Part shown: positions 1 through 55,344 of the stretch, piece by piece | Layout of the letters: each line of letters opens with the position of its first letter | How positions within the stretch are numbered: position 1 is the stretch's first letter | NCBI GenBank assembly: GCA_030950085.1 | Contig: JAUZRW010000109.1 | Location: 1-55,344 of the forward strand | DNA length: 55,344 nt | Direction of reading: 5' to 3' | Origin: Anaerolineae bacterium | GTDB lineage: Bacteria > Chloroflexota > Anaerolineae > Aggregatilineales > Phototrophicaceae | Position numbers and translations under genes: made by a program | Notes under the pieces: generated by a model | What the model saw: only the letters and a program-made list of their open reading frames with translations | Database searches by the model: none | Told to the model about the DNA's origin: nothing

Positions 1-399
1 GCACAAAATATGGCACGCGATTATCCATGGCTCGGTGTGGGATTAGGAAATTATGAAATAGCCTATGAAGAATATCGACTGATTAATTGGGATGAAGCAC
101 TTGGACATGCACATAACTACTACTTGAATATTCTAGCTGAGGCTGGCATGATTGGCTTTTTTGCTTATTTGGGTTTATGGGGCAGTATATTATGGTTTAC
201 ATGGGTTGCGCGTTCACATCCTGATATTATTAATAGGTCACTGATGGTTGGCTTATTTGGAACTTGGGTCTATCTTACGTTTCATAGTTTGCTAGATAAT
301 CTGTATGTCAATAATCTTTTTATACATTTAGGTGTTATGCTTGGACTTCTTAATATCGTTTATCAACAAATAAAGCAATCCTATATAGAGGTAAAATGA
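1..399 (+). CDS. O-antigen ligase/polymerase-like membrane protein, C-terminal part (truncated by window edge)
   Basis: The reading frame is open at the first base, so only the last 132 or so residues are present. The visible part begins with a hydrophilic loop (GVGLGNYE, then HAHNYYLNILAEAG) typical of the large periplasmic loop and following helix of the Wzy/WaaL O-antigen ligase family. Three hydrophobic segments and a short basic tail follow. Members of this family polymerise or ligate lipid-linked surface glycans at the membrane. The stop overlaps the GtrA start (ATGA), so the two are co-transcribed. Family assignment is good; the exact reaction cannot be told from a C-terminal fragment. 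Confidence 0.7.
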   Translation, partial: AQNMARDYPWLGVGLGNYEIAYEEYRLINWDEALGHAHNYYLNILAEAGMIGFFAYLGLWGSILWFTWVARSHPDIINRSLMVGLFGTWVYLTFHSLLDNLYVNNLFIHLGVMLGLLNIVYQQIKQSYIEVK

Positions 400-971
400 C
401 ACAGGCAAGTAGTATTCCTACGCAAAATGAAGAACCCCGCGCTATCCGCACACCAATTGATGGTATTATTGTTGCTGTTGCTAATAGAGTTGGTGGTTCA
501 AAAGCAAAGGAAGTTGAACGTTTTCTCAAGTTTGCATCTGTAGGTACTCTGGGTGCGATGATTGATTTGGGAACATCGCTTATCCTGCTCAAATTGATTT
601 TTGACCCACGTGATACATTACAATATCTTACGGCAGCAACAATTTCGTTTGTGGCGGCTGTTATGAGTAATTTTTTCTGGAATAGGTACTGGACTTATCC
701 TGATTCGCGGTCACGCTCGATTCAGCGTCAACTTATTCAGTTTGCAATCGTTAGTGTGAGTGGCTGGGCTGGGCGTACAATCTGGCTACGAACGACAAAA
801 TCTCTATTTGAGAAAGCTGTCACTAGAATGGCTGCTTATTCTAGTTTGCAGATTGACGAAGTGACGACAGCATTGATTGGGGGAATGATAGCAATTCTTA
901 TTGGTATCTTTGTGGTGATGATTTGGAATTTCTTTGTGAATCGCTATTGGACATATAACGACATTGACTAA
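396..971 (+). CDS. GtrA-family membrane protein
   Basis: 191 residues with four predicted membrane helices (about 46-66, 78-98, 113-131, 155-180). Two copies of the family signature (FFWNRYWTY near residue 90, FFVNRYWTY near 182) follow the second and last helices. GtrA proteins are thought to flip or position polyprenyl-phosphate-linked sugars for surface-glycan assembly. The start ATG overlaps the upstream stop and the 3' end overlaps the next glycosyltransferase by 8 bases. It is slightly longer than a typical GtrA (120-150) because of a polar N-terminal tail of about 40 residues and an inserted loop after the third helix. Confidence 0.85.
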   Translation: MTQASSIPTQNEEPRAIRTPIDGIIVAVANRVGGSKAKEVERFLKFASVGTLGAMIDLGTSLILLKLIFDPRDTLQYLTAATISFVAAVMSNFFWNRYWTYPDSRSRSIQRQLIQFAIVSVSGWAGRTIWLRTTKSLFEKAVTRMAAYSSLQIDEVTTALIGGMIAILIGIFVVMIWNFFVNRYWTYNDID

Positions 972-2112
972 ACATTCAACGATTGCAATAGACTATACTC
1001 CGGCTTATGAACAGGGTGGCGGTATCGGGCGCTTAGTTCGTGATTTAGTTGCTGCTCTTGCTCGATATGATACGGAAACAGCTTATCGTTTATTTGTTTC
1101 TGGTGTATCTCAATCTACTTTACCTCTTTCGCTTGCACCTAATTTTTCTTGGAAGCTAACTCGTATTTCTCCGAAGTGGCTTGCTCGTATTTGGCAACGC
1201 GCACGACTCCCCTTACCTGTAGAACTATTTGTTGGTCAGGTTGATTTATATCACGCGACTGATTTTGTCTTACCACCAACGCGTTCTGCTACACGAACAG
1301 TTGTTACAGTGCATGATTTATCTTTTGTGCGCGTTCCGGATGCAGCAAGCCCACGTTTGAAGGCATATCTGGATGTGGTTGTACCTCGCTCGATTCGGTT
1401 AGCTGATCATGTTATTGCAGATTCGCAGGCAACAAAAATTGATTTGATGGATTTATATGCTACCCCGTTAGAGAAAATTACTGTTTTGCTGAGTGGTGTA
1501 GATAGTCGCTATAATAATGTGCTGGGTGTTCCTTCAATGACTATACGAAATAAATATAATATCCCAGAAACTCCCTATCTATTCACAATCGGTACAGTAC
1601 AACCGAGAAAAAACTATAGTCGTGTGATACGAGCCTTAAAGATTTTGCGCGAACGGGGATATGATTTATGCCTTGTTATCGCCGGAGGCAAGGGTTGGCT
1701 AGAAAACGAGATGGTTCAAACAATCGAGGCAACAGGTATGTCGGATTATGTGAATCTCATTGGCTTTGTCGATGAAGAAGATTTACCTGTTCTCTATCAA
1801 GGTGCAGAGTGCGTTGCTTTCCCATCACTATACGAAGGATTTGGCTTTCCTGTCCTAGAAGGTATGGCTTGTGGAACACCTGTTATCACTTCTAATATCT
1901 CATCGCTACCAGAAGTTGCTGGAGATGCTGCCTTACTCGTGAATCCACTGGATGTAGAAGAGATAGCACACGCAATCCAACGCATTTTAGATGATTCCCA
2001 ACTCAAGGCAACACTTATTCAGCGTGGATTGGAACAAGTCAAGCACTTCACATGGGAAAAATCCGCCAAACAATTGAAACAAATCTATACCCACGTATTG
2101 GCTACTACATAA
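964..2112 (+). CDS. Glycosyltransferase family 4 (GT-B fold)
   Basis: 382 residues starting at a TTG inside the GtrA 3' end. The N-terminal half has the acceptor-side Gly-rich loop (EQGGGIGR, residues 16-23) and the VHDLSF motif. The C-terminal half has GTVQPRKN and the E-x7-E retaining-transferase motif ([11 protein letters not shown]), followed by the GTPVITS and [13 protein letters not shown] segments that bind the nucleotide-sugar. These are hallmarks of GT4 mannosyl/glucosyl/rhamnosyltransferases acting on the cytoplasmic face. Its position after an O-antigen-ligase-like gene and GtrA points to surface-polysaccharide assembly. The donor and acceptor sugars are not determinable. Confidence 0.9.
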
Positions 2113-2170
2113 TACAATCCGTACTATAATGACAGTAGAACAAATCACAATCGAGAAAAGGTGCTAATTG

Positions 2171-2665
2171 ATGGATGGGAAGAAAATTTCTGATTCGTGT
2201 GTCACACTGAGCCATATGATGGGTCCACAAGATGCTAATGGTCTCGGTAATGTGCATGGTGGCATTATCATGAAACTCGCTGATGAAGCCGGTGGACTTG
2301 CTGCTATTCGTCATGCCCAAGCGCCAGCCGTTACTATTGCCGTGGATTCAATGACCTTTATGCACCCCATTCATATTGGCAATTTTGTTGAATTCAAAGC
2401 AGAATTAACTTATGTAGGTCGTACCTCAATGGAAGTACGTGTAGAAGTCATCCGTGAAAACCCACTGACAGGCGAACGTATTATCAGCAATACAGCCTAT
2501 TATGTTTATGTCGCACTGGATAACACAGGTCGCCCAAAACCTGTACCCCCTCTCATTTACGAAACAGATGAGCAAAAAGCACGCGCCGAACTTGCCAAAG
2601 AACGTCAAGCCTACCGCAAAGAACAACGTGCTAAAGAAGAGGAACTCCAAAATGGCAGAAAATAA
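2171..2665 (+). CDS. Hotdog-fold acyl-CoA thioesterase
   Basis: 164 residues from ATG 2171 (a TTG one codon upstream is also possible; AGAAAAGG lies just before it). A sequence TATAAT at 2125-2130 may be its -10 box. The protein carries the YciA/BACH-type pattern: NGLGNVHGGIIMKLADEAGG (catalytic Asn/His region followed by the long hotdog helix), then the AVDSMTFMHPIHIGN strand. The last 35 residues are charged and probably helical. Such enzymes hydrolyse acyl-CoAs to free acid and CoA in the cytoplasm. The stop lies 14 bases inside the downstream AAA+ gene, so translation is probably coupled. Confidence 0.85.
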   Translation: MDGKKISDSCVTLSHMMGPQDANGLGNVHGGIIMKLADEAGGLAAIRHAQAPAVTIAVDSMTFMHPIHIGNFVEFKAELTYVGRTSMEVRVEVIRENPLTGERIISNTAYYVYVALDNTGRPKPVPPLIYETDEQKARAELAKERQAYRKEQRAKEEELQNGRK

Positions 2666-3818
2666 GGGGAATACATCGGCTTTAATGCGGCTTCTCGGAG
2701 ATTACAGTTATAAGCGCATCACCGATATACCCGAACCGGATTTGGGTCTAGCAGAACACCGTCCTTATCCATTTATTGCTGTCGTCGGACAAGTAGAAAT
2801 GCGGACTGCCCTACTCTTAGCTGTCATCAACCCAGCCATTGGTGGCGTTTTACTGATTGGTCCGCGTGGGACAGGCAAGACCACAGCCGTTCGCAGTATT
2901 ACAGGTATTCTGCCTCATATTGAAGTGAGCGACTGTGAAGAGAGTGTACTGCCCGAAGATTTGGAAAATCTTGACGAAGAAGATGCTAAAAACCTCTATC
3001 CTGATTGTTACGAAAAGTTCAAAAAAAGAGAAACTATCTCACATTATGAAGCGGTACGCCTTGTGGAATTACCCTTAAACGCCCGTATTGAAGATGTTGT
3101 TGGCGGACTCAATGAACGGGCAGCAGTCCATCGTAATCTCGTGCGTGTCGAACGCGGTATTTTATCTCGCGCTGATAATAATATCCTTTACGTGGATGAA
3201 GTCAATTTGCTTGATGACCAAATAGTCGATGTTATCTTAGATGCAGCAGCACAAGGGTCATATACAGTACGGCGTGGTGCTGTTTCCGGCACATATCGCG
3301 CTCGTTTTGTATTGGTCGGCTCGATGAACCCCGAAGAGGGTCGTTTACGCCCACAAATCCTTGACCGCTTTGGTCTCCGTGTTAATGTGCGTGGATTGAT
3401 GAATCCCGAAGACCGTTCTGAAATTTATCATCGAGTTCGTGCCTATCGTCGCAACCCTACACGATTTATTCGTCAATGGGAAGCAGAGACAACCGCCGCA
3501 GAAGAAGATATTATTATTGCCCGTGAACTCTTGAAAGACACGACTATCCCTGACAATGCGCTACAATGTGGGCTTGAACTCATACAAAAACTAGAAATCG
3601 ACTCGCATCGTGCTGAATATACCATGTTTGAAGCGGCACGCGCTTATACGGCTGCTGATGGTCGTGTCGAAGTGACGATAAGCGATATTCGCGCTGTTGC
3701 AGCGATGGCGTTGCGTCAACGTCGCAGCGAATTTATGCTGAATTTCTTCACAAACCAAGTTGAAGAAGACAAACAGATTAACAAAATACTCGATGATATA
3801 TCTCCAGAGGATTCATGA
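2652..3818 (+). CDS. bchI: BchI-type magnesium chelatase ATPase subunit (AAA+)
   Basis: 388 residues from ATG 2652. A 50-residue upstream extension of the frame lies inside the thioesterase gene and is not family-like. Walker A is GPRGTGKTT (residues 70-78), Walker B ILYVDE (178-183), sensor Asn in VGSMNPEEG (near 226) and Arg 239 in LDRFGLR. The C-terminal lid is helical and ends with acidic residues. The length and the inserts between Walker A and B match subunit I of magnesium chelatase, which drives Mg2+ insertion into protoporphyrin with BchD and BchH. Neither partner lies in the window. It may serve bacteriochlorophyll synthesis, or be a stand-alone AAA+ motor, as BchI homologues also occur outside phototrophs. 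Confidence 0.8.
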   Translation: MAENKGNTSALMRLLGDYSYKRITDIPEPDLGLAEHRPYPFIAVVGQVEMRTALLLAVINPAIGGVLLIGPRGTGKTTAVRSITGILPHIEVSDCEESVLPEDLENLDEEDAKNLYPDCYEKFKKRETISHYEAVRLVELPLNARIEDVVGGLNERAAVHRNLVRVERGILSRADNNILYVDEVNLLDDQIVDVILDAAAQGSYTVRRGAVSGTYRARFVLVGSMNPEEGRLRPQILDRFGLRVNVRGLMNPEDRSEIYHRVRAYRRNPTRFIRQWEAETTAAEEDIIIARELLKDTTIPDNALQCGLELIQKLEIDSHRAEYTMFEAARAYTAADGRVEVTISDIRAVAAMALRQRRSEFMLNFFTNQVEEDKQINKILDDISPEDS

Positions 3819-4429
3819 CAGTAACGCAACAAAATCGCATTCTCATAATAGCCTTCCCTCTTGCTATCATCGCTTACTTACTACCATGGGCTATCAATAC
3901 GACAACAGGTTTAACACTCGGAGGATATGACTTAGCCGAATGGCTGAGTCTGCACCCTGCCACCCACCCGTCTCGTATTCCAACTCTGTTATTGCGCGGT
4001 CAATTACTCATTCTAACACTTATTATTGTATGGACTACCAAGAAACCCCTATTCACAAACGAATGGTGGTTACGCTGTATCATTGTGGGATTACTTGTTA
4101 TAGCGCAATTACCACCGCCTGAGTTTCTCGCGTGGACGGGCGACCAAAATCAACGGCAACAAGCACTATTAGCAATTCTCAGCTTGATAGGAGGCATTGT
4201 CGGTTTAACAGGAATTTTGTACCGCGTTAGACCGTATTTATTGATAGTTGTGATTATCATCGGGTTATTAGCGGTTATTTACGTTCTAACACAAATTCAA
4301 ACGCGAATGCAAGATTTTGTACTAAAAGCAACTTTGGGGATTGGTGGCATAAGTTTGATTGTAGTTTACGTGGTTTTGCTCGTTATTTATACTTTAGAGT
4401 GTCTGAAAGCAAACAGGGGGCATGAATGA
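3815..4429 (+). CDS. Hypothetical polytopic membrane protein (six helices)
   Basis: 204 residues, start ATG overlapping the upstream stop (ATGA). Hydrophobic segments lie at about 8-26, 57-74, 84-104, 115-135, 140-158 and 174-194, with short polar loops and no recognisable catalytic motif. I do not recognise the family. Tight coupling to the BchI-type ATPase gene suggests co-expression, but gives no function. Confidence 0.6.
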   Translation: MTVTQQNRILIIAFPLAIIAYLLPWAINTTTGLTLGGYDLAEWLSLHPATHPSRIPTLLLRGQLLILTLIIVWTTKKPLFTNEWWLRCIIVGLLVIAQLPPPEFLAWTGDQNQRQQALLAILSLIGGIVGLTGILYRVRPYLLIVVIIIGLLAVIYVLTQIQTRMQDFVLKATLGIGGISLIVVYVVLLVIYTLECLKANRGHE

Positions 4430-4438
4430 ACGCCCCTG
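4414..4438 (+). terminator. Possible terminator hairpin overlapping the membrane-protein stop
   Basis: CAGGGGGC and GCCCCTG can form a bulged stem with a 10-base loop across the stop codon, between two convergent genes. There is no clear T-run, so the call is weak. Confidence 0.35.
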
Positions 4439-4463
4439 CTTACAATCACTTTACTGATGAACG

Positions 4464-4700
4464 TTAGCTCATATGCGCTTGGATATAGTCAACGATTTGC
4501 CCAACAGTTTCAATCTTCTGGGCATCCTCATCGCTAATTTCACTCTCAAATTCTTCTTCAAACTGCATAATCAGTTCAACTAAATCGAGCGAATCTGCTT
4601 CAAGGTCATCACGGAAACTCGCAGTAGTTGTCACCCGACCTTCTTCAACACCTAGCACATCCACTACAATAGCTGTCACACGTTCTTGAATTGATGTCAT
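4464..4700 (-). CDS. acpP: Acyl carrier protein
   Basis: 78 residues from the ATG at 4700, preceded by a strong GGGAGGGG ribosome site. A longer frame reaching 4805 would add a hydrophobic leader unlike any ACP. The phosphopantetheine attachment motif [12 protein letters not shown] is present (Ser 37), followed by the acidic helix [14 protein letters not shown] and the VGQIVDYI helix, as in fatty-acid-synthesis ACPs. The prosthetic arm carries growing acyl chains in the cytoplasm. The gene stands alone, divergent from fni, and not next to other fab genes here. Confidence 0.93.
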
Positions 4701-4884
4701 ACTTCCCCTCCCATAGTTCGTGGAGTTAGTTCGTACAGAATAAAGCAGGAATATTATACCTATAATCACTAGCGTTGCTAGTCCTATTGGGACAGTTATT
4801 GACACGTCTTATGTTCAAATGTACGATAACAACACACTCAAAACATCAGACAATACCTCAACTATGCTTAAGGAACACCGTAGA

Positions 4885-5931
4885 ATGCCAGAAGTCACGG
4901 AACAGCCTTCAACTGAAAGTCGCAAAGTTGACCATGTTCGTATTAACCTTGAAGAAAATGTTAATTTCCCCAACTTAACCACGGGTCTCGAAAAATATCG
5001 ATTTCTCCACTGTGCTGTTCCAGAGCTAAATCTTGAAAATGTCAATACATCTACTACGATTTTTGGTAAAACACTTAATGCCCCTATTTTAATTTCGTCC
5101 ATGACAGGGGGGGCTGAACTCGCTAATCGCATTAATCGCAATCTGGCACAAGCCGCACAAAAACATCGTATTGCTATGGGGCTAGGCTCACAACGGGCAG
5201 CTTTAGAAGATGAAGCACTAGCCTACACATTTCGGATTCGGGATATCGCCCCAGATATTCTCCTGTTCGCAAATATGGGAGCTGTGCAACTCAATTATGG
5301 CTATGATGCTGAAGATATGCAGCGTGCTGTAGAAATGGTACAAGCAGATGCCTTAATTTTACACTTTAATGTTTTGCAAGAGGCTGTTCAACCAGAGGGT
5401 GATACCAATTTTGCAGGGATTCTAAAAAAGGTTGAGCAAGTATGTCACATTGTTAATGTGCCTGTGATTGCAAAAGAAGTGGGCTGGGGCTTTTCAAAAG
5501 AGAACGTGCGTCATCTAAGCAATGCTGGTATTGCTGCAATTGATGTTGCGGGGTCTGGTGGTACATCTTGGAGTGAAGTTGAATATCATCGTGCGCCGAC
5601 AGCATTTCATGCACAAGTAGCACGCGCTTTTGCCGATTGGGGTATTCCCACAGCAGATGCTATCCAGTATGCACGGTCAACAAATCCTGATTTGCTGGTT
5701 TTTGCCAGTGGTGGCTTACGAGATGGTGTCGATATCGCAAAAAGTATCGCTCTGGGTGCAAATCTCGCTGGATTAGCGAGCCCTTTTCTTAAAGCGGCTA
5801 ATCAATCACCAGAGGCTGTTGATGACTTAATCCACATTTTGACAACTCAACTACGAATAGCTATGTTTTGTAGTGCTACATCTAATATTCATGAATTAGG
5901 CAAAGCGCCTCTTATTACAACAGAAGGATAG
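4885..5931 (+). CDS. fni: Type 2 isopentenyl-diphosphate Delta-isomerase (FMN-dependent)
   Basis: 348 residues from ATG 4885, chosen because AAGGA lies 10 bases upstream; ATGs at 4819 and 4864 would add a non-conserved tail. Motifs in order: RKVDHVRI near the N-terminus, SSMTGG (flavin binding), GLGSQRA, HFNVLQEAVQPEGD, IAKEVGWG, DVAGSGGTSWSEVE and FASGGLRDGVDIAKSIALGA (TIM-barrel phosphate/FMN site). The enzyme interconverts IPP and DMAPP using reduced FMN. The polyprenyl synthase gene begins 5 bases after the stop, so the pair supplies and condenses C5 units. Confidence 0.95.
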   Translation: MPEVTEQPSTESRKVDHVRINLEENVNFPNLTTGLEKYRFLHCAVPELNLENVNTSTTIFGKTLNAPILISSMTGGAELANRINRNLAQAAQKHRIAMGLGSQRAALEDEALAYTFRIRDIAPDILLFANMGAVQLNYGYDAEDMQRAVEMVQADALILHFNVLQEAVQPEGDTNFAGILKKVEQVCHIVNVPVIAKEVGWGFSKENVRHLSNAGIAAIDVAGSGGTSWSEVEYHRAPTAFHAQVARAFADWGIPTADAIQYARSTNPDLLVFASGGLRDGVDIAKSIALGANLAGLASPFLKAANQSPEAVDDLIHILTTQLRIAMFCSATSNIHELGKAPLITTEG

Positions 5932-5936
5932 TCCAC

Positions 5937-6947
5937 TTGGTTAAACAAATTATTGGGCGTTATGCTGTTGAGTTTGACCGCTTTATGCGCGAAACTGTTG
6001 CTAAGAATCTCACAGACGAAAATGGTTATGGTGTGATGGTGCGCTATGCAATGGGCTGGGTCAATGAAGATGATACACCCTATTCTAAAACAACTGGGAA
6101 ACGCCTACGTCCTACACTGCTTTTATTGTGTAACGAGACTGCATCTGGTAATTGGAAACATGCTCTAGCAGCAGCTTCCGCAGTAGAACTTCTACATAAT
6201 TTTTCTCTCATTCATGATGATATTCAGGATGTCAGTGATTTAAGGCATGGTCGTCCTACAGTGTGGAAAATTTGGGGAACAGCAAATGCTATTAATGCAG
6301 GTGATGCCATGTTCGCTCTCGCGTATACATCCATGCAACGCTTGACTGAATACGTTTCTACTGAGCAAGCATTGAAAGCATGGCAAATTTTCAATCACAC
6401 TAACTTGGAACTCACTCGTGGGCAGCATCTTGATATGCGCTTTGAGACGCTTGATAAAGTGGCAGTGGGTGATTATATCTCTATGATTCATGGCAAGACC
6501 GCAGCATTGTTGGCAACTTGCGCTCAATTAGGGGCGCTTATTGCAACTGATAATGATGAGATAGCCCAATATTATCGAGATTTTGGTCTCAATATAGGTA
6601 TTGCGTTCCAAATTCGAGATGATATTTTGGGTATTTGGGGCGAGCCTGATATCACAGGGAAATCTGCTGCTACGGATATCATCTCACGGAAAAAGTCTTT
6701 ACCGATACTGTATGGTTTGGAGCAAAGTAATTTATTTGTTCAATTGTATACAAAACCTACTTTTAATGATAAAGATGTTCTGTATGCAGTTGAATTACTG
6801 GATAATATCAATGCACAAAAATATGCACGAGAACAAGAAGCTCTTTATTATGAAAAAGCGATGACTGCCTTAGAAGCTGCTCAACCAACGGGAGACACCT
6901 CTATGCTACGAGGATTTGTTGATTTTCTATTCCAACGAGACTACTAA
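5937..6947 (+). CDS. Polyprenyl diphosphate synthase (trans-isoprenyl family)
   Basis: 336 residues from TTG 5937, with AGAAGGA upstream. The first Asp-rich motif is complete (HDDIQD, Asp 94, 95 and 98) and preceded by GKRLRP, the IPP-binding Arg loop. The second motif reads RDDILG (Asp 228-229, Gly 232), keeping two of the usual three Asp, then GKSAATDIISRKKS. The enzyme condenses IPP onto allylic diphosphates, probably to C15-C20 or longer; the product length cannot be read with confidence. Translationally close to fni. Confidence 0.9.
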   Translation: MVKQIIGRYAVEFDRFMRETVAKNLTDENGYGVMVRYAMGWVNEDDTPYSKTTGKRLRPTLLLLCNETASGNWKHALAAASAVELLHNFSLIHDDIQDVSDLRHGRPTVWKIWGTANAINAGDAMFALAYTSMQRLTEYVSTEQALKAWQIFNHTNLELTRGQHLDMRFETLDKVAVGDYISMIHGKTAALLATCAQLGALIATDNDEIAQYYRDFGLNIGIAFQIRDDILGIWGEPDITGKSAATDIISRKKSLPILYGLEQSNLFVQLYTKPTFNDKDVLYAVELLDNINAQKYAREQEALYYEKAMTALEAAQPTGDTSMLRGFVDFLFQRDY

Positions 6948-8119
6948 ATTAAATCACGAATTACAGCATTACTGAGTAAGCGTCCAGCCTTTGTTAGACG
7001 AATTACATTATCATCGACATACAATAAACCATAATCTTGATGTTTTTTTATCGCCTCTGTATGAAGGTCTACAATATCAATATCAAATCGCTTTTGAAAT
7101 ATTTGACGCTGAATACCCTCTTTGACCATTCGTAATCCCATCATAATGGTTTCTGATATTTCGTCATTACGAGTAACATGAATAGCTTTAGATACAGCCG
7201 GTGTGCGTGGGAAGTCTAATTTTTTATTAGGTGATTTCAAAGCGTTGATATACTTCTGCGGTGAACGCATTACAATATAACGAACACCCTTTGCATAACC
7301 ATGTGCGCCGGATCCAAGCCCTAAATATTGATGGTTGCGCCAGTATTGCATGTTGTGTAGTGACTCAAAGCTAGGTTTTGCCCAATTACTAATTTCATAC
7401 TGTTCAAAGCCTGCCTTATTGAGTTTTTCTGTCATTAGGTCATACATATCGGCTGCTAAATCATCATCCGGTGTTGGGATTGTGCCTTGTGCAATTTTCG
7501 CTTTAAGAGGCGTGCCACCTTCAAGGATTAAATTATAGGATGATACATTTTGAATCCCTAAATCAATAACTATATTGAGTGTATGTTCCCAATCCTTGAG
7601 GGTTTGATAAGGGGTGCCAAAGATAATATCAATACTAAGATTGTCAAATCTTGCTTTCTTCGCGTCAGTAATTGCTTGGAGAACAGTTTCTATATTATGG
7701 TTTCGATTAAATAATGTTAGAATTTGCTGATTCGCACTTTGCATTCCAATGCTCAGGCGATTGAATCCAATTTTGCGTAAATCCTGTAAGTATTCTAATG
7801 TTAAATCATTGGGGTTTGATTCTAAACTTATTTCTGCGCTATTGACTATGCGAAAGATGTCGCGGAGAGTATCAAAGATTGATTTGTATTGTTTTACAGA
7901 CAAAAGGCTAGGCGTACCACCACCGAAAAATATCGTTCCGACAGGTAATTCAGGATTTGATGCGCCAACAAAATGAATTTCCTTTATTAATGCCTCAACG
8001 AATTGTGGTATTATAGCTTCGAGTTCTGTATAAGTATTAAAGGCGCAGTACGAACACATTGTTTCGCAAAATGGAATATGGATATATAGTGATAGGTAAT
8101 CTTTGGGTTGAATAGTCAA
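6944..8119 (-). CDS. hemW: HemW-like radical SAM protein (heme chaperone / coproporphyrinogen dehydrogenase-like)
   Basis: 391 residues from a TTG at 8119, chosen because AGGAGAGGG lies 8-9 bases upstream; another TTG at 8155 adds 12 residues. The start LSLYIHIPFCETMCSYCAF carries the CxxxCxxC cluster motif with the extra Cys-Ala-Phe spacing used to separate HemW from true HemN. FFGGGTPS and the GSGAHGY motif follow, with a HemN C-terminal domain. HemW binds heme and is thought to deliver it to respiratory proteins. Its 3' end overlaps the convergent prenyl-synthase gene by four bases. Confidence 0.88.
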   Translation of the reverse strand: MTIQPKDYLSLYIHIPFCETMCSYCAFNTYTELEAIIPQFVEALIKEIHFVGASNPELPVGTIFFGGGTPSLLSVKQYKSIFDTLRDIFRIVNSAEISLESNPNDLTLEYLQDLRKIGFNRLSIGMQSANQQILTLFNRNHNIETVLQAITDAKKARFDNLSIDIIFGTPYQTLKDWEHTLNIVIDLGIQNVSSYNLILEGGTPLKAKIAQGTIPTPDDDLAADMYDLMTEKLNKAGFEQYEISNWAKPSFESLHNMQYWRNHQYLGLGSGAHGYAKGVRYIVMRSPQKYINALKSPNKKLDFPRTPAVSKAIHVTRNDEISETIMMGLRMVKEGIQRQIFQKRFDIDIVDLHTEAIKKHQDYGLLYVDDNVIRLTKAGRLLSNAVIRDLI

Positions 8120-8142
8120 ACGAAAATGACCCTCTCCTACGA

Positions 8143-8171
8143 TTGCAGTATCCAAATAGGTTCAATATAAT
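8143..8171 (+). promoter_or_regulatory. Candidate sigma-70 promoter of the kinase/phosphatase cluster
   Basis: TTGCAG (8143-8148), a 17-base spacer, then a perfect TATAAT (8166-8171), about 60 bases before the kinase start. It lies partly inside the 5' end of the divergent hemW gene. Confidence 0.5.
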
Positions 8172-8232
8172 AATTCAATAGTAACAGTTTGATAAAGTGC
8201 CACTCTTGAGATAAATAGGAAGCGTGGGGATT

Positions 8233-10164
8233 ATGCCTGAAACCACACAATTCGGCGGAATGAATGATGCCAGTCAGAATGATGGGTCATTACAAGCCAA
8301 CACAATACTTTTAGCTCGCTACAAAATCGAAGGACAATTGGGTGGCGGCGGTCAAGGGGCTGTTTACCAAGCCCGTGACTTAAACTTCCCTGATGCACGT
8401 CGCCTTGTTGCCATTAAGGAAATGAACGTCACCTCGCCAGACCCAACGCTACGCGCTGACACGATGAAAGTTTTTCAGCGCGAAGCTAACATTCTTGCAA
8501 CATTAGGACATCCAGCCATCCCTAAAATTTATGACTTCTTCGACCAAAACGAGAGAGCCTATCTCGTGATGGAGTATATTAATGGGCGTGACCTTGAGGC
8601 AATTTTGGTCAAGACGAAATCACTCCCCTTAGAAAAAATCATCGAATGGGGAATTGATTTATGCGATGTGCTGGCGTATCTGCATAATCATCAACCCGAA
8701 CCGATTATCTTCCGCGATATGAAGCCTGCCAATATCATGATTGACAGTTTGGGTAAAGTTCGGTTAATTGACTTTGGTATCGCCAAAATTTTTGTGAGTG
8801 GTTTGCCACAAACAATGATTGGTACGGAGGGTTATAGTGCGCCAGAGCAATATAAGGGGAAAGCTAACCCATTAAGCGATATTTATAGTCTTGGTGCAAC
8901 ATTACATCATGTCATCACACGGTCTGACCCGCGCCTCCAGCCGCCGTTTAGCTTTTCAGAGCGTCCAATAACAGAACACAATCCTGATGCAAGCCCCGAA
9001 CTTGCTGCGATTATTGAAAAAATGCTTGAATTTGACCCTGAAAATCGCTATCAAAATTGTGCAGAAGTCAAAGAAGCACTACTTGCCGTGCGATATGGGA
9101 ATACTCAGAACAATGCAGTTGTTCCTCTAAACAGCAGTGGTGCAAATGGGGATGCTTCTAGTGAAGAGAGCGACTTTGGAGGTGCAGTAGGTCTTGAACC
9201 ACGTTGGACATTCAATGTAGAAGATGAAATTCGCAGTAGTCCTGTCGCATATCGCAATATAATATTTGTAGGGTCATACGATACCAATATTTGGGCTTTC
9301 AATATGGAAGATGGCTCCTTTCTATGGAAGAAAGCGAGTGATGGTGGCATTGCATCAGCCCCTGTTGTCGATGCTGAATACAAGCAGGTCATGTGCGGCT
9401 CAGAAGATTACACCTATTCTGCACGCGACATGCGCGACGGACGTTTGAACTGGACTTATACGACTGGCGGTAAGGTTCGTGGCACAGGGCGCTTGGCGCA
9501 TGGGCATGTATTTTTTGGCAGTGATGATGGCAAGCTCTATGCCCTAATTGCCAATAATGGTCGCTACTTATGGGACTATCCTGCGGAGACAGCTATTCGC
9601 AGCACACCATTTGTCACCAATGACCGTATTATCTTCGGTACTGAAGCCGGTGAAGTGGTTGCCTTAGAACTTAACGGCACACGCAAATGGGGATTTCGTA
9701 CTCGACGGGCGGTCTCATCATCACCGATTGTTGACCACGACAATATCTGCTATGTTGGTTCAATGGATGGCTTTATCTATGCGATTGACGCAGATAATGG
9801 CTACAGCCAATGGCGACAAAGAACAGGTGGGCCCATTATTTCGTCGCCCGAATTAGCAGGTGGTTTTGTTTACATCGGCTCAACTGATGGTAAACTATAC
9901 TGTATTAACGCTACTAGCGGTAAAGAACGCTGGACTTTTGATACTGGAAAGCCCATCGTGTCATCTCCACGTATTTTTGAAGGTATTGTATATTTTGGTG
10001 GCACGGATAAAAAACTCTATGCGGTTGATGCTCGCACAGGTAAAGAAGTGTGGTCATTTGAGGCAGGTGGTGAAATTACCTCAACACCTTTTGTCAATGA
10101 CCACTTTATCATTTTTGGGGCGCTTGACCGCACTTTATATGCGCTACCGCTGATTTCACATTAA
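8233..10164 (+). CDS. Ser/Thr protein kinase with C-terminal PQQ-type beta-propeller
   Basis: 643 residues from ATG 8233 (AGGAAG 10 bases upstream; a GTG at 8224 has no usable spacing). The kinase domain covers about 28-285: Gly loop LGGGGQGAVY (36-45), Lys 62, Glu 84, catalytic loop FRDMKPAN (160-167; Phe replaces the first His of HRD), DFG 180-182, and the activation-segment GTEGYSAPEQ. After a 40-residue Ser/Gly linker come about eight PQQ-enzyme-like repeats (WTF...SSP...VYVGS...YAVDA...GK) filling 325-640. No membrane helix separates the two halves, so the protein should be cytoplasmic. The propeller probably binds a partner or ligand. First gene of a six-gene run with a PP2C phosphatase and an FHA protein. 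Confidence 0.93.
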   Translation: MPETTQFGGMNDASQNDGSLQANTILLARYKIEGQLGGGGQGAVYQARDLNFPDARRLVAIKEMNVTSPDPTLRADTMKVFQREANILATLGHPAIPKIYDFFDQNERAYLVMEYINGRDLEAILVKTKSLPLEKIIEWGIDLCDVLAYLHNHQPEPIIFRDMKPANIMIDSLGKVRLIDFGIAKIFVSGLPQTMIGTEGYSAPEQYKGKANPLSDIYSLGATLHHVITRSDPRLQPPFSFSERPITEHNPDASPELAAIIEKMLEFDPENRYQNCAEVKEALLAVRYGNTQNNAVVPLNSSGANGDASSEESDFGGAVGLEPRWTFNVEDEIRSSPVAYRNIIFVGSYDTNIWAFNMEDGSFLWKKASDGGIASAPVVDAEYKQVMCGSEDYTYSARDMRDGRLNWTYTTGGKVRGTGRLAHGHVFFGSDDGKLYALIANNGRYLWDYPAETAIRSTPFVTNDRIIFGTEAGEVVALELNGTRKWGFRTRRAVSSSPIVDHDNICYVGSMDGFIYAIDADNGYSQWRQRTGGPIISSPELAGGFVYIGSTDGKLYCINATSGKERWTFDTGKPIVSSPRIFEGIVYFGGTDKKLYAVDARTGKEVWSFEAGGEITSTPFVNDHFIIFGALDRTLYALPLISH

Positions 10165-10185
10165 TCATTTGGAACGGATTTTACT

Positions 10186-11322
10186 ATGGACTTTTTCCGC
10201 CGGATTTTTAACAACCCTGATGACCCTTCCCAAGCAAGCAAAGAGGAAGCAACAGGGGTAATGACCAACAAAGTAGTATCTGCCACAAAGCCTGAACCTG
10301 CTATAGACCCCAGTGAAAAAGTCACTGATGAATTGGAGAATACTCCAAAGTCAGAAAATGATGTTGATGACCTTGCAACAGGTGAGTTTCGCGCTGAGGA
10401 TACTGAGATACCTGATACTTTGCCAGAACGCAGCATGTTTCCTCTTGATGCGGCGCAAGCGGAGAGTTTAGCCCCTAGTCAAAGTGCAAATCCGATGGGA
10501 GTCACGCGCCCGCTACCTCAAGAACCTGTATTGGAGGCTCAATCAGGACATTTAATTTTTGGGCAAAAATCAGATGTGGGAATGGTTCGCAGCAATAATC
10601 AAGATTCGGCAATGTCCATTTATTTTACCAGTGACACAGTAGATGAAAAACCAGATTTTGGGATTTTTATCGTTGCTGATGGGATGGGTGGGCATAGTGA
10701 GGGCGAAAAAGCATCCGCAATTACAGCAAGAACTATCATGGAAGATATACTCAAAGCAGTCTACATGCCTTTGCTCCAAGGAGCAGAAATGGATGCAGAC
10801 CGTCCGACTGTTACGGAAGCTCTCAATGATGCGATTAAACACGCAAATGAGGAAGTTCGTATGCAAGTTCAAGATGGCGGAACTACCATCACGGCTGTCG
10901 TTGTGCTTGGCGACCAAGCCTATCTCGGCCATGTGGGTGATAGTCGTGCTTACCTAATTTCAGCGAGTAACGAAGTCGAACAACTCACCCGTGACCACTC
11001 GGTTGTGCAACGTCTGATTGAACTTGGGCAATTGACACCTGAAGAAGCCGAAACACATGACCAACGGAATGTGTTATATCGGGCGATTGGACAAAGTGAA
11101 GAAGTCGATATCGACATTTTGCGCCGGCGGTTGCCACTGAACTCTTATATCTTACTCTGTAGCGATGGGCTATGGGGAATGATGACAAAAGACGATATAC
11201 GTGATATTGTCTCTGATTCCTTAAGCCCACAAGAAGCCTGTGACAAACTAATATCACTTGCGAATACCAATGGCGGAACTGACAATGTTACTGCTGTTTT
11301 GCTCAAAATGCCGGGGAATTAA
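10186..11322 (+). CDS. PP2C-family Ser/Thr protein phosphatase with long N-terminal extension
   Basis: 378 residues. Residues 1-120 are a low-complexity acidic, Ser/Thr/Pro-containing tail. The PP2C domain starts near 125. Metal-binding signatures are VRSNNQD (Asp 140), VADGMGGH (Asp 165), CSDGLWG (Asp 327) and GGTDN (Asp 366), with GHVGDSRAYL in between, so the manganese/magnesium centre is intact. The enzyme should dephosphorylate targets of the kinase encoded 21 bases upstream. The Thr-rich tail could itself be a kinase target or FHA-binding site; that is inference. Confidence 0.93.
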   Translation: MDFFRRIFNNPDDPSQASKEEATGVMTNKVVSATKPEPAIDPSEKVTDELENTPKSENDVDDLATGEFRAEDTEIPDTLPERSMFPLDAAQAESLAPSQSANPMGVTRPLPQEPVLEAQSGHLIFGQKSDVGMVRSNNQDSAMSIYFTSDTVDEKPDFGIFIVADGMGGHSEGEKASAITARTIMEDILKAVYMPLLQGAEMDADRPTVTEALNDAIKHANEEVRMQVQDGGTTITAVVVLGDQAYLGHVGDSRAYLISASNEVEQLTRDHSVVQRLIELGQLTPEEAETHDQRNVLYRAIGQSEEVDIDILRRRLPLNSYILLCSDGLWGMMTKDDIRDIVSDSLSPQEACDKLISLANTNGGTDNVTAVLLKMPGN

Positions 11323-11337
11323 CCTAAAGAATTAATC

Positions 11338-12900
11338 ATGACAAACACCTTGAATCCATACATCCTATTAGGTATCGCATCATCTGCAACGATTGATGAT
11401 ATTCATCGTGCATACAACAATTTAGTACAGCGTATCCAACCCAATACGAATCAATACTCTGCGACAGCACAAGAACAGTTGGAAACGATTACGCAAGCAT
11501 ACAATTTGCTTGTGAGTCCAACACAGCGCCGAAAATATGACACGCAGTCGACATCAACTGATGATGGTAAAAGTGACTTGTCTTTTTCGATGCGAGTTAC
11601 ACCGAGCAAACGTGCGATTATTCCTTTACCAGAAGACCAGATAATCTATTTGTTAGCCGATATAATTGCATCACCTGCAGCACGGAAATTAGAAGAGCGT
11701 GAAGCCCACCTCAACCTCACGCTGGTCATTGACCATAGCAAATCTATGGAAGACGAAAATCGCATGAGCAAGGTTAAGGCGGCAGCACAAACCATCATCA
11801 CAGAATTATCAAGTGATGATGTCATTTCTATCGTTGCCTTTAATGATTGGTCATCAGTTATCATTGAGGCGACGCATGTGCAAGATAAAATGTCGATGCG
11901 TGGTCGTGTGAGTATGATAAAACCTAAAGGTGGCACCGAAATTTACAAAGGTCTAGCAGAGGGTGTCAAGCAGAATCGCAAGTACCTCAAACCATCTATG
12001 ATTAATCATATTATTCTATTGACGGATGGTCGCACCTTTGGCGATGAAGAGCAATGCCTTGACCTTGCGCGACAGGCAGTATCAGATGGTATTACTATCA
12101 GTGCAATGGGGCTTGGCAGTGATTGGAATGATAGATTCCTTGATGAATTGGCTTCCGTTACAGGTGGTACATCTATGTACGTTAAAAGTGTGGCAGATGT
12201 CCCAATATTCTTGAATAGACAAATACGGAGTTTGTCGAACGCATTTGCAGAACGAATGCAGTTATCAGTCATTCCCGAATCCGGTGTCAATCTTGAAATG
12301 GCTTTCCAACTATCGCCGAGTCCGCAACCATTGACTCATGAAAATGGCATTATACGCCTGACGAGTTTACAACCAAAGCGCCCTATTTCAGTATTGCTGC
12401 AATTCCAACTTCCGGCACAACTGGCTGAAGGCACGACATCAGTTGCACGCCTCGTCTCAACAGGGGTGATTATGACACGCAATGCCCTTAAACACGTAGC
12501 CGTTGGCGAATTAGAAGTCGAAATTAGCAAGAATCCAAAACAGACAGAGGGTCCTCCAGCATCCATTATTGATGCACTCAGCAAATTAACATTGTATCAA
12601 ATTCAGGAAAAAGCACAGTTAGCACTAGAAAATGGCGATATTACAAAAGCAACACAGCAACTCCAGTTCTTAGGCACACGCTTGATTGATATGGGCGAAG
12701 TTGAATTGGGTCGCCAAGCTCTCGCAGAAGCCCAGCATATTGCATCAACACGGGCATTCTCCAGTGAGGCAAGCGGTAAAACAATCAAGTATTCTACCCG
12801 TGCCTTGATAGAACCGGGAGGCATGAAGTCTGCAATTACAGCTATGTTTGATAATCATGGCGACAAGCCCACTAATGATGATAACCCTGCGGAAACATAA
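11338..12900 (+). CDS. VWA-domain protein with N-terminal J-like domain
   Basis: 520 residues. Residues 6-68 match a DnaJ J-domain in length and pattern (NPYILLGI, then AYNLLVSPTQRRKYD), but the HPD tripeptide reads QPN (34-36), so Hsp70 stimulation is unlikely. A VWA domain spans about 122-310 with an intact MIDAS DHSKS (Asp 132, Ser 134, Ser 136), KGGTEIYKGL and LLTDGR. The rest is beta-rich, then helical (about 410-480), resembling the post-VWA region of inter-alpha-trypsin-inhibitor/TerY-like proteins. It sits 15 bases after the PP2C gene, so it probably acts as a scaffold or ligand-binding subunit in the same phospho-relay. Confidence 0.85.
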   Translation: MTNTLNPYILLGIASSATIDDIHRAYNNLVQRIQPNTNQYSATAQEQLETITQAYNLLVSPTQRRKYDTQSTSTDDGKSDLSFSMRVTPSKRAIIPLPEDQIIYLLADIIASPAARKLEEREAHLNLTLVIDHSKSMEDENRMSKVKAAAQTIITELSSDDVISIVAFNDWSSVIIEATHVQDKMSMRGRVSMIKPKGGTEIYKGLAEGVKQNRKYLKPSMINHIILLTDGRTFGDEEQCLDLARQAVSDGITISAMGLGSDWNDRFLDELASVTGGTSMYVKSVADVPIFLNRQIRSLSNAFAERMQLSVIPESGVNLEMAFQLSPSPQPLTHENGIIRLTSLQPKRPISVLLQFQLPAQLAEGTTSVARLVSTGVIMTRNALKHVAVGELEVEISKNPKQTEGPPASIIDALSKLTLYQIQEKAQLALENGDITKATQQLQFLGTRLIDMGEVELGRQALAEAQHIASTRAFSSEASGKTIKYSTRALIEPGGMKSAITAMFDNHGDKPTNDDNPAET

Positions 12901-12969
12901 AACAGGGATTCATCATGTGCCGATGGGCGGATTAAGAGCTATAATTAGTAATGGATTATAAGCAATTAC

Positions 12970-13491
12970 TTGAGCAAAAAAATTATGATAACTTGTCCTA
13001 ATTGTAATCATAAGAACCGTGATGGTTTCTTATTTTGTGACAACTGTGGCTATAGCATTACAGATGCTGTAGCTGGTCAAGCAACAATCCCGACGCGCCG
13101 TGTCCCAAGTGACCCTGATGACTCATCAGCAAAAGCCACATGGGGTAGTGCGCGTTTCCGCCAAGGTTCAAGTGTCATCCTCCATATTCATGAGGTCGCT
13201 GATCCTGTAACTGTTGAACCAGCACAACGCATCATCTTCGGACGTTCCGATACCAGTAGCACGTATCTACCAGACGTTGATTTTTCCCCGTATGGTGCGT
13301 TGGAAAAAGGTGTCTCGCGCCAACATGCTGCGCTAGAAATCAACGAGGATACGTTAATGCTACTGGATGTAGGAAGTTCAAACGGTACATTCTTAAACGG
13401 ACAACGTCTCCTACCCAACCAACCTCGTGTTCTACGCGATGGTGATGAAGTAAGATTGGGTAAACTCATTACACATATTTATTTTAAGTGA
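12970..13491 (+). CDS. Zinc ribbon-FHA domain protein
   Basis: 173 residues if the TTG at 12970 is used; an ATG at 12985 removes five residues and neither has a strong ribosome site. A four-Cys ribbon sits at the N-terminus (CPNC at 9-12, CDNC at 23-26). A 50-residue linker leads to a C-terminal FHA domain with IIFGRSD, SRQHAALE and DVGSSNGTFLNGQRL, the conserved phosphothreonine-binding residues. FHA domains read Thr phosphorylation, so this is the likely recognition partner of the upstream kinase. A TATAAT at 12940-12945 could give it an extra promoter. Confidence 0.9.
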   Translation: MSKKIMITCPNCNHKNRDGFLFCDNCGYSITDAVAGQATIPTRRVPSDPDDSSAKATWGSARFRQGSSVILHIHEVADPVTVEPAQRIIFGRSDTSSTYLPDVDFSPYGALEKGVSRQHAALEINEDTLMLLDVGSSNGTFLNGQRLLPNQPRVLRDGDEVRLGKLITHIYFK

Positions 13492-13511
13492 CGTAAGGAC
13501 TGTGGAAATTT

Positions 13512-13757
13512 ATGTACACACTCTTGCTCCATATAGCAGATTCACCCGAACCCGTCAAAGCCGAAGTAGACGAATTGCCTGACCCCAGTGCAAGTTTTCT
13601 TGTTATTAAGAACCCTCGTCTACGAAGTGAAAAAGAAATACGTGGGCTTGAAGACGGCGTAACAATGCTCATTTACCCATGGTGGCGCATCAATTATATT
13701 CAGGTGCTACCAAGTGGTGATGACGAATTAGACTTTCCATTACTCTATCGAGATTAG
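13512..13757 (+). CDS. Small conserved-looking hypothetical protein
   Basis: 81 residues, mixed beta/alpha in character, no cysteine and no membrane segment. It contains ASFLVIKNPRLRSEKEI in the middle and an aromatic stretch YPWWRINYIQVLP that looks like a beta-hairpin. I do not recognise the family. It lies 20 bases after the FHA gene and 12 before the response regulator with good codon structure, so it is very likely real and part of the same operon. Confidence 0.7.
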   Translation: MYTLLLHIADSPEPVKAEVDELPDPSASFLVIKNPRLRSEKEIRGLEDGVTMLIYPWWRINYIQVLPSGDDELDFPLLYRD

Positions 13758-13769
13758 AGCCGAGATATT

Positions 13770-14504
13770 ATGTCTACAAAATTACCGAAAACATCTCAAC
13801 GTAGTTTAACCCGTGTGCTTGTGGTTGATGATGAACCGCGTATGATTGGCTTCATCCGTATGAATCTTGAGTTAGAACAAATTCAAGTCTTTGAGGCACA
13901 CAATGGGCTTGAAGCACTTGATACTATCCGCACACAGTTACCGGATATTGTTCTCCTTGACGTGATGATGCCTGAACTTGATGGCTTTGAAACATTGCGA
14001 ATGTTACGTGAGTTCTCTGACATTCCTGTGATTATGCTGACGGCAAAAGCTGATGAGAATGATATTGTTCATGGGTTGGAATTAGGCGCTGATGATTATG
14101 TCACGAAGCCTTTTGGTCCACGTGAACTCTCTAGCCGCATAAAGGCTGTTCTCCGTCGCCACGAATCTAAAACACCCGAAGAGGCTATTCTCAAAATTGA
14201 CGACCATCTCAGTGTTGATTTCAACCAACGCGAAGTCATTGTTGACGGTAAGCGGGTTAAATTACGCCCCACTGAATATCGTCTACTCTACCATCTTATC
14301 GAAAATTCGGGATGGACTGTTCCTCATGACCAAATTTTGGCAAAAGTGTGGGGTTATGAGTATCGTGATGAGGCACATTATGTTCGTTTGTATGTCAATT
14401 ATCTACGCGAGAAAATCGAAGAAGACCCTGCCAATCCGCGTTATATTTTAACAGAGCGTGGTGTGGGCTACCGTTTTATTGATTTTAAACGTAAAACTGC
14501 CTAA
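13770..14504 (+). CDS. OmpR/PhoB-type response regulator
   Basis: 244 residues. The receiver domain (about 15-130) has the acidic pair Asp 20/Asp 21, phospho-acceptor Asp 64 in [11 protein letters not shown], the Thr of MLTAK and Lys of VTKPFGP. A winged-helix DNA-binding domain (about 145-240) follows with [12 protein letters not shown], the recognition-helix segment, and RGVGYRF. It should activate or repress promoters when phosphorylated. No histidine kinase is nearby. Its place at the end of the Ser/Thr kinase/PP2C/FHA run raises the possibility of cross-talk, though it may pair with a distant kinase. A strong terminator follows. Confidence 0.92.
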
Positions 14505-14528
14505 TAATTGCAACAAAGCGCACAATAT

Positions 14529-14562
14529 AGGGGTGTGGCAGCAATCTCACACCTCTTTTTAA
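14529..14562 (+). terminator. Rho-independent terminator after the response regulator
   Basis: AGGGGTGTG (14529-14537) pairs with CACACCTCT (14548-14556; one G-T pair), 10-base loop, followed by a T-run. It closes the signalling operon. Confidence 0.85.
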
Positions 14563-14569
14563 TTGGGCG

Positions 14570-14890
14570 TTAATGGGCAAAAAAGCCGAAATCCACATAA
14601 TAACAATCATAATCTGCTATCTCAGTTTCGCAATCAACTTTTCCTGCTTCCTTGAAAATAAAGACCCCTTTGTTATGACGCTTCATCTTTTTCTTGAGGG
14701 TACTCCACTGTGACTTTGATGGTGCTGTGTTATCGCCTTGTAACACAAAATATGTTGATTTGAAGATAATGCGATAATGACCATCATCGTATTCTTGTAA
14801 TCGAAGAAAATTGCCTGTGAAAACACCTTTCACATAAGGCAATACCAAATACTGCGGACGTTTTTCAAATTCTGGCAAATCGTAATCCAT
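14570..14890 (-). CDS. Hypothetical small cytoplasmic protein
   Basis: 106 residues, ATG preceded by GGAG at five bases. Rich in aromatic and charged residues (QYLVLPYVKGVFTGN, then DYDCYYVDFGFF), with predicted beta-strands and a basic helix LKKKMKRHNKG. No membrane segment or known motif. It is convergent with the response regulator, and I do not recognise the family. The start signal and composition support a real gene. Confidence 0.6.
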   Translation of the reverse strand: MDYDLPEFEKRPQYLVLPYVKGVFTGNFLRLQEYDDGHYRIIFKSTYFVLQGDNTAPSKSQWSTLKKKMKRHNKGVFIFKEAGKVDCETEIADYDCYYVDFGFFAH

Positions 14891-14979
14891 TTTTGCTCCA
14901 TTATGCTATCGCTATTGATTTTCCGATGTTCTAGCAGTAATTTACAGACAATTTCCATTAGGATGATATATCAGTATCT

Positions 14980-16644
14980 ATGACCCAATCCAAAAAAACG
15001 AAGCAACGCTCTTGGCAACCTACCCTGATTAACGTTTTACTCCTGACAGCGTTGATTATTGTCGCTATTCATGTCGTGATATATATTGCCTTCGGAATTG
15101 CATTGATTCCATTTCCCTTTGATTATGACCAAGCCGAAGGGTTTGAACTCAATAATGCTATTCTACTATCACAGGGAGATTGTCCCTATTGTAATAATAA
15201 TGACTTTCCATTTTATGCGAGTGGTTATGCCCCATTTTTCCATATTTTGATGATTCCCTTTGTCTGGTTATTTGGTGCGGCTTACTGGTATGGGCGCTTC
15301 ATTATTTTTATTGCCACGTTTGTCACAGCAGCCGCCATCGCCTACACAATCAAACGAGATGAGAATCGGCTATGGGTTGGTTTGCTGCTCGGCGGAGGTT
15401 TTCTGGCATCGAATTATATTTATCATATTGGACCCTTACTCCGTCAACATTTGCTGATGGTCATGTTTGAAACGCTTGCCATTGTGATTATTGCTCCGGC
15501 GTTCGATTTGCAAGGCTTCAAGCGTCACAAACGCTTGTTTATTGCCTTTGCCCTATTACTATTGGCGGGATATACCAAGCAACTTGCGATATCAACCTGT
15601 TTCGCTATCGGTTTGTGGGGGCTTATCCGTAATCCACGCACAACTATCATTTATAGCGTTGGGCTCGGTATTGTTGCCGCCCTCATTTTTATAGGGGCTA
15701 TGCTTGTCACTGATGGGCATTGGTGGGTCAATATCATCACATCCAATCAGAATGAATACATTACACAGCAATTTGTTGGATTAATGCGCCAATTTATCAC
15801 CTTGCATTGGACTCTGCTTATAATGGCATTCCTGATGGTCTTGTACGAGACCTATTTTGACCGCCTATCTGTCTATAGTGTATGGTTCATTGTATCATTC
15901 GCTAGCACGATTGGCACAGGGAAATGGGGGGCTGGCGATAGTTATTTCGCTACAACCCTTGTTGCTGCTTGTTTGTTATCGGGACTTTTTATAGCCCGTA
16001 GCTTCAATCAGACATGGCATTTTCCTAAAACATACTTATCTCATTTGACCAAACTTCGTATACCCACAAGCATTGTGACAGGATTCGGACTCATTCTGGT
16101 GATTATTTATGGCGCGACTGTCATCAAATTCCCAACTTCTGGCACGGTTTTTGGCACAATTGCCGACACATTCAACATTGAACCCAAACTCGGACATCGC
16201 TACCCGTTTTATGATAACGCCGATTGGACTGTCGGTTATGCTGTAACAGGTCACTTCCCCTCAGAACAAGATGTTGAAAATGGTTGGCGGATTGTGGCGC
16301 GAGTACGACAAGCCGAGGGTTTGGTGATGTCTGAAGATGCCGGATTTAGTATTCAAGCAGGGCGTGAAGTCATCACCAATGCTGTGCAATTACGCAATTT
16401 GTGGGAAATTGACCCGACAGGCGAACTTGGCATCTATGACCCCTCTAACTTGCTACAGATGATTGAAAATCAGACATTTGGACTCATCATCCGACGTGGA
16501 GACTTTTTCCCGATTCCAGTTTTGCTTGCTATTGATACTTACTATGAACTCGATGAAACAATCCCGATGAATGGTTTTGATTATCAGTTATGGATACCTA
16601 AAAGCCCCTTTCTGGGCTTCATCGCGCCTCGTACAAATTGGTAA
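14980..16644 (+). CDS. Polytopic membrane glycosyltransferase-like protein (GT39/ArnT-like, GT-C fold)
   Basis: 554 residues. The first helix (about 15-40) is followed by a periplasmic loop with the acidic motif PFDYDQAEGFELNNA, the position where GT-C enzymes hold their catalytic Asp/Glu. There are about ten membrane helices to residue 385, then a soluble extracellular tail of 170 residues. GT-C enzymes transfer sugars from polyprenyl-phosphate donors outside the membrane. Transcribed alone. A TTTACA at 14941 may be a -35 box. Donor and acceptor are unknown. Confidence 0.75.
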   Translation: MTQSKKTKQRSWQPTLINVLLLTALIIVAIHVVIYIAFGIALIPFPFDYDQAEGFELNNAILLSQGDCPYCNNNDFPFYASGYAPFFHILMIPFVWLFGAAYWYGRFIIFIATFVTAAAIAYTIKRDENRLWVGLLLGGGFLASNYIYHIGPLLRQHLLMVMFETLAIVIIAPAFDLQGFKRHKRLFIAFALLLLAGYTKQLAISTCFAIGLWGLIRNPRTTIIYSVGLGIVAALIFIGAMLVTDGHWWVNIITSNQNEYITQQFVGLMRQFITLHWTLLIMAFLMVLYETYFDRLSVYSVWFIVSFASTIGTGKWGAGDSYFATTLVAACLLSGLFIARSFNQTWHFPKTYLSHLTKLRIPTSIVTGFGLILVIIYGATVIKFPTSGTVFGTIADTFNIEPKLGHRYPFYDNADWTVGYAVTGHFPSEQDVENGWRIVARVRQAEGLVMSEDAGFSIQAGREVITNAVQLRNLWEIDPTGELGIYDPSNLLQMIENQTFGLIIRRGDFFPIPVLLAIDTYYELDETIPMNGFDYQLWIPKSPFLGFIAPRTNW

Positions 16645-16682
16645 AGTAGGTTCATCAACGATTCTTTGTCAAACAAGATAGC

Positions 16683-16702
16683 GCCCTCAATTTAATGAGG
16701 GC
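16683..16702. terminator. Hairpin between convergent genes
   Basis: GCCCTCA (16683-16689) pairs perfectly with TGAGGGC (16696-16702) around a six-base AT loop. The T-rich ATTTGGATATTTTG follows on the plus strand. Probably ends the membrane-glycosyltransferase transcript. Confidence 0.5.
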
Positions 16703-16799
16703 ATTTGGATATTTTGCTTTGCTTGTGGGTATACTTTCGATGCTGTTGAGAAATAGGCGAATCCCGTCAATATCCTTCAAAGTCATGCGTTGTCATGCG

Positions 16800-18230
16800 C
16801 TAACGCAATCGTGGTAATACAGTCACAGAGGTAGCGATGCTCGCCAAATCTCGGTCATAGGGCGATTCACCGGGCAACACGACATGGATTTTCATGTTTC
16901 GCTCTTGTAATTGGCGTACATGGTCGAATCGAGGGCGACCTGTATAACCATCCGTCAAGATGATAACCTGTTTCAGATTATCCTTATGCTCCAACATATG
17001 CTGTGTGACACAGAAAATTTGCGTACCGCGAGTGCTATTGACAAGCCCTTTTTTAAGACCTTCCAGCGACAGTTCATCTACTAATGTCGAAAACTGATAG
17101 ATTTTCGCTTTTCCTTGTGCGACATAAGGTGCCAATAAATTGAGCAAATAGGGCAACACATTCGACATTGACCCCGAAACATCGAGATAAACATGCGCCT
17201 TGACCCGACGTTCTGGTACACGCGCTTTGACCTCACCACGTTGAGACCACAATGTTCCCGGCATACCGAGCAATTTACGAGCAGGGTTCAAACGGTCACG
17301 CGGATTAGGCAGAACTCCCATGCCTGTAATGCCCGGGATTGGCAAACGTTCTTTGCGACGATAATCTCCCAATTCCTTGCCTAATGCACGACGTAGCAAA
17401 CGCGAAAAGGCACGACGAACTTCTTGTGTCGCTGAATTCGGGTGAAGTTGCCACGGATTCATATTGTTCGCTTGTCCCGGTGGGGAGAAGTCACTTACAT
17501 CCATTGTCCATTTTTTGACAATACGCCCCATCGCATCTTTCAGGTAGGCACTGGAATAGGCATCCCGACTATCGCTCTCATGGTCGCCGAGTAATACAGG
17601 CACGAGCATTGGCACGCCCCGTTCCTTTTGGTCTTTCTTGATGAGGTCAAGAATCTCATCATAGAACGGCATTGTGGGTCGTCGCGCCCCTTTCGGCGGA
17701 TAAAGTTGCCGTAAAATACGATTTGTGCCTGTTGGACCCATATCCGTTGGGTATTGAGGTTTATCAGGCCACCCAACCGGAGGGCGTAAGAGAAGGTGTG
17801 GGAATTGGTCAGGTGGGTTGATGGCATCAAAGAAACCCATATATTCTGGGCGACTAAACTTCCGCATCAGTCCGGCATTGATAATCGCATCAAAGGCGAT
17901 ATTTTGCGCTTGTGTCACCCGTGGATAAAGGCTGGTATGCGCCAACATCACATGCCATAGTTCGTGCATCACTAGCAGGAAGAGATGCTCATCCCGTTTA
18001 CAATTTTTCTCCACAAATGCTGGGTTAATGAGCAAGCGCGGACGATGTTTACATTCCATGGCTGCTGTTGGGACATCTTTAGTCGTAACAATCCCTGCCA
18101 GCCGTGAAAATGTTTCCATCTCAAATGTAGCAGCTGGCATAGAAGCCATCAAGCGTGACATAATTTTGGATGCTTCATCCAACCGTTTGTAGAGTGGGGG
18201 ACGCTTTTCTTTGGTCATCTTAGTCACCAT
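16800..18230 (-). CDS. Putative metallopeptidase-VWA protein (DUF2201-like)
   Basis: 476 residues (ATG 18230, or an internal ATG four codons later). The N-terminal domain carries an HExxH zinc motif, MHELWHVMLAH (His 89, Glu 90, His 93), preceded by PRLLINPAFVEK. The C-terminal VWA-like domain has the metal-ion motif LDVSGSM (Asp 350, Ser 352, Ser 354) and ILTDGYTG. This two-part architecture is the DUF2201/YcnF-type protein that partners MoxR ATPases. The gene overlaps the Asn-rich protein gene upstream by seven bases and is the last of a three-gene operon. Whether the peptidase site is active is untested. Confidence 0.85.
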   Translation of the reverse strand: MVTKMTKEKRPPLYKRLDEASKIMSRLMASMPAATFEMETFSRLAGIVTTKDVPTAAMECKHRPRLLINPAFVEKNCKRDEHLFLLVMHELWHVMLAHTSLYPRVTQAQNIAFDAIINAGLMRKFSRPEYMGFFDAINPPDQFPHLLLRPPVGWPDKPQYPTDMGPTGTNRILRQLYPPKGARRPTMPFYDEILDLIKKDQKERGVPMLVPVLLGDHESDSRDAYSSAYLKDAMGRIVKKWTMDVSDFSPPGQANNMNPWQLHPNSATQEVRRAFSRLLRRALGKELGDYRRKERLPIPGITGMGVLPNPRDRLNPARKLLGMPGTLWSQRGEVKARVPERRVKAHVYLDVSGSMSNVLPYLLNLLAPYVAQGKAKIYQFSTLVDELSLEGLKKGLVNSTRGTQIFCVTQHMLEHKDNLKQVIILTDGYTGRPRFDHVRQLQERNMKIHVVLPGESPYDRDLASIATSVTVLPRLR

Positions 18231-19033
18231 TTTTCATCAATACACCCTGTTGCACGAGCAAGTGCTACAATTCGTGAATCATCGCAAACAACGGTCTGTG
18301 ACAAAAATCCCGGTTCAAGTGCAAGTGGCGTGTTCGCAACGACCACATTGGCACGAGAGCGAGCGAGGATATTCAGCACAAATGCCAAGTCAATCGCTCG
18401 CAAGCATGTAACATTCGGTTTTTGAATCTTTGACTCCGAATCCAAGCAATCAAGGTCATCATCATCGTCATTATTCTGGTTATTCGCGTCATTCTGATTA
18501 TTGTTTTTGGGTATACTATCGTTCGGATGAACAGGCTGTATGTAGGCTTTCCGCACATCATCATCCCATGGAAAGAGTAGTGCTGCGCCTTCAAATTTAT
18601 AGCCTTTCCACGCTTTATCGAGAACTTTCGTGAGTCGCCCTAATAATTTCTTGTCGGACTGCAATTTCTCGACGACTTTCTCTGGGCTACCGAACTCTAC
18701 TTTTAGCGATGTTCCTAATAGTCGATGGAATGGGTCGCCTAAACCATCTAGTGAAATACGAACTACTGCGTCAGTCATTGGTGCAATCGTCCAATAAATA
18801 GCCTGTTGACCAAAGCGGTTAAAGCGCGACCCGCTGCCAAAACGTGATGAGCTGCTATTTTGGTTGGTCTTGCCCCCAAAGCGCGGTGAATTAGTATTCT
18901 GATTATTAGTCGTGTTGGTCTTGCTCCCAAAACGCGAAGAGCTCTTACCCTGATTATTATTAGGTTTGTTGTTATTATTCGTGCGTGAAAACGGGCTTAC
19001 ACGTTGATTTTGCTGGTCGTCATTATTCGTCAT
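18224..19033 (-). CDS. Unfamiliar Asn/Ser-rich protein with RFG repeats
   Basis: 269 residues. Residues 1-77 are low complexity, rich in Asn, Gln, Ser, Gly and Lys, with RFG tripeptides at 34, 51, 64 and 73 in a loosely repeated unit. A folded part follows (80-170; begins IYWTIAPMTDAVVRISLDGLGDPF). A second Asn/Asp-rich linker ends in a run of Asp. A C-terminal segment (about 205-269) looks alpha/beta. No membrane helix and no known domain recognised. It is overlapped by a base or more on both sides by the MoxR and metallopeptidase-VWA genes, so it should act with them. Confidence 0.75.
   Translation of the reverse strand: MTNNDDQQNQRVSPFSRTNNNNKPNNNQGKSSSRFGSKTNTTNNQNTNSPRFGGKTNQNSSSSRFGSGSRFNRFGQQAIYWTIAPMTDAVVRISLDGLGDPFHRLLGTSLKVEFGSPEKVVEKLQSDKKLLGRLTKVLDKAWKGYKFEGAALLFPWDDDVRKAYIQPVHPNDSIPKNNNQNDANNQNNDDDDDLDCLDSESKIQKPNVTCLRAIDLAFVLNILARSRANVVVANTPLALEPGFLSQTVVCDDSRIVALARATGCIDEKW
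18806..18946 (-). repeat. Degenerate in-frame repeats encoding RFG units
   Basis: Related copies of an Asn/Gln-rich unit with Ser/Pro-Arg-Phe-Gly, followed by Gly/Ser-Lys-Thr-Asn, spaced roughly 40-50 bases apart. This is the repeat region of the Asn-rich protein. Confidence 0.6.
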
Positions 19034-20487
19034 GATAACACCTCTTCGTCCACACCAAATTGTTTCAAATCGTCACGGAATTGGTTGAGAGCATCTTTCC
19101 AATTGTGCTGCCGCCACAATTCAGGATAACCACCTAGCACAAAATTCACTTCTAATTCTGCCAATTTGCCTTCAGTGCGCCGTTTTAGCGCAAAGGGCTT
19201 AATTTCGTTGTACAATTTCATATCGGGTGCTGTTCCTACCATCGTCGTTGTCCGTTGCCGTGGTAATAATACCCGTCCAGCCAATTTTGCTAGGGGCTCC
19301 CATGCCGCCGGCGTAAGATGATGGGAAGCGCGGAAATGCAAGAACATCGCTGTTGCTAGGCTAATCTGGCGCACCTCAGATTCATCAATATTGAGCGCCT
19401 GTGTCACCAGCCGAGACAGGTCTTCATCACTCATCTCTAATTCCTCACCGAGTAAGATACGCTTCAACGCATCAGGCTCTTGCAAAATCTGTCGCCAGAC
19501 TTCATCTTCCATCATAGACGTGATTTCCCATGCTTGCCGATGAATCGCCACAATTGATGCCGGAGACGGCGGTACATCAGTCGCATTTTGCGGCAAGCCA
19601 TAAAGCAGGGCAAGTTCAGCACTATCTTCAAGGGCGACATCCTCACCTTCCAAAACGAGTCGAGTAGCATGAACAGCAATAATCGACTCGACCAACATCC
19701 GCGCTCGGCGAGGGCTTTGCGGCAAACTCGCTCTTTGCAATAAACCCATGACAGAAATCAGATAATCAATCAGCCATTCACCGACTTCTTCTTCAACTTG
19801 TGGAATCCGTTCGATACACGCTTCAATCAATTCAGTCAGCGCGATATTGATTGACTCCATTGTTCCATTCGGTGATGCAGATGCGCGGAGTGTCAACAAG
19901 TTGCGCTGGTCTTCACGGCTCAAATCACGCCAATTTGGGACAGGAATAACGTATGGAAAGCGGTCTGTGAGTGCTGGGTCAAGCGGTTCTGAGCCAAGAT
20001 ACATATCGTTAATCGGTGAATCGAGGTCAGCATTATCAGGTGTTGGTGGATTCATCGCAGCCCACCGATAGCGCAGTTGCTCAAGATTCATTCCAACAAC
20101 TCGCCGTTCGTGGATAATCGGAAACAGTTTATTCTGCAAATCAGGACGACATCTGGAAATTTCATCAAAAAACACAAATTCAGCATCCCAAATTGCGCCC
20201 GGTGTTGTGATAAAGCGCAGACTTTCATTCCCTTCTTCAGGGATAGGAATACCTACAAGGTCATCATAATTGAGTAATGAAGCATTATAATGTCTGAAAG
20301 ACAAACCGAGTGTGTGTGAAAGACGCTCCACAAGCAGCGTTTTAGCTGTACCATGTGGACCAATCAGAAGAACAGGAAAATTGGTTGCGAGGGCTGCTAT
20401 CAAAACAGCATCCAGATGTTGCCAGCCCTGCACTTCTAGCGACGCTGTAAGGCTTGTGCGGTTGAGGACTTCATGTTCGGTCAGCAT
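19030..20487 (-). CDS. MoxR-family AAA+ ATPase
   Basis: 485 residues. Walker A is GPHGTAKT (43-50), Walker B VFFDEISR (105-112). After them come the MoxR pre-sensor stretch MNPPTPDNADLD and the LTDRFPYVIPVP arginine-finger region. The long C-terminal helical part (about 250-485) exceeds simple MoxR (330) and resembles RavA-like lengths. MoxR ATPases remodel partner complexes together with VWA proteins. First gene of the triad, overlapping the Asn-rich gene by four bases (ATGA). No convincing promoter was found upstream. Confidence 0.92.
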   Translation of the reverse strand: MLTEHEVLNRTSLTASLEVQGWQHLDAVLIAALATNFPVLLIGPHGTAKTLLVERLSHTLGLSFRHYNASLLNYDDLVGIPIPEEGNESLRFITTPGAIWDAEFVFFDEISRCRPDLQNKLFPIIHERRVVGMNLEQLRYRWAAMNPPTPDNADLDSPINDMYLGSEPLDPALTDRFPYVIPVPNWRDLSREDQRNLLTLRASASPNGTMESINIALTELIEACIERIPQVEEEVGEWLIDYLISVMGLLQRASLPQSPRRARMLVESIIAVHATRLVLEGEDVALEDSAELALLYGLPQNATDVPPSPASIVAIHRQAWEITSMMEDEVWRQILQEPDALKRILLGEELEMSDEDLSRLVTQALNIDESEVRQISLATAMFLHFRASHHLTPAAWEPLAKLAGRVLLPRQRTTTMVGTAPDMKLYNEIKPFALKRRTEGKLAELEVNFVLGGYPELWRQHNWKDALNQFRDDLKQFGVDEEVLS

Positions 20488-20701
20488 ATGAGCGTTTCCT
20501 GCATTTTGTGTGCAATTTGTTAATGTCGAAAAAGTTGTAGCCGTCGTACATTACCGATTTTCTTGATAATTATCCTTACTATGTTTATTATGTAGTTCCC
20601 GTGCATTTTTCATATAATTTACTTGTTGATTGTTACATCTTTTTTACATTATAAACCAACTATCAAATGAAAAAACTTTTCTGATTGTTATTGATAGTTA
20701 C

Positions 20702-20720
20702 ACTACCATCAAATGGTAGT
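20702..20720. promoter_or_regulatory. Perfect inverted repeat, possible operator
   Basis: ACTACCAT (20702-20709), spacer CAA, ATGGTAGT (20713-20720): a perfect 8-base dyad, a fitting size for a homodimeric helix-turn-helix regulator. Confidence 0.5.
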
Positions 20721-20835
20721 ATGGTCAATGATTTAGCCCTATAGTCCTATCAATATCCAAACAAACACGAACAATGCAACCTAGGGTCAACGTTTATTGA
20801 CTACAAATTTGATTTTCGCGTTAGAAAGATGAAAA

Positions 20836-20848
20836 ACTACCATGTAGT
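20836..20848. promoter_or_regulatory. Second, shorter dyad sharing the ACTACCAT half
   Basis: ACTAC (20836-20840), CAT, GTAGT (20844-20848). The left half plus spacer repeats the ACTACCAT of the first dyad 134 bases upstream, supporting a shared binding protein. Confidence 0.4.
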
Positions 20849-20880
20849 GATATTTTTACATTTCATAATTGAAACACTTA

Positions 20881-20909
20881 TTCCCAACTAACGAGAATCA
20901 GCATATAAT
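20881..20909 (+). promoter_or_regulatory. Candidate promoter of the XRE gene
   Basis: TATAAT at 20904-20909, with a poor -35 (TTCCCA, 20881-20886) at 17 bases. The weak -35 would suit a regulated promoter. The start codon is about 42 bases downstream. Confidence 0.4.
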
Positions 20910-20950
20910 AAGAATTAGAAAGAAAAACGAAATCATTGAAAGGCACTATC

Positions 20951-21250
20951 ATGCCAACTTATATCAACATCGAACCGGCATTATTGCGTTGGCAAGCTAA
21001 ACATGGCAAACGCATGACAAATGAAGAACTCGCTAACCGTGCAGGCATTTCCATTGCTGCATTGTATCGTATGAAATCCGGCGAAATGTCGCGTCCTGAC
21101 CTCAGCAAAATTAACGAATTGTGCAAGGTATTGGAATGTGAACCCGGAGAAATCATCAAGCGTGAGAATACACAACCACTCACGCTGAAAGGCAATTTTC
21201 AGGATTTCCCTGATTTTACAGCCGATGAAGATGCCACACAAAATCCATAA
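20951..21250 (+). CDS. Small XRE-family (Cro/C1-type) helix-turn-helix regulator
   Basis: 99 residues from ATG 20951 (GAAAGG seven bases upstream; a TTG five codons earlier is less likely). The HTH reads MTNEELANRAGISIAALYRMKSG, then LSKINELCKVLECEPGEIIK, the pattern of the short Cro/C1 (HTH_26-like) repressors. The C-terminal 30 residues are acidic and probably flexible. It may bind the dyads in its own upstream region. Transcribed alone with its own terminator. Confidence 0.88.
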   Translation: MPTYINIEPALLRWQAKHGKRMTNEELANRAGISIAALYRMKSGEMSRPDLSKINELCKVLECEPGEIIKRENTQPLTLKGNFQDFPDFTADEDATQNP

Positions 21251-21278
21251 CCACCCCAAACACGAACTGCTAACACCC

Positions 21279-21311
21279 AAGCCTTCCTTATATGGAGGGC
21301 TTATTTTTTTT
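21279..21311 (+). terminator. Rho-independent terminator after the XRE gene
   Basis: AAGCCTTCC (21279-21287) pairs with GGAGGGCTT (21294-21302; one G-T pair), six-base loop, then eight T. Confidence 0.9.
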
Positions 21312-21400
21312 CAAATTTGTCATAAATCTTATGGCGAGCAATTAGGGTTTTCTGTTATCATTGATTAAGGTGTATAACGTAGTAACGGTAGAATGGCAAT

Positions 21401-22597
21401 ATGGCGAGAAAAAAGAGAACAACTATTGAGGATTCTATCAAAGAGATTGATTCTGTTGTGGATGTCGAGGAAACAGGTATAGCAGATGATGAATTAGCTC
21501 TTGGCAATGAGATGGATACACAACCCGCCTCACCTGTTGGAGATGTTAACGAGACCATTCCTGCCGATACCACTAATAAATCAATAGATTCCGAAGTTAT
21601 TACAGATACCGCATCTATTATGGAATCTACAGTAGATGATATTGACAAAGAAACTGTAGAATCTACAAATACTATTGAAGTGGGCGCAAATGATGTTTCA
21701 ACAGGCGATATAGAAGTTACAGAATCTGTTTCTAATTCAATACTTACTGAAGTTTCATCAGCAACAGGTGAGGATACAGAAATCGTTGCAGATAACGTAA
21801 CCGCCCTGTCATCTACATCAGACAATCCCGTCACGACAAACGGCACTGCCACAACCACTCATTCTAGTCCATCTACTCATCCAGTTTATCCAGATTCACA
21901 ATCGATTGGGGCAAATACTATGGCTTCAAACTCTACAGATAAAACATCTAGCAGCTTTGGCGATTATCAGATTATGCCAGAATCTTCTTGGCCTCCGCCC
22001 ATGTTCGTGAAAAAGAACATTACGCCACAAGAACGTTATTACTTAGAAAATCGCTGGCATAGTCAATGGCGTTTCTTCGATACTAAAGCGAGTAATAGTA
22101 AAAGCCAATATTTTTGGTTACAACGCATTGTTGTGATTGGTTCAGTTACCGTACCTGTACTCGTCAGTTTAGACCCTGATATCATTCGTGGGCTTATCAA
22201 CTTTATTCCGCTAGTGACCCTCACAGTAGACCAAGCGCGACTGCTCATTGACATTACAACTGTGTTGCTCAGTTTAGCAGTTGCTATTTCAGCAGGTCTT
22301 GAAAGCCTCAATAAATATGGCGATAATTGGGGTTCATATCGTCAGGCAGCAGAAGAGTTACAGGCTGAAAAATCATTCTATGATGTGGATGGGGGGCGTT
22401 ATGCCAATAACCCTGATGCTTTCTCGCGCTTTGTTGAACGCACAGAAGAAATTATCGCACAGCAAAATGGGCGTTTCATCGCATCGGTTGAGAAACAGAC
22501 ACAAGAATCCGAAAAACGGGGCGAAGAATTTCTCGGTTTGGATGAAGATGAAACCACCCAAGAAGACCCCGTGTATCCAGAAACATCTGCTGGCTAG
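21401..22597 (+). CDS. DUF4231 (SLATT-like) two-helix membrane protein with acidic N-terminal tail
   Basis: 398 residues. The first 190 are disordered, rich in Asp, Glu, Ser, Thr and Val, with few aromatics. The C-terminal part from about 205 matches DUF4231: YYLENRWHSQWRFFDTKA, two hydrophobic helices (about 240-260 and 285-305), then GDNWGSYRQAAEELQAEK and ERTEEIIAQQ. The family is part of the SLATT group of two-helix proteins, proposed to form pores or sensors in conflict systems, though many are stand-alone. No nucleotide cyclase or effector partner is adjacent. A possible -10 TATAAC lies at 21373. The strong terminator after it suggests a single-gene unit. Confidence 0.82.
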   Translation: MARKKRTTIEDSIKEIDSVVDVEETGIADDELALGNEMDTQPASPVGDVNETIPADTTNKSIDSEVITDTASIMESTVDDIDKETVESTNTIEVGANDVSTGDIEVTESVSNSILTEVSSATGEDTEIVADNVTALSSTSDNPVTTNGTATTTHSSPSTHPVYPDSQSIGANTMASNSTDKTSSSFGDYQIMPESSWPPPMFVKKNITPQERYYLENRWHSQWRFFDTKASNSKSQYFWLQRIVVIGSVTVPVLVSLDPDIIRGLINFIPLVTLTVDQARLLIDITTVLLSLAVAISAGLESLNKYGDNWGSYRQAAEELQAEKSFYDVDGGRYANNPDAFSRFVERTEEIIAQQNGRFIASVEKQTQESEKRGEEFLGLDEDETTQEDPVYPETSAG

Positions 22598-22619
22598 GTT
22601 CCCTATTACGCGATAAATT

Positions 22620-22652
22620 AAAAAGCCAACTCGCTACGGGTTGGCTTTTTTT
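22620..22652 (+). terminator. Rho-independent terminator (probably bidirectional)
   Basis: AAAAAGCCAAC (22620-22630) pairs perfectly with GTTGGCTTTTT (22640-22650), nine-base loop. It is flanked by A and T runs, so it can serve both the DUF4231 gene and the convergent aminotransferase. Confidence 0.92.
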
Positions 22653-22674
22653 AAGATGAAGTCCCTAAAGAAGA

Positions 22675-24009
22675 TTAGCCAAACATTTCCTCTTCGGTTT
22701 CGGCGATTGCATGTTCAAGAATATCTAAGCCCTCTTCAAGCAATTCACGGGTCAGAACTAACGGTGGTGAAAACCGAATCCCACTTGTGCCGCAGCCGAG
22801 TGTCAGCAAGCCTTTGAGATAGCACTTGTTGACCACTTCATTGCGGAAGTCCGGCGCAGGTTTGCCATCTGCATCGGTAAAATCCATGCCAATCATGAAC
22901 CCTTTGCCATCCACACGAGTCATAGAAGGATGGTCGCCCATGAATTTCGTGAGGCGGTCATAAGTATAACTGCCCAATGTATTGACATTATCGAGCAAAC
23001 TTTCTTCAATGATGGAAATAGTCTCATTCGCGGCGGCACAGGCAATCGGGTTGCCACCAAATGTACTGGCATGTGCGCCCGGAATCCACTTACCCATAAT
23101 ATCTTTGTGGGCGACGACTGCTCCAATCGGAATACCAGAACCAAGCCCTTTCGCAAGGCAGACAATATCGGCAGATACACCGAAATGCTCCAGCGCTGTA
23201 AATGTACCTGTGCGTCCAACACCGGATTGAATCTCATCAGCAATTATCAAAATACCATGTTTGTCGCACAATTCTCGCAAACGTGGGAAGAAATCATCAT
23301 GTGGTACGAGATACCCCCCTTCACCTTGAATGGGTTCGACAATCACTGCCGCGACTTCTTTGGGCGATACCTTCTTAAAGACAAATTTTTCGATGAATGC
23401 TACCGCATCTGTCCATTTATCCCCTTCATTACGAGCCGGATAAGGGACATGCGACACACCACCGGGGATATAATCATATCCGGCGCGTTGGGTATATTTA
23501 CTGGCAGTTAGTGACAGTGACCCCATCGTGCGTCCATGAAACGCACCATAAAAAGCAATGAGATGCGAGCGTTTGTTATCATAATAGCGTGCTAGTTTGA
23601 GGGCTGTTTCAACACTTTCTGTACCAGAATTGGCAAAGTAGGTTAGTTTATCATCTGGATTAGTCGCATTATGAATCGGAACAACTTGCTGTAATTTTTC
23701 AGCAAGGCGGACAGGCTGGGGGCAAAAGAAATCGGTACTGCCAATATGAAAATATTTTTCAGCTTGTGTTTTAACCGCTTCAACGACTCGTGGATGGCTA
23801 TAGCCGGTTGCTAAAACGGCAATTCCGGCGGCAAAATCAATATACCGATTACCATCAACATCCCATACTTCAGACCCCTTACCATGACTAATCGCAAATC
23901 CATAGGAGCGTGTATAAGATGGCGAAATTGACTTAACATCGCGGCGCATAACATCACGCGATTTTTCGCTCGGCTCACGGAAAACAAAACCATTTTCTAC
24001 TGTAACCAT
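22675..24009 (-). CDS. Class III (ornithine/GABA-type) PLP-dependent aminotransferase
   Basis: 444 residues. Motifs: SISPSYTRSYGF and DVDGNRYIDFAAGIAV at the N-terminus, FANSGTESVETALKLAR, AFHGRTMGSLSLT, VEPIQGEGGY, IIADEIQSGVGRTG, and the PLP lysine in CLAKGLGSG, then HASTFGGNP. The sequence sides with the archaeal-type acetylornithine/4-aminobutyrate/broad-specificity amino acid group rather than true ArgD. It moves an amino group between an omega- or alpha-amino acid and 2-oxoglutarate or pyruvate. Specificity cannot be fixed here. The M24-fold gene 171 bases upstream on the same strand is separated by a hairpin. Confidence 0.88.
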   Translation of the reverse strand: MVTVENGFVFREPSEKSRDVMRRDVKSISPSYTRSYGFAISHGKGSEVWDVDGNRYIDFAAGIAVLATGYSHPRVVEAVKTQAEKYFHIGSTDFFCPQPVRLAEKLQQVVPIHNATNPDDKLTYFANSGTESVETALKLARYYDNKRSHLIAFYGAFHGRTMGSLSLTASKYTQRAGYDYIPGGVSHVPYPARNEGDKWTDAVAFIEKFVFKKVSPKEVAAVIVEPIQGEGGYLVPHDDFFPRLRELCDKHGILIIADEIQSGVGRTGTFTALEHFGVSADIVCLAKGLGSGIPIGAVVAHKDIMGKWIPGAHASTFGGNPIACAAANETISIIEESLLDNVNTLGSYTYDRLTKFMGDHPSMTRVDGKGFMIGMDFTDADGKPAPDFRNEVVNKCYLKGLLTLGCGTSGIRFSPPLVLTRELLEEGLDILEHAIAETEEEMFG

Positions 24010-24143
24010 GTGTGATTACACCCTTCCTTCATAAAACATAGAGGTAAATATTGAGCAAATTACATAAATTCAACTAGATAAAGTGAACAGTAGCAGTATA
24101 TCTGTACCATGCCCAACATTCAATATGAGGACTTACTTGGCAA

Positions 24144-24169
24144 GGAGTCCGACCTTTTCATCGGACTCC
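24144..24169. terminator. Perfect hairpin between the M24-fold and aminotransferase genes
   Basis: GGAGTCCGA (24144-24152) pairs with TCGGACTCC (24161-24169), eight-base loop. It has no strong T-run on the minus strand, so it may be a terminator or a transcript-stabilising hairpin downstream of the M24-fold gene. Confidence 0.5.
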
Positions 24170-24179
24170 ACTTTTATGC

Positions 24180-25376
24180 TTAGGCTGGTAATGTGAGGCT
24201 GTCTAAATCACGCGGATAATACGTGAGCATTTCGATACCGTCATCGACAACCACAACAGTATCAGAATGTCTAAAACCACCTAATTCTGGCACATAGACC
24301 CCCGGCTCGACTGTGAAGACCATGCCCGGCAGAATCGGCGTATCATCGCCAATATCAAGGAATGGTCCCTCATGATAGCGAATGCCTATTGTGTGTCCGG
24401 TATGATGTCGCCAATTTGCGGTTAAATCATGGTCTTTGAAGTATTGACGAATTTCTGTATCGACAGCCGAACAAGGTTTGCCCGGTTCAATCAATTCTAG
24501 TGCTAAATCTTGTAACGCCAGCATATGGTCAAAATAATGTTTCTGGGCATCGGTAGGCTTGCCGAGAATCATTGTGCGCTCTAATTCGGATAGATAGCCC
24601 CATACCCCAGCACCAGCACCCGTTACGAGAACATCCCCTTCTTGGAAAGTGATATTATTCGCCAGCGCATGAGGGATGCCACTATTGCGTCCGATTTGCC
24701 CACGATAGCCTGCCGATGCGCCGTTATACATACTCTGCGAACGATAAATGGGACCAAGTGTATTCATCATAGCAAGTGATGCTTCATGACTAGCACGCTG
24801 GTCAACATACGTTTCTGTGACACCGACTTTGGTATATTTCTGCAAGAGCATATGCGCGAGATTGCCCCACTTGCAACTCTCCCGAATGAGTTCAATTTCG
24901 GCGGGCGATTTCACCATCATTTGGTCTTCGATAAAGACACGCGGATTATGCACTGTGAAGCCTCTTTCAGTGAAAGCTGGTCCACGATAGCCAAAAATCC
25001 ACGGATAGCCATCACTATCCGCTAGGATATCGCCGCTTATGTCCATTTCTTTGAGCATATCGAGCAATTTTTCAAACGGATGTGGGATATCAGGGTATTC
25101 GATGTAATGCTCCACATGGTCAACAATAGATAGCGATTTGGCATGTTCGGCTTCAAGGCGTGGCACGAACAAGGCGCGTTTTCCAGCCTTATTCATGACA
25201 AATGCCATCGGGCGCTCAGTTGGGATAAAAGCGAATCCGGCATAATAGAGCAAGTAATCACGGTCAAACAGAACAATACCGCTTGCCCCGCGTTCCTCAA
25301 CATGGGCGAGCAATTTTTCGCAACGTTGCTGAAATTCCGCATTGCTAATCTTAAGTTCTGTTTCATGAATCGTCAT
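24180..25376 (-). CDS. M24 (pita-bread) family hydrolase, metal ligands degenerate
   Basis: 398 residues with a creatinase-like N-terminal domain (about 12-150) and a pita-bread catalytic domain (155-390). His 328 (HHTGHTIG), His 335 in HEGP and Glu 357 (TVEPGVY) are kept. Of the five metal ligands of methionine/proline aminopeptidases, the two Asp positions align with Gly 253 and Glu 264 and the last Glu with Ser 371 (FRHSDTV). Such losses are known in creatinase and ectoine-hydrolase-type members that act without a dinuclear metal centre. A C-N hydrolase of that type is therefore at least as likely as an Xaa-Pro peptidase. Confidence 0.82.
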   Translation of the reverse strand: MTIHETELKISNAEFQQRCEKLLAHVEERGASGIVLFDRDYLLYYAGFAFIPTERPMAFVMNKAGKRALFVPRLEAEHAKSLSIVDHVEHYIEYPDIPHPFEKLLDMLKEMDISGDILADSDGYPWIFGYRGPAFTERGFTVHNPRVFIEDQMMVKSPAEIELIRESCKWGNLAHMLLQKYTKVGVTETYVDQRASHEASLAMMNTLGPIYRSQSMYNGASAGYRGQIGRNSGIPHALANNITFQEGDVLVTGAGAGVWGYLSELERTMILGKPTDAQKHYFDHMLALQDLALELIEPGKPCSAVDTEIRQYFKDHDLTANWRHHTGHTIGIRYHEGPFLDIGDDTPILPGMVFTVEPGVYVPELGGFRHSDTVVVVDDGIEMLTYYPRDLDSLTLPA

Positions 25377-25680
25377 TGTAAAAACCTCGTAATATAGGTC
25401 AGATAATAAAACTATGCCGAATCATGGGCGACTATGCAAACCAATGGACTGCCTCTGGTCTATTGGACAAAAGGAGTATTATTGCCGATATAGGAAGATG
25501 AACAGGACTAATTTCGTACTGATGTGTTGCGAAGGCGACTTGTCCGATTTGGGCGGTCTGCTATACTCACAAGTAATTCACAATTTAACTCTCGCATTCC
25601 CTGTCATTTTCGGGCGCACACATAGGTACGCCCCTACAACCTCTTCACAGGGATGAAAGCTAAAAACAAGGATATGGGTT
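25377..25680. other. Intergenic region, no gene supported
   Basis: 304 bases between divergent genes. It holds an imperfect GC-rich hairpin at 25612-25633. Its longest open frame has an erratic Cys/His-rich composition and no ribosome site, so I see no coding sequence. Confidence 0.6.
25612..25633. repeat. Imperfect palindrome, possible dispersed repeat remnant
   Basis: GGGCGCAC, six-base loop, GTACGCCC with one mismatch, then CTACAAC. It stands out by GC content from its surroundings. Confidence 0.35.
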
Positions 25681-26250
25681 ATGGGTGGCATCGCATTTGA
25701 TGGTGGTTGGATATTAAGTTTAGCAGTTTATATTGGTGTGAATCTGGTCGTATTCTGGGTGGCAATGGTTATCTGGGCATATCGCGATATGCGAGCAAGG
25801 TCACGCGATACTCTGGCACAGTTATTTGTCGCATTATTGGTCGCCATACTGACGATTCCGGGTTTGTTCATCTATATTTTGCTGCGTCCAAGAGAAACTC
25901 TGTCAGAAGCCTATGAGCGTTCACTTGAAGAAGAAGCTCTACTGCAAGAAATCGAAGAAAAACCGACTTGTCCCGGCTGCGGTCAACGGATACATGATAA
26001 TTGGCAAGCGTGCGCCTATTGCCATACACGGCTCAAAAAACCTTGTTATCATTGTGGCGAATTACTCGACCTCTCGTGGAATCTCTGTCCACATTGCGCG
26101 ACTGACCAAACACGTTATGAACCAGAAGACCATGTTGTGGCATCGTCGCGGCATATAGCACGTAGTGAACCACCGCCGCAGTTCGATGACAAATGGTTCG
26201 CACAGCAAAACCCAAGCAACCAACCTGAATATATTGACGATGAATTCTAA
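25681..26250 (+). CDS. Membrane-anchored double zinc ribbon protein
   Basis: 189 residues. Two membrane helices (about 14-36 and 47-67) are followed by an acidic helix and two zinc ribbons in tandem: CPGC...CAYC and CYHC...CPHC (about 97-142). The tail is polar and Asp/Glu-rich. The ribbons should face the cytoplasm. Similar double-ribbon (DZANK-like) proteins act as protein- or nucleic-acid-binding adaptors, but no specific role can be inferred. Single-gene unit with a terminator shared with pyk. Confidence 0.75.
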   Translation: MGGIAFDGGWILSLAVYIGVNLVVFWVAMVIWAYRDMRARSRDTLAQLFVALLVAILTIPGLFIYILLRPRETLSEAYERSLEEEALLQEIEEKPTCPGCGQRIHDNWQACAYCHTRLKKPCYHCGELLDLSWNLCPHCATDQTRYEPEDHVVASSRHIARSEPPPQFDDKWFAQQNPSNQPEYIDDEF

Positions 26251-26256
26251 ACACAT

Positions 26257-26291
26257 TTTGAGTGGGTTATAACATAATACACCCACTCAAA
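26257..26291. terminator. Long hairpin between convergent genes
   Basis: TTTGAGTGGGT (26257-26267) pairs perfectly with ACCCACTCAAA (26281-26291), 13-base loop. Likely a bidirectional terminator for the zinc-ribbon gene and pyk. Confidence 0.8.
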
Positions 26292-26302
26292 TGGTTTTCT
26301 AG

Positions 26303-27781
26303 CTAAATTTCACCTGACTCGCCGACACGATGGACTTTGAGTAAGTTCGTCTGTCCGGCAACGCCAAATGGCACACCTGCAATGATGACAACTACATCGC
26401 CACGATGGATGAGTCCGGCATCATGTGCTGCCCGAATAGTGATACCTATCATTTCATCAATCGTACCAAATTCTGATACCAGCAAGGGTAATACCCCCCA
26501 GACTAAAGCCATCCGCCGATAGGTTTTTTCGCTGGGAGTCATACACAAAATCGGGGCTTGTGGACGTTCTTTTGCTACTGAGCGTGCTGTATAACCGGAA
26601 AGTGTCGTCGTGATGATACTCGCAGGTTGCAAAGCCTCCGAGATATGGAAAGTTGCTTCTCCGATAATGTTGGAGATGCCTTCTACCCCTTCTCCTTGAT
26701 GAACTTGAAAGGGAGCTGCCGCCGAACGCCCATCCCAAATGTGTTGTTCCGCAGTACGGGCAATATTAGCCATTACCTCTACTGCCTGTATAGGAAAATC
26801 ACCACTGGCACTTTCCGCACTAAGCATGAGGGCATCTGTACCGTCGATAATCGCATTGTACACATCACTCGCCTCTGCGCGAGTCGGGCGTGGTTTTTCC
26901 GTCATTGATTCCAGCATTTGTGTTGCTGTGATAACGGGTTTTCCGGCTTTGTTGCAGAGTTTGATAATGCGTTTTTGTTCAAATGGCACATTTTCTGCTG
27001 GAGTTTCGACACCTAAATCACCCCGCGCCACCATGATTCCATCGCATAGCTCAATAATAGCCTCAATATTTTCGAGTGCTTCTGCCATTTCGATTTTTGC
27101 AATGACTCCTGCATCACCGCCAAAGAAATTCATCATCCAGCGCAGTTGCCGAATATCATCTGCCGAACGGACAAAAGACATGGCAATGTAATCCGTATCC
27201 ATCTTGAGCGCAAACTCAATATCGCCCTTATCTTTTTCTGTGATAGCAGACAATGTGAGCTTGGCATTGGGCGCACTGACCCCTTTGCGAGATTTCAGCT
27301 CTCCGCCGATAACGACTACACAGTGTAAAGAACGTGATGTCGTTTCCTTCACCAAAAATTCCAAGTTTCCATCATCCAAGAGTAGCACCATACCACTGGT
27401 AATATCCTGCACAAATTCAGGATGTGGCAGTGAAATGATGTTATTTTCGCCCGGTACATCATCCAGCGTAAGGGTGATTTTATCACCCTCTTTTAGCAGT
27501 AGCGGTTCATTGGCGACTTTTCCGATACGGATTTTGGGACCTTGAATATCACATAGAACAGCAATAACAGCCTTTTCTTCTTCCGCGACACGGCGCACTG
27601 TTTCTATCGCTTTTCCATGTGTTTCATGATTCCCATGCGAAAAATTAATCCGTGCCACATCCATACCAGCACGCATTAACGCTCGAATAGTCGCCTCATC
27701 TTGCGATGAGGGTCCCAATGTCGCAACAATTTTGGTGTGCTTGCTATCCAGATTACGAAGTGGTACTTGAGTCATAGCCAC
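26303..27781 (-). CDS. pyk: Pyruvate kinase
   Basis: 492 residues from GTG 27781 (AAGGA six bases upstream; an ATG two codons later is an alternative). The N-terminus has HTKIVATLGPSS, then ARINFSHG, CDIQGPKIRIG, the B-domain, IAKIEM (catalytic Lys), MVARGDLGVE and the signature KPVITATQMLESM with TRAEASDV. A C-terminal allosteric-type domain follows (about 350-492). It makes pyruvate and ATP from phosphoenolpyruvate. The gene starts 9 bases after eno, so the last two steps of glycolysis are co-expressed. Confidence 0.97.
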   Translation of the reverse strand: MAMTQVPLRNLDSKHTKIVATLGPSSQDEATIRALMRAGMDVARINFSHGNHETHGKAIETVRRVAEEEKAVIAVLCDIQGPKIRIGKVANEPLLLKEGDKITLTLDDVPGENNIISLPHPEFVQDITSGMVLLLDDGNLEFLVKETTSRSLHCVVVIGGELKSRKGVSAPNAKLTLSAITEKDKGDIEFALKMDTDYIAMSFVRSADDIRQLRWMMNFFGGDAGVIAKIEMAEALENIEAIIELCDGIMVARGDLGVETPAENVPFEQKRIIKLCNKAGKPVITATQMLESMTEKPRPTRAEASDVYNAIIDGTDALMLSAESASGDFPIQAVEVMANIARTAEQHIWDGRSAAAPFQVHQGEGVEGISNIIGEATFHISEALQPASIITTTLSGYTARSVAKERPQAPILCMTPSEKTYRRMALVWGVLPLLVSEFGTIDEMIGITIRAAHDAGLIHRGDVVVIIAGVPFGVAGQTNLLKVHRVGESGEI

Positions 27782-27790
27782 ACACCATCC

Positions 27791-29098
<1,308 letters not shown>

Positions 29099-29272
29099 CT
29101 ATCCAATTCAGCAATCAATCTCAAATGTTGATTGGCTGTTGGTTATCTAAACAAATCGCCTCAAGTGTACAAAATTCAGTGACAATCTACCACCTGCTAG
29201 AAGACAAATCATGACAGACTGATAAACTTTGATTAAAATGAAGACTATAAAGTTGATATTCGGGAGACAATA

Positions 29273-30451
29273 ATGCCCCAAAAACGCACCGTGTATTTGG
29301 ATTATTCGGCATCAACACCGACTGACCCGCGTATCGTCGAAGCCATGATGCCGTATTTTACAGAAGTTTTTGGCAATGCCTCATCTGCCCATGCTTTCGG
29401 GCGTAAAGCCGAAAATGCGATTGAAACAGCACGAGAGACTGTTGCAAAGATTTTTAATTGCAAATCGAAAGAGATTATTTTTACCAGTGGTGGTTCAGAA
29501 AGTGATAATCTTGCCCTACGAGGTGCCGCATGGGCTTCCAAGCAGAAAAATGGGGCAAACCATCTCATTACAACACCGATTGAGCATAGTGCTGTGAGCA
29601 AGACGATGGCGCAACTTGCCGAAGTGATGGATTTTGACTTGACCATCTTGCCTGTAGACGAAGCAGGTCTCATCAGCCTTAAAAACCTTGAAGCCGCTAT
29701 TACAGAGCAAACGTCTGTTGTCAGCATTATCTACGCCAATAATGAAGTCGGCACAGTCAATCCAATGCCAGAGATTGGCAAGACAACCAAAAAACATAAC
29801 ATCCTCTTTCATACAGATGCTGTACAAGCTGCCGGACAACTTTCGCTGGATGTAGAAGAACTCGGTGTTGATATGATGAGCATCTCTGGGCATAAATTTT
29901 ACGGGCCCAAGGGTGTCGGCGTATTATTTGTCCGCGAAGGGGTTGAACTGATTCCGAGTCAGAGTGGTGGCAGCCATGAACACGGAATTCGGGCAGGAAC
30001 CCATAATACACCGTTCATTGTCGGTTTGGCAAAGGCGCTTGAACTAGCCTATGAAGAACGTGATGAACGCCTTGCCCATGTGACAAAGCTACGCGATATG
30101 CTTGTTGATGGCATCACAGCACGTATTCCACAAGCACATCTGACGGGTCATCCCGAACAACGCTTGCCCTCTCACGCGAGTTTTGTCTTTGATGATATGG
30201 ATGCCAACAAATTACTCATTCATATGGATATGCGCGGAGTCGCTGCGAGTAGTGCATCCGCTTGTAAAACGGGAAATCCTGAACCATCAGGCACATTATT
30301 AGCACTCGGTTACAAGCGCGAAGATGCCTTTGGCGGCTTACGACTCACTGTTAGCCATCATACTAGCGAAGAAGATATTGCATATGCGATTGATGTCATT
30401 GTAGAATCTGCCGAAACAGTCTATAAATTGCAAAAAACATTAGCCAAGTAA
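29273..30451 (+). CDS. iscS: Cysteine desulfurase (NifS/IscS class)
   Basis: 392 residues. N-terminal VYLDYSASTPTDPR, then the FTSGGSESDNLA PLP loop, HTDAVQAAGQ, PLP lysine 208 in SISGHKFYGPKG, and catalytic Cys 331 in the flexible loop SSASACKTGNPEPSG. The enzyme takes sulfur from cysteine as a persulfide. Its immediate neighbour mnmA makes tRNA thiolation the obvious use, although iron-sulfur cluster supply is also possible. The start follows a GGGAG ribosome site. Confidence 0.93.
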   Translation: MPQKRTVYLDYSASTPTDPRIVEAMMPYFTEVFGNASSAHAFGRKAENAIETARETVAKIFNCKSKEIIFTSGGSESDNLALRGAAWASKQKNGANHLITTPIEHSAVSKTMAQLAEVMDFDLTILPVDEAGLISLKNLEAAITEQTSVVSIIYANNEVGTVNPMPEIGKTTKKHNILFHTDAVQAAGQLSLDVEELGVDMMSISGHKFYGPKGVGVLFVREGVELIPSQSGGSHEHGIRAGTHNTPFIVGLAKALELAYEERDERLAHVTKLRDMLVDGITARIPQAHLTGHPEQRLPSHASFVFDDMDANKLLIHMDMRGVAASSASACKTGNPEPSGTLLALGYKREDAFGGLRLTVSHHTSEEDIAYAIDVIVESAETVYKLQKTLAK

Positions 30452-30502
30452 AGTAATTCAGTAGCAGCGAATGTCGTTTTGTTCGATAATTGAGGTAAAC
30501 AT

Positions 30503-31612
30503 TTGAGTAAAGCAGATACCCGTGTCGTTGTTGCCATGAGTGGCGGCGTAGATAGTTCTGTCGCGGCTGCCCTGCTTGTTGAACAGGGCTATGATGTTGT
30601 AGGAATGATGATGCGTCTATGGTCAGATGAAGCAATGGGCGGCGCAGAACACAATCGCTGTTGTACACCAGAACAGATGGCAGATGCTCGCCGCATTGCT
30701 GACCAACTTGGGATTCCATTTTATGTGCTAGATACCAAAGATGTCTTTCGCGCAACCGTCGTGCAATTTTTCATCGATTCGCATCGTGACGGATTTACAC
30801 CGAATCCCTGCATGGAGTGTAATCGGCATATTCGCTTTGAGTATTTACTCGAAAATGCACTCGCACTCGACGCGGATTATCTCGCTACGGGGCATTATGC
30901 GCGGATTCACAAAACTGATACAGGTGATTTTGTGCTGAAAAAAGGCATAGATGACAACAAAGACCAAAGTTACGTCCTAAGCGTGATGGGTCAATATGAA
31001 CTCAGCCACACCCTATTTCCTGTCGGTGAATATCCCAAACCAGAGGTTCGTCAACTCGCAGCGAAATTTGGACTCAATGTTGAAAGTAAAAAAGATAGTC
31101 AAGATTTATGTTTTCTCGGCAAAAACGACTATCGTGACTTTTTACAGATTCATGCGCCAGAAATTATGCAGGAAGGCGCAATTGTGCTAACAAACGGGGA
31201 TGAAATTGGCAGACATGAAGGGCTTGCAAAATACACGATTGGGCAGCGCAAGGGATTAGGGGTCAATTCTAATGTGCCGTTGTATGTGATTGCCAAAAAC
31301 CCGTATCTCAATGCGCTGATTGTGGGTAGTCGAGATGAATTAGGGCGCGATGAACTCACTGCGAGTCGCCTTAATTGGATGAACGGGACACCCCCAACTG
31401 AGCCGTTCCGTGCTGAGGTGAAAATTCGCTACAAGTCAGAAGCGCAATCAGCACTGATAACGCCGTTATCTGATGAACGAGTTCATATTCAGTTTGATGA
31501 ACCTCTGCGCGATATTACACCCGGGCAAGGCGCTGTAATTTATGATGGCGAAAACTGTCTCGGTGGCGGCATCATCGAAAAATTTGAGAAAACCGAAAAA
31601 ATAGCACTCTAA
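30503..31612 (+). CDS. mnmA: tRNA-specific 2-thiouridylase
   Basis: 369 residues from TTG 30503, preceded by GAGG; the next Met is at residue 12, inside the conserved region. The PP-loop is AMSGGVDSSVAAALL (11-25). Catalytic cysteines are Cys 103 (NPCMECN) and Cys 203 (SQDLCFLG). YTIGQRKGLG and the C-terminal beta-barrel domain follow. MnmA adenylates U34 of Lys, Glu and Gln tRNAs and inserts sulfur to give 2-thiouridine. It sits 51 bases after iscS, its sulfur donor, as in many Gram-positive and Chloroflexota genomes. Confidence 0.96.
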   Translation: MSKADTRVVVAMSGGVDSSVAAALLVEQGYDVVGMMMRLWSDEAMGGAEHNRCCTPEQMADARRIADQLGIPFYVLDTKDVFRATVVQFFIDSHRDGFTPNPCMECNRHIRFEYLLENALALDADYLATGHYARIHKTDTGDFVLKKGIDDNKDQSYVLSVMGQYELSHTLFPVGEYPKPEVRQLAAKFGLNVESKKDSQDLCFLGKNDYRDFLQIHAPEIMQEGAIVLTNGDEIGRHEGLAKYTIGQRKGLGVNSNVPLYVIAKNPYLNALIVGSRDELGRDELTASRLNWMNGTPPTEPFRAEVKIRYKSEAQSALITPLSDERVHIQFDEPLRDITPGQGAVIYDGENCLGGGIIEKFEKTEKIAL

Positions 31613-31623
31613 AGGATGGAGCA

Positions 31624-34137
31624 TTACGGAACATAATCTATAAATGTCCCTAAGTCAACTAAGCCATTCTCAATAAATTCGCCGTTCACCCTTGTGGATA
31701 AGTTTTGTGGTTCTGGAGCGAAATAATACATCCCCACACGCAGATTTAACTCTGCCAAATCCAGTGATTCTGTAGCCAGTAATTGTTCACTGACAACGAT
31801 TTCCCCTTCGTCCCAAATAAACGTCGGATATTGTCCGCTCCAAGGACGCAAATCACTCTGCGCGACAATGTTCCCATTTTCATCTGTGACATGAACAAAA
31901 ATAGTGGCATCAAGCGGTGGACGACTAAGCAGACCTTGCCAGTAGAGACGAACGAGGGTTTGCCCATTTTCTAGCGGTAACGCTTCTATATGAGTGAGAC
32001 GGAAACTATTGCCAATTTCAACATCAACAGCAATTGCCGAAGTGGGTATTTGGGGTACTTCTGCTTGTGGCACTTTCAGCCAGCCGATAGTCGCTAGATT
32101 ATTGACCGTTTCTCCGATTGAACTTGTCGCCTCAAGTAGTGGAGTGTTCGTGTACTGCAACCCCGTAACCAGTCGGTATGCTCCGGCTTGAAGGTCAGGT
32201 GGCAGATTAAAGCTATGCGTATCGGGTACTGTGTCACCAATTTGCCAGATTGTCGAAGGATAAATCCAACGTTGAATGAAGGCGAAATCATCATCCCCTG
32301 CAATGCGTTCAAAATCTTGCGTTTGTACTTGCAAAACTGACTGATACTCATGCCGTAACTGCCGTGTTGGAGACCAATTTAAGGTAATTTCCAGCGATTG
32401 TTGATTATCGAGGGTTGTATCCCCATACCAACTTGTCAAACGAATTTCATTATCGCCGAATACTACTATAGGAGTATTGGGGGCTAGTCCAACAGGTTCA
32501 AATTCCAGTTCAAAATTGTTGGGAATAGGCTTGTTGTAACCCCAAAATGTGAGAACTACCCCATCGCCTTCTATCCGCGAACCCGATTCAATATCTGATA
32601 ACAATGTTTGATGAGATTCAGTTGATAGCGGCGGCAATAAGGTGATAGTGCCATTGTTCAACAGGACATAATTCCGCGTATCACGCATTAAGTCGCCAAG
32701 ACCTAATTCATACGGCACAATGATATGTGTATTTTGTGGCAGTTCAAATGTCGTATCAGCAATGGTCACATCGGGATAATCGCGTAGTAACCATGTACGT
32801 GTTGTTTGCCGATTCACTTCTTCGACAGGAATCAGCATCGGCACATCTTGAGCGACTATCCATTCGGCAAAGTAACGGCGGTCAGTGCGAAAAAACCATT
32901 CGTTATGGTCAAGTTCTTCGCCAAAAATTCGCCATAGCTGCCATTTTGCAGGATTTTCCCAGTAATCACGATAACTTTGCCATGCAACTGTTGACCCATA
33001 GAGCAAAATGACTAGGAAAGCGATTAGGACAATCGGGAAAGACCATTTCAGTAGAGAGAATCGCAGTGTCGGCATGAGGTGTAATAATGTCCCGATACCG
33101 AGTCCAACAATCACAGGGACAACAATATATTCTGATGAAATTCGCAAGCCGTGTGTAATTTCATTGCTTGCGAGTACCGGAATGGTGAATAAAACCAACA
33201 TTGCCGCGATAAACCACGATGACGGTTTCAAAATACGAGCGATAAGTGCAATCAGGCCTAGATAAAAGATGGGTTGCACAATCGGCGAGAGTACGACATT
33301 GTACTGTGGATTCTCATCGCCACGACTGAGAAATTGTTGTATGAGCAAGTCAAATATGCGTTTCCAATCACGAGATTGACCAGAAGCTACGTCCTGAGCG
33401 CGTGCCAAAATTGCCTCTGGATTTGTCAAATATAAGTAAATCAGGGGAATCATAACTAGCGCCGCAACTAAACCAGCAACCGCCATCTGTGGCAACCAGA
33501 TTCGCCAATCTCTAAATCGTAATATAGCTAAACTCAAGCTAAGTATGATTAGAGCAGGTGGATAGAAAAATGCTGCCGGATAAGTATAAATTGCTAATGA
33601 ACCGAACAATCCTGCAAAAGCAAAATCTCGCCAGCGTGAGGTACGCAATCCCCGAAGAATGAATCCTGCGCTGAGGGTTATGAATAGCACTTGTGGAATA
33701 GCACGATACAAGGCACGGCTGAATGTGATATGCCCTATCATGATGGTCATCGTAATCAGGGCGACCAAACCTGCAATCTGTCGAATACGCTTTTCTGTGC
33801 CAGCCATCGCTTCCGAAGCCAACCAATAGACTGCAGCTAGTGTGACCATACTCCACATCGCGCCGGATAAACGTGCCACCCAAACAGTATCGCCCCACGC
33901 CCACATTGCAAACGCCGTCACAATGCGATAAGTTGGCTCAGGACGACCTTTATCTTCGTAAGCGGGAGCTATGCCTGTACGATGAATATGAAACGAATCA
34001 ACGACATTGACCGCCTCATCATTGCTGATTCCGGGTGGATATTGTTGCAGTGCATGAACTCGCAACCAAAATGCAATCAACAACACAAAAATAATAATCA
34101 GCCAATGAATAGCACGGGATGGTTGACGCAAATTCAT
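31624..34137 (-). CDS. Large polytopic membrane glycosyltransferase-like protein (GT39/PMT family)
   Basis: 837 residues. An N-terminal helix and a loop carrying PPGISNDEAVNVVDSF (the acidic residues used by GT-C enzymes) are followed by roughly ten to twelve membrane helices up to about residue 390. A 430-residue extracellular beta-rich region completes the protein. Architecture and motif match Chloroflexota PMT/ArnT-like proteins that use lipid-linked sugars. The gene is convergent with mnmA (11 bases apart). Substrate unknown. Confidence 0.78.
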   Translation of the reverse strand: MNLRQPSRAIHWLIIIFVLLIAFWLRVHALQQYPPGISNDEAVNVVDSFHIHRTGIAPAYEDKGRPEPTYRIVTAFAMWAWGDTVWVARLSGAMWSMVTLAAVYWLASEAMAGTEKRIRQIAGLVALITMTIMIGHITFSRALYRAIPQVLFITLSAGFILRGLRTSRWRDFAFAGLFGSLAIYTYPAAFFYPPALIILSLSLAILRFRDWRIWLPQMAVAGLVAALVMIPLIYLYLTNPEAILARAQDVASGQSRDWKRIFDLLIQQFLSRGDENPQYNVVLSPIVQPIFYLGLIALIARILKPSSWFIAAMLVLFTIPVLASNEITHGLRISSEYIVVPVIVGLGIGTLLHLMPTLRFSLLKWSFPIVLIAFLVILLYGSTVAWQSYRDYWENPAKWQLWRIFGEELDHNEWFFRTDRRYFAEWIVAQDVPMLIPVEEVNRQTTRTWLLRDYPDVTIADTTFELPQNTHIIVPYELGLGDLMRDTRNYVLLNNGTITLLPPLSTESHQTLLSDIESGSRIEGDGVVLTFWGYNKPIPNNFELEFEPVGLAPNTPIVVFGDNEIRLTSWYGDTTLDNQQSLEITLNWSPTRQLRHEYQSVLQVQTQDFERIAGDDDFAFIQRWIYPSTIWQIGDTVPDTHSFNLPPDLQAGAYRLVTGLQYTNTPLLEATSSIGETVNNLATIGWLKVPQAEVPQIPTSAIAVDVEIGNSFRLTHIEALPLENGQTLVRLYWQGLLSRPPLDATIFVHVTDENGNIVAQSDLRPWSGQYPTFIWDEGEIVVSEQLLATESLDLAELNLRVGMYYFAPEPQNLSTRVNGEFIENGLVDLGTFIDYVP

Positions 34138-34160
34138 CTACGGGGCAATCTCTCTAGCAA

Positions 34161-35051
34161 TTAATTACAAACTGGCATCCAAGTCCATATCCTACAGACA
34201 AGAGCATCAGAATACAACAACATAATAATCGTTGCCACGACAATATAGGGTCCATAGGGAATCGCCGAAAACGCACTATAACCGCCGCGTGAAAAGAGCC
34301 GTTTTCCAATGAGATAGAGGATTGCACCGATAGCCCCTAGAAAAATTGTGATGAAGAGCGCCACCAACACATTCGTAAGCCCTAACAATGCGCCACTAAA
34401 AGTAATAAGCATCACATCACCATAGCCAAATGCTGTTGGCAATTCACGATTTTGTATCTTTGCCATGACATAGTTAAAGGCAAGTCCGCCAAGATACATC
34501 GCAAAAAACACGCCAAAGCCCAATCCTGCGCCAGATAAAGCCTCTTTGAAATTTGGACCCACATCCGACAAAACAAGGGCATCGACTATTGCAAGCACAA
34601 TCGCAGGGATAATCACCACAAATAGTATCAGGCGGTGTTCCATATCAATGACAGTGATAAGCGCGAAAAATGTCATGAACACAAAGTACAGTGCTAATTG
34701 TACGAGAGTCATTTCGGGGATATTGGCAGCCGCCGTCAGAATCATCAAGCCAATCGTCAGCAATTCTGTGAGGGGGTAGCGCCAAGAGAGTTTTGTCGGG
34801 GTATGAAGAATTTTCCCTTCTTCGTTATAATAAGGGCGTGCGCGACTCTCATCTGGTTTGGGTATCGCAGGCTCACGTTGTCCGAGCAAAAACGCGCTGG
34901 TTCCGAGCCATGCCGTAACAGGACGCGGCGTGCCATCCGGATATGTTGGGAGACTGGGTTGGCGACGAAATGGCAAGTCATCTGCCAATAAGTTCACCAG
35001 TCCACCTGCCAAAAGCCCAATTATTGCCGCGATAAAAATATCTAGTATCAT
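34161..35051 (-). CDS. Prepilin peptidase (A24 aspartic protease family), methylase cysteines absent
   Basis: 296 residues with a GGAG ribosome site. Catalytic Asp 136 lies in LITVIDMEHRLI and Asp 212 in the GxGD-type motif FGYGDVML. Eight or so helices are predicted. The cytoplasmic N-terminal loop keeps RYPLTELLT but lacks the paired CxxC motifs used for the methylase domain of bifunctional PilD, and has an unusual polar insert (about 28-88). It should cleave type IV prepilin-like leader peptides. No pilin genes are visible here. A JAMM protein gene lies 13 bases upstream. Confidence 0.85.
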   Translation of the reverse strand: MILDIFIAAIIGLLAGGLVNLLADDLPFRRQPSLPTYPDGTPRPVTAWLGTSAFLLGQREPAIPKPDESRARPYYNEEGKILHTPTKLSWRYPLTELLTIGLMILTAAANIPEMTLVQLALYFVFMTFFALITVIDMEHRLILFVVIIPAIVLAIVDALVLSDVGPNFKEALSGAGLGFGVFFAMYLGGLAFNYVMAKIQNRELPTAFGYGDVMLITFSGALLGLTNVLVALFITIFLGAIGAILYLIGKRLFSRGGYSAFSAIPYGPYIVVATIIMLLYSDALVCRIWTWMPVCN

Positions 35052-35064
35052 AAAAACTCCGAAA

Positions 35065-35616
35065 TTATTGCGGTGTCGGTATCGGTGGTGCAGGAGGCAA
35101 AAGTGATATAGATAGTGAAATCAAAAATGCAACTGCCAAAAATGTCATTACAAGGATAGCGATGACTTGGGCGCGACTCAATGATTGCATTGAGCGTGAT
35201 TTTTCATTGCCCACTAATAATTCGACTTTATCAACTCGCCCATCGTGGATATGCCATGCCTGCAAACGCGCTTTTTGCTGTTTGAGGCTTATGATTAGTT
35301 GTGTAACGTTCGGCATATTCCGCATGGCTTCCCGAATATCCGTTTGTGACGGAATCGGGTCACTTTTAGGATGGGAATGATAGACAGCAAGCAATTCACC
35401 GCCAACAGCATCCATTTTTTTGTATGCCTGTAAGAGAGCCTTAGCATCCATATCAAAATGCGTTTCCGGTGTTTCAGAACGGTTCGGAATAGAGATAATT
35501 TGCTGTGCGATGCCCTTTTGCCCCACAATCAAGCCACAAATTTCATCTGGCAAACCAGATTGCGCCTGCCCCACGATAATCTGCACCTGCTGATATGATA
35601 AACGGAGAAAACGCAT
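35065..35616 (-). CDS. Membrane-anchored JAMM (MPN+) metalloprotease-like protein
   Basis: 183 residues. The JAMM zinc motif is complete: Glu 25 (DEICG), His 80, His 82, Ser 90 and Asp 93 in HSHPKSDPIPSQTD. A single hydrophobic helix near the C-terminus (about 152-172) ends in a Pro-rich tail, so the catalytic domain would face the cytoplasm or be tethered to the membrane. Prokaryotic JAMM proteins remove ubiquitin-like or sulfur-carrier tails, or process sulfur-carrier precursors. No ThiS/MoaD or E1-like gene is adjacent, so the substrate is unknown. Confidence 0.88.
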   Translation of the reverse strand: MRFLRLSYQQVQIIVGQAQSGLPDEICGLIVGQKGIAQQIISIPNRSETPETHFDMDAKALLQAYKKMDAVGGELLAVYHSHPKSDPIPSQTDIREAMRNMPNVTQLIISLKQQKARLQAWHIHDGRVDKVELLVGNEKSRSMQSLSRAQVIAILVMTFLAVAFLISLSISLLPPAPPIPTPQ

Positions 35617-35626
35617 TGAATGTTAC

Positions 35627-35992
35627 TTACTCATCGGCTGGCGGTATCGTGAATGTATAACTGGCAGTATCTTGTGGCGGATTGCGTGTCTCATAGAACA
35701 ATTCCGCATCTAATGAATAGTCACCTGCTGGGTCATCTACATTGCGGATATGAATCGTAAAGTCCATTTCAGCGTGCATTGTCTCAATGATGTTGACTTC
35801 GTTGACGATTTTGCCCTGCGAATCGCGTAATACCAAAATTAGATTTGGGCGCTCTAAAAATGCCGTGACCGAAACCTCAACATAAACGCGAAAACGGTCA
35901 GCATAGGGCGCAGCTTTCACACTCTCAATGCGAATCTGGTCTTTTGGCTTGGGAACTTTACTTGGGTCATCGAAAATGTTTATATCGCTCAT
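35627..35992 (-). CDS. Hypothetical beta-rich protein
   Basis: 121 residues, no signal peptide or membrane helix. Alternating hydrophobic strands (FRVYVEVSVTAFLE, NLILVLRDSQGKIV, MDFTIHIRNVDDPAGDYSLDAELFY) suggest an Ig-like or C2-like beta-sandwich; I do not recognise the family. Located 10 bases upstream of the JAMM gene in the same direction, so probably co-transcribed. Confidence 0.65.
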   Translation of the reverse strand: MSDINIFDDPSKVPKPKDQIRIESVKAAPYADRFRVYVEVSVTAFLERPNLILVLRDSQGKIVNEVNIIETMHAEMDFTIHIRNVDDPAGDYSLDAELFYETRNPPQDTASYTFTIPPADE

Positions 35993-36018
35993 AAGGCTGA
36001 TTATAATTTCATACGCTT

Positions 36019-36456
36019 CTATTTTATAGACTTGAGTTCTGCTAAGACTTGCATTGCTTTCTCAAAATCCGTGTCTGACACAAAAATATGGTCACGCGAA
36101 AAAGCCGCAAAGGGCATCACACTGATATTCGCATCGGCTAAAATTTGTGTCACTCGCGCCATAAATCCGACTAGCGTAGATTCCAAGACCACATCAAATG
36201 TAATCAGACGATAGCGCGTTTCACTCACTTGATGGTCAAGCAGCCGTTTCTGATATTCATGATAATCTTCATCTTCCAGCATCAAGGTCACTTCATCTTT
36301 ATCGACCAATAAGGCAATAAAGGGATTACCCACTTGGGCAACGACACTCGCAGCAGCAGTAATGGCATTCGCTGGCAGTGTGATAAAGCGATAAATATCA
36401 TCATCGCTGTATAGTTCAGCCTGTGCCAGTATATCATCGACAGATTGAGACATCAT
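36019..36456 (-). CDS. ACT-domain protein (CASTOR-like ACT_7 type)
   Basis: 145 residues. An N-terminal ACT-like half (YRFITLPANAITAAASVVAQVG, then VTLMLEDEDYHEYQ) is followed by the ACT core YRLITFDVVLESTLVGFMARVTQILADANISVMPFAAFSRDHIFV, the pattern of amino-acid-binding regulatory ACT domains. It has no catalytic domain, so it probably senses an amino acid and acts in trans. It directly follows the ParB-fold gene (8 bases apart), which suggests a pair. Confidence 0.82.
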   Translation of the reverse strand: MMSQSVDDILAQAELYSDDDIYRFITLPANAITAAASVVAQVGNPFIALLVDKDEVTLMLEDEDYHEYQKRLLDHQVSETRYRLITFDVVLESTLVGFMARVTQILADANISVMPFAAFSRDHIFVSDTDFEKAMQVLAELKSIK

Positions 36457-36464
36457 TATCCTTT

Positions 36465-37286
36465 CTACTCATCAAATTGATAGGTACTTTCAGCGTAATA
36501 CCGCGCTCCGCGATTAGCTAGTTTCTCTCGTATCCAGTCTTGGAGTACAGCATTTTTCTCGTCCAAACTGACGGACATATCTAGCAGTTTTTCAAAGGGA
36601 TAGTATAATTTTAATGCTCGCCCATGAATAATATGGCGACTGACTCCCGGTGGTAAGAAGGCATTGTTCAAAGCTGCCTCAATAATATCTTGTGGTTCGT
36701 ACTCTGGGAAAATCACCAAAGCAATGGCAGCCGGAAACTGAGGCCAAATAAGTGTTGGGTCATGGAGTGCGGTACGACTCAATTTCGCATTAGCTTGATA
36801 AATACTCACTAGATGACGCAAGGTGAAATTGCGCTCTTCAATCGTTGCTGCTGGTGCATCAAGAGATAATACCGAGCCATTTTTCAGCATGATTTGTGCC
36901 ACAGCATTAGAATCCCATGCTTTTTTGATAGTGGCTTCGGGGATTTCGTATAGGTGTTGGGCGAAAATATCTTCATCCCAATCAGAAATGATATGATTCC
37001 AGACCCCTAATCCGACAAACTCACTCTTATAATCCACAACTTGTACTAACAAATGTCGATAGCCTAATTCACGAAAGCAATGATAGCGGTTTGCACCATC
37101 CATTACGACATAAGAACCATCACCTATCGGTGCAACAATGGGCGGATTGGTCAAATACTCTGCTTCCCGTAAAATTTCCAATAAGGGTTCAGAGCGTTGA
37201 GAGTCGTGCGTTTCATGGGGTGAAATGGCATCAATCGGTAATATTCGCAAATCTGGCGGTGGCGCACTATTTTTTGAATCGAGCAT
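36465..37286 (-). CDS. ParB-fold protein (SerK/SbnI-like possible)
   Basis: 273 residues from ATG 37286 (AGGAAG nine bases upstream). The N-terminal domain (about 12-95) has the ParB/sulfiredoxin-fold pattern: ILPIDAISPHETHD, NPPIVAPIGDGSYVVMDGANRYHCF (DGANR 63-67) and HLLVQVVDY. A 180-residue helical C-terminal domain follows with HIIHGRALKLYYPF. This layout resembles free-serine kinases of the ParB fold (SerK, SbnI) more than chromosome-partition ParB, since no ParA or HTH is visible. Kinase activity is inference. Confidence 0.72.
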   Translation of the reverse strand: MLDSKNSAPPPDLRILPIDAISPHETHDSQRSEPLLEILREAEYLTNPPIVAPIGDGSYVVMDGANRYHCFRELGYRHLLVQVVDYKSEFVGLGVWNHIISDWDEDIFAQHLYEIPEATIKKAWDSNAVAQIMLKNGSVLSLDAPAATIEERNFTLRHLVSIYQANAKLSRTALHDPTLIWPQFPAAIALVIFPEYEPQDIIEAALNNAFLPPGVSRHIIHGRALKLYYPFEKLLDMSVSLDEKNAVLQDWIREKLANRGARYYAESTYQFDE

Positions 37287-37395
37287 ATACAAATTCTTCC
37301 TATGAAAAATTGCACCATTTAGTAAATGGCTACTGTGTCATTAAATCGACCTCAATGATATAGTGAATCACTTGCACGTAAAGGAGAAATTTGAG

Positions 37396-37911
37396 ATGGG
37401 CGCGAATGAGCAAGGTGCAAACGCCACTGACAATCGTTGGCTGACAATCCCACGTAGCTTATGTTTTGTATTCAACGGAAATGATGTACTGCTAATGAAA
37501 CGCGGCGCACAGAGGCGTATTTTCCCGAATCAATATAATGGCTTAGGTGGACATATTGAACGCGATGAAGACCCCCTCAGTGCTGCCAAACGTGAGATTC
37601 TAGAAGAAAGCGGCTTAAGCGTACATGATATTCGCTTGCGCTCTGTCCATAATATTGATGCAGGCGAAAAAACGGGCATCATGCTTTTTGTCTATACCGC
37701 GCAAAGTGACAACCGAGACTTTATCGACACAGGTGAAGAAGGCAGTTTGCACTGGATTCCGATTGATAAACTGACTGATTATGATTTGGTGGAAGACTTG
37801 CCCCTCATTTTACCACGCTTGCTAGAAACGGGCGCGACAACCCAACTCTACTCAGTTCATGTGACTTATGATAAAAATGATGAAATACAGATGCGCTTTG
37901 TCGTTGATTAG
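37396..37911 (+). CDS. Nudix hydrolase
   Basis: 171 residues from ATG 37396, chosen for the AAAGGAG site eight bases upstream; the frame runs back to a GTG at 37363. The Nudix box GHIERDEDPLSAAKREILEESGL is intact (Gly-x5-Glu-x7-Arg-Glu-x2-Glu-Glu-x-Gly). The preceding segment PRSLCFVFNGNDVLLMKRG and downstream WIPIDKL fit the MutT/8-oxo-dGTPase-like group. It hydrolyses a nucleoside diphosphate linked to another moiety. Divergent from the ParB-fold gene. Confidence 0.92.
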   Translation: MGANEQGANATDNRWLTIPRSLCFVFNGNDVLLMKRGAQRRIFPNQYNGLGGHIERDEDPLSAAKREILEESGLSVHDIRLRSVHNIDAGEKTGIMLFVYTAQSDNRDFIDTGEEGSLHWIPIDKLTDYDLVEDLPLILPRLLETGATTQLYSVHVTYDKNDEIQMRFVVD

Positions 37912-37937
37912 TGTTATTATAGTCGCCAATCATAAAC

Positions 37938-38408
37938 ATGCGATTGGGTAGTATGATGACTAAAAAACAAGCATCCGAGATGGATGGCTATTATCGCCGT
38001 AGCCGTCGTCCACTGTTTCGGAATCCAACGACAGTAAAAGGAAAAATTGGCTGTGGGCTATTACTGGTCATCTGGTTCAGCTTGTTGATGTTACCATTTT
38101 TAATGTTTTGGCTTGCCAGTGGACGCTCAGTAACGATTCCACATAGTAATATTCCTAATGCGAACCAATATCCACGTTTCGAGATGTCGCTCATCATGAG
38201 TCAGGAGAATCGCGGCTTGCAATTGACAACAAGTGATGTTCAACGCAACAGTTCAGACAATTTGCGCGTAGAAGTCCATGTCAACTATCTTTTGTGGGTC
38301 AGTGAAGCAGATGACAATGCCGCAGTTTATTGTGACCGCTTTGAACGTAATAACTCTGATGCGGATTGGATGTTTATAGAGTCGTTGAACACGCCTTGTA
38401 ATCCATAA
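37938..38408 (+). CDS. Hypothetical single-helix membrane protein
   Basis: 156 residues (ATG 37938; ATGs at 37953 and 37956 are alternatives). A basic N-terminal tail with Tyr/Arg (YYRRSRRPL) precedes one membrane helix (about 35-60). The outer domain of 100 residues looks beta-rich with two Cys near the end (YCDRFERN and the terminal CNP). I do not recognise the family. Followed by a hairpin. Confidence 0.6.
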   Translation: MRLGSMMTKKQASEMDGYYRRSRRPLFRNPTTVKGKIGCGLLLVIWFSLLMLPFLMFWLASGRSVTIPHSNIPNANQYPRFEMSLIMSQENRGLQLTTSDVQRNSSDNLRVEVHVNYLLWVSEADDNAAVYCDRFERNNSDADWMFIESLNTPCNP

Positions 38409-38426
38409 AAGCCCCTTTCGGGGTTT
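38409..38426 (+). terminator. Short GC hairpin after the single-helix membrane protein gene
   Basis: AAGCCCC pairs with GGGGTTT around a four-base loop (one G-T pair), starting at the stop codon. The T tail is short. Confidence 0.5.
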
Positions 38427-38505
38427 CGTCATGCCTCACACAAAATTGCAAAGCGAAATAAGTGTGAGAGCCTTATCACAGATAGTTTGTTAAACAAGGA
38501 ACACT

Positions 38506-39174
38506 ATGTCTTACGTCGTTTTTTCTGATGTGGGTGGAACAGTCATTGATGGAACACCGTGGGATGTCATTCGCAGACACCCATCATATAACAAATCTCG
38601 TGGACGGCTGGAATTACTCAAGTTTTTGCCAGTCTACGGTTTGAGCAAAATCAAGTTACTCAACGAAAGCAGAATGCGGAAACAATGGCTGGCACGGATG
38701 GCAGCTTCGTTTACAGGATTTTCTCGTCAGACGATATCCCAAATATATCAGGACTCAATTGAGGGCGATTTACAGGGTATATTACGGCGTGATGTTGTCG
38801 CCCGTTTGCAAGAGCATAAGCAACAAGGCGCAACTGTGATACTGGTATCGGGTATTTTCACGGATTTAGTGCAGATGTTGGCTGAACATATTGGCATAGA
38901 TGGCGCAATTGGCACACAAGTTGAATATCAGGATGATATTGCAACCGGACAATTATTTGGTGAGCCTTGTGTTGGCATCAAGAAGATAGACTACATTCAA
39001 GACTATATGAAAGCCAATCACCCCCATATCAACATGCAAGATTGTTATGGCTATGCCGATAGTTTTTCTGACAAGGCTTTACTATCTGCCGTTGGACGTG
39101 GTATCGCCACCTATCCTGACGATGCGATGCGCGGAGTTGCCGAAAACAATGGTTGGGAGATGTTTCCGGCTTAG
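38506..39174 (+). CDS. HAD-superfamily protein (HAD-IB-like) with altered motif I
   Basis: 222 residues, AAGGA before the ATG. Motif I reads FSDVGGTV: Asp 8 is kept, but the second Asp of DxDGT is Gly 10. Motif II is LVSG, motif III a Lys pair (KKID), and motif IV YGYADSFSD. The helical cap between residues 20 and 90 and the GTQVEY/CYGYADS sequence place it near SerB/HAD-IB phosphatases acting on lipid or sugar phosphates. Without the second Asp, classical phosphatase turnover would be impaired, so activity may be altered or lost. Confidence 0.8.
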   Translation: MSYVVFSDVGGTVIDGTPWDVIRRHPSYNKSRGRLELLKFLPVYGLSKIKLLNESRMRKQWLARMAASFTGFSRQTISQIYQDSIEGDLQGILRRDVVARLQEHKQQGATVILVSGIFTDLVQMLAEHIGIDGAIGTQVEYQDDIATGQLFGEPCVGIKKIDYIQDYMKANHPHINMQDCYGYADSFSDKALLSAVGRGIATYPDDAMRGVAENNGWEMFPA

Positions 39175-39253
39175 GGCAACCCCACAATATAGCACGCCCG
39201 AAGCATTAAACCTATGTCATTTATTCGGTTTATTAGTCACACAAATTTGAAAG

Positions 39254-40432
39254 ATGGATATTGTGGCAGCAATTAGCAAATCTACAACATCAAAACAGAC
39301 CAGTAACATCCAATCGTTTTGGCTACGCGACAAAAAATGGGATTTACTGTTTATCACTCTGAGCGTTATCGTCGTTCCATTGCCTTATTTCGCCTATCTC
39401 ATCGGGCGCGATTGGTTTGGAATCAACGATGATTTAAGCCGTAATATTGTCAATGGCTTTGTGGCAATTGCCATTGGTGGGCCCCACATGATGTCCACAT
39501 TTTTGCGAACGGGTTTGGATAAGACTTTCAAAAAGCAGTACCCGATGCTAATTCGCTCGTCTATCATCATCCCAATTGTGGTGATTTCACTGGCATTCCT
39601 GAATTTGGAGTTGTTATTAACGGTATTTTTCTCATGGGCGGCACTGCATGTTTTGCATCAAGTGACCTTCATTGTCGAATTGTACAATCACAAAGAATAT
39701 AACTATGTTCGCAAGCGCAAGCAAGACGCTGCGATTATGCGTTCGCGGATGATTGACTATGCCTTAATATTGACTTGTTTATTTCCAGTTGCGGCATATA
39801 AAGTTTGGCGTGGTACATTCCAAATTGGTACAAATGATTTGGGCAAGGTCATTCCCGGTTTTTTTGAACAACGCTGGTTTTTTGTCGCACTTAGTACGAT
39901 ATTTTTCCTGTCTTTGTTGGCTTATCTCTGGAAAACGGTCAACGAGATTCGCAATGGGACAATCAACTTGCCGCGTACAGCATTCATTGTCATTACTGTT
40001 GTGATAGTCTTTCTCACTCCCTTGCTACCCAATCTCGATACGGCGTTTCAGGGCTTGAATACTTGGCATTCATTCCAATATCTAGCGATAACATTTTATA
40101 TCATCAAAATTAAGCAGATGTATGGCGACTTAGACGAAAAAGCGCCACTTGTTGCCCGTTTTAGCACCCAAACAAAAGATGGCAAGGGACTGTATTTACT
40201 CAGTACCTTGATGCTAGGCGGTTCGCTGGCGATATTCTTCATCGTCTATAATCTCGCAGGGATTGTGCGACCTGATATCCCAGTAGAGCGCCAGTTTGAT
40301 ACTGCGTATTACACATCAATTTTGTCATTCTTGTGGATTCATTATTATCACGACCACTTTTTGTTCACAGATTTCGAGTCGCTTGATGATGTTTATCAAG
40401 AAAATGTATCTGTAGGAATAGCGCGAGATTAA
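39254..40432 (+). CDS. Unfamiliar polytopic membrane protein with conserved-looking histidine clusters
   Basis: 392 residues, eight or nine membrane helices (about 30-50, 64-80, 100-120, 122-140, 168-185, 208-228, 243-260, 315-335, 352-370). Histidines lie at helix ends in motif-like settings: GGPHMM (78), LHVLHQ (132, 135), YNHKEYN (146), WHSFQY (272) and HYYHDHF (363, 366, 368). That pattern recalls di-iron or other metal-binding membrane enzymes, but I do not recognise the family. Follows the HAD gene by 79 bases on the same strand. Confidence 0.7.
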   Translation: MDIVAAISKSTTSKQTSNIQSFWLRDKKWDLLFITLSVIVVPLPYFAYLIGRDWFGINDDLSRNIVNGFVAIAIGGPHMMSTFLRTGLDKTFKKQYPMLIRSSIIIPIVVISLAFLNLELLLTVFFSWAALHVLHQVTFIVELYNHKEYNYVRKRKQDAAIMRSRMIDYALILTCLFPVAAYKVWRGTFQIGTNDLGKVIPGFFEQRWFFVALSTIFFLSLLAYLWKTVNEIRNGTINLPRTAFIVITVVIVFLTPLLPNLDTAFQGLNTWHSFQYLAITFYIIKIKQMYGDLDEKAPLVARFSTQTKDGKGLYLLSTLMLGGSLAIFFIVYNLAGIVRPDIPVERQFDTAYYTSILSFLWIHYYHDHFLFTDFESLDDVYQENVSVGIARD

Positions 40433-40467
40433 TTCGAGAGAGGGGCGTTGTTGATTGCCCCATTCCT

Positions 40468-42960
40468 TTAGATTGCTACTTTCACGTTTTTGAAATCAGC
40501 ATCTATCGTTACAATCATCACGTCACCTTGGTAGCGAATGTTGTCAAGCGCCTTGCCATCTACTTCTACAGTGTTGATTGCCTGTGTCGCACCAACAACC
40601 TGTAATTCAATTGAGGTGTATTCTGGAGAATAATTGCCCTCAATTGTGCGTTCAATTGTGAGAGCATCAGTCGTTTCCATACAGCGATATGTGACCCAGC
40701 GATAGTCGTCATCTTGATAGGCGAGACCTTCACCGGCATCTTCGTAAATCGTTGTTTCTCCCGAATCGGTATAAACACGCAGCGTCAGTGTGTCGATGGC
40801 TTTTTCTCGTGTATAGCGCATGATAGGATAGAGGGGCAGCACTGTTCCCGATTTAACAAACAAAGGCAGTACATTCAATGGCGCATCGACTGAAATCACT
40901 GTGCCACCGATAAAACGCTCATTGGTATGGAAATTGTACCAATCCCCTTCTGGCAAATAAACCGTGCGGCGCAATGCGTGTTGGGTCATCACAGGCGCAA
41001 CAAGGATTTTATCCCCTAGCAGGTAAGCATCATCAATAGTACGAATATGAGGGTTATGAGGTTCAGCCATAAAAACAGGTCGGATGATAGGATATCCGTA
41101 ATAACTACATTGGGCAAAAGCAGTATATAGATAAGGCAATAACCGATAGCGCAACTCTATCGCCTCACGGATGCAATTCTCGTAAGGTTGACCAAAACTC
41201 CATGGCTCTTGTCGAGCTGTACCAATGGCACTGTGATTGCGGAAGAATGGATGCAGTGCAGCCGCTTGTGTCCAACGTGTGAGTAGTTCACCATCGGTAT
41301 CCCCTTCAAAACCACCTACATCTGCGCCTGTAAACGAAATACCGGATAAGCCCATTTGCAAAACCATGCTGATACTCAGGCGCAAGTCATCCCATGTTGC
41401 AATATTATCGCCTGTCCATGAACTGGTGTAGCGTTGCGCTCCGGCTGCCCCCGCCCGTATTATCGAGAATTGGCGCTTATCAGGACGGTGTTTTTCTAGT
41501 GCCTGACGCGATGCCCGTCCCATCTGTGTACCATAAACATTGTGCAGTTCGTGGTGAGTCCCGCCACGCCCTTCTTTATCATGCCGAACATAAATCGGCA
41601 ATTCAGTCGGGAAAGCATCCGGTTGAAAAATCAACGGCTCATTCATATCATTCCAGAGCCCATCAATGCCACAAGACAGCAACGCATCTAATTGATTTGT
41701 CCACCAATCACGCGCTTGAGATGCTGTGAAATCTGGAAAATGACATAAACCGGGCCAAACGACTCCGGCGACGTTTTCACCATCAGGATATGTCAGAAAA
41801 ACGCCTGATTCGAGTCCCGAATCATAGCCTTCATAACCCTCATCGACTTTAACGCCGGGGTCTAAGATTGTAACCACCTTTAGCCCCCTATCATGAAGGC
41901 GCTTCACCATACCCTGCATATCTGGAAAAATGTCTTTATCCCAAGTGAAAATGCGATAGCCTATCATGTAGTGGATATCGAGATAAATCGCATCGCACGG
42001 GATACCTCTATCACGAAATTCTTGTGCTGTCCGTAGCACTTCATCTTCGTTCATGTAACTATAGCGTGATTGATGATAGCCAATTGCCCATAACGGGGGT
42101 AAGTGCATTCGACCTGTCACTTGTGTATAACGCTGCATGACACTATTTACGTCATTGCCAACGAAGAAGAAATAGCTCAGTTGCCCCGTTTCAGCAGAAA
42201 TTTGGACTTCATCAGATTTTGACGCACCAATGTCAATCTCGCCTTTTGCTGGATTATCCCACAACAAGCCATAAACCCCGTTCTGATGGACACCGAGATA
42301 ATAGGAAACACAATAATTGATAGGGTCATCGCCACGTTGATAGCCAGCAGGGTCTACATTCCATAAGCCGAGTTTACGTCCACGCAGATTCAAATCAAAC
42401 GCCCGTTGCCCTGTACCAAAACTGGCTTCATCATCAGCAAGACTCATACTCAAGCCAACTTCACCATCGGCTCGCCAACGAATACCATCAGCATGTCTGA
42501 AGACTTGTTTGCTACCCCCAAAACAAGTCACTTGACTATTCGTGCGGTCTATCTGATAACTATAATTACCAAATTGCACAATAAGCGGCGAAGCGTCATC
42601 CTCTTCGTCCCCCTCTTGAACAACAATCGAATCAACTGTGCTATTTCGATTCTCTACCAAATAAGAAAAGTAATCGCTGAAATCATCACTATCGAGTTGA
42701 ACGCGAATGTGGACAATTTCTGGCGCGAGAAACACCATTTGGACAAATGCAGCTTCACATTCTAGCAAGAGTGTATTGCCAGATGTGCGATAACTTTTAA
42801 CGCCACCCAGATAATGCCATGGCAAAGGGTGTTGAGAGGCTTTGGGTAAGTATTTTTCATCGTATTGCCGAATAATTTTGTTGTTTTCAATCATCACCTG
42901 ACGGAATTCATCAAAAAAAGGCTGTAATAAATCTTGATTATCTGTTCTTTCGTCAGTCAT
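40468..42960 (-). CDS. Glycoside hydrolase family 31 alpha-glucosidase-like enzyme
   Basis: 830 residues, AAGGAGAG before the ATG. The N-terminal beta domain includes FGTGQRAFDLNLRG. The (beta/alpha)8 barrel has the nucleophile in GLWNDMNEP and the general acid Asp in SSWTGDNIATWDD, with GADVGGF and PFFRNHS. C-terminal beta domains follow. No signal peptide, so it probably acts in the cytoplasm on alpha-glucosides or maltodextrins; alpha-xylosidase-type activity cannot be excluded. Single gene, convergent with the His-rich membrane protein gene. Confidence 0.93.
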   Translation of the reverse strand: MTDERTDNQDLLQPFFDEFRQVMIENNKIIRQYDEKYLPKASQHPLPWHYLGGVKSYRTSGNTLLLECEAAFVQMVFLAPEIVHIRVQLDSDDFSDYFSYLVENRNSTVDSIVVQEGDEEDDASPLIVQFGNYSYQIDRTNSQVTCFGGSKQVFRHADGIRWRADGEVGLSMSLADDEASFGTGQRAFDLNLRGRKLGLWNVDPAGYQRGDDPINYCVSYYLGVHQNGVYGLLWDNPAKGEIDIGASKSDEVQISAETGQLSYFFFVGNDVNSVMQRYTQVTGRMHLPPLWAIGYHQSRYSYMNEDEVLRTAQEFRDRGIPCDAIYLDIHYMIGYRIFTWDKDIFPDMQGMVKRLHDRGLKVVTILDPGVKVDEGYEGYDSGLESGVFLTYPDGENVAGVVWPGLCHFPDFTASQARDWWTNQLDALLSCGIDGLWNDMNEPLIFQPDAFPTELPIYVRHDKEGRGGTHHELHNVYGTQMGRASRQALEKHRPDKRQFSIIRAGAAGAQRYTSSWTGDNIATWDDLRLSISMVLQMGLSGISFTGADVGGFEGDTDGELLTRWTQAAALHPFFRNHSAIGTARQEPWSFGQPYENCIREAIELRYRLLPYLYTAFAQCSYYGYPIIRPVFMAEPHNPHIRTIDDAYLLGDKILVAPVMTQHALRRTVYLPEGDWYNFHTNERFIGGTVISVDAPLNVLPLFVKSGTVLPLYPIMRYTREKAIDTLTLRVYTDSGETTIYEDAGEGLAYQDDDYRWVTYRCMETTDALTIERTIEGNYSPEYTSIELQVVGATQAINTVEVDGKALDNIRYQGDVMIVTIDADFKNVKVAI

Positions 42961-43029
42961 TATCTCTCCTTAAAATGCAGAAAAACCGCAAAAGTTATCT
43001 ATGCTACAATATATCGAAATTCCCATAGC

Positions 43030-44523
43030 TTAAGGGAAAATCTGCTGTGTCCATTGTAGCGGATTCACAGGCACGCCATTTACCCAAACTTCCCAGTGGA
43101 GATGTGGCCCCGTAATTCTTCCTGTTGACCCGGCAAAGCCAACAATCTGACCTGTTGTCACGATGTCCCCTACTGATACGTTAAGTGCATTTTGATGGGC
43201 ATAGAGTGTGAAAATACCCCAACCGTGATTAATAACAACCGTATTGCCACGTATATTGAGGGTATCTGCTAACACAACCTGTCCCGATGCCGCAGCAAAA
43301 ATCGGTGCATTTGGTGCCGCAGCAAAATCCGCGCCACTATGAACACCATTCACGGGTCCGCTATTGTACGAGCGCCGTGTTCCATATTCCCCGTTCATCG
43401 CCGCAGCCGCCGGAATACTAAATGCCCCATCAAAATATCGCTCAAGCGTCACTTCGCTTGTAATACGCTGAATGATATTCAATTCTTCTTCCTGCACAGC
43501 CGGCACAAGTAATCTCTGTAATTCGGCACTCATATCGAGGTTTTGTATGCCGTAACCGCCCGCAGCAACACGCATATTAAAAGCAAATGTTATTTGTGTG
43601 CCATCACTGTTCGACAGATTGAAGGAAATCGGATAGATGCCCTCATCTGTAAAGAGTGGAATAGGGATGAACATCAGATGTTGTGTATTATCGTCAAGTG
43701 GGATGCTACGCAAATCACGCCCCAAAAATTGTCCTGTAACCGTAGCGGCAATTTCCGTATTAAGTGAGATGAATCCTGTCTCGCCTTCTATGAAAATAAG
43801 CGGCTTGACATCAAGTCCCACAATCGGTCTAGGCAAATCTAGTGCAGCTTCTGGTGTATTATTAGCATTCGGAATGATGAGTTGTTGCCCGACAAAAATG
43901 CGCGTGGAGTCAGTGATACTATTTGCACTCGCAAGTTCAGGAACAGTCAAACCATATTGTAAAGCAATGCGATACAAGGTCTCGCCACTTTGTACAGTAT
44001 GTAGATTTGTACTCAGTGTCGGCAACCCATTGTCAGGAATGGTCACTGACTGCGCCGAATTTGGATTAAGAGCAATATCTGGTGTTTCTGCAAGAGTTGG
44101 CTCGATATCCCCAACAATCATTAGCTCTTGACCGGGATAAATTTGATTAGCATTCGGTAGATTATTGAGTTCAATAAGCATTGTGATTTCGACGTTATAG
44201 AGTTCGGCAATGGACGAAAGCGTTTCGCCGGGTTGAACAGTATGTGATTGCGGTATAGCAAATGCCGAATCTGCACTCGGTACAAGCAACCGTTGTCCGA
44301 CCTGAAGATTACTGACATCAAGTATACCATTGAGTTCGGCAAGTTCTTGTACCGTCATACCGTAGCTCAAGGCAATCCGAAATAGACTCTCGCCACGCTG
44401 TACAACATGAATTGTCAACTCCGGCAATGTGTCTGAAGTCGTATTATCTTGTGCTGTAACAAAAACAGGCGCACATAGCAGCACGCCTGCAAAGATTAAC
44501 GAAATGAGTAGTCGATAAGTCAA
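43030..44523 (-). CDS. Secreted LysM-M23 peptidase
   Basis: 497 residues from TTG 44523 (TTGA overlap with the DUF192 stop). A signal peptide (about 1-24, ending VTAQ) precedes three LysM domains (38-82, 93-136, 174-218) that bind peptidoglycan. A spacer region and a C-terminal M23/LytM domain (about 385-490) follow. Zinc ligands are visible in VHSGADFA and PHLHWEVWVNG, with HGWGIFTLYAH between. It should cleave or organise peptide cross-links outside the membrane. Third gene of a cell-wall operon. Confidence 0.92.
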   Translation of the reverse strand: MTYRLLISLIFAGVLLCAPVFVTAQDNTTSDTLPELTIHVVQRGESLFRIALSYGMTVQELAELNGILDVSNLQVGQRLLVPSADSAFAIPQSHTVQPGETLSSIAELYNVEITMLIELNNLPNANQIYPGQELMIVGDIEPTLAETPDIALNPNSAQSVTIPDNGLPTLSTNLHTVQSGETLYRIALQYGLTVPELASANSITDSTRIFVGQQLIIPNANNTPEAALDLPRPIVGLDVKPLIFIEGETGFISLNTEIAATVTGQFLGRDLRSIPLDDNTQHLMFIPIPLFTDEGIYPISFNLSNSDGTQITFAFNMRVAAGGYGIQNLDMSAELQRLLVPAVQEEELNIIQRITSEVTLERYFDGAFSIPAAAAMNGEYGTRRSYNSGPVNGVHSGADFAAAPNAPIFAAASGQVVLADTLNIRGNTVVINHGWGIFTLYAHQNALNVSVGDIVTTGQIVGFAGSTGRITGPHLHWEVWVNGVPVNPLQWTQQIFP

Positions 44524-44897
44524 TCTATTTCCTCATCGAATTCTAATATGTCTCCAATTTCCACCCGTTCCAATAGCGAGACGGGGGCTTCAATATAATA
44601 TTGAGCCGCCTCTTTAGGAGCGTAAGCAGGTCGCCAAGGTTTCGCCAATTTTTTATCTACTACTTTACCAGATGAATCGAGCCAAATAACAGCAATCTCC
44701 ATAAACATGAAAAACATATGAATAGTGACATTGACAATGCTCTCGCTCTTCGTGACGAATAGCAAACCTTCATCATCGTCTAAATAACGGACAAATTGTA
44801 ATCCGCGAAAGTGACACCAGAAACTCTGACACCACTTTGCGCGACCTAGTACAATTTCCTTTGATTTTGATTTGCGGATAAGCCGTCGTTTAGTCAT
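44520..44897 (-). CDS. DUF192-family protein
   Basis: 125 residues. The signature is present: MFFMFMEIAVIWLDSSGKVVDKKLAKPW, then YIEAPVSLLERVEIGDILEF. Unlike many DUF192 proteins it has no signal peptide; the N-terminus is strongly basic. The function of the family is unknown. The gene overlaps both neighbours by one to four bases between two secreted LysM proteins, suggesting a cell-envelope connection. Confidence 0.8.
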   Translation of the reverse strand: MTKRRLIRKSKSKEIVLGRAKWCQSFWCHFRGLQFVRYLDDDEGLLFVTKSESIVNVTIHMFFMFMEIAVIWLDSSGKVVDKKLAKPWRPAYAPKEAAQYYIEAPVSLLERVEIGDILEFDEEID

Positions 44898-46669
44898 TAT
44901 GGAATCTGCAAAACCTGTCCAACAAAGATGAGGTTAAAATTGGTGATGTTATTTGCTGTACCTAAGTCAGCCAAGCTGACATTAAAGCGGATGGCAATAC
45001 GGTAGAGGTTATCACCGGGTTGCACAACATAAGTAGCCGGAGCAGGTATCGTTGACCCACCTGTTCCTGTTGCTTGTGTTGGGATAATGCTAGGTGCAGT
45101 CGGTTGTTGCTGAACCTCCGTCGGCTGTGCAGGTACGGTTGTCGGTTGTACAGGCGGTGATGTTGGAACGGCATCAGTTGTCGCACCACCCGTACCCGGT
45201 AGGCGAAGTTCTTGTCCCACGAGGATACGATTCGGGTTTGCAATACCGTTTAACTGAATCAATGTACCGACAGTGGTGTTAAACCGTCGCGCAATGCTAG
45301 ACAAATAATCACCGGGTTGCACGATATAGGTATTGGCATTCGGTGTAACGCCTGCCCCACCACTGCCATTGGTCGTACCTGTATCTGTTGTCGTGGCAGA
45401 TGTTGCAGTCACAACAACAACAATTGGTGTTGGAGACGGCGTTTCTGTCGCTGGAACAATCCGTATTGGAATTATCAAGCCCTGACCACGGAAAATAAGG
45501 AAACTATCATCTAAACCGTTTGCTTGCTGAATTGCATTGAGACTGCTGCCATAACGTGTGGCTAATTCGCCTACAGTATCACCCCTCTGTACTGTATGGA
45601 TGATTCTGCCGGGGAATGCCTCAGAGATAGGCACATCCTCACCGCCCGGCTCCGATGTTACTACATTATCAGGAGTCGAATCTGCGCCAATTTCTGTCGC
45701 CGTTGGCAGAACAGGAGCTTGCGTGGGTTCGATTGTGGGTGTCGGTTCATCGGTTGGCTCTACAGTCGGCTCGGTTGTGGGTACATCCGTCGGTTCTTCT
45801 GTCCCCTCAATTGTGGGTGTCGGTTCTTCTGTCGGTTCATCCGTTACCTGACTAGGCGTATCTGCCGTCAGTTCATCGGTTGGCTCATCTGTCGGCACTT
45901 TTGTGGGAACGTCTGTCGGAATTGCTGTCGGTTCATCGGTTGGCTCTTCGGTTTCCGCAGGCGGTTGCGATTCCGGTGTCACTTCAAGAACCGCATCATC
46001 CAAATAGACGTAGCTAAATTGGACTGGCTCACTCACGGTAGTCCGAACAAAGACAGTTACCGTATCGCTCTCTGCTGTTGTGATAATACTATATTGGCGG
46101 AAGCTGTCATAAAAAATCGCAGGTTCAGAGTATCGAACACTACTGGCAAGGGGGTCTGTTCCGCCTTTGGGGTCAATACCCACACGAAAGGCAACACCGC
46201 CGGGATTCTCGCTAATATTCAAATCATCAAGCGTCGAGGAGAAAACATAGCCATAAATACTAAACCGTAATTCTGCCCCTACATCAATCCCTGTCACTTG
46301 CTGATAAACACCCGCATCGTGGGTTTCAAAGAATGAGAAATAAACTTGCGAGTCAGCGCCACCTTCACGATTGCGAGGCACTGCACCCTGTGAGGCAGCA
46401 TTAGAACTTGCAAAGTAAGTTGGCTGGGTATTCTGGAATGTCGGCATATCTGCTGTGCGTGCTGCATTCCACGGTTCCCAACCTGTGGCAACGCTGCGCG
46501 GATTTGAACCTGCTACGGTTCGGAATCCATCTTCAAAACCACAGTTAGTCAGCAAATTACCTGTTTCACTATCACAACTTGTTTGTGCTTGTACGCCAAA
46601 CCCTATCCCAAACCACAACGAAGTGACCAGTAGGATAGCTGTTAGACGGAACAGTGATTTCAATTTCAT
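44897..46669 (-). CDS. Secreted LysM protein with N-terminal beta-sandwich and Thr/Pro/Glu-rich linker
   Basis: 590 residues from ATG 46669 (GGAG seven bases upstream). An upstream extension to 46837 would bury the signal peptide. Order: signal peptide (1-29), a carbohydrate-binding-like domain (31-230, starting NLLTNCGFEDGF), a low-complexity linker (235-350) of EPT/DEPT/PTD repeats, LysM 1 (357-401), a Thr/Ser linker, LysM 2 (447-490), another Pro/Thr/Gln-rich linker, LysM 3 (546-590). It is probably attached to peptidoglycan, with the N-terminal domain displayed. First gene of the cell-wall operon. Confidence 0.88.
   Translation of the reverse strand: MKLKSLFRLTAILLVTSLWFGIGFGVQAQTSCDSETGNLLTNCGFEDGFRTVAGSNPRSVATGWEPWNAARTADMPTFQNTQPTYFASSNAASQGAVPRNREGGADSQVYFSFFETHDAGVYQQVTGIDVGAELRFSIYGYVFSSTLDDLNISENPGGVAFRVGIDPKGGTDPLASSVRYSEPAIFYDSFRQYSIITTAESDTVTVFVRTTVSEPVQFSYVYLDDAVLEVTPESQPPAETEEPTDEPTAIPTDVPTKVPTDEPTDELTADTPSQVTDEPTEEPTPTIEGTEEPTDVPTTEPTVEPTDEPTPTIEPTQAPVLPTATEIGADSTPDNVVTSEPGGEDVPISEAFPGRIIHTVQRGDTVGELATRYGSSLNAIQQANGLDDSFLIFRGQGLIIPIRIVPATETPSPTPIVVVVTATSATTTDTGTTNGSGGAGVTPNANTYIVQPGDYLSSIARRFNTTVGTLIQLNGIANPNRILVGQELRLPGTGGATTDAVPTSPPVQPTTVPAQPTEVQQQPTAPSIIPTQATGTGGSTIPAPATYVVQPGDNLYRIAIRFNVSLADLGTANNITNFNLIFVGQVLQIP
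45704..45952 (-). repeat. Tandem degenerate repeats encoding EPT/DEPT linker
   Basis: Repeated GTCGGTTC/GGTTGGCTC-like units on the plus strand, coding for Glu-Pro-Thr and Pro-Thr-Asp repeats in the LysM protein. Likely slippage-prone and variable in length. Confidence 0.75.
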
Positions 46670-46709
46670 CAAACGACTCCTGATGTATAGAGTAGATGCC
46701 ATGCTATCA

Positions 46710-46737
46710 AATATAGTGTTAATTGCAAAATAGACAA
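46710..46737 (-). promoter_or_regulatory. Candidate promoter of the LysM operon
   Basis: On the minus strand: TTGTCT (46737-46732), 16-base spacer, TATATT (46715-46710), 41 bases before the ATG. Confidence 0.5.
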
Positions 46738-46857
46738 ACTTTATATTGTCGTGTCGCATCGAATAGTTTAGAGTATACCCTGAATGATTATCCACGCAAC
46801 GGATAACATATGCGACGGTGTTATCCAAACCATCCACATACCAAAGTCGCCAACCTT

Positions 46858-47151
46858 ATGTCAGATGCAATCATTGGACTTTGTGAAATTGAACTATATT
46901 TGCCGGGTATCTCTTCATTGAAGGAAAAACGTAGCATTATCAAATCTATGTTGACGAAAATGCGAAACAAATTCAACATAGCCAGTGCAGAGGTCGGCAA
47001 ACTGGATGTCTGGCAATCATCAACCATCGCCATTACAACTGTCAGCAATTCAAGCACTCATTGCCAGCAAACGATGCAAAAAGTCATCAAATGGATAGAA
47101 AGCCACTATCCGGATGCCATGATTACAAGCCATCATAGCGAAATTTTGTAA
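46858..47151 (+). CDS. DUF503 (YlxP-like) protein
   Basis: 97 residues from ATG 46858; the open frame begins earlier but the family starts here. The pattern is plain: IIGLCEIELYLPGISSLKEKRSIIKSMLTKMRNKFNIASAEVGKLDVWQSSTIAI. DUF503 proteins are small ferredoxin-like-fold proteins of unknown function often encoded near translation genes (infB, rbfA); here the neighbour is sucC. The gene is divergent from the LysM operon. Confidence 0.88.
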   Translation: MSDAIIGLCEIELYLPGISSLKEKRSIIKSMLTKMRNKFNIASAEVGKLDVWQSSTIAITTVSNSSTHCQQTMQKVIKWIESHYPDAMITSHHSEIL

Positions 47152-47158
47152 TAGTCGG

Positions 47159-47187
47159 TTGGGATGGCTTTGGGCATGTTGTATAAT
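47159..47187 (+). promoter_or_regulatory. Candidate sigma-70 promoter of sucCD
   Basis: TTGGGA (47159-47164), 17-base spacer, perfect TATAAT (47182-47187), 43 bases before the sucC start. Confidence 0.7.
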
Positions 47188-47230
47188 CAATCCGCATATG
47201 GACTAACCATTATTATTTGGAGGCACGACT

Positions 47231-48385
47231 TTGAAGCTACACGAATATCAAGCGAAATTCCGCTTTGCCGAGTTCGGTGTTCCAATTCCGAAGGGTAAAG
47301 TGGCAACAACTCCTGAAGAAGCGTTTGAAATCGCAAAAGAAATTGGGGGAACAGTCGTTGTTAAAGCACAGGTGCATGTCGGGGGGCGTGGTAAGGCAGG
47401 GGGTGTCAAATTAGCCCATTCTCCCGAAGAAGCTAAAGCCCATGCAGACACAATTCTCGGTATGGATATCAAAGGGTTAACAGTTGAAAAAGTGCTAATT
47501 GACCCCGGTGCAGACATTCAAAAAGAAATTTATCTCGCTATCACCAATGACCGTGCGAGTGGCAAGCCGCTTATTATCGCATCGGCAGAGGGGGGTATGG
47601 ATATTGAGCAACTCGCAAAAGAAAGACCCGAAGCCATCATTCGGGAACACATCGACCCGTTATTTGGTCTGCACTCTTATCAGGCGAATGCAGTTGCCAG
47701 CAAAATGAATCTCGCTCGTGAGCAGTGGCGACCTTTCGTCAAAATTGTGCGGCAACTTTACCAATGCTATGCGGCGAGTGATGCCGAACTTGCTGAAATC
47801 AACCCACTGGTCATACAAGGTAACGGTAGTATTCTTGCAGTGGATGGCAAGATGATTATTGATGATAGTGCCTTATCGCGGCAACCCAAACTTGCAGCGA
47901 TGCGTGACCTTGCAGACGAAGTGGAGGCTGAACGTCAAGCACGCGAGGCTGGAATTAGCTATGTCAAGCTGGATGGGCAAATTGGCTGTATGGTCAATGG
48001 GGCTGGTCTGGCGATGACCACTATGGATATGATAAATCTTTATGGTGATGGCGAATTTGGACCCGCGAACTTCCTTGATATTGGTGGTGGCGCAGGTCCA
48101 GAAAAAGTTGTGGCAGCACTAAAAATCATCCTCTCTGACCCCAACGTAAAAGCTGTTCTGGTCAATATTTTTGGTGGCATTACCCGTTGTGATGATGTTG
48201 CCAAGGGTTTCATTGAGGCTTATGACATTGTAAAGCCGAATGTTCCGATTATGATGCGCTTGCAGGGAACAAATGCAGCAGAAGGTCAGGAAATTATCAC
48301 AAATGCCAATATTCCGCGACTGGAAACAGCCGATACATTGACAGAAGCAGCGCAAAAAGCTGTTGCAGCAGCGAGGGGTGTGTAA
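47231..48385 (+). CDS. sucC: Succinyl-CoA ligase (ADP/GDP-forming) beta subunit
   Basis: 384 residues from TTG 47231 with GGAGG upstream; the start MKLHEYQAK is the family N-terminus. ATP-grasp domain with [20 protein letters not shown], then [19 protein letters not shown] and a C-terminal CoA-ligase domain ending near [11 protein letters not shown]. The subunit binds nucleotide and succinate. One base separates it from sucD. Part of the TCA cycle. Confidence 0.97.
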
Positions 48386-48386
48386 G

Positions 48387-49253
48387 ATGGCAATTTTAGC
48401 CAATAAAGATACAAAAGTTATCGTTCAAGGCATTACGGGCGGTCAGGGAAGTTTCCATACTCGCCTGATGATTGATTATGGTACACAGGTTGTCGGCGGA
48501 GTCGTTCCCGGTAAGGGTGGCGAGTGGTTCGACAATGACATCCCTGTATTTGATACGGTTGCTGACGCAGTCAACGCAACAGGGGCAACAACAACCATGG
48601 TGATTGTGCCACCGCCCTTCGCCCCTGATGGTGTTATAGAAGCTGTTGATGCTGGATTAGAACTGATTGTCTGCTTAACTGAACACATCCCCGTTAAAGA
48701 GATGATGAAAGTTTATCATTATGTCCAGCGCAGTGGCAAAAGTCGCTTACTGGGTCCCAACTGCCCCGGCTTGCTTGTTCCCGGTCAGATGAAAATCGGC
48801 TTCATCCCAGATATGATTGCAAAACCCGGCAATGTAGGGGTTGTTTCCAAGAGTGGCACACTGACTTATGAGGTTGGGTTTGCCCTCAAGAATTATGGCA
48901 TGGGGCAATCAACCATCGTCGGTATCGGTGGCGACCCTGTTATTGGCACGAGTTTTGTGGATATTCTGCAAATGTATGAAAGTGACCCCGAAACAGAAAA
49001 AGTCGTGTTATTGGGCGAAATCGGTGGCAATGCAGAGATACTTGCAGCCGACTTCATCAAAAACAATATGACCAAACCTGTGGCAGCTTTCATTGCTGGG
49101 CAAAGTGCGCCGCCCGGTAAACGTATGGGTCATGCTGGGGCGATAGTCGAAGGTGGTGAAGGGACTGCCGAAGAAAAAATCGCTGCATTAGAAGATGCCG
49201 GCGTGCGCGTTGCCAAAAACCCCGAAGAAATCCCAGCACTATTAGCAAAATAA
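48387..49253 (+). CDS. sucD: Succinyl-CoA ligase alpha subunit
   Basis: 288 residues from ATG 48387 (GAGGGG upstream; eight upstream codons of the frame are within sucC). CoA-binding fold [15 protein letters not shown] at the N-terminus; the conserved GPNCPG; phospho-acceptor His 249 in [10 protein letters not shown]. The alpha subunit binds CoA and carries the phosphohistidine intermediate. Terminated by a strong hairpin. Confidence 0.97.
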
Positions 49254-49261
49254 CTTTCAAC

Positions 49262-49291
49262 GGGCGAATAAGCATATATTCGCCCTGTTTT
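49262..49291 (+). terminator. Rho-independent terminator after sucD
   Basis: GGGCGAATA (49262-49270) pairs perfectly with TATTCGCCC (49277-49285), six-base loop, then TGTTTTA. Confidence 0.88.
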
Positions 49292-49415
49292 AGCTATTCA
49301 GCTTGTCAGCACTTCAACTTATTGTAGTTCCATATCCCTTAGCTGATTGGCTGAAATGCTTGACTCGACATGACAATGTAATCAATCGCTATCTAATTAT
49401 ATTCTTTGCGTAGCG

Positions 49416-50165
49416 TCAGTTAATGACAAAGCCTACATACTGTCTTTGAAGCCATCCGCCACGCCCATCAGGAAGCGCAAAACGTAGCCAGTCATCCACC
49501 TCTTCCATAATACGAACTTCGGCGGCGGCATGAATAGTATAAATCGAAAGATAATCTTCACCGGGACCACTCATCACGTTTACCGAATTGGACAAAACAA
49601 CCGCAGTCGGGCGTTGTGTTTCAACATAAAGGCGACTGCCCATCAAAACAAGTCCAATCAGTAAGATGATTCCCATAACAACCACAAATAGCCGAGTGTT
49701 ACCATCATGGAAACCGCGTACAACATCAATTGCCAATATCACGAAAAATACAATCCAGCCAACAAATATGAGTAAACTCAGTTCAAACAGTGTGAAAGTA
49801 TCATTACTGAGAGTCGCTAATTGATTGAGCCAATCCGTTTCGCTTGTCGTAATCGTACTGCGTTGAGCGCGGATTCGGGCGATATTGATATTAAGGTTAG
49901 TATCTCTTGGCAAATATAATAGCGCCCGGCGATAATTCAGCATGGCTTGTCCTAAATTCTCGGCTTCATAGTAGGCGTTTCCGAGATTATAGAAAGTCGT
50001 GCTATCGTGCTGTCCGCTGTCGATGGCTTCTTCGTACAATGTAATTGCTGTCAGATAATCACGCAGGCGATAGGCTTCTTCGGCACGGTCAAGCGTTGTT
50101 TGAGCATGAATCGTGATAATTGTGATAAAGAGTAAGAGCAAAACTGCCAGATATTTCATTGCCAT
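49416..50165 (-). CDS. batE: BatE-like TPR and SH3b protein
   Basis: 249 residues. Signal peptide or membrane anchor at the N-terminus (ending IHAQ, about 21), TPR repeats (about 25-110; DSTTFYNLGNAYYEAENLGQAMLNYRRAL), two membrane helices (about 125-150 and 160-180), and a C-terminal bacterial SH3 domain (VVLSNSVNVMSGPGEDYLSIYTIHAA). This combination is typical of BatE. Last gene of the Bat operon, overlapping batD by ten bases. Confidence 0.85.
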   Translation of the reverse strand: MAMKYLAVLLLLFITIITIHAQTTLDRAEEAYRLRDYLTAITLYEEAIDSGQHDSTTFYNLGNAYYEAENLGQAMLNYRRALLYLPRDTNLNINIARIRAQRSTITTSETDWLNQLATLSNDTFTLFELSLLIFVGWIVFFVILAIDVVRGFHDGNTRLFVVVMGIILLIGLVLMGSRLYVETQRPTAVVLSNSVNVMSGPGEDYLSIYTIHAAAEVRIMEEVDDWLRFALPDGRGGWLQRQYVGFVIN

Positions 50166-51460
50166 GCCTCTTCAACTGCATTGAGAATCTTCATCGTTTG
50201 GCGCAAAAGCGTATTCACATCTTCTTTGCTGACAGGGGCATATTGCCCGCTTGCAGATTCTTCGACGCATTGCAGCAGTAAATGTTGTAATTTTGGTGGT
50301 AAATGCCCTATTTTTTCTTTGACATCAGCATCTGTGACTTGGATTCCTGATTTGAGACTGAGGTAATCAAATATGGCGATGCTTATTTGTCGATAAGCCT
50401 CCCGTGATTCAGCCGATTGTGCCGCTTTGAGTTGGTCGCGTGTGCGTTTCAACACATTACGCTGACTGCGAACACGGCTTGTTCTCTCGCGGCGTGGGCG
50501 TGACTTAGCACGACGCGGTAGCCACAAAACCAACACAATAAGCGGCGGAATTACCCACAGTAACCAGAAAAACAAAGGCGGTATCGGTGGCAAAAATGAC
50601 TGTGCAGATTGTTTTAGCGGCAACGGTTCGCGTGATTGTTCAATTGCTGTTTGCTGAACAATAGATTCTTCGACAGAAGCCGCAATGCCCTCCGTGACAG
50701 TCACACTAATTGGCGCAGTAATGCGTGTTTCATAGCTTTGAGATTGTGGATTAAAAAAACCGATTTCAACAGATGGAATTTCGACGATGCCTTCAACATC
50801 GAATAAGAGCGTCCACTGGAATGTCTTGCTTGCAAAACGTAGTGTATTCTGCTCTGTGATAGGCTGACGGGGAAACACACGCCACGAGTCAGGGAAATTC
50901 ACATTTGGTGCGATAATTTGCTCAATATTGCCTGTACCACTTACTATGACAGATAGAATCACAGCACCTCCGGCGGGAACACTTGTCGTATCGACAGTTG
51001 CTTCAATATCAAACTGCCCGACTGCATTTTTGAATGATGGCGGTGCGCCTTCTGGAAGCGATTGCACATTTACTATTAATGAGGCTGTCTGAACTGAGAC
51101 TGCTGATTCAAATGGGGTTTCAGGAATATCAATCCGTAGTGGGTCGATTGTCTGTTCGCCCACACGCAGAGGATAGAGCAATAAGGAGTGTTCAATTACG
51201 GTATAAGCCACATCGCGGCGTACTTCACTGGAAACAGTGGCATCCGCGATAAATGATGACCGTCCAAATCCACTAAAACGAGGTTCAACAATTGATGTAT
51301 TCTGAATATCACGAGTCGTAAACACACGAATCGTATAGATAACAGGTTGCCCCACATAAGGCGACTCAACATCTACTGATGCCTCAATAAAATTATCAGA
51401 CTGCGCCCAAGTACTGCTATAGCACATCAAAAGTAAAAACAGTATCAGAATTCGGCGCAT
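50156..51460 (-). CDS. batD: BatD-like protein
   Basis: 434 residues from ATG 51460 (TAATG overlap with the upstream stop; a TTG two codons earlier is less likely). Signal peptide ending TWAQ, several beta-sandwich domains (about 25-280) of the oxygen-tolerance (BatD) family: VDVESPYVGQPVIYTIRVF at the start and VPAGGAVILSVIVSGTGNIEQI later. One membrane helix follows near 305-328, then a cytoplasmic helical tail. BatD is thought to form an extracytoplasmic scaffold for BatA/B. Confidence 0.88.
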   Translation of the reverse strand: MRRILILFLLLMCYSSTWAQSDNFIEASVDVESPYVGQPVIYTIRVFTTRDIQNTSIVEPRFSGFGRSSFIADATVSSEVRRDVAYTVIEHSLLLYPLRVGEQTIDPLRIDIPETPFESAVSVQTASLIVNVQSLPEGAPPSFKNAVGQFDIEATVDTTSVPAGGAVILSVIVSGTGNIEQIIAPNVNFPDSWRVFPRQPITEQNTLRFASKTFQWTLLFDVEGIVEIPSVEIGFFNPQSQSYETRITAPISVTVTEGIAASVEESIVQQTAIEQSREPLPLKQSAQSFLPPIPPLFFWLLWVIPPLIVLVLWLPRRAKSRPRRERTSRVRSQRNVLKRTRDQLKAAQSAESREAYRQISIAIFDYLSLKSGIQVTDADVKEKIGHLPPKLQHLLLQCVEESASGQYAPVSKEDVNTLLRQTMKILNAVEEAWQ

Positions 51461-52230
51461 TACCAATCCTTACCTGACTCTGGGCTGCCGTTACGATTAT
51501 AGTTATCGCGGAACGTACTCAGCAATTCTTGATTCGCATCAACAGGCTCTAGCAATTTTTCAGCATCTTCTACTGATAAGTCGCCAGTGCGCGGTACAGG
51601 GGTCGAATTATCTTCATCATCTTCGTCGCCCTCATCATCTTCACCTTCATGAATAGGCGTTGGACCCGGTGGTGGCAAGTTATCCGGTGGTGTGGGAGTT
51701 GGAGTCGCCGTGGGTAATTCCTGTCCGAACGGATTAGGAGTCGGAGTCACAGTTGGATTAGCTTGTTGTTCATCAGGATTAGTTTGCATCTCAATTTCTG
51801 TGGGAGTCGGCAACACGCGACTGGACAGTGCAAATTCCAGATTGAATCGTGCATCTTCGTTATTCGGGTTCAAACGCAATGCTTCTTGATAAGACTCGAT
51901 AGCCGCTTCGTAGTCACCTAATTGAAATTGCATATTGCCTAGATTATAGTGGGCAATTGATGCGAGTTGGTCATCCCCTCGTTGAATAGCTTGCAGGAGT
52001 GCGGCTTCTGCTTCATCAATCCGTTCAGCACGGGTATAAGCTGCGGCGACATTAAAATAGAGTAAGGCATTATCTGGCTCTAAGACCTGCGCTGACTGAT
52101 AACTACGGATTGCCCCGTCATATTCACCCTGATTCGTGAGTGAATTGCCCCGATTATTATATTCTGATGCACTTGGGCTACAGGCAAATAGCAACAACAC
52201 AGCCAAAAAATAGAAACCTGCGCGTCTCAT
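51460..52230 (-). CDS. batC: BatC-like TPR lipoprotein
   Basis: 256 residues. The N-terminus is a lipoprotein signal with lipobox LLFAC (Cys 17). Three or four TPR repeats cover about 25-130 (YNNRGNSLTNQGEYDGAIRSYQ, YNLGNMQFQLGDYEAAIESYQ). The rest is a low-complexity Thr/Pro linker and an acidic region, with a short conserved-looking end (VEDAEKLLEPVDANQELLSTF). The gene overlaps batB by four bases (ATGA). Confidence 0.85.
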   Translation of the reverse strand: MRRAGFYFLAVLLLFACSPSASEYNNRGNSLTNQGEYDGAIRSYQSAQVLEPDNALLYFNVAAAYTRAERIDEAEAALLQAIQRGDDQLASIAHYNLGNMQFQLGDYEAAIESYQEALRLNPNNEDARFNLEFALSSRVLPTPTEIEMQTNPDEQQANPTVTPTPNPFGQELPTATPTPTPPDNLPPPGPTPIHEGEDDEGDEDDEDNSTPVPRTGDLSVEDAEKLLEPVDANQELLSTFRDNYNRNGSPESGKDW

Positions 52231-53228
52231 ACTTTTTTCTCCTGTGTTTCCGGCAATAGTATTTCTATCGACAGTAGCAGTATTGCCAATGCGACAAAAA
52301 TACCAAATCGCTCGACAGGACGAGTCACCAATTCTTCGCGCAATTCGCCAGATTCAAGTTGGGCGATATTTTCCGCGAGTGTCGTTACTGCGTTAGTCAC
52401 ACCGGCTTGCTGATAGATACCGCCTGTCGCTTGTGAGATGCGCCGCAGTGTATCCGCATTGAGAATGCTCGTTATCAATTCGTCGTTATTATCGCTGGCG
52501 TAGTTATAGAGGTTGCCGAATTGGTCATAAATTGGGATGAGACCGCCCTCTTCTGTGCCGTAGCCGATAGTGTGAATGATGATATTATTTTCTGATGCGA
52601 CTTGGGCGATATTCTCTGGGTCAATTTCGTGATTTTCACCATCGCTCGCCATCACAATTACAGGCTGTGCCGATGTGCGCGAGTCAAACATCGACAAAGC
52701 CGATTCGATGGCAGCAGCAATATTTGTCCCCTGTACGGTTGTCATATCACTAGAGATATTGCTGAGAAAAACTCTCGTTGCCCCTGTATCATAGGTCATC
52801 GGCATATACACGTAAGAATCACCTGCAAAAACGACAATGCCGACATCATTGCCTTCAAGCTGATTCACTAAATCTAGCATATCGAATATCATGCGCTGCA
52901 TACGGCTCGGTGCGACATCTTGAGCGTTCATACTGCGGCTAATATCAAGTGCCAGCACAACTTGAACGCCTTGTGTCCGAACGAGTTCTGATTGGATACC
53001 CCAAATCGGTCTAGCCAATGCCAAAATGAGCATTGCCAAGCTACACAACCACAAAAATGATTTCCAACGCCGGCGTGCCGGACTCACCTGTGACAGCAAA
53101 GAGCGCACAAGTTCAGAATCGCCAATACGTTGTAATGCGGCAGCCCTCGCTACACCGCGAATGATGAAGAAGATGAGGAATAAGGGTATGAGACTGAGTA
53201 ATGTGAGTACAATCGGATAAGTAAACAT
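52227..53228 (-). CDS. batB: BatB-like VWA membrane protein
   Basis: 333 residues. Two N-terminal helices (about 4-25, 55-75), a VWA domain with MIDAS in ALDISRSMNAQD and the acidic VMASDGENHEID, and a C-terminal helix (about 305-325). The VWA domain should face the periplasm. Second of two tandem VWA genes, nine bases downstream of batA. Confidence 0.9.
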   Translation of the reverse strand: MFTYPIVLTLLSLIPLFLIFFIIRGVARAAALQRIGDSELVRSLLSQVSPARRRWKSFLWLCSLAMLILALARPIWGIQSELVRTQGVQVVLALDISRSMNAQDVAPSRMQRMIFDMLDLVNQLEGNDVGIVVFAGDSYVYMPMTYDTGATRVFLSNISSDMTTVQGTNIAAAIESALSMFDSRTSAQPVIVMASDGENHEIDPENIAQVASENNIIIHTIGYGTEEGGLIPIYDQFGNLYNYASDNNDELITSILNADTLRRISQATGGIYQQAGVTNAVTTLAENIAQLESGELREELVTRPVERFGIFVALAILLLSIEILLPETQEKKV

Positions 53229-53237
53229 AAGTTTTTG

Positions 53238-54203
53238 TCAGGGTATTGTTTGAAAGAGTGTATGCCGCAAAGTACGTTCTAGCAAGAGCAATATCAGCGC
53301 GAATACCAGAACAATCGCGGCTCTATCTTGCCAGCGAATATTAAGTTGGCGCTGAATGGGCGAACGTTCAATACGGTCAATCTGGTCGTAAATATTCTGC
53401 AAGTCTGCTAGTGACAGAGCATTATAAAAGCGTCCATCAGTTATATCGGCTATTTCGCGCAATGTATCTTCATCAAGGCTATTTTCAGCCGCGACTTCGT
53501 TCGTTCCCATACCAATCGTATAGACACGATAGCCAAACGTTGCTGCTATTCTTGCCGCAGAGATGGGGTCGATTTCGCCCGCATTATTCGCCCCATCTGT
53601 CAGTAAAATAATGACCTGACTATCCGCCTCGCTCGAACGCAGCATATTCACTGATGAGGCTAAACCCAAGCCAATAGCAGTGCGATTGCTGAGACCAACT
53701 TCACCTGCAAGCGGCACATTCTGTAACGATAATTTGAGGATATTATAATCCAGTGTCGGTGGCGCTTGATAATAGGCATCTTCCGCAAAAACGACGAGAC
53801 CAATACGGTCAAATTCGCGCCCATCAATAAAATCTCGAATCACATCTTTAGCGGCATCAAAGCGCGTCAATCCATTGAAATCAGATTCTGCCATACTGTC
53901 GGAAATATCCATCACCATGACGATATCAATGCCCTGACCGACAATGCGTTCTTCTCCTGAGCCGGATTGTGGGCGTGCCAGAGCTAACACCAGTAAAATC
54001 CAAGTCAACAAGCGCAAAACATCGGGCAAGCGCCGTAAACGTACCCGAAGCCCAGCCGGTAAACCACTCAGCAAACGAGTATCGGAATAACGCATCACAG
54101 GCGGAGCAGATTGTGATAATCCTCGCCACCAGCGAAACAAAAAAATTGCCGCCGGAATCAAGAGTAACAATGCAGGGATGAAAGCAAAGCGAAACTCAAT
54201 CAT
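53238..54203 (-). CDS. batA: BatA-like VWA membrane protein
   Basis: 321 residues. N-terminal helices (about 6-24, 60-80), VWA with MIDAS MVMDISDSMAESD and IILLTDGANNAGEID, and a C-terminal helix (about 295-315). Sequence order relative to the DUF4381-like gene and batB matches the Bat operons of Bacteroidetes and spirochaetes. Overlaps the preceding gene by eight bases. Confidence 0.9.
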   Translation of the reverse strand: MIEFRFAFIPALLLLIPAAIFLFRWWRGLSQSAPPVMRYSDTRLLSGLPAGLRVRLRRLPDVLRLLTWILLVLALARPQSGSGEERIVGQGIDIVMVMDISDSMAESDFNGLTRFDAAKDVIRDFIDGREFDRIGLVVFAEDAYYQAPPTLDYNILKLSLQNVPLAGEVGLSNRTAIGLGLASSVNMLRSSEADSQVIILLTDGANNAGEIDPISAARIAATFGYRVYTIGMGTNEVAAENSLDEDTLREIADITDGRFYNALSLADLQNIYDQIDRIERSPIQRQLNIRWQDRAAIVLVFALILLLLERTLRHTLFQTIP

Positions 54204-55155
54204 TGAGTCTGACCTCTGTTATCTGATATTTTTCAGCTTCGCGTAACCACTTAATCGCATAGTTGATGAGTCGCTTGCCGCTTGCGTTATCAGGTTGGAA
54301 ACGCGCAAACTTCACAAGGTCGGCTTGTTCGAGCAATTGCTGTAAGCCGCGTCGTTGGTTTTTTGTGAGCAATTTGGTTTGCTGCAAAGCCTCTGCAACT
54401 TCGATTGTTGTCATCTCGGTTGCCTCAACACCGAATTGTTTCTGCAAATACTCGCGCATATTGTCCGCAACTAAGGGGTAGATTGCCGCCGCCGGAAGGT
54501 CTTGTAACTTCATATCTTCTAATTGGGCAATGGCAATTTGGGTCGGCGAACCGACAACAATGCGAACCATATCTTCTTTACCCGCTTGAATCAGGCGTGC
54601 CAGCAAGAACATCCCTGCGATGACAGCCGTGATAGCTGCACCATATGTCCAACGTGGGATAAAGGGTAAGTCTACAGGCGGCGCAGAGGGGCGCAAAGTC
54701 GCGTCAGACTCTTCTCCAATTTGGCTTGGCACAAATGCGAAAAAAGAGCGTACCGGAACAGACTGTTGTCTATCGCCCAAGCGATAGGTAATAATAATCT
54801 CTTCGGATAGATACTCGCCTGTATCCCACAATACGGCTTCTGTTTCTTGGCGATACGTTTTACGTGTTTCAGTAGTTTGCTCGACAACCTCACCGATGAC
54901 CAATATTTCTAGTTTTTCGTCGCCTTCTAAATCTGGCCACTCAATCAATTCAGCATCAATGGGTGTGTCCACAGTCAGGGTGATGAAAATCCGTTCGCCT
55001 AGTGCGGGTGTGTCATTGTCTACAGTATAAAAAGCATCAACAATAGATGAATTCAAGGCATCAATTTCAGGCGTTGGGGTTATAGGGGTAATATCTTGTG
55101 CGTAAACTGCCGGAATCAGCGCAAAAAACAGCAGTATCATCATCCATTGCTTCAT
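54196..55155 (-). CDS. DUF4381-like Bat-operon membrane protein
   Basis: 319 residues. Signal peptide (ending VYAQ, about 19), a beta-rich extracellular domain, one membrane helix (about 172-190), then a cytoplasmic helical domain containing DLPAAAIYPLVADNMREYLQKQFGVEATEMTT. The position between DUF58 and BatA, plus the cytoplasmic helices, fits the DUF4381-type subunit. Overlaps the DUF58 gene by four bases (ATGA). Confidence 0.75.
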   Translation of the reverse strand: MKQWMMILLFFALIPAVYAQDITPITPTPEIDALNSSIVDAFYTVDNDTPALGERIFITLTVDTPIDAELIEWPDLEGDEKLEILVIGEVVEQTTETRKTYRQETEAVLWDTGEYLSEEIIITYRLGDRQQSVPVRSFFAFVPSQIGEESDATLRPSAPPVDLPFIPRWTYGAAITAVIAGMFLLARLIQAGKEDMVRIVVGSPTQIAIAQLEDMKLQDLPAAAIYPLVADNMREYLQKQFGVEATEMTTIEVAEALQQTKLLTKNQRRGLQQLLEQADLVKFARFQPDNASGKRLINYAIKWLREAEKYQITEVRLND

Positions 55156-55344
55156 CGGCGGCGCTTTCTCGCTTGCTTCTGGAAAAAATGAATCAACGCC
55201 CGCACATAATCGCCATCAGGCGGAATATCAACTCGCTCAACACCAGCTTGTTTTAGCGCCGTATCGCGTTGTACTGCGAATTTGTTACGCTGGCGACGGA
55301 ATTGTCGCTGCCATTGGACAGAACTCGTATCCACCCATTTCACA
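55152..55344 (-). CDS. DUF58 protein, C-terminal part (truncated by window edge)
   Basis: Only about 63 residues are present. The end, RRQRNKFAVQRDTALKQAGVERVDIPPDGDYVRALIHFFQKQARKRRR, matches the C-terminal segment of DUF58 proteins, which belong to the VWA-like superfamily and sit next to MoxR. The frame is open to the last base, so the gene continues beyond the window; a moxR gene is the likely next neighbour. Confidence 0.75.
   Translation of the reverse strand, partial: VKWVDTSSVQWQRQFRRQRNKFAVQRDTALKQAGVERVDIPPDGDYVRALIHFFQKQARKRRR

What the first reader, a model, noticed from the sequence alone, without database searches (positions are those of the whole stretch)
16800..20487. MoxR / Asn-rich protein / metallopeptidase-VWA triad
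Three overlapping genes: an AAA+ MoxR with a long C-terminal extension, an unfamiliar Asn/Ser-rich protein, and a protein with both HExxH and a VWA MIDAS. MoxR-VWA pairs are established remodelling systems, but the inserted middle gene and the intact peptidase-like motif make this a possibly undescribed variant, for example an ATPase-gated protease.
Basis: partly seen in the sequence, partly recalled or inferred. Interest (0 to 1): 0.55.

Follow-up and report, generated by a model that had tools for sequence, protein, structure and literature searches.

The report
Conserved AAA+–adaptor–metallopeptidase operon
Three overlapping genes encode what looks like one conserved molecular machine (a ring motor, a fast-evolving small partner and a protein joining a zinc-peptidase-like part to a metal-dependent binding part), which in many other bacteria carries a fourth gene, an altered relative of the enzyme that makes S-adenosylmethionine.

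Summary
In detail: three overlapping minus-strand genes, MoxR AAA+ (19030-20487), a 269-aa variable protein (18224-19033) and an HExxH-VWA protein (16800-18230). Neither refutation test refutes it. A middle ORF lies in all 70 of 80 loci (13 phyla by record title) that hold MoxR upstream; 62 of 71 middle proteins link by sequence. In 61 relatives the three genes share the same 10 genomes, plus one MoxR at a contig edge. HExxH is intact in 79 of 79 readable copies. The MoxR + peptidase-VWA pair is already published for jumbo phages. My searches did not find the wider system in print: 49 of 74 classifiable loci have a diverged MetK-like gene next door, which keeps most ATP/phosphate residues but not methionine-contacting E55 and Q98 (0 of 46 each). 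Its presence goes with a short motif of the middle protein (38 both, 0 motif alone; only 3 independent changes, p 0.25). The window's Anaerolineae branch lacks the fourth gene. Most likely: a MoxR-VWA remodelling machine with a dedicated adaptor or client and a peptidase-like head, which in fuller form acts on the MetK-like enzyme. Biochemistry is untested.

The parts
19030..20487 (-). MoxR-type AAA+ ATPase, 485 aa (P0003), AAA+ domain plus about 300-aa C-terminal region
   Evidence: AAA_5 1.6e-14, bpMoxR 28.5 bits; a homologue lies upstream on the same strand in 70 of 80 loci
20338..20361 (-). Walker A GPHGTAKT, residues 43-50
   Evidence: read; motif name recalled
18224..19033 (-). middle gene, 269-aa fast-evolving protein (P0002), adaptor or client
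   Evidence: model core mostly pLDDT 82-98 per 10-residue block
18809..19033 (-). Asn/Ser-rich, low-confidence N-terminal tail of the middle protein, residues 1-75
18539..18796 (-). structured core part 1 of the middle protein (residues 80-165)
18227..18421 (-). structured core part 2 of the middle protein (residues 205-269; RAxDxxxVxNxLxRxR ... DDxR)
16800..18230 (-). HExxH-VWA protein, 476 aa (P0001)
17877..17966 (-). peptidase-like motif H89-E90-x-x-H93-x4-H98 ... N110-x3-D114-x3-N118
   Evidence: invariant in the 70 rows of A4; HExxH in 79 of 79 readable of 81 rows
17169..17183 (-). VWA MIDAS DxSxS, residues 350-354 (with T403 at 17022-17024 and D427 at 16950-16952)
   Evidence: D350, S352, S354 77 of 77, T403 75 of 76 (Asn in L081), D427 76 of 76; VWA fold, Rea1 MIDAS domain first Foldseek row
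20936..21250 (+). divergent Cro/C1-type HTH gene upstream of MoxR, possible regulator (window's sub-branch only)
   Evidence: HTH_26 2.7e-14; relatives only in L023/L032, L027/L040 and L033 among the loci searched

Best explanation
The three genes make one machine. A MoxR AAA+ ring uses ATP to work through a cochaperone (the HExxH-VWA protein) whose VWA MIDAS would grip an acidic residue of a partner, while its zincin-like head cuts or binds that partner. The middle protein is the machine's dedicated, fast-evolving adaptor or client, probably what MoxR and the HExxH-VWA protein act on or through. In the fuller form found in most of the other loci, the middle protein also carries an N-terminal L[HN]N[MSI][SG]-type motif that I infer engages a fourth subunit, an altered MetK-like enzyme keeping most of the ATP/triphosphate residues but not the canonical methionine contacts; the machine would activate, release or mature it. 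The window's branch lacks the MetK-like gene and the motif and keeps the core. Shown: gene order, co-occurrence, conserved residues, VWA fold. Inferred: physical complex, proteolysis, client role, MetK-like control.
For: A middle ORF between MoxR and HExxH-VWA in 70 of 70 loci with an upstream MoxR gene (of 80; 8 others start within about 650 nt of the contig start, and the genomes of L034 and L036 keep MoxR+middle together on another contig). These gaps are open in one frame over 95% of their length on average, against 63% in dinucleotide shuffles; single loci stand out in 34 of 70. P0001 and P0002 are in the same 10 of 61 relatives; P0003 in those plus G328, at a contig edge. The middle proteins link by 62 of 71 and are the least conserved: lower identity than HExxH-VWA in 348 and than MoxR in 350 of 350 sampled locus pairs. 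Peptidase-type and MIDAS residues near-invariant. VWA fold: Rea1 MIDAS rank 1, chains of NorQD complexes ranks 10 and 14 (chain identity not checked, TM 0.23-0.25). MetK-like gene next door in 49 of 74 classifiable loci, estimated median 24 nt after the HExxH-VWA gene. Precedent for MoxR-VWA remodelling: NorQD (PMC9976466 passages; PMC13036017 abstract).
Against: No biochemistry. HExxH may bind metal without cutting. Which protein is the client is a guess. The window's branch lives without MetK-like, so that gene is not essential to the core. The middle protein's model has no solved-structure match, so its role has no fold-based support. The VWA resembles VWAs in general (TFIIH, integrin and collagen rows lead), not MoxR partners alone. 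The motif/MetK link rests on 3 independent changes of MetK (sign test p 0.25), the motif itself needs 6 changes on the same tree, 5 loci have MetK-like without the motif, and the pattern was written after seeing the sequences.
Confidence: 0.5

Rival explanations
1. A peptide-processing machine: the HExxH-VWA protein is a true protease, MoxR feeds it, and the middle protein is the pro-peptide substrate, cut near its conserved N-terminal motif.
For: Invariant HExxHxxxxH...N-x3-D-x3-N; rapidly diverging partner with one short conserved motif, like the small rapidly diverging proteins (several called FxSxx-COOH) that PMC7159879 ties to a zincin-like peptidase (passages).
Against: The window's branch lacks the motif but keeps the peptidase residues. 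The middle protein's core is structured and conserved at its C-terminal end, unusual for a discarded pro-region. No cleavage shown.
Confidence: 0.2
2. A biological-conflict (anti-phage) system of the MoxR-vWA ternary type: the middle protein is the sensor and an exchangeable effector sits downstream (MetK-like, or a DNA methyltransferase plus PLD-SNF2 helicase).
For: In 3 of the 4 non-Chloroflexota loci without MetK-like (L063, L085, L090) an Eco57I/type-IIG-like methyltransferase lies 29, 117 and 1093 nt downstream on the same strand, and a shared gene follows, PLD-SNF2 helicase-like in L085 and L090. Spread over 13 phyla but patchy within the window's family; least conservation in the third component; a SLATT gene near the window's copy.
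Against: No PADLOC model matches the core: one search gives three weak rows for MoxR and none for the other two, none for four L083 proteins. The Pfam scan of 102 neighbouring ORFs (taken from loci L051 to L088, part of 260 called) gave no dominant defence family and had no control set. The window's neighbourhood is plain synteny in its near relatives. VMAP, iSTAND and beta-propeller components were not seen, but were not searched for with their own profiles.
Confidence: 0.2
3. An ordinary MoxR-VWA chaperone for one housekeeping complex; the MetK-like gene is merely a client or bystander.
For: Known MoxR-VWA pairs act this way: NorQD (PMC9976466 passages); RavA-ViaA and CbbQO seen only in the listing and abstract starts.
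Against: Outside the four genes, neighbours shared by non-Anaerolineae loci come in sets of at most 5 loci, so no common client operon is visible except MetK-like; presence is patchy even in one family (10 of 37 genomes of family f1).
Confidence: 0.1

Closest known systems
Jumbo-phage MoxR AAA+ / metallopeptidase-vWA pair (PMC7824862, passages read)
   Same: MoxR plus a vWA protein with N-terminal metallopeptidase; viral Foldseek rows 1 and 8 are named metallopeptidases and their alignments span the length (TM 0.26, rmsd 17-20, so domains do not superpose as one body); viral loci L112 and L113 hold both genes
   Different: L112 has the order peptidase-VWA then MoxR with no gene between; no hit of the middle or MetK-like profiles in L112 or L113; the authors propose virion assembly
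DUF2201_N / DUF2201 (Pfam PF13203 / PF09967)
   Same: Same motif HExxHxxxxH ... N-x-A-x-D-x-x-x-N as in the above-cut-off member L125; 12 of 13 family members hit PF13203 at E up to 0.01
   Different: The window's own protein is below the PF13203 cut-off (21.3 against 23.2 bits); dedicated third gene between MoxR and the peptidase-VWA
MoxR-vWA ternary conflict systems (PMC7159879, passages read)
   Same: MoxR, vWA and a rapidly evolving third component; P0003 passes the bpMoxR model (28.5 against 27 bits)
   Different: Peptidase domain is N-terminal and invariant rather than a swapped C-terminal effector; the third component matches no Pfam family at the cut-off and no solved fold; no beta-propeller, VMAP or iSTAND seen
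NorQ/NorD (PMC9976466 passages; PMC13036017 abstract)
   Same: MoxR + VWA with MIDAS; chains of NorQD complexes among Foldseek rows
   Different: The words peptidase and HEXXH do not occur in the main text of PMC9976466; client is nitric oxide reductase in the norCBQDEF operon
MetK, methionine adenosyltransferase (TIGR01034)
   Same: Fold family and most ATP/triphosphate residues of the neighbouring fourth gene in other phyla
   Different: 134-160 bits against a cut-off of 309.4 in the 4 copies scanned; separate branch from 7 canonical MetKs (SH-aLRT 100); E55 and Q98 kept in 0 of 46 each

Membership tests
DUF2201-type MoxR-partnered HExxH-VWA proteins | HExxH with downstream H and N-x3-D-x3-N helix | tested here: met
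   invariant in A4 (70 rows); same motif in L125
DUF2201-type MoxR-partnered HExxH-VWA proteins | C-terminal VWA domain with complete MIDAS | tested here: met
   (one exception, L081 T403N); fold rows, Z up to 11.9 over residues 341-476
DUF2201-type MoxR-partnered HExxH-VWA proteins | Pfam PF13203 gathering score | tested here: not met
   21.3 against 23.2 bits; 22.6
Jumbo-phage MoxR / metallopeptidase-vWA pair | two-gene pair without third component | tested here: not met
   middle ORF in 70 of 70 loci with upstream MoxR
MoxR-vWA ternary conflict systems | MoxR and vWA genes in one operon with a third component | tested here: met
MoxR-vWA ternary conflict systems | third component is VMAP, iSTAND or beta-propeller | tested here: inconclusive
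   only a weak Nucleoporin_FG row for the middle protein at E up to 1 in Pfam; no solved-fold match; no VMAP or iSTAND profile was run
MoxR-vWA ternary conflict systems | variable exchanged effectors | tested here: inconclusive
   MetK-like in 49 loci, methyltransferase cassette in 3
Known anti-phage systems (PADLOC) | a matching core model | tested here: not met
   three weak rows for P0003 (best E 0.00098), none for P0001 and P0002; none for four L083 proteins
MetK (SAM synthase), for the fourth gene | residues H14, D16, K165, D238, K245, K265, D271 (roles of several recalled) | tested here: met
   48/48, 48/48, 47/47, 47/47, 47/47, 45/46, 44/45 of readable copies
MetK (SAM synthase), for the fourth gene | SAM-contacting E55 and Q98; equivalog cut-off | tested here: not met
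   0 of 46 and 0 of 46 (E55 the same and Q98 still never Gln in three further alignments); 134-160 bits against 309.4 in 4 copies
Active zinc peptidase | metal-dependent peptide hydrolysis | not testable with these tools
   sequence and predicted fold only

The most novel reading that the evidence does not exclude
The full four-gene operon is an undescribed bacterial system: an AAA+/VWA/zincin machine with a dedicated variable adaptor that controls a MetK-fold adenosyltransferase with a new acceptor in place of free methionine (a peptide, possibly the adaptor's N-terminal motif, or a small molecule used as a signal). The core takes other effectors in some lineages (N6-methyltransferase plus PLD-SNF2 helicase), and the window shows a stripped core whose effector is unlinked or lost.
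Probability: 0.2. Interest if true: 0.85.

Novelty: new variant of a known kind. Interest (0 to 1): 0.6.

Why it matters
I found no paper that assigns a bacterial job to MoxR-VWA machines with a peptidase domain. A widespread link to a diverged S-adenosylmethionine synthetase gives them a concrete enzyme partner to test, and suggests the MetK fold may have a non-canonical acceptor. The natural three-gene versions, such as the window's, serve as a built-in control that separates the core from the MetK-like output.

Tried and rejected
Reading the Asn-rich tail as the functional feature: rejected, Asn is high in the window and in L033 but 1.4-8.9% in eight other members looked at, and the tail is poorly conserved.

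Middle gene as spurious or lineage-specific ORF: rejected mainly by homology. An open gap alone is weak evidence in high-GC DNA: at most 3 of 60 shuffles reach the observed open length in only 34 of 70 loci. BLASTP E-values refer to a set of only 71 sequences. The first phylum-wide search with P0002 found only the window's own genome (1 of 301), because that sample held few carriers (5 of 301 by P0001) and the sequence diverges fast. Start codons of 39 of 70 middle ORFs were set by my own rule to lie near the MoxR end, so '69 of 70 within 40 nt' is partly by construction and is not used as evidence.

No MoxR upstream in L034 and L036: explained, MoxR and middle gene lie together on another contig.

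Met of the HNMS motif as a strictly conserved adenosylation target: weakened, the position is Met, Ser, Ile, Val or Tyr.

Fold of the middle protein: Foldseek gave no match at E up to 0.001 (best 5.6), VIA-align none at Z 2 or more among 22 chains, profile search best E 0.24. VIA rows for the HExxH-VWA model cover mainly residues 340-476; the peptidase half was not searched alone, so no fold claim is made for it.

Plasmids and sequenced phages: no tblastn match to P0001. Neighbour enrichment: 102 of 260 called ORFs scanned, no dominant family, no control set.

Dropped rows: L076 (two fragments), L101, L103, L104, L106, L107, L110 (truncated) left out of the HExxH-VWA tree and of A4; L036, L043, L081 (which has T403N) and L099 were also left out of A4; L049, L052, L054, L056, L102 left out of the MetK tree. 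In one search the wrong frame was first picked for L056; corrected. L101 and L107 are two contigs of one genome holding parts of one gene; L079 and L110 also share a genome; some loci are near-copies (L058/L059, L073/L074/L077). The scan returned 80 loci, equal to the cap, so totals are lower bounds. Phyla are read from record titles of MAGs and may be misnamed.
Full report
WHAT IS THERE. Three overlapping minus-strand genes occupy 16800-20487 exactly as reported. P0003 is a MoxR-type AAA+ ATPase, P0002 a 269-aa protein with no known family, P0001 an HExxH protein with a C-terminal VWA. The genome is Chloroflexota-like: the closest named relatives are Anaerolineae MAGs. It holds one copy of P0001, with no second DUF2201_N match at E up to 1.

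ARE THE THREE LINKED? Among 61 relatives P0001 and P0002 are found in the same 10 genomes, all in the window's family; P0003 in those 10 plus one fragmented genome (G328) where its downstream end lies 138 bases from a contig end. All 9 relatives fetched carry the three genes in the same order. In the wider phylum sample P0001 is found in 5 of 301 genomes, the window's own included. A scan of 84,980 species genomes returned 80 loci, equal to the cap, in 13 phyla by record title. In 70 a MoxR gene lies upstream on the same strand, and all 70 have an ORF in the gap. Of the 10 others, 8 begin within about 650 nt of the contig start and cannot be judged; the genomes of 2 (L034, L036) have MoxR and middle gene together on another contig.

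THE MIDDLE FAMILY. A gap of this size can hold an ORF by chance. The gaps are open in one frame over 95% of their length on average against 63% after dinucleotide shuffling, but taken singly only 34 of 70 stand out (at most 3 of 60 shuffles as long). Homology carries the claim: 62 of 71 middle proteins fall into one cluster by BLASTP at E up to 1e-3 (in a set of 71; single linkage); three more join by profile comparison at 90% and one (L103) at 83%. The remaining five (L097, L098, L106, L108, L105) are placed only by position and motif. The family is the least conserved of the three: over 350 locus pairs sampled from 57 loci its identity is below the HExxH-VWA protein's in 348 and below MoxR's in 350. 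The Asn-rich tail is a low-confidence, variable region; the core is predicted with high confidence (131 residues at pLDDT 90 or more) and has no match among solved folds.

THE HExxH-VWA PROTEIN. H89, E90, H93, H98, N110, D114, N118 are invariant in the 70 rows of A4. In 81 rows HExxH was readable and intact in 79 of 79; MIDAS T403 is Asn in one of 76 (L081). The model (pLDDT 87.6) has HExxH in a helix (80-95) and N110/D114/N118 in the next long one (107-124), consistent with a zincin-type site, though coordinates were not measurable. Foldseek puts the VWA next to the Rea1 MIDAS domain (E 2.5e-5) and, lower, chains of NorQD complexes; on re-alignment general VWA domains lead, Z up to 11.9. Viral rows that align over the length include two named metallopeptidases, at low TM. 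So this is a bacterial branch of the DUF2201-type family, although the window's own protein misses the Pfam cut-off (21.3 against 23.2 bits).

THE FOURTH GENE. Clustering of neighbouring ORFs showed a MetK-like gene directly downstream. It is present in 49 of 80 loci (L102's a fragment), absent in 25 with at least 900 nt of sequence, and not judgeable in 6. Its domain starts an estimated median 24 nt after the HExxH-VWA gene, range -5 to 296. Of the 25 without it, 21 are Chloroflexota of the window's branch and 4 are L063, L069, L085, L090. In 25 whole genomes checked, all 10 without the operon copy, the window's included, have a single canonical-scoring MetK. Of the 15 with it, 14 have a diverged, low-scoring hit (35-89 bits) besides a canonical one; the exception is L102's genome, with two canonical hits. 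L060's genome has two diverged hits, L111's two canonical ones. The operon copies form one side of a branch against 7 canonical MetKs (support 100, quick tree, 44 operon rows).

ITS ACTIVE SITE. E55 is kept in 0 of 46 (Arg 41, Cys 3, Tyr 2) and Q98 in 0 of 46, in four alignment methods (0 of 47 for Q98 in one); R244 is Lys in 41 of 47. Of the eight E. coli residues that contact SAM in the PMC8727953 figure legend, H14, D163, F230 and D238 are kept and E55, Q98, I102 and R229 are mostly or wholly changed; the last three lie in poorly conserved stretches, so their columns are less sure. The human equivalents Glu70 and Gln113 bind the methionine main chain, with Asp258 of the partner subunit (PMC6850014, passages); that E55/Q98 equal Glu70/Gln113 is my numbering. 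Against a changed acceptor: human Q113A keeps 75.6% activity (PMC6850014), archaeal MATs have other active-site residues yet make SAM (PMC8727953), and one of my 6 canonical controls itself reads Glu at K245 and one Asn at R229. So it is a hypothesis.

MOTIF AND METK GO TOGETHER. With a pattern written after inspection, 38 loci have both MetK-like gene and N-terminal motif, 5 have MetK-like without motif (L054, L056, L057, L092, L095), 21 have neither, 0 have motif alone (64 classifiable of 80). On the HExxH-VWA tree MetK needs 3 changes and the motif 6; over the 3 independent pairs the motif goes the same way in 2.6 on average, and p 0.25 cannot be lower with so few. The Anaerolineae branch is joined with MetK-bearing Myxococcota, Acidobacteriota and Planctomycetota rows in a 27-row group (support 94, unstarred) inside a starred 30-row group. 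Loss or unlinking of MetK-like in the window's branch is thus the simplest reading, though the tree is unrooted.

OTHER MODULES. In L063, L085 and L090 a 1167-1357-aa Eco57I/type-IIG-like methyltransferase lies 29, 117 and 1093 nt after the HExxH-VWA gene, followed by a shared protein; in L085 and L090 that one is PLD-SNF2 helicase-like. That raises a defence or DNA-modification role as a rival, but PADLOC has no core match.

WHAT IS KNOWN. The MoxR plus metallopeptidase-vWA pair was reported for jumbo phages with a virion-assembly proposal (PMC7824862, passages). MoxR-vWA ternary systems with other third components are described in PMC7159879 (passages), and the BREX paper PMC12839542 mentions them (passage). 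My searches for DUF2201; MoxR with metallopeptidase, von Willebrand and AAA+; MoxR with metK and VWA; MoxR with S-adenosylmethionine synthetase, operon and metalloprotease; MoxR with defence terms; and MetK-paralogue terms listed no paper that by title or abstract start describes the middle family or the MetK-like link. Most listings were cut (10-25 rows shown of up to 160 papers), the library holds open-licence papers only, and most listed papers were not opened.

VERDICT. It is a real, conserved three-component system, a new variant of the MoxR-VWA kind, whose fuller four-gene form with a diverged MetK is the surprising part. Mechanism is inferred.

Noticed in passing
L063, L085, L090 downstream of the HExxH-VWA gene: Type-IIG/Eco57I-like methyltransferase, then a shared protein that is PLD-SNF2 helicase-like in L085 and L090, where other loci have MetK-like.
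   Followed up: partly
window 21401-22597 (+): DUF4231/SLATT_1 protein near the divergent HTH gene; syntenic in L027/L040 and L033.
   Followed up: partly
window 11338-14504 (+): DnaJ-VWA protein, zinc-ribbon FHA protein and response regulator in a row; same genes near the operon in L027/L040 and L033.
   Followed up: partly
L049, L062, L069, L082, L100 upstream of MoxR: Small ORF (70-125 aa as called) with a shared 'NHHLWNNNGT...RVRRSLGT'-like stretch, weakly DUF6538-like in the two scanned, in front of the operon.
   Followed up: partly
L059 1732-2892; L073 11394-12653 (-); L074 15921-17228 (-): A second, DUF2201-like gene a few kb from the four-gene operon.
   Followed up: no
L112 5794-8894; L113 4824-7053: Viral contigs with peptidase-VWA and MoxR genes; L113 also has several small Gly-rich ORFs between and after them.
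   Followed up: no
L060 genome (G366): Two diverged MetK-like hits besides the canonical one.
   Followed up: no
L054, L056, L057 (Actinomycetota): Short middle proteins (125-136 aa) that keep a PRT/ART stretch but not the HN[MS][SG] motif although MetK-like is present.
   Followed up: no
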